Shown: positions 1 to 64,000 of the stretch, piece after piece
How the letters are laid out: each line of letters starts with the position of its first letter
How positions within the stretch are numbered: the stretch's first letter is position 1
NCBI GenBank assembly: GCA_010093605.1
Contig: MU004194.1
Location: 543,793 to 607,792 of the forward strand
Source of the DNA: Lophium mytilinum
Lineage: Eukaryota; Ascomycota; Dothideomycetes; Mytilinidiales; Mytilinidiaceae
Reading direction: 5' to 3'
Length of the DNA stretch: 64,000 nucleotides
Notes under the pieces: model-generated
What the model was told of the DNA's origin: nothing
Database searches by the model: none
Seen by the model: only the letters and a program-made list of their open reading frames with translations
Made by a program: the position numbers and the translations under genes

Positions 1-1224
1 CGCACGCGGTGCACCGTTCTTTTTAGGTTTCTGCAAGGCCAGCGTGATGGTCAAATGGCCCTGCGTCTGTGGTCTCAGGCCGCAGGTCCAATACCCTCGT
101 GCATAGGCGTGCAGGCCGTCTCCGCCAGAGCTGCGTCGGTATGAGGCAGACAGTGGGGAGATGATATACCCGTGATGCAGCTGTGATTGGCAGCATCGAG
201 ATTCGGCTCATCTGGCGGTCGGCCAGCAGTCACCCAGCAGTCACCCAGCAGCAAGGCCGCGGACAGTTCCACGTTGATTCTAGAGCCTGCAGCCAGTCTG
301 GCGAGCGAGTGTTGCCACTCAGGGCGCGGTGGCAGCGACTCGTGACAAGAGCAAGCGTGTGGAGGGTTGCCACCTGGCGGCGGTTCTCTATGTTTTGAAT
401 ACGCTAAAGCTGTGTGCTGATGAACTATACGCCCTGTCATCAGCCCGTGAAACTGGCATACCACGTGCGCACAGGCATACCGTGAGGAGGGTTTCAAGCA
501 GTATCAAAGGTAGATAGGTTGTGGGCAAGCTGCTAGCATGCTATTGACGGAGTTCGACGTTATATCAGAGTTCTAGCGTAGTGTTAGCAGTGTGACTGGT
601 TAAAAACGATGCTGTGAGCCCACAAGCCTGCTGTGCTGCTGTCGCGCGGGTCCCTTTTAGCACCAATCAGCCCTTTACTGTTAGCCTGCCCGGTGTTATT
701 TACAGCAGTGTGAATGTATTATACTATATACCGTTCTAGTCTAGCAAGATCTGCCAATGACGCGCAAAACAGCCACCGAGCCGACGCTGCAGCAAGAAGG
801 CTCATTCGGCCCACTGGCTCACGGCGCAAAGCTCACGGCGCACTCGCGGGCTGCAAACCAGCTTTATTATTCCCCGACCGCCCCCAGCATCGGCCGCCCT
901 ACTGCTGTCCGGCAGCTCCGTGGCGGGTCGTCCAGCGTCAACGGGCCCTACGCCGGCACTGTCTCCCTCGCAGGCCTCCCCCATCGGCCTGCCCTCCTTG
1001 CATCATAACTTAAATCAGGACGCCCTCCCGTGCGCCCGCCGTCTCCTTCGTTCCCACGCCGCCGCACCGCCATGAAGCCGAACGCCTCGCCACCACTCAC
1101 GCGAATCTCACCCGCCGCCATCCACGACCCCCGGTAGCACCGTCTCCCAACTCCACCCGGCGCATGGCCTTCGTCGCAACACAACCACCTCTCCAGCGAC
1201 CTCGCGATACCCGCTGGTCGCCCG
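1..1224. other. Left-edge non-coding region and promoter
   Basis: No gene is supported here. Short open frames exist on both strands but have no intron logic, domain or conserved look. A small direct repeat of cagtcacccag lies around 227-255. The last 400 bases are C-rich and most likely form the promoter and 5' leader of the gene starting at 1225; an ATG at 1164 in another frame would be an upstream start in that leader. Confidence 0.5.
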
Positions 1225-4011
1225 ATGCCGTGGCCGTTTGGGCGCCGTCGCGCCACCAAATTAAAAGTGGACGGGCCCGCCCCCGTCGCAGAAGGGAAGA
1301 AGCCTGCCGCTGCTTATGCTGGCCAGCGATCAGGCAGTATGCCCGACACGTCCCAAGCCCTAGGTCGCAGGATTAGCACACGCCAGAAGAGCAGGCGCAA
1401 AAGGAGGCCGACCTCCCGCTCCGACGCGTCACTGCGCGACGTCGACCTCGAGAAGCATTCCTCCGATCTCGAACCCACACACATCACCGCCGAAAAGCAG
1501 CACCTGTATCCCCAGGGCAGCCGAGAAGACATCACGGCCCTCCCCATCACCAAAGAACTCGGCACCAGTCCCCACCTGCGGCCCGTCACCCAGGACCTCC
1601 AAACACCCTACAACTTCCAGCTACAAGGACAATCGCACACCAGCATCCCGTCCGCACGCGAGCGCGGCAAGTTGCAGCGCCCACAGACCTTGCGGGGCAA
1701 ACGGAGCGCCAACGACCCGGCCCTCCCTCGACGCAAATCCACGAAGAAGAGGAAGAATGACCACGTGCGGGAAGAGGAGATACGCGCAATGAGCATGCCG
1801 GTGCCGCAGAAGCGACCAGCCGGCAACTCTGGAGGAGGCATGTTGCGCCGCGATAGCAAGAAGATGCGCAGTGGCCTGAACAGGCACTTCGAACGGCCCA
1901 CGTCCAACATATCCCTACCTGTCGAGGAGTCAATTCACTCGTCAATGTCTGGAGGATCTGAGTCCCGCGCCTTCAGGGTCAGCGTCCTGGACATGTTCAC
2001 GCCCAGGCCCAAGATCCGCCTATCCGGCCTGCAGTACTCTCCAGGTAGTGCGAACACGTCACCGCAAAACCCATCCCGGAACGAGTCGAGAAAGGAGAAA
2101 AGAGCCACGATCAGCAAGGACGGAAAGGAAAGCAAGGAGGCTTTGAACAAGAGCAGGACAATTGACGATCTAGCTGATTCGTTAGACGCCGGCGCTCTAC
2201 GAGAGATCATGGAAAGAGATAAGAGACGGAGAGAAAAGAAGAGGAAGGCTGACGAAGAACGCATCAAGCGCAAATTGGAACGCAGAGCAGAGAAACAACG
2301 GGCCAAGGAGCAGGCTCAGGCACCAGGTGGCACACCAGCTACTGTACCTCAACAAGCGACTGGATCCGTTGGTTTGGGAATTCAGAAAGAACCGTCTACA
2401 CCCGTGCAAGAGCAGCCTGTCACCCCGAGACAAGACGCCATGGAATTCGAGCCGTCCAGTACCTATCTGAACTACCCCCCACGGGGTCAGATCCCAAGTA
2501 ACCCGTTCGAAAATCGCGAATTGGAAATCCATCATCCAATCGATGAGGTCCCTACTCCCCTGGAGAGTCCTTTCGAAGAGCCTGTCGTCGCGGACGCGCA
2601 CGAAGTCCGTTATTCGCGGGCAAGCATGTCGCCACCCACTTCACCCGTCCATCACGCTCGCGGTATATCAAATGTATCCCAAATGCCGGATCTTCTATCA
2701 GAAATGGTTGCACAGGAGCCGGTACAATCGGTCGAGCCGACACCAGCGGTCGAGCCGACACCAACGGTCGAGCCGGTCCCAATACCCCAAGAGGCAACGA
2801 GCTCGAGACAAAGCTTACCTATTGCTCCAGCTGAAATAACACCGCAGCGAGCATCAGCTAGACGAAGTTCAGAAGCTAGTGGTAAGCGCGCAGGAGTCTG
2901 GGCTTCGATATTTCGTCGCGGTGGGAAGAGATCGTCTTTTGACCAAGGACGGACAACACCTTCAGAACATTCATTTTCCAACACCTCGCGGGAGTCAATG
3001 TCGCGTCAACCACCGCCCGCACATCTGGTGGGGCCGCCGCAGGTTCGGCGGACTTCGGGAACTCCTGTTCGTACTATGTCCAAGTTCAAGGAGGACCTTC
3101 CAGATTTTCCATTATCGCCTCCGGACTCTAGGGTCCAGTCACCGGAGGTTTATGCGTCGAGCTCGAAGCCCATTGCAGCTCGTCGGGGGAATAAGCAGCC
3201 ATCGAGTATTCACGTCGAAGGCGGGAGTCGACCAGGCTCTAAGCGTGGAGCAGACGCTCTTATTACCCCAACGGACGACGTGAACCGGAATGACTCACCA
3301 GTCAGCCCTGGTGGCCGTGCTTCGAGGATAATGTCACAGTCCTTGGCATCTGTGGACTCAGAAGGATCGTGGCTTTCAGGGAAACCCGTCAAAAGACGGT
3401 CAAATCAAGTTCACGTTCGAAGCAGTGTTGGCTCGGCTGTCACACCAAAGCAGCATGAGGACTTCAACGCTTCTTACGAAGAGCTCGGAATTCCCGACGA
3501 CGAGTACTTCCGCCGATTAACGCCACAGCCAGACGAGAAACGACGATCGGCACAGTCTGGCGATCTTTTCACGCGCAAACCTAGCAGCACAGCTATGGCT
3601 GCCACAGCTGGATCCGACACAGACGACGATGTACAAAGTAACGCAGCCGAGAAGCAAGTCAACCAGGAAACGGTCCACAGCGGAGTTGCTCGTCAGCCAA
3701 CTGTCGTGCATAGGAACCCGCGAGTCAAATCTACCGAAGCGCTGGTGACTTATTTCCAAGCTGATGAGGCCTCCGCGGCTGGGTCATCGCCTTCAAATGT
3801 CGGCGAATCTCCTGATCAGGATCGGGAGTCCCCGATAGAGGAGCCACCGGTTTTGGTGCAACGCGCAAGGAGTGTTGATCTTGGCAACCATGTGCGACAC
3901 CTCAGCGCGGGATCTGCAAAATTATTGGACATACCTGCACGAGGGTCCTCTGTCGACCAGAGGCGTGCGAGCTCTACTTCTCATAAATCAAGAGTGTCGA
4001 TCGTTGAGTGA
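1225..4011 (+). CDS. Large disordered basic/serine-rich fungal protein
   Basis: This is an uninterrupted 928-codon frame. I do not recognise a named family. The N-terminus (MPWPFGRR) and several Lys/Arg clusters in the first 200 residues could act as nuclear localisation signals (inference). Residues about 325-375 are dense in E, K and R (for example MERDKRRREKKRKADEERI) and look like a charged helix or coiled coil. The rest is rich in S, P, T and R and is probably disordered, with many S/T-P sites. An 18-bp repeat at about 2731-2784 encodes VEPTP-type repeats. The C-terminus has conserved-looking acidic and serine patches. The start is chosen because the next upstream ATG (1164) is out of frame. 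It could be a signalling scaffold or nuclear protein; function is unknown. The gene call is firm because of the length of the frame. Confidence 0.85.
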   Translation: MPWPFGRRRATKLKVDGPAPVAEGKKPAAAYAGQRSGSMPDTSQALGRRISTRQKSRRKRRPTSRSDASLRDVDLEKHSSDLEPTHITAEKQHLYPQGSREDITALPITKELGTSPHLRPVTQDLQTPYNFQLQGQSHTSIPSARERGKLQRPQTLRGKRSANDPALPRRKSTKKRKNDHVREEEIRAMSMPVPQKRPAGNSGGGMLRRDSKKMRSGLNRHFERPTSNISLPVEESIHSSMSGGSESRAFRVSVLDMFTPRPKIRLSGLQYSPGSANTSPQNPSRNESRKEKRATISKDGKESKEALNKSRTIDDLADSLDAGALREIMERDKRRREKKRKADEERIKRKLERRAEKQRAKEQAQAPGGTPATVPQQATGSVGLGIQKEPSTPVQEQPVTPRQDAMEFEPSSTYLNYPPRGQIPSNPFENRELEIHHPIDEVPTPLESPFEEPVVADAHEVRYSRASMSPPTSPVHHARGISNVSQMPDLLSEMVAQEPVQSVEPTPAVEPTPTVEPVPIPQEATSSRQSLPIAPAEITPQRASARRSSEASGKRAGVWASIFRRGGKRSSFDQGRTTPSEHSFSNTSRESMSRQPPPAHLVGPPQVRRTSGTPVRTMSKFKEDLPDFPLSPPDSRVQSPEVYASSSKPIAARRGNKQPSSIHVEGGSRPGSKRGADALITPTDDVNRNDSPVSPGGRASRIMSQSLASVDSEGSWLSGKPVKRRSNQVHVRSSVGSAVTPKQHEDFNASYEELGIPDDEYFRRLTPQPDEKRRSAQSGDLFTRKPSSTAMAATAGSDTDDDVQSNAAEKQVNQETVHSGVARQPTVVHRNPRVKSTEALVTYFQADEASAAGSSPSNVGESPDQDRESPIEEPPVLVQRARSVDLGNHVRHLSAGSAKLLDIPARGSSVDQRRASSTSHKSRVSIVE

Positions 4012-5702
4012 TAGTGATGTGTTGAATGAACGAGGAATGTTAGAACAGTCTGCCGTTGCAAGCCACGCCACTCTTTTTGTAATCTCCTTTGTCACTGTCA
4101 GTCTTTTCTGGACCCCAATCCGATCTCAGTCACTCATTTTCAATTTCCTTGAACTTTTGTGTCTTTTGTCTCTTCGGTAAGCAACGACGGCTGGTTCTAA
4201 TATCCCTACGTATATGTCCAACATGCTCTGCTCTCCGACTATCAACTCTGATCAAATGCGAATTGGCTATCTTTCTTGTTTTGGGGCGAACGACGGTGAA
4301 TTTGGTTTCCGTGGGACTTGAAAATACCCTTCTCTTTATAGTTTGTACATCAGCTGTCGAGAACAGACTGTCTAATCTCGTTTCCGTCGGTCGAAAAAAT
4401 TGGCTATGGGTTGCCTAGGACCGGTATAGATGGCACGGTGCGGGTATCTGGTCTCCGCTGACCCGGCTGGCTTGGAGTGTGTGGTTATCATCTTTCTTTG
4501 GGAGCTGTCTGTGGCAGATATCTGGATTTACTTCGCTCTCGTCACGATTGAGCGAGCGTGTTTTGGTGGCCTTTTGCCAGTGGTACACCTTTTTAGGTTG
4601 AGATTGTGTAATGTACTTTCAACGCATGTGTATTGATGGTTGATGCCGCCAATTCGATCATTCATTGTTACTTGTGCCGTACCGGCGTGGTGGTCGCTGA
4701 CTGTGAAATCTTGCTCAGCTTGTGTCGTTAAGTATCCTCCTTTTCAGCACAATCAACACCCCTGATCTGATAAGTACTGGGTAAGCGGTGCAGATTGCAT
4801 GTCCGACCTAGAACGCAGAAAATAGCATATCATATTTCCTGGTAGTCAAGCACGTGGTACCCCACTTACTTAATGTGTCTACATGCATCAATAATCATGA
4901 CTTCTGGGAGATATCGAGGCTTTGCCCCGGCCGATAATACTGTAGCTAGTGACGATGCTGAACCTGGAGGGAATCTACGAGCGAACTCGATATGACTGAT
5001 TCAATGCAGCATTTCGGCTTCATCGACGTGACGTTAGTGGATTACCAACAATCATATCAAATTCTCTACACGATATGGTCTCAAGGTGGCCTGGTGCCGG
5101 GTACTTCGTACAGTAAAGTGACAGATTTGATAGGGCAACGATTGGAAGTGAATGCTTGCACATCACATGTGGCTTACTACCCCGCCGTTGGGCTGTTAAG
5201 CACGTCATATATTCAGCGCGCGGTCTTCTCGGGCTGGCCGCCGAGGGGCCTTTGTATGCAGTAATCAGCCAAGCACCCGAACCTCGCTCCCAATCGCCGC
5301 CTCAGAACCTTCTCAGCACACAGTGACTACAACCCCAGTATCACCACCAGACAACCATTGTACGATTTGGAATCCTGTAAGTTCGCCCTTTCAATCATGT
5401 TCGCGCAAGCCACGCCACTCCACACCGAGCAAATACCGTAGCACGGGCCGTTCAACACTTGCCGAGACCATCACCTAAGCATCATTGGAATTGTAATCCA
5501 GTCCGCAACCATCTCAAATCCACCAAGCCCTCCATTCGCCCTGCTTTGCTCTGTATATAACACATCAACTCTCTTGATGTTCACTCCATCAGTATTCAGA
5601 CGAACTTTGCTCACCACTACGTCATCGCGAATAGTTTCGGCTTCGACATCCAACCTATACCGACCTCTTTTCACTCCTCAATTCTTCCATACCACCAGCA
5701 AA
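4012..5702. other. Intergenic: 3' flank and thioredoxin promoter
   Basis: About 1.7 kb without a supported gene. The T-rich first 700 bases are probably the 3' untranslated region and flank of the upstream gene. The C/T-rich stretch from about 5280 to 5700 is typical of a fungal core promoter and leads into the thioredoxin start. The short open frames here show no family features. Confidence 0.5.
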
Positions 5703-6193
5703 ATGGGCAAAGAGGGCGTACACAACCTGCAGACGTGAGTCTTCCACTTCCCACGAGTCCATGTCTGAGGGACTCGTTTGCCGTTGCGTGCATGCACTAA
5801 ACCATATTTCCTCTTCACAGGAAGGCCGCCTTCGACAAGGCCATAGAGGACGATAAGGACACTCTCCTCGTCCTCGACTGCTTCGCCACCTGGTGCGGTC
5901 CCTGCAAAGTGATCGCTCCTCAAGTCGTCAAGTAAGCATCTTCATCGCGCGCGCCACGATCGCGAACGAATCCTGACCCCATCCGCAGGTTCTCCGACAC
6001 CTACCCAACCGCGAGATTCTACAAGCTCGACGTGGACGAAGTCCCCGACGTCGCGCAGGAGCTCGGCATCCGCGCCATGCCCACATTCATGCTCTTTAAG
6101 GGCGGCGAGAAGATCGCCGAGGTCGTTGGCGCCAACCCCAAGGCGCTCGAGGCCGCCATCAAGGCCAACCTACCCGAGAGCGAGAAGCCATAG
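5703..6193 (+). CDS. Thioredoxin (cytosolic type)
   Basis: Three exons are inferred: 5703-5734, 5821-5931 and 5989-6193, giving 115 residues, normal for a fungal cytosolic thioredoxin. The active site FATWCGPCK lies across the end of exon 2, with the redox pair at C36 and C39. The conserved cis-proline loop ([12 protein letters not shown]) and C-terminal helix are in exon 3. Introns use gtgagt..cacag and gtaagc..gcag, and both junctions keep frame. The N-terminus [11 protein letters not shown] has no targeting signal, so the protein should act in the cytosol or nucleus as a disulfide reductase fed by NADPH and thioredoxin reductase. Trx1/Trx2/TrxA-type orthology is likely but was not tested. 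Confidence 0.95.
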
Positions 6194-7454
6194 AGGATAG
6201 CACGGAATGGGTAGTGGGTTTAAGCTTGGGCTCATGAGATTGGACGGACGGCTGCGATGACTGCCTTGCTACAGGATGCAGGCGGACAAGGCTATGCCTT
6301 TTGCGTGAGAGCAGCTGTTGGTAGTGTTTTGGGTTGCTCGAACACCGGCAATCGGTACTAGAAATTCAACATCTCACGACTCTGTTGTGTTTCTTGCTTT
6401 GTGAGGTTGTGTTGGTGCCCCTGCAGACGAGGCGCGGTGTGATGGTGGACGAGATTGAGACAGACAGCAACCGAGACACAAAGGAGCCGAGACAGGTCTA
6501 CGGATCGGAATCCAGGTACTAATACGAAAGGCTAATCAGGGTACCTCTCCAGCACTTTCCGAATGCAATCATTATCAGAAAGCTTTGTCTTGTTACAGAA
6601 AGCGGATATATATGCCGGACCGTTCACGTTCTTTGAAATGCTCTTCACCTCTACACCGATAAGTAATGAGACTTTCCACAGCAGGACGCAAACAGGGTTT
6701 CTTGCCCGCGGCATATGTAACGCAGAGCGATCTGGATGAAATGAACTATAAATACGTTCGGACCGCCGCTCTAACTTCCGCGAGACATTACATATCTCGT
6801 TTAGACGAAAGCAAGGTACCGGCTGTATCCCTCAAAATCCTGTCTTCGCTGCGGCTCTTCTACGAAGGGTCTGATATGCGACAGTACGGCATGTGTAGAC
6901 GGTAACATTGAACCGTCAAATTTGGTCCGTTAGTACAAACCACTTCTAAGCGATGCAACTGCTATCACTAGCTAGCTACTCTAAATTGAACAGGTCCTAC
7001 AAAACCCTTGTAAGACTTTTCGTACTCACACCATAGCTATACGTGATGGAGGACTTATCCTTGACCAGAGCAGTGTTAGGGTTTTCAAATGATATGCCAA
7101 GAAGCACGTTACGCGGAGTGAATTGTACGGTAGGGACTTTGCACGCTCTTAGCACAAATAGTCACGAATTGAACCGCATAGGATAGTTTTCAGTAACCGT
7201 GGAGGGGGCCCCTGTAGCTACGTTGGCTGGTTCCTCTTCTTGACGTAGATGAGGGCAGACGACAGAGGAAAAGAATGAGAAGGAGATTCGGGGAGGACAC
7301 TAATGTACGATAAAAGGCATGGCTGTCATGCCATCATTAGAAATCTCACGTTCGAGACTTCGATGAGTCTAAATCGAAAAGACATGACTGGAGATGTGCT
7401 ATTGCAGGGGAATAGAATGAACCCATTCTCAAGATTCGGGGAGAATTAACCGCA
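6194..7454. other. Intergenic, no gene seen
   Basis: About 1.26 kb between the convergently placed thioredoxin gene and the membrane-protein gene. It should contain both 3' ends. Open frames such as those near 6334-6522 and 6666-6905 are short, lack splice support and resemble no family. Confidence 0.5.
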
Positions 7455-7946
7455 TCACCATGGTATCGCCTCCGGTCCAACCTCTTTCCTCATATTCGCA
7501 CTCCTGCTTTCCTCGATCTCTTCTTCCATTTCCCCGTACCCGGACTTCCCCCATCGCTTCTGCACGCGTCTAGCCGCCATTCTACCAATACCCCAAACGG
7601 ACCCCGAGAGCACGGCAGCCATGATCCCCGTGGGCGCAAGCACAAAGCCTACTCCGCTGACAGCCGTCCCAACCGCGCCAGCTCCTACTGCGGCTACTAG
7701 TGAGGCAATGGCGGCGTACTTTGCCCAACGCACGAGTTTCCAGAAGACAAAGATGGTGGCAGACCGGAGGAAACGGAGGAGAACACGTGTACGGCGGCGG
7801 TCGGGCTGATTGGGGGAGTTGCCGGGGGAATAGAGATATCGAAGGCTGCGCTTTGCTGATGTGAGTGCTGATCGCGAGCTGGCGTCGATGGTGGAATCTG
7901 CGTCCGTAGGACCGGTGTGTCTCTTGACAGCTGATGCTGAAGCCAT
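7455..7946 (-). CDS. Small Gly/Ala-rich membrane protein, unknown function
   Basis: Single exon, 163 residues, ATG at 7946 and TGA at 7455-7457. The N-terminal 55 residues are polar, with serine and arginine-rich stretches. A hydrophobic Gly/Ala/Val-rich block follows (FVFWKLVRWAKYAAIASLV, then small-residue repeats to about residue 125), which could form two or more membrane helices of the glycine-zipper kind. The C-terminus is basic then acidic (RRVQKRWGKSGYGEMEEEIEES). I do not recognise the family. Similar small proteins of unknown role are common in Dothideomycetes (general knowledge). Mitochondrial or organelle membrane location is a guess from the basic N-terminus. It is divergent from the aldolase gene across about 590 bp. 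Confidence 0.7.
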   Translation of the reverse strand: MASASAVKRHTGPTDADSTIDASSRSALTSAKRSLRYLYSPGNSPNQPDRRRTRVLLRFLRSATIFVFWKLVRWAKYAAIASLVAAVGAGAVGTAVSGVGFVLAPTGIMAAVLSGSVWGIGRMAARRVQKRWGKSGYGEMEEEIEESRSANMRKEVGPEAIPW

Positions 7947-8536
7947 TGGAACGAACGGAGTGAAGATGAATGAAAGTTGATATTGTGACGGAGGAGGTGA
8001 GTTTGACGAGAAAGAAAATGTGAGCCGTGGAAAACTACGGTATTGTGTATGACGTCACATATCGTCGCGTTGACGTTTTGGACATTTTGTTAGAGATTCT
8101 GAGCTTGTAGCTTACTCTGCGGTTGAGCTCGGACTATCTATATCTTTCGAAAGAAACGAAGGTGAAAGGTGTGCAGAGACATCTATAGCTACAGAAGGCG
8201 GAGGTTCAAAATACCCCCCCACCCTTGCGGATCGACCACCCCAAGCAACGTCTTCCCCTTCAACCACTCCCACGCGGGACACCAAAGACTGCCCCACCAC
8301 CCAGTATTGCAGCATTGGGGATTCCTTGATCTGGTCTAGCTACGCCTTAAAGTGGGAGCCGTCGACTGGCTGACAAGTGGCTGACGCCGGCTTCGGCCTA
8401 CAAAGACATCTCAGAGACCACTGAGAAGGCGATTGCTACTACTAACACCCCCCACAGCGTACTTCTTCCCCCAAGTATATCTCGCTCTTCCCATTCCATC
8501 CGTCTATACGCACAAACAGCGCCCCGATAGATCATA
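7947..8536. other. Divergent promoter region
   Basis: This 590-bp space lies between a minus-strand and a plus-strand gene, so both promoters should lie here. It holds a palindromic TGACGTCA at 8050-8057 and C/T-rich tracts from about 8440 to 8520 next to the aldolase start. Confidence 0.5.
8050..8057. promoter_or_regulatory. CRE/ATF-type palindrome
   Basis: A perfect TGACGTCA, the consensus for ATF/CREB-family bZIP factors (for example fungal AtfA), sits about 104 bp upstream of the minus-strand ATG and 480 bp from the plus-strand ATG. One such 8-mer can occur by chance, so function is only suggested. Confidence 0.35.
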
Positions 8537-9493
8537 ATGGCTCCGTCTGCTGTCCCCGTTGCCTCTACCCAGCTTGTTCCTTCGAAGGGAGCGACAAAGG
8601 AAACTGATAAGCAGCCTACCAAGGACCTCACCCCCCTCCAAGCTATATCGCAGGGCGAGTGTCTACCAGGCATTCCGCTCTTCTCCAGTTTTGACAAGCA
8701 TCGAGCATGGATCCTTAACCATATGGCGGGCGCCTTCCGCGTGCTCGCCCGCAAAGGCTATACAGAGGGTATAAGCGGCCATATCTCTGTTCGCGACCCT
8801 GAACACGCTGATACCTTCTGGACGAACCCGCTAGGACGCCACTTCGGGTGCCTGCGCGCCTCGGATATGGTGCTTGTGAACTTCGAAGGACAAGCGGTCG
8901 GAGGCAACAGAAGCAGGCCAGCTAATGCGGCGGGGTTCCTGATCCACAGCGCAGTCCATAAAGCGAGACCGGACGTCCATGCTGCGGTACATGCGCATGG
9001 CAGGTATGGAAAGGCTTGGAGTGCGTTTGCGAAGCCGCTGGAGATGCTAAACCAGGATGTATGCTACTTCTATGGCGAGGCACAGGGCGTATATGAGGAG
9101 TTTGGCGGAATCGTGTTCAATGAAGAAGAAGGGAAGAGGCTGGCGGCTGCATTGGGACCGAAAGGGAAAGGTCTTGTGCTCAGGAATCACGGATTATTGA
9201 CCGTTGGGGGAACGGTAGATGAGGCTGCTTATCTGTACACGCTTATGGAGCGTAGCTGCGAGATCCAGCTTATGGTTGAAGCAGCAGCGGCAAATGGCCT
9301 CAAAAAGATCTTAGTTGATGATGAGGCGGCAGAGTACACTTTCCGCATGGCCAGCGATCCGGAAGCATTATACTGGTACCTATACCTCATATCTGTCAAA
9401 TCACCAATGCATATCTTACTAAAGTCTTTCAGGGAAATGCAACCAGATCTCGAGTTCGAGCACGAGCAGTGCAATGGAGACTACGAGAAATGA
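8537..9493 (+). CDS. Class II aldolase/adducin family protein
   Basis: Single exon, 318 residues. The fold signature is clear: an N-terminal helix region, then GISGHISVRDPEH, a NPLGRHFG segment, the metal-binding HAHGRYGKAW around residues 150-160 and the third metal histidine in RNHGLLTVGGTVDEAA near residue 217. Members bind zinc through three histidines and include fuculose/ribulose-phosphate aldolases and non-enzymatic adducins. The fungal branch with this N-terminal extension (about 60 residues before the fold) has no firm substrate. There is no signal peptide, so it is probably cytosolic. The conserved metal ligands suggest an active lyase or epimerase rather than an adducin-like scaffold (inference). 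Confidence 0.92.
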   Translation: MAPSAVPVASTQLVPSKGATKETDKQPTKDLTPLQAISQGECLPGIPLFSSFDKHRAWILNHMAGAFRVLARKGYTEGISGHISVRDPEHADTFWTNPLGRHFGCLRASDMVLVNFEGQAVGGNRSRPANAAGFLIHSAVHKARPDVHAAVHAHGRYGKAWSAFAKPLEMLNQDVCYFYGEAQGVYEEFGGIVFNEEEGKRLAAALGPKGKGLVLRNHGLLTVGGTVDEAAYLYTLMERSCEIQLMVEAAAANGLKKILVDDEAAEYTFRMASDPEALYWYLYLISVKSPMHILLKSFREMQPDLEFEHEQCNGDYEK

Positions 9494-9948
9494 TTCCAAA
9501 AGGAAATAGCAGCGCCTAGAGTATCACAAGATCTGCTTTCTAGCTACTAGCAATCTGGTCTTACTGTCAGCCAGCTGGCAGACAGCGGTGATTTCGTAGT
9601 CTACACTACTTTCTGCTATGCGTTGTAGAATACATCAAGCCAACATGAGACTATCGTTTGGTGTTCGGACGTATGACTCTAGATCAAAGAAGCAGCTCCC
9701 TGATCATCTTACTGTTCAACCTTGTCACTGCAACTGTCTCAAAACCAGGAAAACGTATTAATGTTCTATTGTTTTACTATTTGCTAGCCACTTTCATCTT
9801 TTTCTATCGACTTGTAGCAGCTTCCTAGGCAAGATAAAAGAACTTACTTGAGCCCAAAGACATACCAACTACCCAAAAGCCACTATCACCAGCGTTAGGA
9901 AGCCCACCACTTTGTGTTCATCTCTTTCTCAAGCCTATTTAGTTAGGG
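9494..9948. other. Intergenic, no gene seen
   Basis: A T-rich 455-bp stretch, probably the aldolase 3' end followed by flanking DNA. No supported coding or repeat signal. Confidence 0.4.
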
Positions 9949-10185
9949 ATGTGTTACGAAGTCTACCACCGATTCTCGCGGTGCTGCAACCGCCTGCAGT
10001 TCGACCACGTGGTTCTATGTCAACAACCCAAGCGCGGGCTTTCTGGCTATTGCACGAACGCTACAAAGCACGTAGTGAACATCACCAGTCGCGAAGCCAT
10101 CTGCGATGTCTGCCATCAAGACCTTCGTTTCGCGGCGTTGAGACTGTGTCTGTACGTACAGATTTTGAACTCATTTCGGATATAA
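9949..10185 (+). CDS. Possible tiny Cys-rich protein (CxxC end)
   Basis: Single frame of 78 codons. The N-terminal 60 residues have the layout MC(Y), then RCC, a histidine (FDHVVLC), GYC and ICDVCHQDL. That is the arrangement of small uncharacterised ascomycete proteins that start with MC, carry a Cys/His pair in the middle and end in a CxxC (pattern recalled from general knowledge, no search). The cysteines and histidine could bind zinc. The region after CHQDL looks less conserved, so the real end may be spliced differently. Support is modest: short length, no introns and no neighbour context. It may equally be a chance frame. Confidence 0.42.
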   Translation: MCYEVYHRFSRCCNRLQFDHVVLCQQPKRGLSGYCTNATKHVVNITSREAICDVCHQDLRFAALRLCLYVQILNSFRI

Positions 10186-11027
10186 AAGTATAGAAAGCCT
10201 TGAAGAGAGCAAGTTGTTGAGAATGAAGGAGATGTGGAAGCCCCCGATTCCGAAGACAGGTCTACCGGTCACTTTAACTCCAGGCACGAGGATGGTAAGA
10301 AAGACGAATGGTTGGGAAGAAGCTTTCGGATGCTGTGGCTAGTTGGCGTGCTGGAAAGGTCGGTGACAGAAAAGAGAACCATGACTAGCTAAGTCTTCCG
10401 AGTGGGCATAAGTTCCTGGGTTGGCAAGTTTTTCCCTTTTTGATCCCACGACGGTCTCATTGCCGGATACCTAACTGGACTAGCGACAGTGCCAAGGGGT
10501 TCTTTTGGGCTCTCCAGCGGCGAGGATCAAAAGAAATCTGTCTTTTTGGCTTGCAGTGGGCGAGATGATTTGTCGGTTTCTGAGGGCTTGACCGAACGTG
10601 CGATACGTTACGTATATGGTGTTTTGTGATCTTGAGTGTAGTATCATAACCTACCGCTTGTCCCTTGCGGACGCACGAAGACATGAATAAGATCATGGTT
10701 CTGGCGTGACAAACGCTGGCGGGGTTTCAGGGCATCTGGGCATGCAGGACAGTTCTTCGGTAGAATCAATCAGCTAGTAACAGTCATCTCAGTGACCCTG
10801 AAAAGACCTCCTCTTGGAGGTTCAGCAACTTTATTCACGGTTTCGGGCAGTTGTTGTGGTGTTCTAGGGAGTGCAGTATTTTTAGGTTGGTCTTAGCAGT
10901 AACACAAGCTTCTTCGCCTATGGTGATGCAATCCCCTAGAGCACGCGTCTCAGGAACCTACAGAGGCTATTTATCTCTGATTTCGAGAGCGGCCGGCTCG
11001 CAGCTTTATAAACCTCTGCTCAGTGGC
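10186..11027. other. Intergenic, no gene seen
   Basis: About 840 bp between the small Cys-rich frame and the 3' end of the minus-strand gene. Only short open frames without recognisable features are present. Confidence 0.4.
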
Positions 11028-11635
11028 CTAGTAATCATAGTAAGACTCCTTCGTAACCTCTTCTAGATACGGCTCGTAGCCCCCCAAGCCTTGCCAAGCC
11101 AAAAGGCAACAAGTCTCGTCAGCCTCCTCAAATGGGACTCGATGTCTCTTCCATATAGTTGTTGTTGGTTCACCATCTCCAGGGAGCGGCTGGTACTTCT
11201 TGCCCTCTGCGTTTACCCACTCGCAGCCCTTTTCCATGATAATAACCCTGCGATCATCAGCTGCCTGCTTATCCAGTATGCAGAAGAAGTCCGGGTGGGT
11301 CGTAATAGGTTCTTGCTTGTAAAGACTATAATGGGCGTGCTTGATCTCTTCCCAGGCAGCTGCGCTGAAATCCTTACCTGGGCTGAATTCTGTTGTAATG
11401 GTGGCGCTAATTCGCTCGGTCTCGTGCGTGTGATGCTTCTGGGAGTGCGAATACACAAGGATATATGGTATCACGGTTTTGGCGTCTGGATGTCGTTTCT
11501 CCAACACAGCAGTATTAGCAAAGTCGGCCCATTGCTAATGATTGGGGGGATTAGCAAGTTATATCATTGATAGGGATAATTTTCAAGATGTACCTCGGGC
11601 GTGATGTCGTAAGTCGTGATTACCAAGATGTTCAT
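11028..11635 (-). CDS. Hypothetical protein, weak DUF6924 resemblance
   Basis: Two exons are inferred: 11635-11594 (MNILVITTYDITPE) and 11534-11028, giving 182 residues. The intron has a gtacat donor and a cattag acceptor, and joins GAG to CAA in phase 0. Residues about 60-180 have a motif order that reminds me of DUF6924: an AAWEEI helix, THPDFFCILD strand, RVIIMEKGCEWV, then RVPFEEADETCCLLAW and a tyrosine-rich tail. Function is unknown. No signal peptide or membrane span is visible. The start could lie further upstream, since the frame stays open before 11635, but the peptide before that methionine looks random. The gene is likely; the family is uncertain. Confidence 0.6.
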
Positions 11636-13596
11636 GATTGTACGGACAAAGATACCAGGAGGCTGAATAGCATGGAGAAGGCCAAGGTGTATTGGTGTGC
11701 TTGTAGAGGCTCGCGAGTCGACTGTAGTGAGGTGGTATCTCGATTGCGGCGAGGCTCTGGGCACGTATCGTGCGTCATAGAATACCTGCCGTCGCTTTCC
11801 CCTGTGTACTATGGGCGTACTCTGCACGGTTATTTCTTTACTTCTCCCTTAGATCTCGTGGTCTCAATCAATATTAGTATACTAGCAACAAAGCTACAGC
11901 CTCTAGATCACCACTCGACTCGAAAACTGTATACCTCCCTAGTGGACCTACTATGCTAGTACTAGGGTAAAGCAATATAAAGCGGGGTTGTGGAGATGTA
12001 TGATAGGATATACTAGCTCTTCCGCAAGGCTAGAGTATAGAAGAGGGAGTGGAACATGTAATGGATTAGGTTAGTAGCGAGTGAGAAGAAACTATCGAGA
12101 ATATCGAGTAGGTGGATTTGAGCTCCACTACCCAGGCCAGGGTCAGCTGCCCGAGAATAGTAGAGCTCCTAATCCTCGCTGACATGATGGTGTAAAGTTA
12201 ATCGAAACCACAACATGTAGCATAAGGGCACAAAAGGAATGCGAAGTAAGCATAAAAGAAAGACTTAAGTCGTGAGTAAGGTTGCTGCGAGACGTGAGAC
12301 ACTCTACCTGGGCATGTTTCTCTTCCGCTGAAAAGGGACTAGCTGTTGCTGTTGGTCTTCGAGACAGCATTGTTTTGATCTTTTTGAGTTTTGTTGATGC
12401 TGGTTTCATCAAGTCTTGTCTTCACTAATCAAACGCCACAAGCTCGAGACAATCAGAAGCTACGGTCCGCACGCCCCCAGTCCACAGGTGTTCAGGGGAG
12501 TCCCTCGTACCATGTTGCGGAGCCGCGCGGCGCGAAAAGGCATTTGAGCTTAGAACGTGCTTGGGACCCGGGGTGCAATTGGCCATGTCGTGAAACTGTT
12601 TGTCGTAGAGAAGCTGCAGTGTTATCTGGCGTCGCCGTCGGAAGCAGGTCGCACAGCGGTTATGATTGCGCGGGGAACGACCTACCCCTTTCACAACGTC
12701 CACGCGTCGTGCGTGGTTGAGATATAGATGCTGGTTGGCTTGTAGGGTTGCTCTCTAACGCTAGATAGGCATGTGAAATAGAGATGTGCGTCTCTGTAAG
12801 GCGTGCCCCCTCCCCCAGTCGGCGACCGTCGCCCAACCAGCGTGCAGAGATGCAGAGAGAGATGCTACAGCGGAGTCACATGACCGTCGTCCTGCTCTTC
12901 CAAGTGCTCGTTCCGTTTCGGACAGGGTGCTTCGTCGCCAACGGGTCCTTTCGTGAACCTTGAAGGAGCCGAAAAACTCCGGTACTACGTAGTGTTCAGA
13001 GTGTCGTCTTGGAAAGCCGGGTTCTTGGCTTCAATGTCTAACAGTTGTGAAATCGTTCCGCCGCACAGAACGAGGAGAGCGCGGGACTTGGCAGCGATTC
13101 CTTGACACAACAGCTGCTCCACTGTGGCTCCGCTGACCCCATAACTGTTCGGATATCGGCCACCAGCCTCCCGCCCAAGCCATTCAAGCCCTTGGCAAGG
13201 CACAGGGAGGCAGGCGGCGCGTTCTTGGCTCAAACTGGCAATGATCGATAGCTTCTGTTCGGCTTCCCCTGTGCATCACTTACCCTACAAGTCAACTGCA
13301 ATCCACAATGCCCTGGATAACTTGCGATTAAACTTGTGATCCGCGCCGAGGCCAAGCCCTCCACCATGGCTAATAATAATAAGAGACGCTGGCGGCGACC
13401 TACGGCGCAGCCCGCTCTCAACCTTGGTTCTTCCCCTCGCAACGTCGTTTTCCTTCCCGGAACTGTGGCTTCGTCCTTATCTATGATCTTTTTATTATTC
13501 ACAGTCACTCTCTGAACATCTCATTACCGTCTCATACTATCCTTTCATTAATTTCATGACCTTTCATATTTCCATCGTCCACATTTGCCAGCAAGA
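11636..13596. other. Intergenic, repeat-like patches, no gene seen
   Basis: Nearly 2 kb without a supported gene. From about 11870 to 12180 the sequence is unusually rich in ctag/tagta words and short stop-laden frames, as decayed transposon DNA often is, but I cannot name a family. Frames at 12143-12412 and 12391-12720 overlap on opposite strands and have no protein-like features. The last 300 bases turn C/T-rich ahead of the acyltransferase start. Confidence 0.4.
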
Positions 13597-15055
13597 ATGG
13601 GCCGGGAGAACGCCAGAAGCGTGAAATGGGTTGAGGTTAGTAACACCTACGTTAGGGCTTTAAATGCATGTCTGATGGTTTCTCTACAGGGCCTACGTGG
13701 CATCGCCTCTGTCCTTGTGATAGTAACCCATCTGGCGCGAGCCTTCGACTACCTACTATTCTGGCCGAAGGATAATGCGGACACCACACCCCGCCTCCTC
13801 CAATATCCCATCATTCGAGTACCGTGGCAGGGCCGTATTGGTGTTCCCATCTTCGCCTTCCTCACCGGCTTCGTGTGTGCCCTCAAACCGCTGAAGCTAT
13901 CCCAGGCCGGCAACCTCCACGCCGCCTATGAAGCCATTGCCAAGAGTGCCTTTCGCCGACCACCACGACTGATACTGCCGGCTACCATTGCCCTGCTCAT
14001 CTCATGGGTCTTCACTGTGTTCGGAGGCTACCGGGCGTCCTCTCGGTGCGACTCGTACTGGGTCCGCTTCGACAGCCCCATCCAGGAGGAGACACTCTGG
14101 CTCGAAGTCGTGCGGCTATTCAACACGATCCGAAGTACGTGGACGACAAACGAAAACATATACGACCGCCACCAATGGGCCATGCTGCGGCTGCTGGTCG
14201 GCGCTTTCCAGGTCTACATCACACTGGCCGCGACCATGGCCATGAGGCTACGATACCGCATCGCCGTCTACATGGGCATGATGCTGTACTGGTGGCAAGA
14301 CGCCGCGCAAATGAGTGGTATCTACCTCGCCCTCCCCCCCTCAATCTCCACCCCGCGCTAACCCCTCCTCCCCAGAAACCTTCGGCGTGCAACTCTACTT
14401 CGGCATGCTCATCTCAGACCTCTCCCAGCAATCCTCCATCCAAACCTTCATCTCCTCGCACCGCCGCGCGCTCAACTACCTCGCCGCCCCCACCCTCATC
14501 ACCTGCGGCCTCTACTTCGCCTCCTACCCCCAAGAGCACCAGGAGTGGGAGCCGTGGTCCGCGTACCTGCAGTCACTAGTCCCCTACTTCATCCCCGAGG
14601 CGCTGCACCCGGGCGAGCACGGCCGCCGCTTCACCGCCATCGGCACGGACCTGTGCATCGTCGGCGTGTTCCTGTCGCCCGCGGCGCGCCTCGCGCTCGA
14701 GCAGCCCTGGCTCATGTGGCTGGGGCGCCACTCGTTCGCCGTGTACCTGATCCACGGCACGATCCTAAGGACCGTCGGGATTTGGATCGTGTATGGCATC
14801 TCCGGCGAGCCATGGCACCAGGCGGCGGAGGGGGAGAAGCAGCATTGGCTGCATAGGCAGGGGGGCGCGCCGGCGGTGTGGGTCAGTATGGTTACGTTTG
14901 TGACGCTGACGTATGCCGGGGCGTGGCTGTGGATGCGGTATGTGGACGAGGCGTGTGCGCGGGCGACGCAGTGGCTGGAGGCGAAGGTGTTTGCGAGTGA
15001 GGATGAGGGGGAGTTGGAGAAGGCGAGGGAGCAGAGGGGGCCGCTGCTTGTCTAA
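13597..15055 (+). CDS. Acyltransferase-3 family membrane protein
   Basis: Three exons: 13597-13635, 13690-14317 and 14376-15055, 448 residues. The start is the ATG of MGRENARSVKWVE; the upstream in-frame codon is TTG. Exon 2 opens with GLRGIASVLVIVTHLARAF, the hallmark first helix of acyltransferase-3 (OafA/YrhL type) with its conserved histidine. Many membrane helices follow, including a late PWLMWLGRHSFAVYLIH segment typical of the family, and a charged cytosolic tail. Fungal members transfer acyl groups onto sugars, lipids or secondary metabolites; the substrate here is unknown. Intron 2 restores frame exactly (MS|ETFGVQLYFG). Intron 1 is 54 nt, a multiple of three with no stop, so its retention would add 18 residues without breaking the frame. 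Confidence 0.9.
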
Positions 15056-15440
15056 GGCAAGATAGGGTATTTGCGATCAGCATTGACTTGGAAGTTGAAG
15101 ATCCTTCTAAGCGAATATTCATTTTCAAGCATAATGAAAGCGTTGGTTTTCACATGCACACTGGTCATTGAGCTTTGAGGTTTGCTTGAAAGGTTCCCAT
15201 TTAATATATACAGGTTGAATGAGAAGCCAGCCTTCGAGATCCGAGCTGGTCTTTGGAGAAAAGGAAATTGGAGTATTCGTCTCGGGGGTTTTCTCGTAAT
15301 CTCATCGCTTCATGGCCATGGCCATCTCATCTCCGTTTCCAGCATCCGGCCCAAGGAAACTAATGGTACAGTTCCTTTCCATTCTCAACGTCCACCCATC
15401 AACGCCGTCTCACTTTTCTCTATACCCGACCTGGAATCGC
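15056..15440. other. Short convergent intergenic region
   Basis: 385 bp between two convergent genes, presumably their 3' untranslated regions and transcript ends. Nothing else seen. Confidence 0.5.
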
Positions 15441-16561
15441 CTATTTCGAGGTGTCCAAGACGTAGCGACCAGCAATAGCACCAGCACGCATCTTCTCGTA
15501 GACCATGGGTAGTTCGGAGAGACCGACAACCTTGAAGGGGGCCTTGATGAGGCCGCGGCGGTAGAACTCCAGCGCCTCGGCGGTGTCCTTGCGGTTGCCG
15601 ACGTACGAGCCCTTGATGGTGACCATCTTGATGACGGACTCGAAGACGGGCGCGCGCAGGTAGGCGCCGGCGGGGAGACCGATGCAGATGACGGTACCGC
15701 GGGGGCGGACGTACTCAGCGGCCTGCTGGAAGGGCTTCTCGTTGACGGCAACGAGGAGGACGGCGTGGGGGCCTAGGCCGTCGGCCGTCGCGGCCTGGAC
15801 GTCCTTGACAAGGTTGGTCGACTTTGCGAAGTCGATGAAGGTCTCGGCGCCGAGCTCGCCCGTCACCATCTTCTTCTTGTCCTCACCGGTGTCAATGCCG
15901 ATGACCTGAAGGCCCATGGCCTTCGCATACTGACAGGCAAGGGATCCGAGTCCACCGCCGGCGCCGACAATGGCAACGGTCTCGCCAGGGCGGGCGCCTG
16001 ACTCCTTGAGGCCCTTGTAGACGGTGATACCGGCGCAGAGGACGGGTGCAATGGCGTCGAGGGGAATGGATTTGTCGATGCGGGCAACGTGGGCGGCCTT
16101 TGCAATGGCGTATTGCTGGAAGGAGCCGTCGACGGTGTAGCCGGAGAGGAGGGCGTGTGCGCACAGGGGCTCATCGGACTGTTGGCAGAAGGAGCAGGCC
16201 AAGCAGGATCCGTTGATCCATTTCACACCGACGTGGTCGCCAATCTGGTCCGATTGTCAGTATGGTGGTTCTACGCGGGGGTTGAATTGAGTTGGAAACG
16301 TACCTCGATGTCCTGGGCAAGGTCGCCCTTCGCAACAACGACACCGGCACCTTCATGGCCACCGACGAGGGGCAGCTTGGTGGCCAGGGGCCAGTCGCCG
16401 TTCAAGGCGTGGAGATCGGTGTGGCAGACACCGGAGAACTTGATGTTGACCAGGACTTCATCTGAGGCGGGCTTCGCGACGGGGATCTTCTTGTACTCGA
16501 GGGGGCCGCCGTTCTTCTCAAAGACCTGAGCATACTGCTCCGTTGGGATTGAAGGCGCCAT
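15441..16561 (-). CDS. Zinc alcohol dehydrogenase (fungal ADH I type)
   Basis: Two exons, 16561-16304 and 16244-15441, 353 residues, close to yeast Adh1. Catalytic zinc ligands are C46, H69 and the later C156, in SGVCHTDLH and GGHEGAG. The structural zinc lobe has C100, C103, C106 and C114. The NAD-binding motif GAGGGLG is at 180-186, followed by the acidic residue of IGIDTG. The intron gtacgt..accag joins DIE to IGDHVGVKW in frame. The protein should be cytosolic and interconvert primary alcohols such as ethanol with aldehydes using NAD(H). A TATA-like element lies about 113 bp upstream, consistent with a strongly expressed gene. Long-chain alcohol preference cannot be excluded. Confidence 0.96.
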
Positions 16562-18602
16562 TGTGATGTGCTTGGTGGGTTGGTGGGGAGTCTGAGTAGG
16601 AAGCTTTGGTGTTTGTGTGAGGGAAGTACAAAGGACTGATGAGAGAAAGTATCACCACGGGCGGGCAGCAGGTCTTATATACTGGTCACTCGGATCACCA
16701 GAGCAGCTCTCGAATCGCCAACCCCACTTCGAGCGCGTCGTGTCCCAGGGTCGCGATGATAGCGGAGGACAAGCTTGGCTGGAGCTATGGGCTCGTCGAG
16801 CTTCCCACCACTGCACCACACTGCCGCATCGGGCTGGCGGCCGGTGTTCCGGAAGGCTTTCAATGGGCAGGCGGCAGCTTGATTGGCGCCTCGCAGTACA
16901 GCTCCATCTGCAATTGGCCGCAGAGGTCTACACGGAGCATCGGATGACAGTCTCACGACGCCTCCACGCCTTCTCGGCCGGCTGGCGACGAGCTTTGCTT
17001 GCTCGGACGCGGCCACGGTGTGACGGCTAGCAATCTCAAAGCGATTTTTTTTGCTCTGTGCTGAGGTGGGCTGACTTGGCGGACGCGCTCCGTGGGACAC
17101 ACATGTTGCAGTAGGAATGGCGGTGCATGAGCATGACGTTCTCGAACAAAACATATCCTTGCTAGCCACACTTTCTACCGAACCTCACCTGATGATTTAC
17201 CCCTCCACCCCTCCATCCCACGGCCACGCTGGTAGGGCTGGTGGCGACACCGCAACCGCAATCAGTCTCTCAATCAATCGTCAACACCCATAATCGTGAT
17301 CTCGCGTTGTGCACAATCAATAAGCAAATCCATCTAATTCCTCTCGCCACCGCCGTGCCCCTGACTGAAGGCCTGCCCGCCCAACAAAGGAAACCCATCC
17401 GCCCTGAGCCTCACCCCCTGCCCTCCCCCCTCCCTCTTCCAAAGCCAAAAAGCTTAAAACACCAGCGAAGTCCCACAGCCCGGACTTGAGGATCTCCTCC
17501 AACAGCATCTCTGCCACGACCACCCTTCCTCGGTCGAACGCACGCACCAACCACTCTCGTTCCCCGCAGGCCCCACCACCGCCCCTTTCCCCGCCCCCAG
17601 CACCGAGCTACCAACACGCTCCGCGCTCCCAGAGCCGCAGGACCGCCCATCTGCCGATGCTGGCGCCGAATCAGCGCGCGCGATCCAGCGCCCTCGGAGC
17701 CATACGTGGCGCTTCTCTCTTTGTGCGAGATCCATGCCGCCGATGAGGCCCCGGCGGGACGGGGTCACGTTGCTTACCTTGGTTCTCCCACGCGTCGGCC
17801 TCCGCGGGGTAAGGGTCTGGCGGGGAGTCTCCACGCCCCATCTAGGTAGGTAGGCGCGCTGCCATTGTCTTTAGAGCCTGTGCATAGTGGTTCCTGCTGC
17901 ATCATCGGTTGAAAGGGTGAGGGCTAGGTGCAGAAGTGGATGCAAAAGGAGGGGGAGGGGCGCTGTGGAGGCTGGGGAGATGGATACGTGTTCGCGAGCT
18001 ATTCTGGCGCTGGGTGCTGGGTAGTTCGCGGAGAGGGAGGTGAGTATACAGCTCAACCCACTCGCAGCAAGGCCGTACCGCTGCGGAGGCATGGTTGCTA
18101 GGAATCTGTCTCGAACTATGGTCGAACCACGATTGCGGGGGGAAGCCTAGATGCTGGCTTGGAGTTCTGCTCGGCCTTCGGGGTATTGTGAAACTGTATT
18201 TCCAGACCACCACAGGTAGGGGTGCCTCGTGCAGGTGATTCCTTGCACATCTTGCATTGACTCGCTAGTGCTCAGAAAATAGACTCCTTTTCGCCGATGC
18301 ATGGCCAATAGAAACTTGGAGCTATGCTGGTCCGAGCTCCATCCGTTCCGGTACCCCTTCTGGAGTCTACGAGCTCAACCCCAGCAGACTTCTCATCTGT
18401 CAAACCACAGTCACACCTCTCCACGTTGAACTTAAAATCATCGCCAGTCAAGAAAAGAGAAAATCGTGAAGGTTGAAAGAGGAATCGCCAGATAAGAAAT
18501 TTCTAAAACATCAAGCTCCCATACATGACGTCCGGATTCTTGAAAACGGTTAATGAGGGTGTCACGCGCTTTGCGACTCAAGCATGGTATCATACATATC
18601 CA
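16562..18602. other. Intergenic: ADH promoter and gene-free DNA
   Basis: About 2 kb. The first 150 bp hold the ADH core promoter. The section 17240-17760 is strongly C-rich on the plus strand and gives overlapping open frames on both strands, all low in complexity (proline, serine or glycine/arginine). I see no splice-supported gene, RNA gene or repeat. Confidence 0.45.
16674..16681 (-). promoter_or_regulatory. TATA-like element of the ADH gene
   Basis: The minus strand reads tatataag here, about 113 bp upstream of the ADH ATG at 16561. Position and sequence fit a fungal TATA box, common in highly expressed metabolic genes. Confidence 0.5.
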
Positions 18603-21600
18603 TCAGCGACCGGTTTCGGAACTGCGGTCAAAAAGCCATCGGTTTATCGCGCTCGGCCACCTCTGATCAATGAGCGCACTCACGCGATTTAGGATGCGAT
18701 TACCGCCTAGGAGAATCTGGAAACGTTCGACTCGCTCGTCCGCTGCCATTAGGATAAAGGCTGGAAGACCGAATACCTGACTCTCGTTTTGATCCGATTC
18801 AGAAGTCGAAACGAAAGGCGTGTTTGGAGGAGGCTTCAGCGTGGCGAGGATGGCTTGGGCTGCATACGCATTCAATCCGCATCGGCGAAGAAATAGCTCC
18901 CACTACGCGATTAGACCCAAACATCAGTAGCGGATCTCGTGTAGGTTCGAGAAAAGCTGCTATCCACTTACTAAGGTCTCCTCTTGTAGCAATTTCATCT
19001 CATTAGGCCGATCTGGAATCATCGAGATTCCCCAGCGCTGCATAGCCCACACAATCCATCTTGCAAGAGATTCTTTTCCACCGGACAAATACTTGATGGA
19101 CACTGCCGCCTCCATGGACGAGCATAGCCCTTCCAATTCTGACAATGCTGTGGTGTCATATTCGTCGACTGGATTCTCGAGTCCATCTTTCTCGCGTTCT
19201 GCACTGAGGCCCTCGCTGACGAACACGACCAGTTGCTCGTACCTTTCCGATAGGTCATACATTCTAGCCCTGACTGAAGAGTGATCGGGCTGCCCTGGGA
19301 GAGCCCGTTGCTTGATCTGCTGCAAAGTCGTCAACACCAGCCCGGTAGAAGCCGAAAGAATAAAGTCTGCTTCGTTCGCGGGTGAATGAGGCACTCCGAA
19401 GTCTCGTTCGATCAAGTCCACTTCAGCATAGAGTTTCTGTATCGTCCTAGTCAAGTGTCGTTGCGCCAGAATCGCGGCTGAGATGACAAACGAACAGGGC
19501 GGTAGGTTATTCGGTATGCGTGGTTCGCGGGCGTCTTTCCGTGGAAGTTCCGGGACAGCCTTTGGCTTCTCACTAGAGTGCGGGACTTCTGGGGTTACAT
19601 CCTTTGATCTTAACGGTACGAACGCATTTTCAGGGTCAGTCTCTGTCGGCTTAGACTTCTTAGGTGCTTTGCCACGCACGTCCATGAACTTGTCCAGCGC
19701 TGTAGATGCTGAGAATATGCCACCGAACATGAGACCACCGTCCGGCTCTTGGACTTTTCTCGTGCTAGAGACCGCTTCCTGTCTGGAACCGGGGGCTGCG
19801 CGTTTGGCGTTTGAAAGGCTAAGCTCGGTGGCACGTGCATCGTTTCTTGTCAGATCAGAGTTGATCTCAAGGTCCTCCAGCAATTCGAGTCTCCGTTTCC
19901 GTAGCAGAGTCTCCATGTCCTTTTCCGCGTGGAAGTCTCCTACTTCGAGTTCTTCATCGCTTTCCTCTGTGCAATCAAGAATTCTCAGCCCGTCGGGCTT
20001 CCACGTAAGTGCTTCGATGTCCACAAGCTGCCCTCCACTAAAACCATGGAGCATCTGAGCCAAGAAAGGATCTTCATCAATTTCTTCATCTAGAGCAACA
20101 GTGCCTAGCTGTGTCGGAAAAGGACTCCATGGAAGTTCGTTCTCGAGTTTCCGGACGCCATGCCACGATGAGAAGTTCCGGAAATTATCGCGTTGAACGA
20201 TTCTGAGTAGATTCATCTGAGAAGCTAGATCTGTCTCGTTACTCGTATGATTGCTCTTTGCCTTGGGCTGAAACTCTAGCCACGGTGGGCAAGGCAATGA
20301 GAAGTCGAGTTGTGGTACATTCATTCTTCTGGTAGTATCGACCTCCTGAAGTTGCTCGTTTTCGAGCCGTTGATTAGCTGCCACTGCGTGTGGATTGATC
20401 ACTTCATCAAAGAAGCTTTCAAAATCGTCCCCAGAGCTGATCAAGTCGTTATCAGACTTGGTTGTTAGCGGCAGCTTTAAAATTGGAAGAAAATCTTTAG
20501 CAACTTCTGAGAAAGAATCCGACTTGACTCTTTTGCTTGAAGACTCTAGTGTCATGGGCGGAGTTAGTGGGCCTTCGATCTTCAGATCAGCAGCTTTCCG
20601 CTTCCGAGGCACCGAAGATGGGACTTCTGATATATCACGGAGCGGACTGTAGATTTGACCAATATGAACGTCATCAGGATTCAATGATTCGCTGCCGTCA
20701 GAACCGGTACACATCGCAGGAGTGAGGATTGAATCCAGTTTCATGAGATGGTCGTCAAGCGCTTGACCTTCTGCGGCTGTAGAGTTAGTGAGCTCAGAGA
20801 GTGGCTCCATGTGACCAGCTGGAGAGTCGAAAACAAACTCGTCAAATGGAGGCGTAAGAGGAAGCAACGGCGGAGTCATTGGCTCGAGGGCTGGGTTCTA
20901 AATTTCTTAGTAGTAATGCGCATGTACGATGGATTCTACTTACTCGTCTATACTGATCTGCCGCGGCTTTCATGGCATCTAGATCTCTGGGGGTGTAGGA
21001 GTCTTTCATGGCCGACTGTAGAAAGAGGACGTCCTCTTTCGATACCTGCAGTTTTTCTTTTTCTGCCTCCAGGTGCTTGGAAAATGGGAGAGAACGATAC
21101 CTCGCAGGCCAGGTGAGTCCTTCATCATTGTCCTCATCGATTCGCTCGAGAGGCAGTTTGAGCGTTCCAAAATCTGGCACTGCGACACTCCCGAAATTGC
21201 GCAGGTCAGCTTCATTATCAGATCGCAACAATGGCAGCTCTTGCTTGAGATGCGCCACTCTTCGCCGGTCCTCAACGGTTGTAACCTGGTACTCCGGCAG
21301 TTCCGGTTGGGTGCATGTTAGCTTCAAGAGTATTGCTACGTCTTTGCTCAAGGTTAGTCGTTCTTTGAAGATGAAGTCCGAAGCCAAGTCCGCTAGTGAG
21401 ATGCCGATGGGATCTTGGAGATCCGATTCAATCTCATGATCTGACACAGGCGTGGCATGGCCGGCGAGCGTTAGTTCCGTAGCGTAAGGTATGGTCAGCT
21501 CAGATTGGCGTGCGTATTCCAGGGCGCTCAAGTCTTCGTACTGATCACCGGTGTCCTCATGGTCCGCATTGTCTAGCGATCCTGCGGAGGAAGGTGTGAC

Positions 21601-21654
21601 GTTGTCATGGTCACTTACTTGGCACGCCAACGAGGATCCTTGGGGCTCCGACAT
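18603..21654 (-). CDS. XPF-like/HhH nuclear protein, candidate Zip2/SHOC1 meiotic factor
   Basis: Three exons, 21654-20944, 20897-18972 and 18902-18603, 978 residues. Introns (gtaagt..tttag and gtaagt..gtag) join RR to NPALEP and EETL to WELFLRRCG in frame. The N-terminal 700 residues are acidic and mostly disordered, with short conserved-looking patches. Residues about 710-870 look like an inactive XPF/ERCC4 nuclease fold: FVISAAILAQ, a basic helix, DLIERDF, DFILSASTGLVL, then RYEQLVVFVSEG. The last 100 residues look like a helix-hairpin-helix tail (LFLRRCGLNAYAAQAIL, ending after NRVSALIDQRW). Yeast Zip2 and SHOC1 have this dead-XPF plus HhH plan and stabilise crossover intermediates with Spo16. 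I infer the same role here; another XPF-like repair scaffold is possible. The gene model is firm, the function tentative. Confidence 0.82.
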
Positions 21655-22133
21655 ACCTACGTCATGCCGTGATGATTCTCATTAGCTGGGCGAGGTTATA
21701 ATCGCGTTCGATGATGTTCGGGAAGAGATGGAAGTCGATGCGAAGTTCCGTTGACGTTCGGGATCTGCAATCACGTGCTTTGCACTATGCCGTTCTGGAT
21801 TAGCGCATCGTTAAATATTGCCAAATACTCTGCAGGCACACCAGTATCACGAGAAGACAAAGAGTTCAATCAGTGTTATCCATATTTTGGTGCCATGCCT
21901 TAAGATACATGCAATGAGGGTTGGGGTCCAGTGAAACAGACCCGCATAGACACGCTCGCTAATTCGCATGCCATGATAATTTCCACAAAAACGCCAGACT
22001 GTCTCATCGGTAATGGAAAGAGATCAACCTCTTCTCGCACCGAGGGCTGATCAGTCAACGCCAGAGCCTTTTGTATGGTAGTAAGCCATGGAAAGAAAGT
22101 AGGGCCGTGTTGGAAGCCGGATCAAACTCGTCT
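21655..22133. other. Intergenic between two minus-strand genes
   Basis: 479 bp that should contain the promoter of the XPF-like gene and the 3' end of the dioxygenase gene. No other element seen. Confidence 0.45.
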
Positions 22134-23474
22134 CTAGTCATTGTAGTTGACAATGCCCGAGCCGTCCTTGTTGACCTTGGGAAGACCATAGCGTTCAGCA
22201 AGGTCGTCCTCCTGGGATTTCCCGGCGGGATCAAAGACTGGACGTTCGCCCTGGCAGCAAACTCGCACGGCGTGGCGACGATGGGGCGCAAAGCCGTAAG
22301 ATGCAGAGTGATTCTAGGGCACTGTTAGCCGTTTCCAAACCAAGTGTCGAGGAGTCAAAACGTACGCAGACACGGTTGTCCCAGAAAGCGACGTCGTTCT
22401 TGTTCCACTGGAAGCGGACGTGCAGCTCCTGGGTTGTGGCGACGATCTCGTTGAGATATCCCAGGATGGCATCGCTCTCAGTCTTGGGGATCCCGACAAT
22501 CTTAGTGACGAAGCCAGGATTGAAGAAGAGCGCCTTCCAGCCCGTTACGGGATGGGTGCGGACGATGGGGTGCTCAGTGATGACAGGCTCGCGGCGGACA
22601 GGACGGCCCAGATCACGTGATCCTTGGGCTTGCATCTCAGCGGAATGCAGAGCGGTGAGGCCCTCGAGGTACTTTTGCATGTGCGGAGAGAGGGCATCGT
22701 ATGCTGCATACTGAGAGGACCAGAGGGTGTCGCCTCCTCCGCCGCGTGGAGGGCCAGTGACGACCTTCAGGGACGTGTAGGAAGGAGGTTGAATCTCATA
22801 GGTCACTAGAATCATTAGCTTTTAAAGCGATCATGCTGCATGATGTTGCGCTTACCCTAGGTTTGTCAGTATTGCTTCGTGGTGGGGAGAGAGCAGAGGC
22901 CACTTACATCAGAGTGCCACAAGAAGGATGGAGCAAACATGGCCCGCATGTCGGTCGAGTTCTCACCGGTGTATACAACATGAACATCCTCCAGGCCAGG
23001 ACGCTGGGGCACACAGGTGGTTGCGTGCTTGTGCAATGTGCCAAAGTAAGCTCCAAGCTCGCGCTGAGCATCGATGGTTAGGTTCTTTTGGTCTCGGAAG
23101 AAGACGACGCCACGAGTGGCAATTAGGCGTGCGAGGTCATCCTTCTGGGCATCCGTGAGGTTGGCCAAGTCGACGCCGTGGACCTCTGTGCCAATCTTAG
23201 GGTTGTAGTCGAAGACATCTGTGGCGGCGCTAAGGAGGTTTCGGAACTCTGGGTCGCCGTTGAGGCCCTTATCATGGTACGGGACCTCGGTCAAGGCCGG
23301 CCACTTGACTTCGGGGAAGCGTGGGCGAAGATCCTCGAACTCGTAGTTTTCGTGTGACTCGACGACATTGCGGCCTGGTGTGTAGTTGATTGTAGGCTTG
23401 TTCTTGAGAGGAGCCTTGACGTCCGAGTTCTTGAAGGCGTCATACTGAACGGATTCCACAAGGCCAGGTGCCAT
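22134..23474 (-). CDS. TauD/TfdA-type 2-oxoglutarate dioxygenase with a one-nucleotide exon
   Basis: Proposed exons: 23474-22908, 22856 (a single G), 22805-22366 and 22313-22134, total 1188 nt, 395 residues. The family core is clear: GTEVHGVDLANLT, then FFRDQ, iron ligands H187 and D189 in WHSD, and H338 in NRVCNHSASYGF, with HRRHAVRV for 2-oxoglutarate. TauD-like enzymes oxidise sulfonates or related substrates to release sulfite or cleave C-H bonds; fungal paralogues have varied substrates. Between WHSD and TYEIQPPSYT lie two abutting canonical introns (51 and 50 nt) with one G between them. That G is needed to make valine (GTG) and keep frame; reading through the first intron meets a stop. 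Likely cytosolic. A TATA-like site lies about 165 bp upstream. Confidence 0.9.
22856..22856 (-). other. Putative one-nucleotide exon
   Basis: The minus strand reads ...acctag G gtaagc... at this base. The upstream intron (22907-22857) has donor gtaagt, branch-like actgac and acceptor cctag. The downstream intron (22855-22806) has donor gtaagc, branch-like gctaat and acceptor ctag. Joining GAT + G + TGACC gives D-V-T, matching the conserved WHSDVTYEIQ of the family. Confidence 0.75.
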
Positions 23475-26400
23475 TTTGATGGATTGAGTAGTGGGTGTGT
23501 GGGGAGTGGGTTCAAGAAGGGATTAGATGAGGGAATGGTTGATGAGAGATGATGAAGGACAATGGGCACTTGTTCAGACAAATGGCTCAATGCAGTGGTG
23601 GTTTGGAAGAAAAAGAAGAGAGACGGAATGGAGCTTTCTTATATTTCAAAATGACTGGAAGCGGCCGGCCAGATGGCGCCACAGGCAGACCGCTAGGCCG
23701 ATGGCCTCGCTGCTATAACGCAATACCGTGGACGAGCACACCATTGCGGGACAAAGCGCTGTCGCTGGTCCCCGCAAAACCGCTAGGCACATGGGCCATA
23801 TCAGAGAGATCCCAGCCGAGCCGCAACGCTGCAAGCATCAGATCAAGCACACGTCAATTCTCCGGGGTCTTGACGCACTGCACAGGCACCAAACTGGGAG
23901 CATTCGCCAGCCATGTCGTGCTCGCGCGCACAGGGCACTGCGGCTCAGACTGCGATGGTGCAATCCAGCACACTGGCGAATGATTACCGGACGGAGGGCG
24001 GGAGCGGTGCAGCGCAGCAGTAAAACTAGTCACTTGCCATCTGCTCTAGGAGTTTCGCCGTCAGATAGGCCCAATTATTACGCAGCAGGCCGTATAGCAC
24101 GCCGGTGGGTGCGAAGGGAGGCAATTTGGGACGTGAGGTTGGATTTCACATCCATAAGCGCGCCAAGCCAAGCGACGCCATGCCCGATCGGGGGCCCGAA
24201 ACGCGGTGAAAGCCAGGCCTCAATCACGCAATCGTCGGACTCCATGGCGAACGACGGTGGTTTTGGTCGCCTTGTCAGAACTCACGGCATATGTAATGCC
24301 CGTCTCGGTCGTTGTTCCAGCACCCTCTGTCTGTCAGTCTCCCGGCCTCCCGAGGCCCTCCGCATGGGCTTGCTCACCGCGGCGTCGTCCCTCTCTTCCA
24401 AGCTCATCCAAGTTGGGCCGGTCTGCAGCAATCCCGCCCCCTCACAGCAGTTACACGGCGCTGTGGCGCCTATCCCCGAGCTTGCAAAGTTGCCAGGAGC
24501 GGAGCATCTGGGCCGGAACAGATGCAATCCCTCAGCCAGCTCGCTCCGCGCTCAACTCTCTCGCATGTCTAGCGTACGTGCGCATGTGGGCCCGGTGGCT
24601 GTCTGTTGCTTCTGGTATTCTGCTCTTGCATGCTGGCGAAAATTGGTGCTTGCGCCGTCCGGGGTAGCCGAGTGAAGCATGAGGTTTGTCCAAAACGTGC
24701 GCTTTTGCCGCACTCCTATTTTCGAAAATCATTAGCAATCAAGCAGTGGCCAGTGAGTGTCACGTATTTCTGAAAGATAAGGCCTTGTGGCAGCTCACCT
24801 CAGCTGCCTCGTCTTCGCGTTTGATTCCGTCTCATGCTAGCGTATGTGGGTCCGATACGGAAGTCTGTGGTGTTGCTTCGACGGATGTCGAGATACACAG
24901 CGTCACACCTGGACCCTGCGTTATCCGCCTAGCGTGGCCGTCACCGGCAGCCCGCACCCGCGCCTGCAGAGACGCAGAACCTCCAGCCCTGTCTGGCGAC
25001 CGGTTCTCTTCCAGCATGCCATGAGCAATTTCCATCAAGCATGGTAGCCTCGAATCACTGGTTACAGCCACTGGGCGCTGCACTTTAGACGCTGGACTCC
25101 AGGCGGTGGACGTTCATATGCTGCATCCGGCATCGACCACGGGACTTGCGTCACTCCAGCTTGAGCGCGGCGTTGATGGCAAGACGATCTCGACCGCGGC
25201 CTGAAGAAGCCGTGTCAGAGCGATCAGCTCCAAGGACGAAGGAATGAATCAGAGGCTGTTGAGGTGGTGCAGAGCTGCTACTGATTGGGCGACAACTATC
25301 ATGTCCGATAGCGAGTGTTGTCTGAAGAGCAACATCTAACGAAGCCCTGGACCTCGCAACTTCATGCGCCAGCCGCAAATCTGCTGCACCGCTTGTAGAA
25401 CAAGGAAGTTGGTCCCATGAGCATCTGTGATGCGGAAAGCGTCAGAAGTAGTGCCGGTCTACAACTTGGCGATCCGGTCGGCGCGTACGACCTCTACCTC
25501 CATTTCTTCCAAAACTCACGATGCACATTCACGAGTACCTCAAAAGTAGCATGTGTGCTGAAATATGCTATATTCTCTCGCGAGTCAAAATTTGACGACG
25601 GTAGGCCCTCCTTCGCAGTAATTGTCTCATCTGCTTCTTTTTCTTTGTGTCTGCTCTATCAGCGGTGGTGACCTCTATCTGACCGCCACGCTTCAAATAC
25701 CCCACATACGCTAGAAGCCAATCTGGTTATATGATCCCACGACGCCTTCCATCGTCTCATCGACTTCAATATTCGTTTATACTTTCGATATTCCTTCGCT
25801 CTCTCGCCAACCTTGCTGCCAATACCCACCACCTCGGTGCGATTTCGTCGCCACTTGTGATATGCATTATCAATTGTATTCGGAAGTGCTAGTACTTGCA
25901 TGGACGCTCCTGATGTCAAACTTTGCATAGCCCTCATGTCAAGATTGCAGACAGGGCGCCCTACGGACATTGTTTCGATGGAGCAATATTGACACATCAT
26001 GAGGATGACAAGCAATTGCTTGGGCGATTACCCCAATGAAAAGCCTATCCAATACTATCTCTTCCATAGAGATGTTCAGCACAAGAGCCATACAACATGG
26101 GGCTCAAATTTTCGCAGGGAAATGTGCTCTAGCCATAGCTTTCTGTTGTAGTCACAAGACCGAAGCTCTAGTTCTGAAGATCATGGGTCTACTACTAGCC
26201 TTGAGAAGTTTCCCGAGCATTGTAACCTTGGAAAGCTGTGCGGCGTGTCCGTACTAGATGTTCGGGATGTAAAGTGTTGTCGCCGCTTTAAAGCCTGGAA
26301 TACTTGGTCGCGCCTCCGTCTGCAACATCGCCAGACGTCCAAGTAGCCGTTATCTGCAAGTCGAGGAACTATGCTAGCTCCGTGCTGGTGACAGCACCCA

Positions 26401-27599
26401 TCCTAGTCTTATCCGTGCAGCCAAACTAGAAGATCGAAACTACCCCTTCCTGCCGAATACGCCAGTCTTGCATCAAGCCGACTGATGTCCTCATTATGAC
26501 TAATAAGTGGAACTCTCGTCTGCGATAGGTAGGCTTCTCATTCGACCCATTTGCTCACTGCCACGAGGATCAACTTCCCGTGGATGCAGGCTGCACTCCG
26601 GACTCAACCCTGCGTTTCTGATCCTGGTAGCGAGCACTCGCGTGCGGGAACTGCCTCTAGCCGCCGAACTGCGGCTGTAATGGTGCGAAATGTTCTTGCT
26701 CGTTCTGCCGTTGCAATTTCTTATCTCAGTATGCCAAAGTAAGCTCCTAAGCCATCTCAATACGTCTCCACCCTTCAAACCTTCGAAATTTACTTGTAAG
26801 GGAGCTTCGCAAGGATTACGCGACATCAGTCCAATGCCTGAGCAAAGTCGTCTCGAGATGGGGACAGAAGCATCCAGCCAGGGGCCATATCCGGTGTAAG
26901 ATCGTCGATGTGATCGCTTTTTCTTCATACATTAGCTGCCGGCAGGGCCCTGAGGGATTCCTTGACCGAGAGTGGTAAGGGGCGCGCATGCAACCCACGT
27001 CTTGCAACTCCAAGGTCCACATGCCTACTGCTGCAGTAGCGAAGGCATCGGGCCTTCCGGCTTATCATCTGAGCCATTGGTGGCCAGGTGATTAGGGCGA
27101 GCTGATTCAGAGCCCATGAATGAACGGCAAGTGCGGAGGGACAGTAACATTCATGGCCGGTCAGCCTTATGAGCCTCCCTGAACATTCCTGCCTCTGCTT
27201 GCGATGCTTCCACTTGATCCCCTACCTTCAAGAACAAGTATGCGAACACCGCTGTATGAGCTACCCTGGCGAGTTTGCGGACTGTTCAAACTGATGAACT
27301 CGCATCGGGCTCGGAATCCGGAAAGAGTGTTGAGGCACCCGTGACAGTGGCAAAGGAGTTTGACAAGGTAGGTGATGAACTTTCATACACTTGATGTTCC
27401 TGCCATTGTCTTCAAACTCTCTAGATTTCTGATATTATGCCAAACCATCCTGAGGGGGCACGGTGAGCAGCGTCAATTTGGAGTGCTTGAATCAGAACGC
27501 ATATACACAGTCCAGAATGTTGCATCTCACCCGTGTCTCTTATAATGCGCCAGAGCATCTCAGACAGCGGTAAGTGAGTGTACAAGCCCCAAATTTCAC
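23475..27599. other. Gene-poor region of about 4 kb
   Basis: The first 170 bp form the dioxygenase promoter. From 23650 to 25400 the DNA is GC-rich with long but unconvincing frames, including one of 315 codons that opens with GTG. From about 25400 to 27600 it is more A/T-rich and all frames are short (best 118 codons at 25659-26015 and 142 codons at 26500-26928, both minus). Neither shows a motif, splice logic or repeats. This may be old, eroded DNA. I support no gene here. Confidence 0.5.
23637..23643 (-). promoter_or_regulatory. TATA-like element of the dioxygenase gene
   Basis: The minus strand reads atataag about 165 bp upstream of the ATG at 23474, in an otherwise A/T-rich window. Placement fits a core promoter; no other support. 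Confidence 0.35.
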
Positions 27600-27995
27600 G
27601 ATCTGATTTACAAACCACGCCAATAGTGTGCCAAAAACGTCTTCAATTCGCACGGACTGGCTCCACTTTATACATCTCACAACACTGAGATTGACCCAGA
27701 AATCAAGGTCTGATATAGGATGTACCGCAATAATATGCCATAAACGACTTCAAATCGCACGGACTGGCTCCACTTTATGCATCTCACAACACTGAAATCA
27801 ACCAGGATCTCCAGGTCCGATTTGGGGTGTACCGCAATAATATGCCAAAACCGACTTCAAATCGCACGGACTGGCTCCACTTCATACATCTCACATCACT
27901 GTAATTAATCCAGAGATCAAGGTCCAAGTTAGGATGTACAACAATAATGCGCTAAAACCGACATCTTTCACACGGACTGGCTCCACCATGCATTT
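27600..27995. repeat. Tandem repeat, period about 107 bp, 3-4 copies
   Basis: The word cacggactggctccac recurs at 27651, 27758, 27865 and 27971, spacing 107, 107 and 106 bp. Each unit also carries catctcacaacactg, an aggtc(t/c) stretch, and gtacc(g)caataatatgcca. Units differ by scattered substitutions, so the array is not brand new. The unit has no long open frame. It lies in a gene-poor area and does not resemble telomere or rDNA repeats. Confidence 0.85.
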
Positions 27996-28937
27996 TTTCG
28001 ATGACTGTCCTTCCCTCCCTCTAGGCTAGAAAAACTAAAACCGAGCAAGCCGCGACATCTGAGTATTAGAACAAGAGAACACGTATAACTGTTCCAAATA
28101 TTTACCGTATGCTTTTTGGCCATGTGAGTCCATGATGCAGAGAACAGCTTCATGGACCACGTGATCTATATATCACCGGTTGCCGTCTGTGCAGTGCCTC
28201 GTCGGCAGTCTAGGCATAGTTGCTTACCACTATTGAAGCTGAATCGTTGTGTTAGAAGATGTGAAGTTTCCTACGCCCTTCTTCTCGGCCTCAGCTGCCC
28301 CCACGGCTGGATATCCGACGACCTGACGTTCGGCACCGGGCTACCAACAAGTCTGGCATACACCCTTCAACCTCGATGCCGACGAGACGGCAGCGATGTG
28401 CTGTCCGACGTACGCGCCACCCCCCATCCCCTTTCCGCCCTCCGCCGTCGCCCTCCGCCGCCACCCGCCCCCAACCTCAACCCCTGGACCAGTCCACGTA
28501 CGCCAGCAAGCCGAAGCTCGAGTCCGCCGTCATCGCGCAGGGCTCCGCGTCCATGGGCCCGCCGCGCTCGCCACCATACTGGCCGGTCGCGGAGCTACAG
28601 CAGGCCGGTGCCGGAGCTGGAGGGGTGGAGGGGGGCGGGGGTGGGTGGAGGTGGTGGTGCTGTGGGCGGTCAGAGGATGGGGAATATGCGAACGGGGGTG
28701 GGCCTAAAATCGGACTACGGCCGTATGACGCGGTGTTCGGGGGTTTCGGGTGGAGAGAACGTGGATTATGGAGCTGGTACCGCGATTTCGCGCGTCTAGA
28801 TGGGATTGGGCCTTCCCCATGCTGCGGGATGGGCTTTGAGCGGGCGGGAGCAGGGTCGGAGCCGTCCGGGAGCGTGGTGAATGAAGGGCCTCGGGAAGAT
28901 GCTTGCATGACGTACCGTATGTTTTGGCCAAACCCTC
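27996..28937. other. Non-coding region with GC-rich low-complexity patch
   Basis: The stretch 28380-28720 is very rich in C then G, producing overlapping open frames of proline/serine or glycine/tryptophan composition on both strands. I see no family signal and treat it as non-coding or an eroded gene. Confidence 0.4.
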
Positions 28938-29559
28938 TTTGCTGCTTGTACGAAGTCTTTTTGCTGCTTGTACGATGTCCTTTTCTGGTACGTACGAACC
29001 CCCTGGCAGGCTTTTCGCCGCGTCTTGATTGGCTCGCTCAAAGGGCCGACTCTTCCAAAGCATGGTGCTTCATGGAGAACCTCAACACGCACGCAGCCCT
29101 ACAGGGCACAGACGAAGGATTGCGCTACCAGAAGCGCAGGTACCGGGTTTACAGCCTGTCGCAAGAAGTACAGCGCAGTCGATAGGCCTGCTGCGGCCTC
29201 GTGGGGCAGCTCGTGAGGTGGCTGATGAGGACTTGGATAAGTATGCGGAGGGTCGTGTTGATAAGGACTTTATGTAGGTGCTTGTAGGCCAGTGTAAATG
29301 GAGAGAGGGACTCTATTAGGCGCAAAGTTGATGGTTTAGGCATTCTCCCAGGCAGGTAGGCACGTAGGTACGTAGCTATACAAAATACAAAGGCTGTACA
29401 TGAAAAGGAAAGGGTGCATGTGCAAATAGTGAAGGCCTGGAAGAAGATCCGACCTCTCCGAGCCAACTAAATCGCGGTGAAAGGTCTGTCAGATGGGGGT
29501 CGTACGTGCTGCGAAAAGGCCTCGTACAAGGAGCAAAAAGGGGTCGTACACGTAGCACT
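28938..29559. repeat. Diverged inverted repeat / foldback-like element
   Basis: Arm 28938-29056 on the plus strand aligns with the reverse complement of 29439-29559 over about 118 bp at roughly 75% identity by eye. Shared blocks include tttttgct(g/c)cttgtacga, a ccttttc..cgtacga block, and ttggctcg near the inner ends. The left arm also has a direct duplication of tttgctgcttgtacga. The arms enclose about 380 bp. This fits an old foldback or MITE-like element, or two inverted copies of a dispersed repeat. Clear target-site duplications were not identified. Confidence 0.6.
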
Positions 29560-30229
29560 GGCCTATGTTTTCTGCGTATAGATACGCCAGTTTTGGCACA
29601 CTGTTTTCCTGATGGCGCTTGGGGAGTCGAGGTCCCACGGCTGCGAATCGTGGCTTTTGCGAGACGGATAGGCAGGATTCCCTGTGACAAATGGCTGGAA
29701 GGACCATAGCTTTTGGGGTTCCGGAGGCTCGCGGGACGCTCTCTTCCAAACAGTGACAGACGAGGTGGAAGTGGAGAGTAGGGGTCAGCTGCCTGAGAGA
29801 GGAATGGTGCTGAGGTATTGACGGTCCATGCAAGCGCATGCCTCAGTATAAGAACCGTATGTCTTTGAAAGCGGAGAGTCGAAAGCAAAGAATGCAGTCG
29901 TGAGAAAATCTTGAGATCTACTAAACGCAAAGACTCAAGAAAGAGAAGCAATCAATGTGCAGGAATAAATTTGTAGGAACTCAGAATGATTCCATTTCGT
30001 TGGCTTGTATCATAATGCCAATAACCTATCTCGGAAAGAACCTATGCAGAGTGAATTATAAACAACAAGGAAGAAAACGCTAAGAAAGAGGACACGGTAT
30101 CGTGCTTGTTGTGACAAACAAAAGAAAACACGATCTAGACATATGCGCTCTACTCCATGTATTCGCCGCCAAAAACGCCTGCCAGGCCATGCAAGGTCCG
30201 ATGTTGTTCCCATGCTAAATCTAACTCAT
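29560..30229. other. Intergenic, no gene seen
   Basis: 670 bp between the inverted repeat and the desaturase stop. A/T-rich toward 30000-30150, probably including the desaturase 3' untranslated region. Confidence 0.4.
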
Positions 30230-32347
30230 TTAATGCAGTCCGCTGTCTCCCGTCTCGGCCATGTGCTGCTGGCACTGCACGAGAATGTCCACCATCTTGC
30301 CAACCTCGGCCAATCGGCCCACGACAACCTTGTTGCCCTCAACGAATGCGTAGCACTTGTACTCAATGCCAGTCTTGTGGCAGAACTCGCGGATCAGCAC
30401 TTGAAGCCTGCGAAGGTTGTGCCTTGGAACGCGGGGAAAGAGATGATGGACGGCCTGGAACTGGAGGCCGCCGTGGAGGAAATCGAGCCACTGGGGGCAG
30501 TCGACATCCATGGTGGTGCGGAGCTGGCGCTGGGGGAAAGATTCGGTCGGGCCGAGGTCGGCGGTCGACATACCCCAATGCGACAACGTGATCTGGACAT
30601 GCAGCAGCATGGTGATAATGTGAGAGAGGAGGACGAAGGCGACGCGGGTGGGCCAGTCAGGGAGCGTCTTCCAAACAAGGCACCAGCCGAAGAGGTACCA
30701 GTAGCAGGCCATCATAGCGATCTCGACGGGGCGGGTCCACCACGCGGATCCAAGGTTAGCGGCACGGGGTGACATGAGATGCAGCCATGAAAGGAGGTAG
30801 AGGTTGAAGCGGGCAACGCCCATGATAGGGTAGTAGGTGTATTTTTGGTAAGGAACCAGGAAGTCGGCGGCGGCATCCCAGGGGAAAGTAAAGTTGTAGA
30901 AGGTGCTGAGCATATCCCGGAAGTAGGATGGGCCGTTAGCGAAGAGAGGGACGTTTTGAAGGTCCGGGTCGTGCTCGGGCATGTTAGTAATGAGATGATG
31001 GACATTGTGGGAGCTCTTCCACCAGCCGATGGAGAGACCGCAGCAGAAGTCGGCAACAAAGGCACCGATCAGGGTGTCGGCGATGAAGTTGCCTGATATG
31101 CCGCGATGTCCAGCGTCATGCGCGACGAACATGATTTGTTGCTGTTAGTGTTAGCTTTTAGTGTCAGCGTGGCTAGGCAAGTCGCAGTACGTACCCAGAA
31201 CATGCCGAGGAAGCATGCCGATGTGAGATACCATCCCTTGGTGAGGAAGAAAATGAATGTACCGAAGAGTAAACAGTAGCGGATGGACTCCTTGCCGTAC
31301 TCCGAATAGCGGCACTCGTAGTAGCCCTCGTTCTTGACCCGCTCGTGGAGAGCCTGGTACTCCAGTGTGATGGCGCGCTGCGTCTCCAGATCCAGTGACG
31401 GGTTTGACCGGATGTCCTTTGCGATTTCTTCCTGCTCTAGTGCTGCGGTATACGCTGCTCGTGACAGGGTCTTGGGGCGGTTCAGGGCTGGGACTTCGAG
31501 AGAGAGCTTGTGGACTTCGCCATCGCTGGGAGCGAATGTCTTGCGGCGAGTGCACACCACCGAGCCGTCCTCCCTGTCTGATGCATCGGCGTCCGCGATG
31601 CAGGGCACGTAGAGCTCCTGCGAGGCTTCGAGCTCGTCATCCGAGGAACTGTCGACGGTGGAGACGTCTGAACGGAGCGACGGCGGCTGCGGAGTCCAGG
31701 TCCCCCGCGCCGACACGAGCTCTTCGTCGGGAGCGTCGACATCGTCGTAGGGTCGGTCGACATTGAGGTTGAAGGCTGGGATGGGTCGCTGTTGGGCATG
31801 TTGGGCATTCTGGGGTGTCCAAAACGGCTTGTGACAGTCGAGGTGGACTTCCTCATCGCTCCCGAGCTTGCGGTAGACCCCACCACGGAGGGGGGGTTCG
31901 AAGTTGATCCATGGCATCGAGATCCGGCCGATCCGGTAGGCTTTCATAAGCCGCAGCGTGTGCTGGAAGTGGTACCTGCAGATGGCGCCGGCATGTCAGC
32001 ACCCATCACGACAAATCGGAGACCAGATCGCCTCCCCGTCTTTTCCCACCTCGGGTTAGGGGTCCGCGACCGCAACCTCATTTCAACTTCACCCCATCAG
32101 GGCAGCCACGACGGCGCGAGCACTGGAGGAGAATGACAAAAGGACTGAGTATTTACACGTTTATTTCGTCTGTCGCATCGCGTCCCACCATGTGCAGAAT
32201 GGCAAGCCGGCCACCGGGGTGCTTCTTGAGCCAGCCGTCGAGTCGCAGCACGAAGCCTTCGTGGATAACTATCAGCTGGCCCTCAGCGATGAGGCCTTCG
32301 ATTTCGCGCGGCGAGAAGAGGCGTTTGGCGGCCATGGTGGAGGCCAT
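30230..32347 (-). CDS. Cytochrome b5-fused fatty acyl desaturase, probable delta-8 sphingolipid desaturase
   Basis: Exons 32347-32157, 31975-31195 and 31141-30230, 627 residues. Exon 1 encodes a cytochrome b5 domain with HPGG at residues 43-46 followed by GRDATDEIN. After the b5 domain comes RMKAYRIG-like sequence, then a long acidic/serine linker (about residues 100-190). The membrane desaturase domain has three histidine boxes: HDAGH, HNVHH and QAVHH (QxxHH, typical of front-end desaturases). The fungal b5-fused enzyme of this kind inserts the delta-8 double bond in glucosylceramide long-chain bases at the ER. Intron joins are INV|YHFQHT and GMFW|QQIMFVAHD. The start at 32347 has a good context; a second in-frame ATG is four codons later. 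A delta-6 fatty acid desaturase is the main alternative. Confidence 0.92.
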
Positions 32348-34318
32348 GGTGCAGGTGGAGGAGGAGTCGGGAAGGAGGAGGAAGAGTGAGGGCGGAGGAG
32401 GCGTGGCTCCGTAGTGCTGGCGGGGACGGTGGGTGATAGCTGGCTGCTGCGTCCGGAGGAATGAGGGAGCGACTGCGGACAAATATTGCTGGACTTGGGG
32501 GCACTGTATGGGTGCGACGAGGGTGGTGAGACAGTGCTTCGCGGCGGCTGAAGAGACCCCTTTACCGTGTGCGCAAGATGGGCAGCGTGGGCTGTGCCCA
32601 GTGCCAGATTGCCTCCACCGCGAGGCCCCTCCGCAACGGGCGTGTGGATTTGGGCCAGATCTCCAGGGTCTGCACGCTACTTCGGCTTCGGTTTCAGCTG
32701 GTGCGGCTTGCCGCGTCACACTCTGCCCGGTTCGAGGGCGGGATGCGACAGCACGCCCGTGGTTGGTGCTGAGCGCCAAGGCAAATTCACCACGGACTTC
32801 TCGCGTACTTCCTCTTTGGGGAACGCCGCCTGAAAGCCACAACTCGCGGGACCCTCGCCTCGACCCTGCGACCACACGGCAGCGGGCCCTCCTCCTGCGT
32901 GCCGCGCATTTGAGAATGGGCCGTCCCCTACTCTGGCCAGCTGGTTACATAGCCGTCCAACAATCAGGATTTCACGACGGCGGCACTCAGCAACCTGGCG
33001 GCGCGGAATATACTCCGCAAACATTTCTGCGAATTCATTGATGGTGGGGGACGGCTGGGGGCGTCATTAATCGTGCTTCGTGCCTTCCTACGACGTGACA
33101 CTGGCCTCTTAACCACGCCATGTGCCCGCTAGGGGCGTCGTTGGCGTGCGAGGTAGTTCACATGTAATCGTTTTCCGAGTATACAAAGTGCCACTTGCGC
33201 CTTGGCGGCGGGTGCTTGAACGCCGTCGACCTAGAAGCGATATTCACCGGGATCACACCGCACTCCAAGTTCTTCGGCCGTATATATACTTTGATGCTAC
33301 TGGAGGGCCTTCGGTCAGCCATGATGCACAGCCATCTGCTGTTGATACAATAGAGCCAGGGAGTAAAATGGCCAAGGGCCGCATAAGGTAGCGAGTGCGA
33401 GGCTCGCAAAGCCTAAAATACCGACCGTCAGGGGCATCGGGTCAAATGTTCTCTGCCGGACCCCTCTTTGAGATCGACCTGAGATCGTTCAGATTGACGC
33501 TTTGAAGCTGGGTTGAGTTTTCACACGCCATCTAGTAGTCCCAATGTTGCAGGAATATGAACTGGTGCTGTCTCGTCTCTCATCCTGCCATACTGATCGA
33601 GATGGGAGCAACTGCTGCTGCCGAAGATGTGGCCAAGACAGATCGGAGGCAATTCCGACCTCGGGAGGATTGTGTTCAGTCGGGCATCTCCAGCGGTGAC
33701 AACTGACGCGTCTCGGTGCCGAGGCCTTCAACGAGTATGCGGTTGCGAGACGAGCGAGGGCTCGAGAATGAGCGGATGTCGTCGTCGAAGAAGCGTGATG
33801 CTGTCCTGAGATTGAGCAGGGTTGCGGCCTGGCGAGCAAATGGAGATCTGGGGCGGTGAGATGCTATCGCAGCGACTCTGAGCTACACGTCAGCACGGTG
33901 AGATTCCAACAGAGATGACTGCAGCTCGACTGCAGATGGTGTGGATGAGGGACTTACGATGAAGAAGTGCCTCGATGTGGAGATTGACGCGATACGTCGG
34001 GCCGCTCCGCCCAGTCAGCAAGCTGCGACTAGCTCAGCAGACGGCGCCAGCAGCGCGATGAAGCCATGTTGGACCAGCAGCAGCAGCAAGAGGGCTGCGA
34101 CGAAGCTCTTCTTCAACGTCCTGCGCAAGGCAAGAACAGTCAATGAAAAGTGTTTTGTTGCTCAAAGAGCGGACCAGCAAAAATTACGCCGGTGAAGCCC
34201 CCGAAGGAGATTCATGAAAGCCCGTCGCCGCGTAGTGCAATGCAGGACAGTCTGCCAGATGGACCGGATTCATGAGCTCGGCCATCCCAACAAGGTCTGA
34301 GATGAATTTGTTAGTTGT
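32348..34318. other. Intergenic, no complete gene seen
   Basis: Nearly 2 kb. The first part is the desaturase promoter (GC-rich, with overlapping meaningless frames). Around 33600-34200 short frames on both strands show no conserved features. The minus strand from about 34296 down to 34196 has a readable tail (VGMAELMNPVHLADC...), which may belong to a broken gene whose preceding exon lies in the inverted repeat described next. Confidence 0.4.
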
Positions 34319-34433
34319 TGATGCAAAACCAAGGGGGGGTGGAAGAGGGAACTCACAAGTATCCGGGTTGGAGAGGTGCGGAGGACGCGCGAGTGGAAGT
34401 AGTCGGATTTTGCCAAGCCGCTAGATGACTCAT
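34195..34433 (-). pseudogene. Possible gene fragment carrying one arm of the inverted repeat
   Basis: On the minus strand, about 34422-34350 reads LGKIRLLPLARPPHLSNPDT and meets a gtgagt donor. A catctcag acceptor near 34297 then continues YLVGMAELMNPVHLADC and further protein-like sequence to a TAA at about 34195. The joined frame looks natural, but nothing upstream of an in-frame stop near 34423 extends it, so only the 3' part of a gene seems to remain. I do not recognise the product. A second copy of the first exon and intron start lies inverted at 34675-34742. Confidence 0.35.
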
Positions 34434-34742
34434 CAGCGCTAGACCGTTTAACAGGCGACTGTTTAGCCAGGCCTAGCTGACTAGCCTGTCACGCTAAAGT
34501 CACGTGACAAGCGTAGCTTCTCTGGAGACAATCTCCTCGAAATTCTACAACGATATGCTATATGTAGATACTTAATCCGAACCTTTTAGATATAGTATTT
34601 TTATGGTCTGCACCTCCTGCGATTAGTTAGCTTCCTGTAGAAGGAAACATAGTTTTCGACTCGTACCCTCGCCCGTCCTCCGCACCTCTCCAACCCGGAT
34701 ACTTGTGAGTTCCCTCTTCCACCCCCCCTTGGTTTTGCATCA
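34319..34742. repeat. Perfect 68-bp inverted repeat with 288-bp spacer
   Basis: Bases 34319-34386 and 34675-34742 are exact reverse complements by eye, including a seven-base G/C run. Each arm contains gtcctccgcacctctcc, the end of a possible exon, a gtgagttccctc donor and the start of a possible intron ending in ggttttgcat. Flanks beyond the arms match only partly. Identity across intron-like sequence argues for a recent duplication or gene conversion rather than protein constraint. Confidence 0.85.
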
Positions 34743-35154
34743 CAGCAAACAAGCATCATAGATATTGGAGACTAACGACGCATTCAGTTGATCTTCGCAA
34801 GCCTCCATTGTTCAGTACAAGCCTCCTGCAAGGTAGCTAGGGTAAAGCCTAGAAGGGGTGGCTGATATCGTGAGAACAGTTGGAAAATACACATTGCTAT
34901 TGGATCACAAACTCTTGGCAGGCATACTCCAGCTTGGCGACCAAAACTTGCGTCCTCGAAAGTCGACGGTCGCAAGACTAGAGAGGGGGCTGCTTACGCG
35001 CGCCTCAATCCACGTACGGCTGCCAAGGGCTTCCCCTACGGGAACTTATCAGCACCCAAAGTTGGGACTTCAGCCCCAACAGGATGTCCATTGATTAAAG
35101 GCAAGACTATTCAGCTTTCACGGACCCTCAAGACTGGCCTAGAAACAAACCATA
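34743..35154. other. Intergenic, promoter of the Zn(2)Cys(6) gene
   Basis: 412 bp between the inverted repeat and the regulator start. It may hold the rest of the duplicated fragment, but no coherent frame follows the right arm. Confidence 0.4.
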
Positions 35155-37349
35155 ATGGAACACTCAGCGCAGAAGAAAAGTAGAGCAAAGTCGTGTACGG
35201 CATGTCGTCAGGTCAAGGTACGAGTACTTCTAAATCCTCGAAGCACGTGAGGTTGACATTCATATAGCTTAAATGCGACGCTAGAGAAACGTATCCGTCC
35301 CCTTGTTCACGATGCAAAAATAGCAAATACGAGTGCAAGATGGACGCGTCGTTCAAGAGGGTGGCCACGAGACGGTAGAACTCTTCATTCGATCCTCTAA
35401 CTCAAGCTGAAGTTTTACTAGACGTGTCGAGGAGCTCACCAACCAGCTAAATTCAGTCCAGCGAGCTCTAGCATTTGAACAGCTCGCGGATGTTCCTAAT
35501 ACGGAAACATTTCAGCCTCCAGCCCACGCCATGTCAGCGTCGTCCACCACGCCTTCGGATCAAGCACACGCAACTCACTCACTTTACAGCATACCTCAGG
35601 CAAACGCTTCCACTGAAGCCCCTATGATTGACGCCCCTTGGTTTGACCGGAACGCTCTGAAATCTCAACCGAACCCTGCCTTCTGGTCTCTTGATAGAGT
35701 CATCATTGATCATCAAACCGTGATGGACTTGTTTCAGCAGTGAGTTTTCTCAGCTAAGCAGTGCGCAAACACTCACGAGTCCTCAAGATTCAACGACTTC
35801 TATTTTCCACATCTTCCCATCTTTGAGCCTGTCACCTCTTTGGAAGAGCTATACACATCGGCCCCAGCTCTGTTCTGGGGTATCGTTCTGAGCGCTAGCC
35901 TTCACCACCCTGAACACTGGAAGGTCCATGACCAATTGAGGGACGCATATCAATCGCTCCTAGAAAAGATATCATCTAGGCCAATACAGATCTTCGCAGA
36001 GTTACAGGCATTGATTTTGATTTGCTACTGGCCCTTAGAGATAGTCTCGCAAAGTGAGGATCCAAGCTGGGGCCATAGTGGACTAGTCATCAACACCGCA
36101 CTGCATATGGGGCTGGATAAATTCCAAGATGAGGTCTTGTTTGGTCATCGGAAAGCGAAGTTTACTCTTCGGTTCGTACGACCGAGGAACCGCATGATGA
36201 CCTGGATGAAGTGTTTCCAGATCAGTTGCCAGTAAGTATCAGCGGTCCGTACTTTAGTCTTACATTCTAACGTCGTCTAGGTTGAGTGCTTGGCTGGGAT
36301 TGCCACCTCCGATATCCTCAGCATCGAGCTTGCACAAGCTGACATTACTTTACGACGACAGCACTATACCCCTTGAGATGATTGCGATGACGGAAATACA
36401 ACGCCAATACGCGAGAATCGCCACCATCTTCGAAGAGACCAACAATGAGCCATCTTTAACTCTGGTCCAGATGTTCATACACGACCTTGACGACGTCAAA
36501 AGGCGGTTCTCTTCCGCGTGGACGATTCCCTGCGAGATCAATCTTCTTGGTGTAAAACTGTACCTCTTAGCGATTCCGCTGGTATCAATCGATCAACAGC
36601 GACTTTCTTCTCTTCAAGGCTCAGACGCCGCCGCATTTCTGCATACTATATTGCAAGGAGGGCATTCGGCTGCTCTAAGACTGACCAGTTTAATGGCCGA
36701 GATAGGCGGTCCGCAGAGCCTCCCACAAGAACCACGCTGTGCGCCATACGAGCAAGGCGGCTGCCCTATTTTAGCCCACCCGAAAGCCCATTTTCGCCTG
36801 GCGTACTACGCCTGCGTTGTACTTCTCAAGTATCTCGATTGCAATCACTCCGCCTCTCCAGGGGACAAGGAAGCTGCCAGAAATGCTGTATCATCTACAT
36901 ACCAGCTATTCAACAACCTCCGCACCTCTCCACAGCATGTACGTGCGGCCGCATCCCTAGAGGTCCTCGCTCGAACCATAGTACCAAACAAAGAACGAAT
37001 GGCAACCAACGTCAAGAGCCGTATGGGGGCGTCACTGATGTACAACGCTATCTGGACGGCTGCGAATATTCGAGGCTTTCATCTTGACCCGAAGTACTCG
37101 GTCGACGCATCACCAGTGGCACAGCACAACTCCCTCACTCCAATTTCCTCAACAAACGTCGCGGACCTCAGTCGCACGGCGAGCTCTGATGCACGTCCCA
37201 GTGGGCCTTCAGTGCCAGAGCCCATGCTACCCGCGATGAACGACACTTTCCCCTGGGGCGTTTGGGACAACGGGCTGTTTGACGCACTCGGCTTCAGCTG
37301 GGAGGACCAGCCATATGCGGAGATAGCTGGGAATATGGACTTCTTCTGA
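35155..37349 (+). CDS. Zn(2)Cys(6) fungal transcription factor
   Basis: Five exons: 35155-35217, 35268-35374, 35422-35739, 35788-36231 and 36281-37349, total 2001 nt and 666 residues. The zinc cluster is at the N-terminus, split by intron 1: C14, C17, C24, C34, C37 and C44 (CxxCx6Cx9CxxCx6C). A basic linker and short coiled-coil start (RRRVEELTNQL) follow, suiting a dimer that binds paired CGG-type triplets. Residues about 160-550 form the helical middle region seen in fungal regulators (for example FWGIVLSASLHH and GLVINTALHMGLDK), and the C-terminus is acidic and aromatic (DTFPWGVWDNGLFDALGF), a likely activation domain. All four introns keep frame. Target genes are unknown; no metabolic cluster adjoins it. 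Confidence 0.92.
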
Positions 37350-38424
37350 ACCCGGCTACAGAGCATCGAATAGAACTCGATAATTCTCAATACCCGTCCT
37401 GTAGTGGCCTGCTGGGACGTGAACCCTCGCAAGTTCGACGGCCTCGAGCACTCGCTGCGACCAGCACGCGCGCACGCGAATCTGCCTTGCGCACGGCGGC
37501 ATCAAGGGCCTACTGCAACCCACGACACGCCAAATTGGGATTCTTAGGCCATACGTGGTCCACCCCTATGGCCGCACTTTGGTGTCTACGTACGTAGTGC
37601 GAATGGCGGACTCGCAGTTCGCAACTGCGAGGCTCGCACCCGGGCTTCGTATCTTCCAACAACCACCACCACTACAACCCGAAACGGGCAAATTGGAATG
37701 CTTAGCAGCCGCAACGCTCCTCATGCTCCGCCGAAGAGTGCGTAATACGCATGCCCATGGCGCTGACGCGTGTAGTCATAGAGAGCGCAAGGTCGACGGA
37801 GTGGCGAAGTACTACCATAAGCGACTAAATACTCGATCAATAGCGGCCGCAATACTGCGACTGCGACACTCCGATGCTCAATTATTTTCACTGTTAGTAT
37901 ACTTGGTCAGGGGTGGCTTCGATGCGTTGGTAGCGTGTGAGCTCGTGCGGCGAGGCGGGTGAAACGGCGTCAAAAGTGTGGAAAGCAGAGTAGTTTGTGG
38001 CGCTCCTAATGCATCAAACTCTTGTCTTACTTTTATCCACTTTTGAGGTGTGAGAATCGGAGTCTGGTTCTGAGTTCTATTGATGGCAGTGCGATTTCGA
38101 GGCTAATTTTAGAATGCGTGACTAAGGGTCTGATTCACGGCTCATTTGCAGAAACATGGAATTCAGTAGCTGATTTGAGGGCATCAATTTATTTCCCTCC
38201 ATCCTCAGTCCATGTCTCTCTCCAATGCCTTATTTGGCTCTAACTCTGACCTGTGCTTTTACAATCCGTATTTGTGGTTAGCTCCACCTCGCTAGACTCA
38301 CCTCTTCTTCACCAGTCACAGGACGCTGACGTCTTACTACCCACGCAGCGTCCTTCTAGAGGATCGTCACAGGCAATACATTCATACTGTGAGAAAGAGA
38401 CTGTAGCCTGTTCTTTGCTCGCTC
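37350..38424. other. Intergenic, no gene seen
   Basis: About 1.1 kb. Open frames such as 37555-37962 lack any family feature. The stretch near 38010-38240 is T-rich. Confidence 0.4.
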
Positions 38425-39231
38425 ATGGTTGCATCACCGCTCCAATCACCGAAACCCAATCTCTTCCGTGCTTTCTTTCAGCGATTCAAGCGGACTGTAG
38501 ATGGCTCTTCCTTACCGAAGACTTACGACAGTGGACCTAGATCCAGCAAAAATCGCTACTTTGCTTGTGGCTTCCTTGCGAAAAAAGGAATCGCCTGCGC
38601 GATTTGGTTTCAAGATCTTTTAGCTCTCCACGGTAGCGATACCATGGTCTTCGATTTACACCTCCTGGTTCACGACCCCGCCAAAGCTGCTGCATTCTTT
38701 ACCCAAGCTGGATAATCAAGGATACCTGTCGACTGGATCTTCGAGGACGACCCCGAGTTCAGCGAACGTGGGATCAGACTATCCTCCCCAGATTCCGCGA
38801 CAGTAGTCTTGCTTCTACCATGCCAAGACTGGTACTACGATCTAGACGACAGCGTTGAAAATTATCTCCCTGCTCTCCATACGTTCCTAGACTCGATGAT
38901 TGAGTTCTGGCTCAATATCTCTTCACGCGACTATGTCGACAGATTGCGCTTTGCGCTCTGGATTGCGTGTCTGATCGGCTATTGCTACGCTCTTACAGAC
39001 TCCGATGGTAGCCGTGTCAAAGAGGCATTCTACGCGGAGCGCCTCAAGATGGAACATCGTGAAGTTCACTATCATATCGTTTCCAGTGAACAGACGGAGG
39101 GTTTCACTACGACGAACAGACACCTATACCATATGAGGAGGTATCGCGAAATCAAAGAAGGAACATTCATCCCCGTTCCTTACACAAAGGGCGTCCATAA
39201 GGCGTCTCTTCCCGCTATACTCGAGCAATGA
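38425..39231 (+). pseudogene. Hypothetical gene interrupted by one in-frame stop
   Basis: One continuous frame runs from ATG 38425 to TGA 39229-39231 (269 codons), broken only by TAA at 38713-38715. Both halves look like real protein. The first has PKPNLFRAFFQRF and a VFDLHLLVHDPAKAAAFF segment. The second resumes with RIPVDWIFEDDPEFSERG and includes LLLPCQDWYYDLDDSVENY and EREVHYH-like sequence. The protein-like character on both sides, in the same frame, suggests a recent nonsense mutation in a host gene. No convincing intron would remove the stop. Alternatives are a sequencing error or stop read-through. I do not recognise the family; no signal peptide or membrane helix is evident. Confidence 0.6.
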
Positions 39232-41101
39232 ATCACGTCTCAGAATCAAGCCAAAGGGTTCTCGAACCTTCGTGTCTCGTAGGAAACAGCACGTCGGTGA
39301 ACACCCGGTCATTTCATGTCTATTCATGGCTCACCTGCAACCGCCAGCCCTCGCCCTTCGAAACATCTACCATGTTCAAACCGACCATAATCTACCGCGC
39401 AAATCCGACCAGTCAAACCAAAAACCCGAGGCTCAGCTCGCCGTAATCAGCACGTGTCTCGCCCTAACGCAACACCAACACCCAAGAAGTCCCCAACCCA
39501 ACTCCAAAAACCGTCCGATCTCCACGATGAAACACACGCTGGAGAAAGTGATTGAGACTGAAGACCCTGGGGCTATGGAGGGGTGGGGGAAAGAGGGAGG
39601 CAGAATGGCGGGAGGCGACAATCGCAGAACTGAAAGGTCTTGTGATCATCGAGAGTGAACGGGTTTCGGGAACTTACACATTGGAAGATGAAGACCGTGA
39701 TGGGGCTCTGCGTGTAGGTCATCTATGTAACTAGCCTCATGGATACCATCTACTTCCGCACCTCACTTCAAACCGTGGTCATCTTTATGCTATCAACCCA
39801 AACCTCTTTTGGGCCTGTGTGCGTCTGCGCGACATGGTTGCTATGATCAGATACTAGGAAATTGGTTTACAAGGGACTGATGTAACCTACAACACAGCTG
39901 CCTTCACTAGACTCGCTCGTATGCTGACTATTGTAGGTACAAAGGATTCAAATCCTATAGTTGGCATATACATATAACTCACGGGTCCGTGTTCGTTGGA
40001 AATCGTGTCGGTGTGATCCTGTTCGTTATTACACTTGAAGTCCTATTCTGCTCAGCCAGTGGGTACGAGCGTTACATCCGGCGCCACTTAAGAATATCAC
40101 GTCTCCACTTGCCATGAGAATGAGAACATGGACACGGATGAAACACAAGATGGCCTTTATCGACTCCGCCCGTTCGTCAGCGCCTACATTTACGATGACA
40201 GCCGTCAACAAGGAGTTCCGCACTGCTTCACATGATGCGGGATTGCGTGCTTCGTCCTCATTTTGGTAGCGTAGGGTACAATACCACATGCATCTTCTTG
40301 GATCTCCTCTGGCTTTCATCTCCATTTCAAAGGCGGTGGATAACTCGTAAACAGTGCAGGATCCGCCCGTTCTCTTGATATGAATTTACTGTGACGGCCA
40401 GGTAAGACCAAGTAACCACGGTCTGCTGCCTATAAAGCTGTAGAGCTATCGGTATACCCACATGCGCGTGTCCACAGGTTTTGATGATCTATCTGGCAGT
40501 TGCAGTCCACAATGCCGGAATGCCGTACAATATCAATAGCTGCTGCGGACCTAGACTATTTACCAGCTGAGTTTTCACATACTAGGCTTGATATGCCGGA
40601 GGTGAATGTCTGGATGGCGGCGTGCTGCGAACTATCGGCTCGCTGCAGGGCGAAAAAGCATCGAAAATTTTGCCTGCCCAAAGCTCCCCTCGCCGTTCAG
40701 CCTCTGCGGCCCCTTATTGGTCGACCAGGCGTCACGAGTCAGACAGCTCTGATAGCAACCTTGCGGCTATCACGGTCTCCCCGCCCTCGAGCATCTGCAG
40801 CGTATATAGAGAGCGCAGAGCCCCCAACATCGTCATTGTCTGCCATTGGTGCTGCAAAGTGTGCTCCTCGGACCTGCATTTCTCCCCATTTCCAACTAGC
40901 TCTACCCCTCTCGCACCGTTTTCTCGCTGCACGTGTCCGCCGGCTCCAAAAATCCGGGGAAGCTCGCCTGCGTCACCCATTCGCTGTTGCACCGCATCGC
41001 AGAGCTATTACGTGCTACTCCCCAGCGGCCGACTCTGAAGCCCGCCACTGCTGCCGCCTGCCCCCCGAGTATCTATATCTAGTTGCGGGGTCGCCACAGC
41101 T
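39232..41101. other. Intergenic, no gene seen
   Basis: About 1.9 kb. The plus-strand frame 39272-39658 and the overlapping frame ending at 39734 include protein-like bits (for example TIAELKGLVIIE) but in competing frames and without splice support. The frame at 40500-41189 lies in the C-rich promoter of the next gene and looks random. Confidence 0.4.
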
Positions 41102-43207
<2,106 letters not shown>

Positions 43208-43750
43208 AAGGAAACGAGATGTGGGTAAAGTGCATCTGCGGCGGAAAATTGAGAAAGGCTAGACGGACGATGTGATGATGACTCTCATTAGAGTGGTGTT
43301 TAGGGAGTTTTGCGGTATGCATGATACCTTGGCGAATTTTCGGTATAATCAAGAGGGTTTTGCATGTTGGTGGGATTTTGATTTCCTCACATTGATAAAG
43401 TCTGGATGGAGATGTGGATGGTATGGGTGGAATGCAGGAGATTTTCTTGTACATATATGTACATCTGACTCACAAAAGACAAGTAGATTTACCCGCTCGA
43501 CACGCGCCTTCTTAACGCTGCAGGCGAAGATTCAATCTCTTTGTTGAGCGATGCTCTTGATTGTCTATGATATTTACAAGAAACTCTACCAGCCGCTCGT
43601 AGTTTGCGCGCCTGTGCCACGACTCCGCTTAGTGACATATACTTGTTGATTCTGTTGTCTTTTGCCCTCCGCTTTGATATAGTACAGCTCTATTTTACAG
43701 CATTACTCCAACCCCACGCTTACGCCCTTAACTTTCCACTACCATTATAT
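43208..43750. other. Convergent intergenic region
   Basis: 543 bp between two convergent genes, A/T-rich, likely holding both 3' ends. No other feature seen. Confidence 0.45.
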
Positions 43751-44772
43751 TCATAGCCCCAACGGCGTCAGGATCTTTTCCCTCACAACCCGCTCCGCAA
43801 TATGCCCCCCCTTCTCCAGCGCCACCGCTCCAACAATAGCGTATAAACTTGTCGTGAGGACGACTTCAACGCCGGAGCCGTGGAGGTTGTCTGTCTAAAT
43901 CGCCATAAAATGTCAGCCCAGATCTTCTTCAAATAAATCAACAGCCCCCTAACCCACAACCTCCGGAAATAATACGAGGGTATGTATGGAGAAAACACAC
44001 CTTCTTCGGCTTCCACCGCGTCACCGTATCCAGCCCATACCGCTCCGCCAGCTGCGCCAAGCGCGTCTTGCTCAGCACTTCCGCCTTCGCATCCGCCGTC
44101 AGTGACGCGAGGCCCGCGAGCGCCGGGTGGGCTACGGGGAGGCGGTCGTAGGCGTCGGGCGTCGGAGGGTCGTTGGCGGCCCCCGGCGGCGCGGAGTTGA
44201 GCAGCGCGAGGGAGGTTTGGAGAGAGATGACTCTGCGACCTGTATGCACACATCCTTATCAGCACATATTCCATCCAACCGAATCCACCCTCCAAAGGCG
44301 AAAACCTCCAGCCAACCACCCTGAACCCGTCTCATCCTAACTCCCCCCCCAATCCAATATAAAAAACGGCAAACCTACCCAACACAGCCAACCGATCATT
44401 AAACCCCCGCCTCCCATGATCAAAGCTCTTATGCGTCACCGCCAGCCACTTCACCTCCTCGCTGAGATACTTATCCCCGTCTTTCCCCAGCAGCTTGACG
44501 TAGACGTTGTCGAGTCGCCGCGGATCCGTGTTGACGACGTACTCGGGCCCCTCGGGCCTCGGGCGTGTGCGGAAGGGCGCAACCATGCGCGCGGGCGTTT
44601 GTTGCCAGCGTGGGCGCGGCGCGGCGGCGGTGTCGTGGTGGGCGAGTGGCAGGGTGGTGGTGGTTGTGAAGGGGGCGGTTTGGAGGCGGGTTTGAGGGGG
44701 TGGTATTGAGTGGTTGTGTGGGCGGGAGGGGGCGAGGCGCGCGAGGGTGGTTATGGGGCGTTTGGATGCCAT
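43751..44772 (-). CDS. Mitochondrial large-subunit ribosomal protein mL57 (RNase III-like, Mrpl15 type)
   Basis: Exons 44772-44379, 44239-44001 and 43894-43751, 777 nt, 258 residues. The N-terminal 60 residues are rich in Ser, Thr, Pro and Arg without acids, a mitochondrial presequence. Residues about 95-130 carry WLAVTHKSFDHGRRGFNDRL, and the line LAVLGRRVISLQ crosses the first splice, both typical of an RNase III-like fold. The C-terminus (SLYAIVGAVALEKGGHIAERVVREKIL) matches the fold's last helices. Yeast Mrpl15/mL57 is such a degenerate RNase III protein built into the mitoribosome. The acidic catalytic signature of true RNase III is not evident, so a structural role is inferred. The third exon acceptor is the tttag before ACAGAC; the next AG would shift frame. 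Confidence 0.88.
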
Positions 44773-45291
44773 TGGGGGTGGTGATGGGGGAGGTGTTGGC
44801 TGTGGTTTGAGGTTGGAGAAGTTCGAGGTGCGAGGGCGCTAGAGGGGATTGGGGATGGTGAGGTTTGGAGATGTTTTGCGGAAGGGAACTTGATGGTGTG
44901 CAAACAATTGACAGGATTAAGATAGTAGTAGTTTTTTTGATGCTCGTGAGACAGACTTCCTTTAGAGTGTGTGATGGATTGTGAAGAGCAGTTGGACGAC
45001 GGTTTCTGCAGCAGAGTGTGTGTACCGTTTCCTCACCGAATACATCCATAGGTCGCAACTGATGATAGGTACATCTTGGTTAGGAAGTAACGTACATGAT
45101 CTTGTACTCGAAAATCGTCCAATTAAATTACACTGTAATACATCCAAAGCTTCCCTCGAGTCGACTATCCCGGGACTGGTCATCCATCCAAAAGCGACCT
45201 CGGCATCTCGTCCTCCCCGCGTCGACCACCTCAACTACCACCACCGAGATGTGCCACCCACAGCTGATAGACCCGTCGCCGCTAGCTGACT
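44773..45291. other. Divergent promoter region
   Basis: 519 bp between the divergent mL57 and Nudix genes; it should contain both promoters. No specific site recognised. Confidence 0.45.
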
Positions 45292-45492
45292 ATGTCAGCG
45301 CGCAACCTTCCTCAGACACTTCTTCATACCTCCATTGGCCGCCCCAGGGTTTTGGTTCCATACAAGTTCCTTTCTTTGCGATTGAACCCGTCTGAAGTCC
45401 GCACTTACATCTCACTTCTTCCCCCACATACACGCGGCGCTGTCGCATTCAAGAACTGTCCACAGAGAAGATTCCACACATATCAAAGAGCC

Positions 45493-46715
45493 ATGAGCCG
45501 CCCAGAAGACCACCAGCCGCTAAAGAATCCGCCCAAAGTGCCCCGCGCTCCAATACCAAGTTCGAGGTAGAAAGCCTCATTTCCGGCACAAAAGCCTCTT
45601 CTTCTGACATTGAGCCCACGCAGCGTCTTAGTCGTCTCCCCTTCCAACCAGATCCTGCTCCTCCACCGCGTTAGGACTTCGTCTGCCTTTCCATCCGCAC
45701 ACGTCTTTCCCGGCGGAGCTCTGTCTGCCGAGCATGATGGAGAGATACCCGCCGTGGACTCGTTAGCGCGACACGAAGACGGCAGAGCGTATAGGCTTTC
45801 GGCTATAAGAGAGACGTTTGAGGAGAGTGGCATTCTGCTCGCGAAGAACAAGACGACGGGGCGGCTGTTCACTGAAATCGGTGACAAGGAGAGAGAAGAG
45901 GGGAGAAAGGCTGTACACGGAGGTAAGGTCATGTTCTTGGACTGGTTAGAAAAAGTAGGAGCAGCCCCCGACACAGGTAAGCCCTTGAACTCCTCACCAT
46001 ACTACATACACTCCCAACTCTGACCCCTCCAGACGCCCTGATCCCCCTAACCCGCTGGATCACCCCCAACAACGTCCCCAAACGCTTCACCACCCAAATG
46101 TACCTCTACTTCCTCCCCCTCCCCTCGTCACCTTCTTCTTCACCCTCCTCCCCTCTCCCCCCATCTACCACCGCCGCCCCACACAACCTCCTCGACCCCG
46201 ACGAAACCATCATCCCCACCCCAACCCACGACGGCGGCATCGAACACACCGCCGCGCGCTTCCTCCCCGCCGCCAAATGGCTCGCCCTCGCCCGCGCCGC
46301 CCGCATCCTCCTCTTTCCCCCGCAGTTCTTCCTCCTCCACCTCCTCGCCCCTTACCTCGCGCGCAGCAGCACATCGCCGACATCCCCGCTCCCGCCGCCC
46401 GCGGAGCTGCAGGCGGAGCGGGACGCGCTGCTCGCGTTTCTGCGCACGCCGGCGACGAATGACGGTGAGGTGGAGGCGAGCTGGGCGGAGGCGGTGATTA
46501 GCCCGCGACCGTTGGGGGTTGCGGGGTATGGGGATGTGGGGAAGGGGGTGACGGTGCTGGGGTTGGAGCACCCGGGGCCGGAGTTGGAGGCGCAAGGGAG
46601 GGGGCGGAGGGGGGTGAAGGGGTTGGTGGTTGTGGCGAGGTTTCAGAAGGAGGGGCCAAGGGAGGTGGAGGTTTTGAGGCGGGAGGAGGTGTTGGGGAAG
46701 GGAGTGAAGTTGTAG
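45493..46715 (+). CDS. NUDT19-like Nudix hydrolase
   Basis: Exons 45493-45566, 45624-45976 and 46033-46715, 1110 nt, 369 residues. The fold starts at SVLVVSPSNQILLLHR. The Nudix box is split: FPGGALSAEHD, then an insertion of about 20 residues, then AIRETFEESGILL. An insertion inside the box is characteristic of the NUDT19/RP2 subfamily, which hydrolyses CoA and acyl-CoAs to phosphopantetheine in peroxisomes of mammals. Exon 3 continues with ALIPLTRWITPNNVPKRFTTQMYLYFLP, also family-like. The end, GKGVKL, resembles but is not a clean peroxisomal SKL signal. The frame is open upstream to an ATG at 45292, whose basic peptide could be a mitochondrial presequence; I prefer 45493 but either start is possible. 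Confidence 0.87.
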
Positions 46716-48767
46716 GGATGTGAAGGGGGAGTGGAATGGGTGGAATACAGGGACTGCGGTGGGGGCTTAAGGGATGGATTGATTTGAGCTTGTAGAATAA
46801 CCAGAAACAAGAACATGTTTATTAGATCCAGGAGTGCTTGGTTCGGATGGCTAGCCACTGCCGTTGTGCTTTTCAACGAGAAACAGACACCTTTGACGTT
46901 AGCGCGAAATACAATGTCTGAATGATGGAATCTCGATTCCGTCTGGAAACTGTGATCCTTTTGCAAGAGGCCCAAATCGCGATGTCTGGAAAGAAGTGGA
47001 TATCCTCGGATGACTCAACACATCGAAACCTCTTGTAGGTTCTCTTTACTTAACACTTATTCCTCATGCCAAGCCTAACGGGGATATTGGTAGGTGCTCT
47101 GTTGGTGTCCCTAGGCGGATAAAAGGGTGACACGATTGGAATCGAGTTACTATGCGATGCGGATAACAGTGACGGATAACATGGTCCGCGAGCTTGATCC
47201 TGTCCCGGGAATGCTGGTTAAGATGGCGAATGAGAAACAAAAGACGAATGCGGCAAGAAAGTGTTGCCATAGTGCAACGAGTTTGGCTGTGTGGTCCTCC
47301 TTGAATCGGAACGGTTAGACAATTGATTCGGAGGCGCGCTCTGATCCAACGGGGGATATCGACCGTAGCCGGCCATTTCCACTAGCTTCGCCGGCTGGCT
47401 TCTTAAGCAACAATGATTGATAGTGGTAAGTGCAAGTTGCAAAACATTCTGACCAGGAACGATACGAGTGAGACGGTGATAAAATGAAGTCTCCGGATCA
47501 TTGGAGCTAATAATATATACACACTGCTCTGAGGTTGATTAGAGCACGGACTGCCGTCTTGCGCTGCGAAATATGCTGTGTTGGCATTAGGTGATGTTCA
47601 ACATCATGGGGTCCTGCAGCTCTACGAGCGTGGGCAGCTCGTTTGATTCGACAGCTTGGAGAGCTCATTATGCATCCAATAAGTAGAGAGAGCAAACTTC
47701 GAGAGACTTTGAGATAATCGAGAACTTGAGAGGTACTTCAGAGCTATCTGTGGCTGAGGACATCTGGAATAGTGAGGCTGCAACTGTTAACTCAGCTCGT
47801 GGAGTTCAGATGCTTCGCCTGTCCACGTACATGGGCGGCCTAGGGCTACTATGGCGTCCAATACGCGTTAAACCAGGTCGGGCCTGAAGCGCTTATCACT
47901 CAGGAGGTCCATATTACATGCCTCAGATGGCTAACGAAGACATGTTGTTTCATTGTAGGTACTTTAGCGAGTAGTATGATGTCGTGGATAGGTCGCCCTG
48001 AGAGCACGTACTGGTAGATACCTCCTTGTTAATTCCGACGGTTACGCCAATACGAGCGCCAACGACCCCAAGGAGCGCCAACGAGCTGTCACGGCACCAA
48101 GTTGGAGGAGGATAGACCTTGCGAAATTGCGAACAATTGACCCAGTACGAAAGGGGGGAGGAGCCCAAACGGGCTATACTAGTGCTAAGTCGGGCTTTGG
48201 AGCTGGCCGCATGTAAGGTCGTAAATAGCCAATCGGATTGGGCCGTCGTAAAACACGCTAAGCCGGAAGAGAGAAACGGGCCTAAACCTAAGGGGGAGTT
48301 ACCTCGAACCACTTTACAGTCGAAAAGTTCTCGAGGCTTAGCACGCCTTCCGCAAAGGGCAAAGGTTTCATAACTACAGCCGACACGTCATAGCTCTCGC
48401 GATGGTAGATACCTAATGAAAAACACTTCATATCGTTGGGGTGGAGACAAGGTGTCGTGGGTGGTCGACGAGAGGTGGAAGATTCGGGCCGATCTTGTCC
48501 CCGACGCAGCAACGACAACACATCAAACGCACCCTTGCACTACGTATCTTCATGTAAACTCCTCAAAAATTCCAAAAGTTATCTGAAATCTGTTCTTTGA
48601 TGCGCATTTTCCAGAAAGAGCAATGGCCAGGCAGCAGCCCTTGGACAGCGGCATCCCCTGATCCCCAAGGCTGAAAGCTGCGCCTCACCAACATGTCGAT
48701 TAGTACTTAAGCATTCGTCTCTCCCTTAGTCCTGTTATTCAGTTTCGCATTTGTCAACTCGATCGCC
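46716..48767. other. Intergenic, no gene seen
   Basis: About 2 kb. Short frames at 47127-47318, 47950-48312 (minus) and 48119-48373 have no motif. Around 48050-48360 the plus strand has a run of dense, stop-poor sequence on both strands that might be a fragment of an old mobile element, but I cannot name it. The last 150 bp lead into the amidase promoter. Confidence 0.4.
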
Positions 48768-50375
48768 ATGGCTCCAAGGACAAGGAGTAAGACGGCCAAG
48801 ATCACGCAAAATAGTGAGCAGGCCTCATCATCATCCACTCAATTTTCTATACCTTCGGGGGAGTCAAGGTCGGCGTCCACAAGGCGGAAAAGACCGTCAA
48901 ATCAGGCATCAAATTCAATCAAGGATTCAATTGTCTCCGATGCTCCTCGTGTCGATGAGCAAACCTCGATGCACAGCCAAGAGTCCATCTCAACCGATCC
49001 ACCAGGTTTCTCGGGGCGGAGAGGACAGACAAGGACAAGCCACGCCTCGAGCGATCTCCCTGGATATACCGAAAGGCCTCCAATATACACCATCGATCTT
49101 TCCCTACCACCTCAGCAGCGCTACGCGCAGGTCGCTAACGACTATAAGGCGGTAGTCAGCGGCCTTGGATCGCTCTTCGAGGATGTAATCAAGCAAACCG
49201 ATATCCCTGTAGCCATAGTGAAGACGATTGCACGCTTATTTCTGTGGCGTTTGTACAGCAAAGAGCAAACAGAAGAAATCCGCGGAATCAGTAAAATCGT
49301 TGGAGTTGACATGTACCTGCTGGTTGCATACAACACACTCCTCGATTGTTTTATGGGCTGTACGAGCGGTGGTGTGCAAGTGAAAGACGGCGATGAGATC
49401 AAGATGCTGCACTTTCGAACTCTGGACTGGGCTATGGAAGAGCTACGGAAAGTCGTCGTACAACTCGAATTCGTCGAGCATCCAGGGGGAGAGGTGATTG
49501 CGCGTAGCATCACGTATGTAGGTTTTGTGGGTATACTGACTGGCGTCCGGTACGTAAAACGCCGAATATATCACTTCAAGCAATTACTGAGACCCCAATA
49601 CAGCCAAAACCTCAGTGTCTCCCTAAACTTCCGCCCCTACCACAACAACGACAACTCCAAACTCGCCAACCTGAAATTCTACACGCATCTCGCACTCATG
49701 CTCCTCGGGTTCCGTCCCTCCATCGCCTCCCACTTACGGGACCTAATCCTCCCAAAGCGCCCCGCATCATCTTCCAAACCCCCTTCCAACATCAAGTCTG
49801 AGAAATCCATAGCTGCCCAAACCCCCCTCCCCTCGCTCGCCACCGTCCTATCCACTCTCCCCTCCACCCCCACCACATCCGCCTACCTCATCCTCTCCGA
49901 CGGCACTACTACCGCCGTCATGGAAAAAGACCGCGTCACCGGCACAACCCGCACATCCACCTCCTTCATCACCGCCACTAACCACGACGCCGCCTACGAA
50001 GGCGTGCCTGGCACGCACGTTGCGCACGCCAAGCACAGCGCCGTCGGGATGCAAGGGCTCGTTGACGAGAGCCTGGACCGCAAGGGCTGTGTAGTCGCGA
50101 GCTGGAAGAGCGCGGTGCGCCAGTATCGGCAGCAGCGCGGGAAGCGGAGAGCGCCGGAGGACGAGGTGTGGATTACGAAGGAGCAGTTGGTGGAGATGGT
50201 GACGGATTACCCGGTTACAAATGAGTGCACGCATTATGCGGCGGTTTTGGATCCAAGGCGAGGGGAGGTGGCGTGGGCGAGGTGTTGGGAGACGACGGCG
50301 GTGCCGGTGTATGAGAGTAGTGGGGCGGGGTCGATGGTGGATGGGAGTGATGGGGAGGGGGGTGGGAGGGGGTGA
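48768..50375 (+). CDS. Acid ceramidase/NAAA-like Ntn amidase
   Basis: Two exons are favoured: 48768-49549 and 49604-50375, 517 residues. The first 100 residues are disordered and basic (MAPRTRSKTAK start, then RRKRPSNQ) with no signal peptide. The catalytic core follows: an N-terminal lid region (PPIYTIDLSLPPQQRY), then DCFMGCTSGG with the presumed nucleophile C198, MLHFRTLDW and later EGVPGTHVAHAKHS. Acid ceramidase and NAAA self-cleave before such a cysteine and hydrolyse N-acyl amides. The 54-nt intron (gtacgt..atacag) has no stop and is a multiple of three, so the unspliced message stays in frame with 18 extra residues. Lack of a secretion signal suggests a cytosolic or nuclear location, unlike the lysosomal animal enzymes. 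The C-terminus is glycine-rich. Confidence 0.85.
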   Translation: MAPRTRSKTAKITQNSEQASSSSTQFSIPSGESRSASTRRKRPSNQASNSIKDSIVSDAPRVDEQTSMHSQESISTDPPGFSGRRGQTRTSHASSDLPGYTERPPIYTIDLSLPPQQRYAQVANDYKAVVSGLGSLFEDVIKQTDIPVAIVKTIARLFLWRLYSKEQTEEIRGISKIVGVDMYLLVAYNTLLDCFMGCTSGGVQVKDGDEIKMLHFRTLDWAMEELRKVVVQLEFVEHPGGEVIARSITYVGFVGILTGVRYVKRRIYHFKQLLRPQYSQNLSVSLNFRPYHNNDNSKLANLKFYTHLALMLLGFRPSIASHLRDLILPKRPASSSKPPSNIKSEKSIAAQTPLPSLATVLSTLPSTPTTSAYLILSDGTTTAVMEKDRVTGTTRTSTSFITATNHDAAYEGVPGTHVAHAKHSAVGMQGLVDESLDRKGCVVASWKSAVRQYRQQRGKRRAPEDEVWITKEQLVEMVTDYPVTNECTHYAAVLDPRRGEVAWARCWETTAVPVYESSGAGSMVDGSDGEGGGRG

Positions 50376-50919
50376 GATTCAGGGGTGATGTTATGGTAAG
50401 GGCTAGCTACGGGGCGCTGGGCATTATCTGTGAGTTGGATTCTTCGGTGGACTGAGGGCCCTTTGGCACAATGCTAGGATATAAATTTCATTCCACCCTT
50501 CTCATACCGCTTTCCGTGTTTGAAGGACTCTCCGCCGTTCAAAGCGTACTTGAAAGCATCCTGGTGACGGGCCTGAAACCTTTCTAAGCTACCTTAGGCG
50601 GTAGTAAAGAGGTTACTCAGCTCGTACCTGTGGCTCGTTGCTCTATATTTGTAATATCAAAATGACACCTTACAAGTGGTTCCAGGGAAATATAAAGCAA
50701 CATATATCCTAGCGCTATTAATACGGAATCAAGAATGTGCACAACAAAAGATTTCATAACCCGACGAAGGTGCAAAGCCTGCGACTTCGAACAATCGCTC
50801 AGTATTGACGTTCGAGAATGAAAGTAGGTACAACAAGAACGTATATACTTATCTCCTTCCCAATCGTCTCTCCCTCTCAACCAGCCCACCAAACCTAACC
50901 CCGTCGTCTCACTCTCCGC
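50376..50919. other. Convergent intergenic region
   Basis: 544 bp between the amidase and the hydrophobin stop codons. It should hold both 3' ends. The minus-strand open frame 50617-50892 continues from one reading of the hydrophobin's downstream DNA and is not supported as coding. Confidence 0.4.
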
Positions 50920-51348
50920 CTAAACAGCAGAGCAAACAAGCCCATCCGCACCCTACCCTCTCATCAGCTCTCCAATCCCACCGCGATATCAACCACCCAA
51001 GAAAATAACTCACCGCAACAAGGGCGCAGCACTCGGCCGACAGGCCCTCAGCAGCACAAGCGTTCTTGAACTCCGCAACAGTGGCGACATCGCCGGCTGT
51101 ATCACGAGAAAAGCGTTAGTAAGGAAAGCCTACTAAGGGAGGCGAGGCGAGCGGAGCAACTTACGGCTCTGACAGTTCAAGTCCGCGACGCCCTCGACGT
51201 CGAGCTGGCAGCAGACGGGGGACGTGTCGCCACCGCAGACATCGCGCTTGGTGAGCTCACCGCCGACGAGGTTGGCGGGGTGGCGGGGTGTGACAGCGGC
51301 TGCGGAGGCGAGGGAGAGGGCGGAGGAGAGGATGAGGAGGAAGCGCAT
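50920..51348 (-). CDS. Class II-type hydrophobin
   Basis: Exons 51348-51165, 51096-51014 and 50952-50920, exactly 300 nt, 99 residues. A signal peptide (MRFLLILSSALSLASAAAV) is followed by a propeptide-like stretch ending LTKR. The mature part has all eight hydrophobin cysteines: CGGDTSPVCC, NC, AC, AECC and the last in LVCSAV. Spacing is C-x7-CC-x11-C-x15-C-x8-CC-x10-C, close to class II. The eighth cysteine is found only if the last intron ends at gggtag, leaving an 11-codon exon. The protein should be secreted and assemble as an amphipathic film at air or surface boundaries of hyphae and spores. A TATA box lies about 130 bp upstream. Confidence 0.9.
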
Positions 51349-51477
51349 TTGGGCTGATTGCAGGGGGGAGGGCTTGATCGTGGTTTTATGGAGTGAAGGT
51401 CGTGGCTGAAAGATTGGAGAGTGTTGAAGAGGATGTGATGAATGAGCTGGATGAGGTATTGCTTGATACTGAGGGGG

Positions 51478-51485
51478 TTTATATA
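51478..51485 (-). promoter_or_regulatory. TATA box of the hydrophobin gene
   Basis: The minus strand reads tatataaa here, about 130 bp upstream of the ATG at 51348. Hydrophobin genes are often TATA-driven and highly expressed. Confidence 0.55.
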
Positions 51486-52403
51486 CATTGCCAATGTCTG
51501 TCCTGAATATACCTCGACATGTGAGGAAGGGGTATTTGGAAAGCTTTGTGGACAGGGAGAACTCCTCCACGCCCCGAAGACATAGCATCAACACTATCCC
51601 ACGACGACAAATGCTGATCGTCGTGATAGAAAGGCGCTTGTGTCGCGCAAGCAGCATCACGGGTGGGAGGATGGTCGATTTCTGGTTCGGAAAGCAACTT
51701 TGCCAAGACAAGTACTACTTCCCTTGCCCCATCATCAGTTTGCCGGAATGCTCGGAACGCAGATACCCCCCAAGTGCCTCTTCAATGCCACATAGCTCCA
51801 CTCACGATCCATGAAACCCAAGATAAATCACATCGCTGGAAGCGCGTATCGGATGCTGGGGTGACCGAGTTGGGACGCGGCTCGATCGGTTATGGGCCGA
51901 TCTGGGATCGACGCCTAAAGCGCGGGTGGCTGTGGGTAAGCGTGCGGCGGTCGTGCATGGGGGTTGAAAAGAGGCCGACGGCGTTGAGGGGGTCCCCATT
52001 GGATCGTGGCCGTTGATAAGGAGTCTTGGCTTCGAATCATGCTCACTTAGATCTTTCTTAGATATGCTTCGACCTCATAGCTTCTTGGGGTGGAAAACTA
52101 ACCCATCAGGGTTTGCATGAAAGCATGAGAAGAACAAGTAGCCGGGATCACTTGGGTACATTGACATTCTTGTCTACTACATTTCACTGCTGAACATAGA
52201 GAAGAGAACGCGCGACTCGAATATCGAACGGATTGTGGAGACGCACAGATAGTAATTCGAGCTCAAACGAATAAGAGGCGTAAAGGTAAACTTACGCTTG
52301 ATGACGACAGCTTAAGGCGTCATTGCTCGGCTCATGCGAATGTCCGAAGTCCGTATATATGGTTGTTAGGAGCATGACTGATGCAGGGCCGTGGGGTGTT
52401 TCA

Positions 52404-52859
52404 TCAAGTCTCGCCGTGGAGTTGTTCAGCGAGAAGGGGAACCGCTGTCCCACCTGGCACTCTAACGAATCCCACGTGAGTGGGTCTGCGATCTGCGTCG
52501 TCAATAGTCAGGAAGAGCCGCACGGAAAACAAGACTTGGGACTCATCGTCATATTGTACCAAGTCCATGGATTGAAAAGTCGAGATAAGATCGGTGAGGC
52601 GACGGACGTTCATACTGGCCTCGGCCGGGGACAGGAGGTGCCAAGAGGTATAGTCTGAGTTGCTAGATGGAAGCCGAGAAAATGCGGCGATGCTACACGG
52701 ACTAAGCAAGAATGTTCTCCATCGAAGCAAAACGTCATCGGGTTGAAGAGATGACAAGCCTGCGGACGCATATGGTGGTCCTGAGGTCAGCGTGAAAGCA
52801 ATGGGAAACGGAAATATATGTATCAGGCAAATCACGATATTCGCAATAGTCCCTCGCAA
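52404..52859 (-). CDS. Doubtful hypothetical protein
   Basis: A 151-codon frame. The N-terminus (IANIVICLIHIFPFPIAFTL) is hydrophobic and could be a signal anchor. The middle (DDVLLRWRTFLLSPCSIAAF, then VRRLTDLISTFQSMD) has helix-like composition. A second overlapping minus frame (52292-52504) also looks protein-like, so a splice between the two is possible but I could not find a clean one. No family recognised. It may be an orphan small secreted protein or chance. Confidence 0.28.
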   Translation of the reverse strand: MRGTIANIVICLIHIFPFPIAFTLTSGPPYASAGLSSLQPDDVLLRWRTFLLSPCSIAAFSRLPSSNSDYTSWHLLSPAEASMNVRRLTDLISTFQSMDLVQYDDESQVLFSVRLFLTIDDADRRPTHVGFVRVPGGTAVPLLAEQLHGET

Positions 52860-53192
52860 TGACGTGTACTGCTACTCTTATCCCAGAGCGTGAAAGATGT
52901 TCGTGCCTTCCACCTCGACTGTGAGAGTGGTAGAAGGGAGCACTATGAAGTCGTCGAAGTGCTTACTAGGCCCGAGGAAATGTAGTCAACAAGATACCAT
53001 AATCGGGAGACAGCCTAGACTACCGCTTTCGAAGAAATTCTAGCAAGCCATTGATCATATTCATGTTTCCAAACTAACGACACCTTCCATGAGGGGATAT
53101 CCGCGCCGGCCAAGTCACCCGTCCCAGTGACACACACAAGTTGCGTAAACGTTTTTTGCACCCTATCGATAAACGCCAGCCAGTATACACCT

Positions 53193-54076
53193 TTACACGT
53201 ACCCTAAAAGGCCGTTAGCAAATATGATAAGGATAAAGACCGCCGCTCCCTCTCCCCTTATTATCCCAGCAGGGTGAACCCACCTTTCCGCGCGCCCTGA
53301 AAGAAGAACCTAACCACGAAGACTTGCAGCCCGGCCATTGTGACCATCATAACGCCCTCGATGATGCTAAAGTTGAAAATGCGACGCTCGGTGCTGCGGA
53401 CGGTACTGAAGTTGCGGTTCTCGCGTGTTCGGAAGTACTTCTGGTTGCGGTTGATGGTGGAGAGCTGCGCGGAGAGCTTGAGGATGGATTCCTCGAGGAC
53501 GGAAGTCTGTTCGGGGGATGTGCCTTGCTTGGAAGGAAGCTGAGCGCGAGCTTCATTTTCAACCTGTTGGAAAGAAAGATATGTCAGCACTCTTTCAACT
53601 TGCCACAGATTGATTATACACCGAGGAAGATTGAACTTGACAGGGATTGATGGGCACGGAAGAAGGGAAATCCCATACAGCAATTTCAAAGTCCACCATC
53701 TTCTCCGAATAAGTGGACATTTCATTGTTGAAGCAGAAGCGGTATTCGCCCACGTCGTTCGCCGTAAAGACGAAGTCGCCCTGGCGCTCTTTCGTCCCAT
53801 CCAGTATCACCTTCTCACTAGGACCCACGACCGAGTAGTCGACATCAAAGGAACCTCCAGATTGCACCTAGTGTATATAATGTCAGTGAATCTTCAATTG
53901 GTCAGGAGGAAGACTGAGCATACTGCGAAATAGAATGCCACCTTGGCCCCCTTCTGCTCCACATAACTGAAGAAACACGACTTCTCGTTCGCGCCCAGCT
54001 TGTATGTGAGAGCCGTACCGTACACGGCAGAAGTAAACAAGGCCAGCAGGCTGGAGAGAAGCAGTATTGTCCGCAT
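53193..54076 (-). CDS. p24 family cargo receptor (emp24/gp25L/GOLD), Erp2/P24B-like
   Basis: Exons 54076-53924, 53867-53679, 53563-53284 and 53203-53193, 633 nt, 210 residues. A signal peptide (MRTILLLSSLLALFTSAVYG) precedes a GOLD domain with the disulfide pair in EKSCFFSYV and YRFCFNNEM. A coiled coil follows (QTSVLEESILKLSAQLSTI), then RTRENRNFSTVRSTERR, one membrane helix (MVTMAGLQVFVVRFFF) and the cytosolic tail FFFQGARKGYV. The aromatic FF pair fits COPII binding. p24 proteins cycle between ER and Golgi and select GPI-anchored and other cargo. The KGYV end needs a last exon of only 11 nt behind an 80-nt intron (gtgggt..ttttag); without it the frame would end in an atypical GGFTLLG. Confidence 0.93.
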
Positions 54077-54567
54077 GCTGGGTAAATGTGATGTGGTGTT
54101 GCAAGAACAGCCCGACTTCCAAAGTTCGCGACGCCGTGTCCAGAACAGCCCGCTAGCCGATGTTTCGGCGGAATGCCGGTTAGCTCGCAAATCACGTGCA
54201 ATAGGATTTCGTTTCACTTCTTGACAACTTGTGAAATGCAGACATGAAAGAAGCACGCTTTTCGGTATACATATTGGTACTCATGACTTAGCAAATCTGC
54301 CGACTCCCGTTCCTGCTAAGCCAAGTACGCCGATTCGCAGTCTACCTGCTATCATCCGCCACCGCACAGCAACACCTGTGGACTGATCCTTCGCGTCTAC
54401 CAAAAGGGTGCGCTTGGAAAAACGCCATCTATGCACAGAAAGCCAGCTGAGCCCGTGTCGCTTTAGAAATCAGCGCCAGCCAGGTGCTCCGCAACGCCCG
54501 AACAGTAAACTCAAGCCACCCTACACCGCCGCCGATCGCATTCAAATATGCATCAGAGATGGATCTA
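54077..54567. other. Intergenic between two minus-strand genes
   Basis: 491 bp holding the p24 promoter and the deubiquitinase 3' end. Nothing else seen. Confidence 0.45.
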
Positions 54568-58402
<3,835 letters not shown>

Positions 58403-59179
58403 AGCGGCGGTGGCGGATCGCAACTAAAAGCAGCGCCCGGAGGAGGAGCAGACAGCGTAGCAGCTAGGGCAGATGGCGAACCAGCACTATAGCTGGTTTA
58501 TAGGGTAGCAGATGCGGCGGACGGCCTAGGAGGGAGTGGATGCGCGCTCAGAGTATAGCGCTCGCAGTGTCGTCGAGTAGTTGGTACGTAGGTATGAGAG
58601 GTTCGCGGTCTCGCTAAAGGTGGCGGAGAGTGTTAGTGGAGCGGCACAAGATCAGTAAGGAAACACGCGAATTGGACGGTGGGTATGCACCGCAGGCTGG
58701 CGGGCGAGGTGACGGCGACGGCAGGGCGCTGTCGGGGACGTGGTCGGTGGAGTGAATTCCTTTGAGGGCGCAAAATGTTGGGCAGAGCAGCAGAGCGTGG
58801 AAGTCAGCAGTGCAGTGAAGCGCGGCCAACGTCATGCGGCCACAGCGCCGTTTGGAAGCTCGTCGCCCGCAGCTACCGACGATCCTAGGGCTCCAGCAAA
58901 CACATTTACGGCGTCTGTGTTTGCTAGCAGGGCATCGTTTTATTTGAAGCCGAGCACACGCTGTACAATGCAGCTCTCTGGCTCCCCAGCTGCTCTGCGG
59001 CGGCTCTGCGGCTGCGTCCTAGACTGTGGCACCACGCGCGTTCCAATTATGATGCCCATGTTTCCCCGCTGTCGACGGAGCTTGGCCGCATCGAATTTCT
59101 AGTTACCTACCTAGCTCTCTACAAATGTCCCTCACTGTCGAGTGACTAACCCAGCGCACAACACCAATGCTGCCCAGAC
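58403..59179. other. Shared divergent promoter (deubiquitinase and kinase)
   Basis: 777 bp between two divergent start codons. The half near the deubiquitinase is G-rich with gcag/tagcag words. Overlapping short frames are not supported as coding. Confidence 0.5.
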
Positions 59180-60732
59180 ATGCCACCACACAGCAATGCG
59201 CTCCGCGCGTGCTCAATACACCGCTGGCCCAGTCTTAGAGCTCACCCCTCTGCCGTAACAGTGTGCGCCCGCAGCCAGAGACACGCCCATGCTGCTGCTG
59301 TCGCCCCGGCCTGGCGGCCGTCTTCGGCCCTCGACGAGTAAGCTCCCCACCAGGACTTCTTACTATTACACTCATTGACATTTGGCTGATAGATGGGTTC
59401 AGCGAGAGGCTCAGCCGATCAGTTTGCGGCGCCTTACTTTCTTTGGCCGGACGCTGACCGAGTCTCGTCTGCTTGATGCCGCCAACTACTGCAGACTCGA
59501 GTTGCCGACGAGGTCTGCCTCGTATGCTTGTTAGAATAGCACTTCGAAGATTAACCCTCTTACAGGCTCTCGCACCGCCTCCGTGATATGCAGACACTGC
59601 CCTATGTCGTCGTTACCAATCCGCACATGGCCCACGTCTACGAGCTCTACTACCGCGCCTTCGAACGCCTTCGCCGCATGCCCGAAATCAAAACACTCGA
59701 TGACAACGACGAGTTTTGCAAGCTGGTGGAAGAGACGTTGAGGGAGCATGCGTCCGTCATACCGCGCCTGGCAATTGGCGTGCTGGAAATCCACGGCCTG
59801 ATGAAACCTGAAGAGACAGACAAATTCATATTTACGCTGCTGAGATCTGTAAGACGAGCGTCAAGCTCCTACGACTGCTTCGGTAATGCTGACTGTAGTG
59901 TGCGGTGCAGCGAATATCCAGACGCGTGATTGCAGAGCAGCATCTTGCCTTGACCGAGACCTTTCATGCCCCTTGGCATTTCCCACATGCCCAGCCATTG
60001 AATGACCCAAGCACAGAAATCATAGGAGAGATTTTCTTGAAGTGCAATGCCAAGGAGATTGTGGAGAGGTGTGCTGCAGCCACACATTTGTTGATGGAAA
60101 AAACTTACGGATCAAAACTGGCCATACCAGAAGTCAAGATCCAGGGCCATTTGGATGCCACTTTTCCTTACATTCTAAGCCACCTGGAATACATCGTTGG
60201 AGAGCTGCTCAGGAACTCAATCCAAGCCGTCATTGAGCAGAGGAGACACAAAGGTGACACGGTGCCACCTATAGAAGTCCTCATTTGCGAGACTGCTCAG
60301 CACGTCATCATCCGAATATCTGATCAAGGCGGAGGCGTGCCGAGGGATATCCTGCCACATCTTTGGTCCTTCAGCAAAGGCCCCAGACGAGAAAAGAGAC
60401 TAGAAAACCTTCATAGAGTGCCCAAGCTACTAGCTACTATGCAGGAGCTCAAGGTTCCCGGCGATCATGGACCTCCTCAGAAACAAGGCAAGAAGCACCA
60501 AAATGACGATGCTAGCCTTCACTACAGCTCCCTCTCGTCACTAACTAGCCGACCACCTGACCTGCGTCTCGGAATTGGCCTACCCATGAGCCGAATCTAT
60601 GCAGAGTATTGGGCAGGCAGTTTAGAGCTTCATAGTCTCGAAGGCTATGGCTGCGATGCCTTCTTGCAAATCTCGAAGCTAGGCAACAAGAACGAGCGTC
60701 TCACGACTCGAGCAAGCATGGACGCGGTGTAG
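59180..60732 (+). CDS. Mitochondrial pyruvate/branched-chain dehydrogenase kinase (PDK/BCKDK family)
   Basis: Exons 59180-59337, 59393-59512, 59566-59848 and 59911-60732, 1383 nt, 460 residues. The start MPPHSNALRACSIHRW opens an Arg/His/Ala-rich mitochondrial presequence. The family helix bundle begins EWVQREAQPISLRRLTFFGR and has the typical RDMQTLPYVVVTNPHMAHVYE. The GHKL ATPase site shows the N box (GELLRNSIQAV), G1 (ISDQGGGVPRD) and G2 (RLGIGLPMSRIYAEYWAG). These kinases phosphorylate the E1 alpha subunit of pyruvate or branched-chain 2-oxoacid dehydrogenase in the matrix and switch the complex off. Which E1 is the target is unclear; yeast Pkp1/Pkp2 are the counterparts. All junctions are in frame. 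A linker of about 60 residues before G2 is longer than in animal PDKs. Confidence 0.94.
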
Positions 60733-61247
60733 TGGTGCAATAACAACGTGTTCTTCTCTACCACGCCAATGCCTCATCGGCGTGTAAAGACCGCGTGTCA
60801 CACAACAGCTTTCATCGTCTCGATACCTTTGCGGTAAGGAAGACGTTGGTTATGAAGCTATCAGTATAGCAGATGAATCCCGCGACCTGAGGCTCACCCG
60901 TGATATCGCACCATATGAAGAGCACAACACTTCCTCCGTGTTTGATGCGTATTGATGCAGATATCTCTGGAGGCGGGGTAGAAGACGAAAGCCTTGGGGT
61001 TGACTTGCAAGTGTGATGGTCATCTTTGGGAAGGCAAGGACTACAATGGCATGCTGTTTCTTCATCGTTAGCTGTCAAATAGGAAACTGCAGCCATTGTC
61101 ATTCTCCTTGAGTTACTTTCGTGTTCCTGTTTCCCTGCTCAATCAATCTTCCACTGCAAGCATTGTCTGCATCACGTATTGATTCAGCGCCCAAGGGACG
61201 CTGCCCTCGTATCACGTTATTCAGTCTAGGATACAGCAGTCTTGAAG
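60733..61247. other. Intergenic between two plus-strand genes
   Basis: 515 bp containing the kinase 3' end and the promoter of the last gene. Nothing else seen. Confidence 0.45.
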
Positions 61248-64000
61248 ATGTCTACAACGCTTTCTACTGTACGTTCAAGCTAGGTAAGACTTAAGCCATA
61301 TCACTGACGTTATTCTCTACAGCATCACCTCAAATCCTTTCACGAACATAACACTTACCAAGATCTGAACACCAAAGGTTATGGTGCTGACGCGGTTGAC
61401 CCACGCCTCCGCATCGACTTGACCTTGCGAGGACTGACAACACCGGAAACCCGCTCGCCTTCCGACGTTTACTGTCCCCACGTCCGCCGTTCTGCACTTG
61501 ATCTACGGTCTAATTTCGAACACGTGGACACTGTATCGACATGGAGGAACCTGTCCATCGCTCAAGCGGAGGAATTATGCTTCTGGGAGAAAGTCTTCCA
61601 GCAGTCGCTAGAAGAGCTAGTTGCAAGGAACTTAATGGAAGATTTTGTAGAGCAGGAGAACGACAGCAAAGGTTCGCACTTCCTGTTTTCTTACCGTCTC
61701 CTGCAATTTCCTACCCTCGAACAGTGTAGCTAATCAAGCTCTCAGCCCGCTCACAGGATGGAAACTCGCTGATACGCAGCCTGCTCCAATACATCAAAGC
61801 CTTAGAGGTCAAGACCATACATATCGACATGGAGCAACTCATGCGTGGCATGCTTGACCTATACTACGAGGATGAGATGCAGCACAAGCACGGTTGGTTC
61901 GTATCCAGTCGAAATCTCCCCATGGCCATCTGCAACTTCGTCCGGACCCGTGATTGTTTCAAAGACAGCTATCCCAATCCGCAAGTCAAAGTCAACTTCT
62001 CAGCGAAGAAAGTGCTAGGCGAGTTCAGGCTCGACATTTTCGGCGATATAGCGTGGTTCGCACCGGATGTGAGGCCGACGGGCCTTCCAGAGACGTCTTC
62101 TCCAGGCTCCGAACTTCGGCTGGTGCCACAATACCTGGAGAACATACTTGCAGACCAGTGGAGTTCGTATCCAGTTGACTCGGAATACGAGATTGTGTCT
62201 AAAGGCAAATTGTCGCTTTCATGGGATCAGTCTATTCAAGGCTTTCGAGGAATCGTTCCAGGCCGCGGTACCCGAAACCACCGCACCAGCCCGACTAAGC
62301 TAGGCCACTCGACGGGTCAGTATGCTACAAGCCTCGATCAGCTTGACATCATGGAGGTAGCCCTAACTGTCGCCCTGACTAAACAATTCCCCGGGAGCGT
62401 TCGTTTCGAACTAGAATCACGATTCAAAGTTCGCATTCGTATTACCCCATCACCGCATAAGCTTCAGCGGCTCCCTGAATACCAGCACAACCGGCTTCCA
62501 GCAGTCGCTTCTAGTCCGTCCGCGATCAAGCAGTCGAAAGATGATATAAAACCTAAAGCGCTTCCAAAGCTCAGATACGAGTATACTGCTCGTGGCGAAA
62601 AGCAACACACGCCACAACGAATCAGTTCTTGGATCGCATCTTTTGAGAACACTCCTACCTCGAAACGTGGCTGTTTAGAAGAAGATCGCGACAACCCATT
62701 TCAAAATCCACTTCATCGATGCTCGAAAGGACACAAACGCAGTAATGCTGTCTCGGGCATCAATGTTCAAAAATTGTTCAGCGGGGATCCAAGGAGTCCA
62801 GCGGGTATGTCGGACCCCATTTCTTCACTTCGGTTGCCTTCTCCCGTGGACGCAATCAAGAAAGACCCCTTTCATGAGGAAGACCCTTGCGAGCTAGTCA
62901 CTCAACCGTTGTCTGAAGACTCGGACTCGGGCTCGGATGTCCCGTTAGAGATGGCAGTATATCGTCGCGGCGGAGGGCGACAGAAAGCCGCCAAGAGATC
63001 CTTTTCTGAACACAGCGACGTATCGTTGCCCGATATCAGACCATTAACCTTTAGTTCATTGCGCCGCAAGAAACACAGTCGGCCCGATCTCAGGCAAAAG
63101 GCAAAGAAGGAAGCTGTCTCTGCTCCGAATTATCAGGACGACGAAATCCCATTGATGCAGGATATGGGCGGTGTAGGCGACGCGTCGGACAAGTCTCATG
63201 GGCTCCCTTCTTCAAAAAGAAGTCGCCTGTCCAAACGAAAGTCCGACTTGTTTCTTTCGTTAATGGATAACGACTCCGATGACCAAAGTCTAGACTACGA
63301 TCTGCGTGCTAGTCCTGCAAAAACACCCGACCGGCGCATCCACAACAAATCCAGGCAGATGGACGACGAGAATAGTCGTCGGAATTGGGCAACACCTCGA
63401 GGTGAAAGCGACTGTGACGAGCTAGAGCCTAGTTCTTCTGAGTACCAAAGTTTTCATCGGCTTTCCAAGGCTCTCAGGATTGTATCCGATCATCTCACGG
63501 CCAATGGAGCCCCTCCGTCCGCCTTGAACGATGCCCTTGAAGAAAAATCGAAAGCGGGGATCTCGTTCGATGCCTCTCACTTCGCCGGAAGCTGTGACCC
63601 ATACCAGAAACCCAGACGCAAGCCAGTCAAGCACCCATTCGATATGTGGCGCAAAGGTGTCGAGTGGGCTGCCGAGATGGCGCGTTTGGAGCCCGAGCTT
63701 TATGTAGAAAGTGCTGCGGAACAACTGGTCGAGCCAGTACACAAAGGTCCCACATGGGCTGCCCAGCTTGCGCGTTCTGATCCGGAGCTGTATGGAGATC
63801 ACTCGGTGAAACACTGCGTCGAATCAAAGCGCGAAGGCCGTGAGTGGGCTGCCCAGCTCGCGCGTGTCGACCCCGAGCTTTTCGCAGACAAAGTCAACCT
63901 ATCGAGGGACGACAGTATCATGTGTCAGCAGAAAACCCCATCAAAGAGTGCCGCGAATTCCTTGGCTCGGCCACGCCGTATAGTCGTGCCTCCCCAGTCA
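61248..64000 (+). CDS. Long unknown protein with 30-residue repeats, cut by the window edge
   Basis: Exons 61248-61268, 61323-61671 and 61746 to beyond 64000; the 5' end is complete and the 3' end is missing. The frame is open for at least 874 codons. The first 350 residues look folded: a helical part (STWRNLSIAQAEELCFWEKV), then LLQYIKALEVKTIHIDMEQL and WFVSSRNLPMAICNF. From about residue 400 the protein is basic, serine-rich and probably disordered, with nuclear-type KR clusters (SSKRSRLSKRKSD). Near the edge three 30-residue repeats share WAA(Q/E)xARxxPEL(Y/F). Exon 3 must start at the ctctcag acceptor at 61745; the next AG, before GATGG, breaks the frame. I do not recognise the family. 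A nuclear or chromatin role is only a guess. Confidence 0.8.
63629..63898 (+). repeat. Coding tandem repeat, 90-bp period, three copies
   Basis: The word tgggctgcc recurs at 63665, 63755 and 63845, exactly 90 bp apart, within similar surroundings (gcgcgt then c(c/g)gagct). Encoded cores are VEWAAEMARLEPELY, PTWAAQLARSDPELY and REWAAQLARVDPELF. Spacer residues differ, so selection seems to keep the core. The array may continue beyond the window in modified form. Confidence 0.85.

Follow-up and report, generated by a model that had tools for sequence, protein, structure and literature searches.

A Predicted Single-Nucleotide Exon Between Two Tandem Introns in a TauD-Family Dioxygenase Gene of Lophium mytilinum

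Results

A dioxygenase gene of Lophium mytilinum very probably contains two adjacent and complete U2-type introns that are separated by an exon of only one nucleotide, the G at position 22856 of the window (the whole 64,000-nucleotide stretch of genomic DNA analyzed here). Four lines of evidence favor this predicted arrangement, namely the reading frame, the spacing of residues in the protein family, the match to consensus splice motifs, and tests against chance.

The genome assembly comprises 43.18 Mb in 24 contigs, with the window located on contig 14. A run of ten N at 42759–42768 of the window lies inside a stretch with a repetitive translation (HFSHFSHF / PISPISPIS) and is probably an assembly gap within a tandem repeat. 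The dioxygenase gene runs along the minus strand from 23474 to 22134, and splicing out three introns leaves a coding sequence of 1188 nt including the stop codon, equivalent to 395 amino acids. The translated product matches the PF02668 (TauD) profile with 204.1 bits at a cut-off of 27, covering profile positions 3–266 of 267, and comparison with solved TauD-type enzymes returned 32 distinct matching sequences with a best E value of 3.7e-47. The WHSD motif occupies residues 186–189 and the histidine of NHS is residue 338; together, we take them to form the HxD...H iron site, whose residues are common to the window protein and the aligned TauD enzymes. With the match extending over the whole domain and the HxD...H residues present, the product is predicted to be a TauD-family dioxygenase, as proposed in the preliminary description. 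The genome is rich in TauD-type genes, with at least 43 exon-level PF02668 matches at E 0.001 or better.

Table 1. Predicted exons and introns of the dioxygenase gene (positions in the window)
Feature	Positions	Strand	Basis
Exon 1, 567 nt, ATG to GAT codon of WHSD (D189)	22908..23474	-	Open frame, within PF02668 match
Intron 1, 51 nt, GTAAGT..CTGAC..CTAG, phase 0 (after D189)	22857..22907	-	Consensus and length as in local intron survey
Exon 2, single G, first base of V190 codon	22856..22856	-	Required for 395-aa frame
Intron 2, 50 nt, GTAAGC..CTAAT..CTAG, phase 1 (within V190 codon)	22806..22855	-	Consensus and length as in local intron survey
Exon 3, 440 nt, TGACCTATGAG.. to codon TGC	22366..22805	-	Splice model
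Intron 3, 52 nt, GTACGT..GCTAAC..CTAG, ordinary, phase 0	22314..22365	-	Splice model
Exon 4, NHSASYG.. to stop codon	22134..22313	-	Splice model

The 102 bases at 22806–22907 are filled exactly by intron 1, the G, and intron 2 (Table 1). In coding orientation, the GAT codon of D189 is followed by GTAAGTGGCC..CTGACAAACCTAG (51 nt), the G, GTAAGC..CTAATGATTCTAG (50 nt), and TGACCTATGAG, so that the single base is flanked by the AG of one complete intron and the GT of the other, in an AG-G-GT core. The donors, the branch-like motifs, and the CTAG ends all agree with the earlier claim of two complete introns abutting with one G between them.

The effect of this single base on the frame is drastic. 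When the G is included, the protein reads WHSD-V-TYEIQPP and continues over its full 395 residues. Skipping the G, by a join across the 102 nt, creates GAT-TGA and a stop after 189 residues, while retention of intron 1, intron 2, or both leads to a stop at 202 residues. Each of these four alternatives, the skip and the three retentions, thus yields a truncated product, and replacing the G by 0 or 2 bases gives a stop at 189 or 192 residues. As any skip or retention ends in an early stop, only double splicing of these sites would make the dioxygenase. Two earlier claims hold up here, namely that the frame breaks without the G and is restored by it over the 1188-nt coding sequence, and that reading through the first intron meets a stop.

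Splicing at other sites could also keep the frame open. Enumeration of GT/GC..AG introns of at least 35 nt, with at most two introns allowed, gave 15 open in-frame products, seven of which keep WHSD, and three of these seven use GT donors only. These three are the one-nucleotide exon, a 98-nt intron with a gtggcc donor that adds one residue, and an 89-nt GTAAGT..TTTAAAAG intron that adds four; the other splice choices among the 15 were discarded for weak sites or added residues. The preliminary description was right about the gtggcc donor and the residue that comes with it, but this form is not the sole alternative, as the 89-nt TTTAAAAG form is open as well. The PF02668 score is 204.1 bits for the one-nucleotide exon, 200.6 bits for the 98-nt intron, and 195.7 bits for the 89-nt intron, which leaves the one-nucleotide exon with only a small lead of 3.5 bits over the 98-nt form.

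Judged from sequence comparison, family spacing is a stricter discriminator than the Pfam score. No gap occurs at WHSDVTY in the three alignments displayed out of the 32 solved TauD-type sequences. We further compared the forms with bacterial relatives, keeping 80 out of 269 confirmed ones and taking the best-aligning open frame for each. Exactly one residue lies between WHxD and the next Thr/Ser in all 80, distributed over 66 WHTD-V-TF, 13 WHSD-V-SC, and one WHRD-R-TY. The valine form reaches the top score against 79 of the 80 relatives; against the remaining one, a leucine form scores one unit higher, and this form likewise contains a one-nucleotide exon but relies on GC as donor and AAG as acceptor.

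These comparisons weigh on the reading in which a single 98-nt intron runs from a GTGGCC donor, 4 nt downstream of GTAAGT, to the CTAG of intron 2, joining GAT to GATGTAATGACC instead of G-TGACC and giving WHSD-V-M-TYE. Such an intron is open and in frame, and its product still reaches 200.6 bits. However, it would pass over a perfect GTAAGT in favor of a poor donor nearby and insert an extra residue directly after the metal-binding aspartate, and against each of the 80 bacterial relatives its product falls 2 to 11 score units below the valine form (mean 10.2). We consider this 98-nt intron very improbable.

The internal organization of the 102 bases offers a further point of comparison. We shuffled the interior of the supposed single 102-nt intron in 200,000 trials with dinucleotide composition preserved. 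A one-nucleotide exon between two consensus introns arose in just 6 of them; a frame-restoring exon of 1–19 nt arose in 48 and any exon of 0–20 nt in 137. A 98-nt intron would leave the internal CTGAC..CTAG-G-GTAAGC unexplained. The same figures bear on a second reading, in which a single 102-nt intron (GTAAGT..TTCTAG) is present, the assembly or the strain is short of one base in a flanking exon, and the one-nucleotide exon is illusory. Restoring that base would likewise give the family spacing, but the properly spaced branch motif, acceptor, and donor inside the intron would then be coincidental. In addition, the gene is otherwise complete with an open frame, and 102 nt is about twice the usual intron length. 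We assign this reading, too, a very low probability.

Usual lengths were taken from 38 candidate introns predicted ab initio, a small set that includes some false or overlapping members and has donors limited to GTRNGY by rule. Within it, 25 of the 38 measure 40–69 nt, and GTAAGT and GTAAGC serve as donor in eight and five, respectively. Intron 1 and intron 2 match this set in length and donor and hence look ordinary, one by one. The GTRNGY-only rule makes the survey blind to the frequency of gtggcc-like donors.

Their juxtaposition, on the other hand, is rare. A search for GTRNGY..CTRAY..YAG introns of 45–75 nt covered both strands of 209,494 bases from this genome, drawn from the window, a neighboring 40 kb, and TauD loci that overlap in some cases. 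This yielded 200 intron-like stretches, and pairs 0–60 nt apart were counted once at a gap of 1 nt and twice each at gaps of 27 and 55 nt. The window pair is the only consensus tandem with a gap below 27 nt in these bases, and after removal of duplicates two pairs remain with gaps below 40 nt. Both gap-27 counts come from one place, where a TauD paralogue seems to have a genuine 27-nt exon with the joined frame IAIWDNRSCFHTATFDYDANR. This exon (locus L019, 69–192, contig 2, overlapping locus L043) lies between introns of 49 and 48 nt and encodes part of the second iron-binding region, with the joined reading WDNRSCFHTATFDYDANR. The pair serves as a positive control for the survey. The tandem arrangement is absent from 12 other loci of the same genome with a readable HxD-type motif, all of them paralogues. 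A scan of viral contigs for relatives gave three pattern matches, none of them a relative.

Two short introns in contact, with consecutive splicing expected, also recall a true stwintron, in which a splice element of one intron is split by the other. Here, in contrast, each intron has its full set of splice elements, with a coding base standing between the two. No consensus internal intron that splits a donor behind any of its first five bases turned up in the DNA scanned, this locus included, and inspection by eye gave no support for branch- or acceptor-split forms. The [D1,2] type specifically requires a G before the first donor, where this gene has a T. A nested stwintron is, in our estimate, hardly probable at all. 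The close kinship to stwintrons that had been suggested is better described as a loose likeness, since the splice elements of each intron are left unbroken by the other and the arrangement is a tandem one.

Discussion

From the features of the one-nucleotide exon and its two introns, we infer how the gene would be spliced in vivo and in which order. Splice sites of Ascomycota are reported to be paired by intron definition (PMC12403724; also PMC7138796), and each of the two short introns (51 and 50 nt) would be recognized across itself. The two splicing events would probably be successive. In the AG-G-GT core, only one base separates the intron 1 acceptor from the intron 2 donor; simultaneous occupancy is therefore hardly possible, and the sites are likely used in turn. 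Whichever intron is removed first, the other would stay intact (GATG|GTAAGC or CTAG|GTGACC), and both orders would end in GAT-G-TGACC, that is, WHSD-V-TYE. Prior removal of intron 1 seems likelier because it is transcribed first. Failure at either step would result in an early stop, presumably followed by decay of the transcript. Sequential removal is, in all, a reasonable expectation for this gene.

Paralogues of the gene have introns close to the same site. Loci L043 (contig 2, 783–836) and L042 (contig 7, 934–983) carry introns of 54 and 50 nt after the GA of the same aspartate codon, in phase 2, and read WHSDITFE and WHADITFE. Their position is one nucleotide upstream of intron 1 in the window gene, and introns in this family thus follow GA, GAT, and GATG, three nucleotide positions in a row. 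Two other paralogues (L013 and L020) have, by eye, an apparent intron a few codons downstream of HxD, at the codon after the Glu of SYE. The locus suspected at first (L044, contig 5), which we take to be of the gamma-butyrobetaine hydroxylase kind, was set aside as uninformative on the one-nucleotide exon site.

Tandem introns around a one-nucleotide exon form a natural intermediate of a one-nucleotide intron shift, as loss of intron 1 would leave a phase 1 intron and loss of intron 2 a phase 0 intron. The TauD family might conceivably record intron sliding by way of such an exon, a rather unlikely scenario that would differ from the published stwintron route. Fekete and others reportedly proposed in 2017 that stwintrons lead to one-nucleotide intron shifts. 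Recent duplication as the origin of both introns was set aside as unsupported: intron 1 and intron 2 share no likeness beyond their splice motifs, and shuffling their interiors gave a similarity score at least as high in 823 of 1000 trials. For histone H4E, near-coincident introns in phase 2 and phase 0 are described as indistinguishable from independent gain (PMC10878826).

If the predicted one-nucleotide exon is real, the gene would join CYP621A as the second of its kind among nuclear fungal genes, as far as the literature covered shows. Its occurrence in an enzyme family unrelated to CYP621A, with the same AG-G-GT core, suggests that such exons recur. They may easily be lost in annotation, and they could set the lower limit for an exon that the spliceosome keeps. 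As a skipped base means an immediate stop, the site would report cleanly on how faithfully, and in which order, the introns are removed.

Among the known systems, fungal mitochondrial group II introns offer a formal parallel. Introns rnl-576 and rnl-577 are reported with a one-nucleotide exon (PMC12308204); as in the window gene, these are neighboring introns around a single base in fungi, and some other species have only one of the two. They are, however, group II introns of an organelle rRNA gene that are spliced by non-spliceosomal chemistry. Fungal stwintrons such as [D1,2], in which an internal intron splits an element of an external one (PMC12403724, PMC7138796), resemble the window gene in that two U2 introns touch, would be excised one after the other by intron definition, and are mis-spliced when the distal sites alone are used. 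Stwintrons are nested, whereas the introns described here would be in tandem with a coding base between them. The outcome of distal mis-splicing differs accordingly, with [D1,2] leaving an intronic G in the mRNA and the window gene losing an exonic one.

Single-nucleotide exons had been called very rare in the preliminary description. Only a handful of genes with such exons are known, but the statement needs updating, as they have been published for APC11, VPS55, and CYP621A. In Arabidopsis APC11, the exon is an A within a 422-nt intronic stretch and was proven with mutated constructs, whose substituted base turned up in the cDNA (Guo & Liu 2015, PMC4674806). The exon of plant VPS55 was proven by RT-PCR in a report that also covers APC11 (PMC8831610). 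Both share with the window gene a one-nucleotide coding exon between two spliceosomal introns that was missed by annotation, although they are plant genes. Among the open-licence papers covered, titles and abstract openings mention neither a TauD gene with such an exon nor any nuclear fungal gene with one besides CYP621A, which is weak evidence of absence.

A close counterpart is CYP621A of Fusarium (Nelson & Syed 2026, February; PMC12940212). Its single-nucleotide exon is reported for 20 orthologues (24 genes), with RNA reads in two species, and all genes studied read AGGGT; the stretch between the neighboring exons, 139 nt in F. graminearum, exceeds the usual length of a single intron, the median being 56 (PMC12940212). 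Both cases concern a nuclear gene of a filamentous fungus and one base in an AGGGT context, which completes a codon in a conserved motif and whose omission breaks the frame, in a region that is long for a single intron. They differ in that CYP621A is a P450 with the base in the middle of a Gly codon, while the exon described here belongs to the TauD family, supplies the first base of a Val codon, and is predicted from the sequence of one genome. On these features, the predicted exon fits the published kind of single-nucleotide exon represented by APC11, VPS55, and CYP621A.
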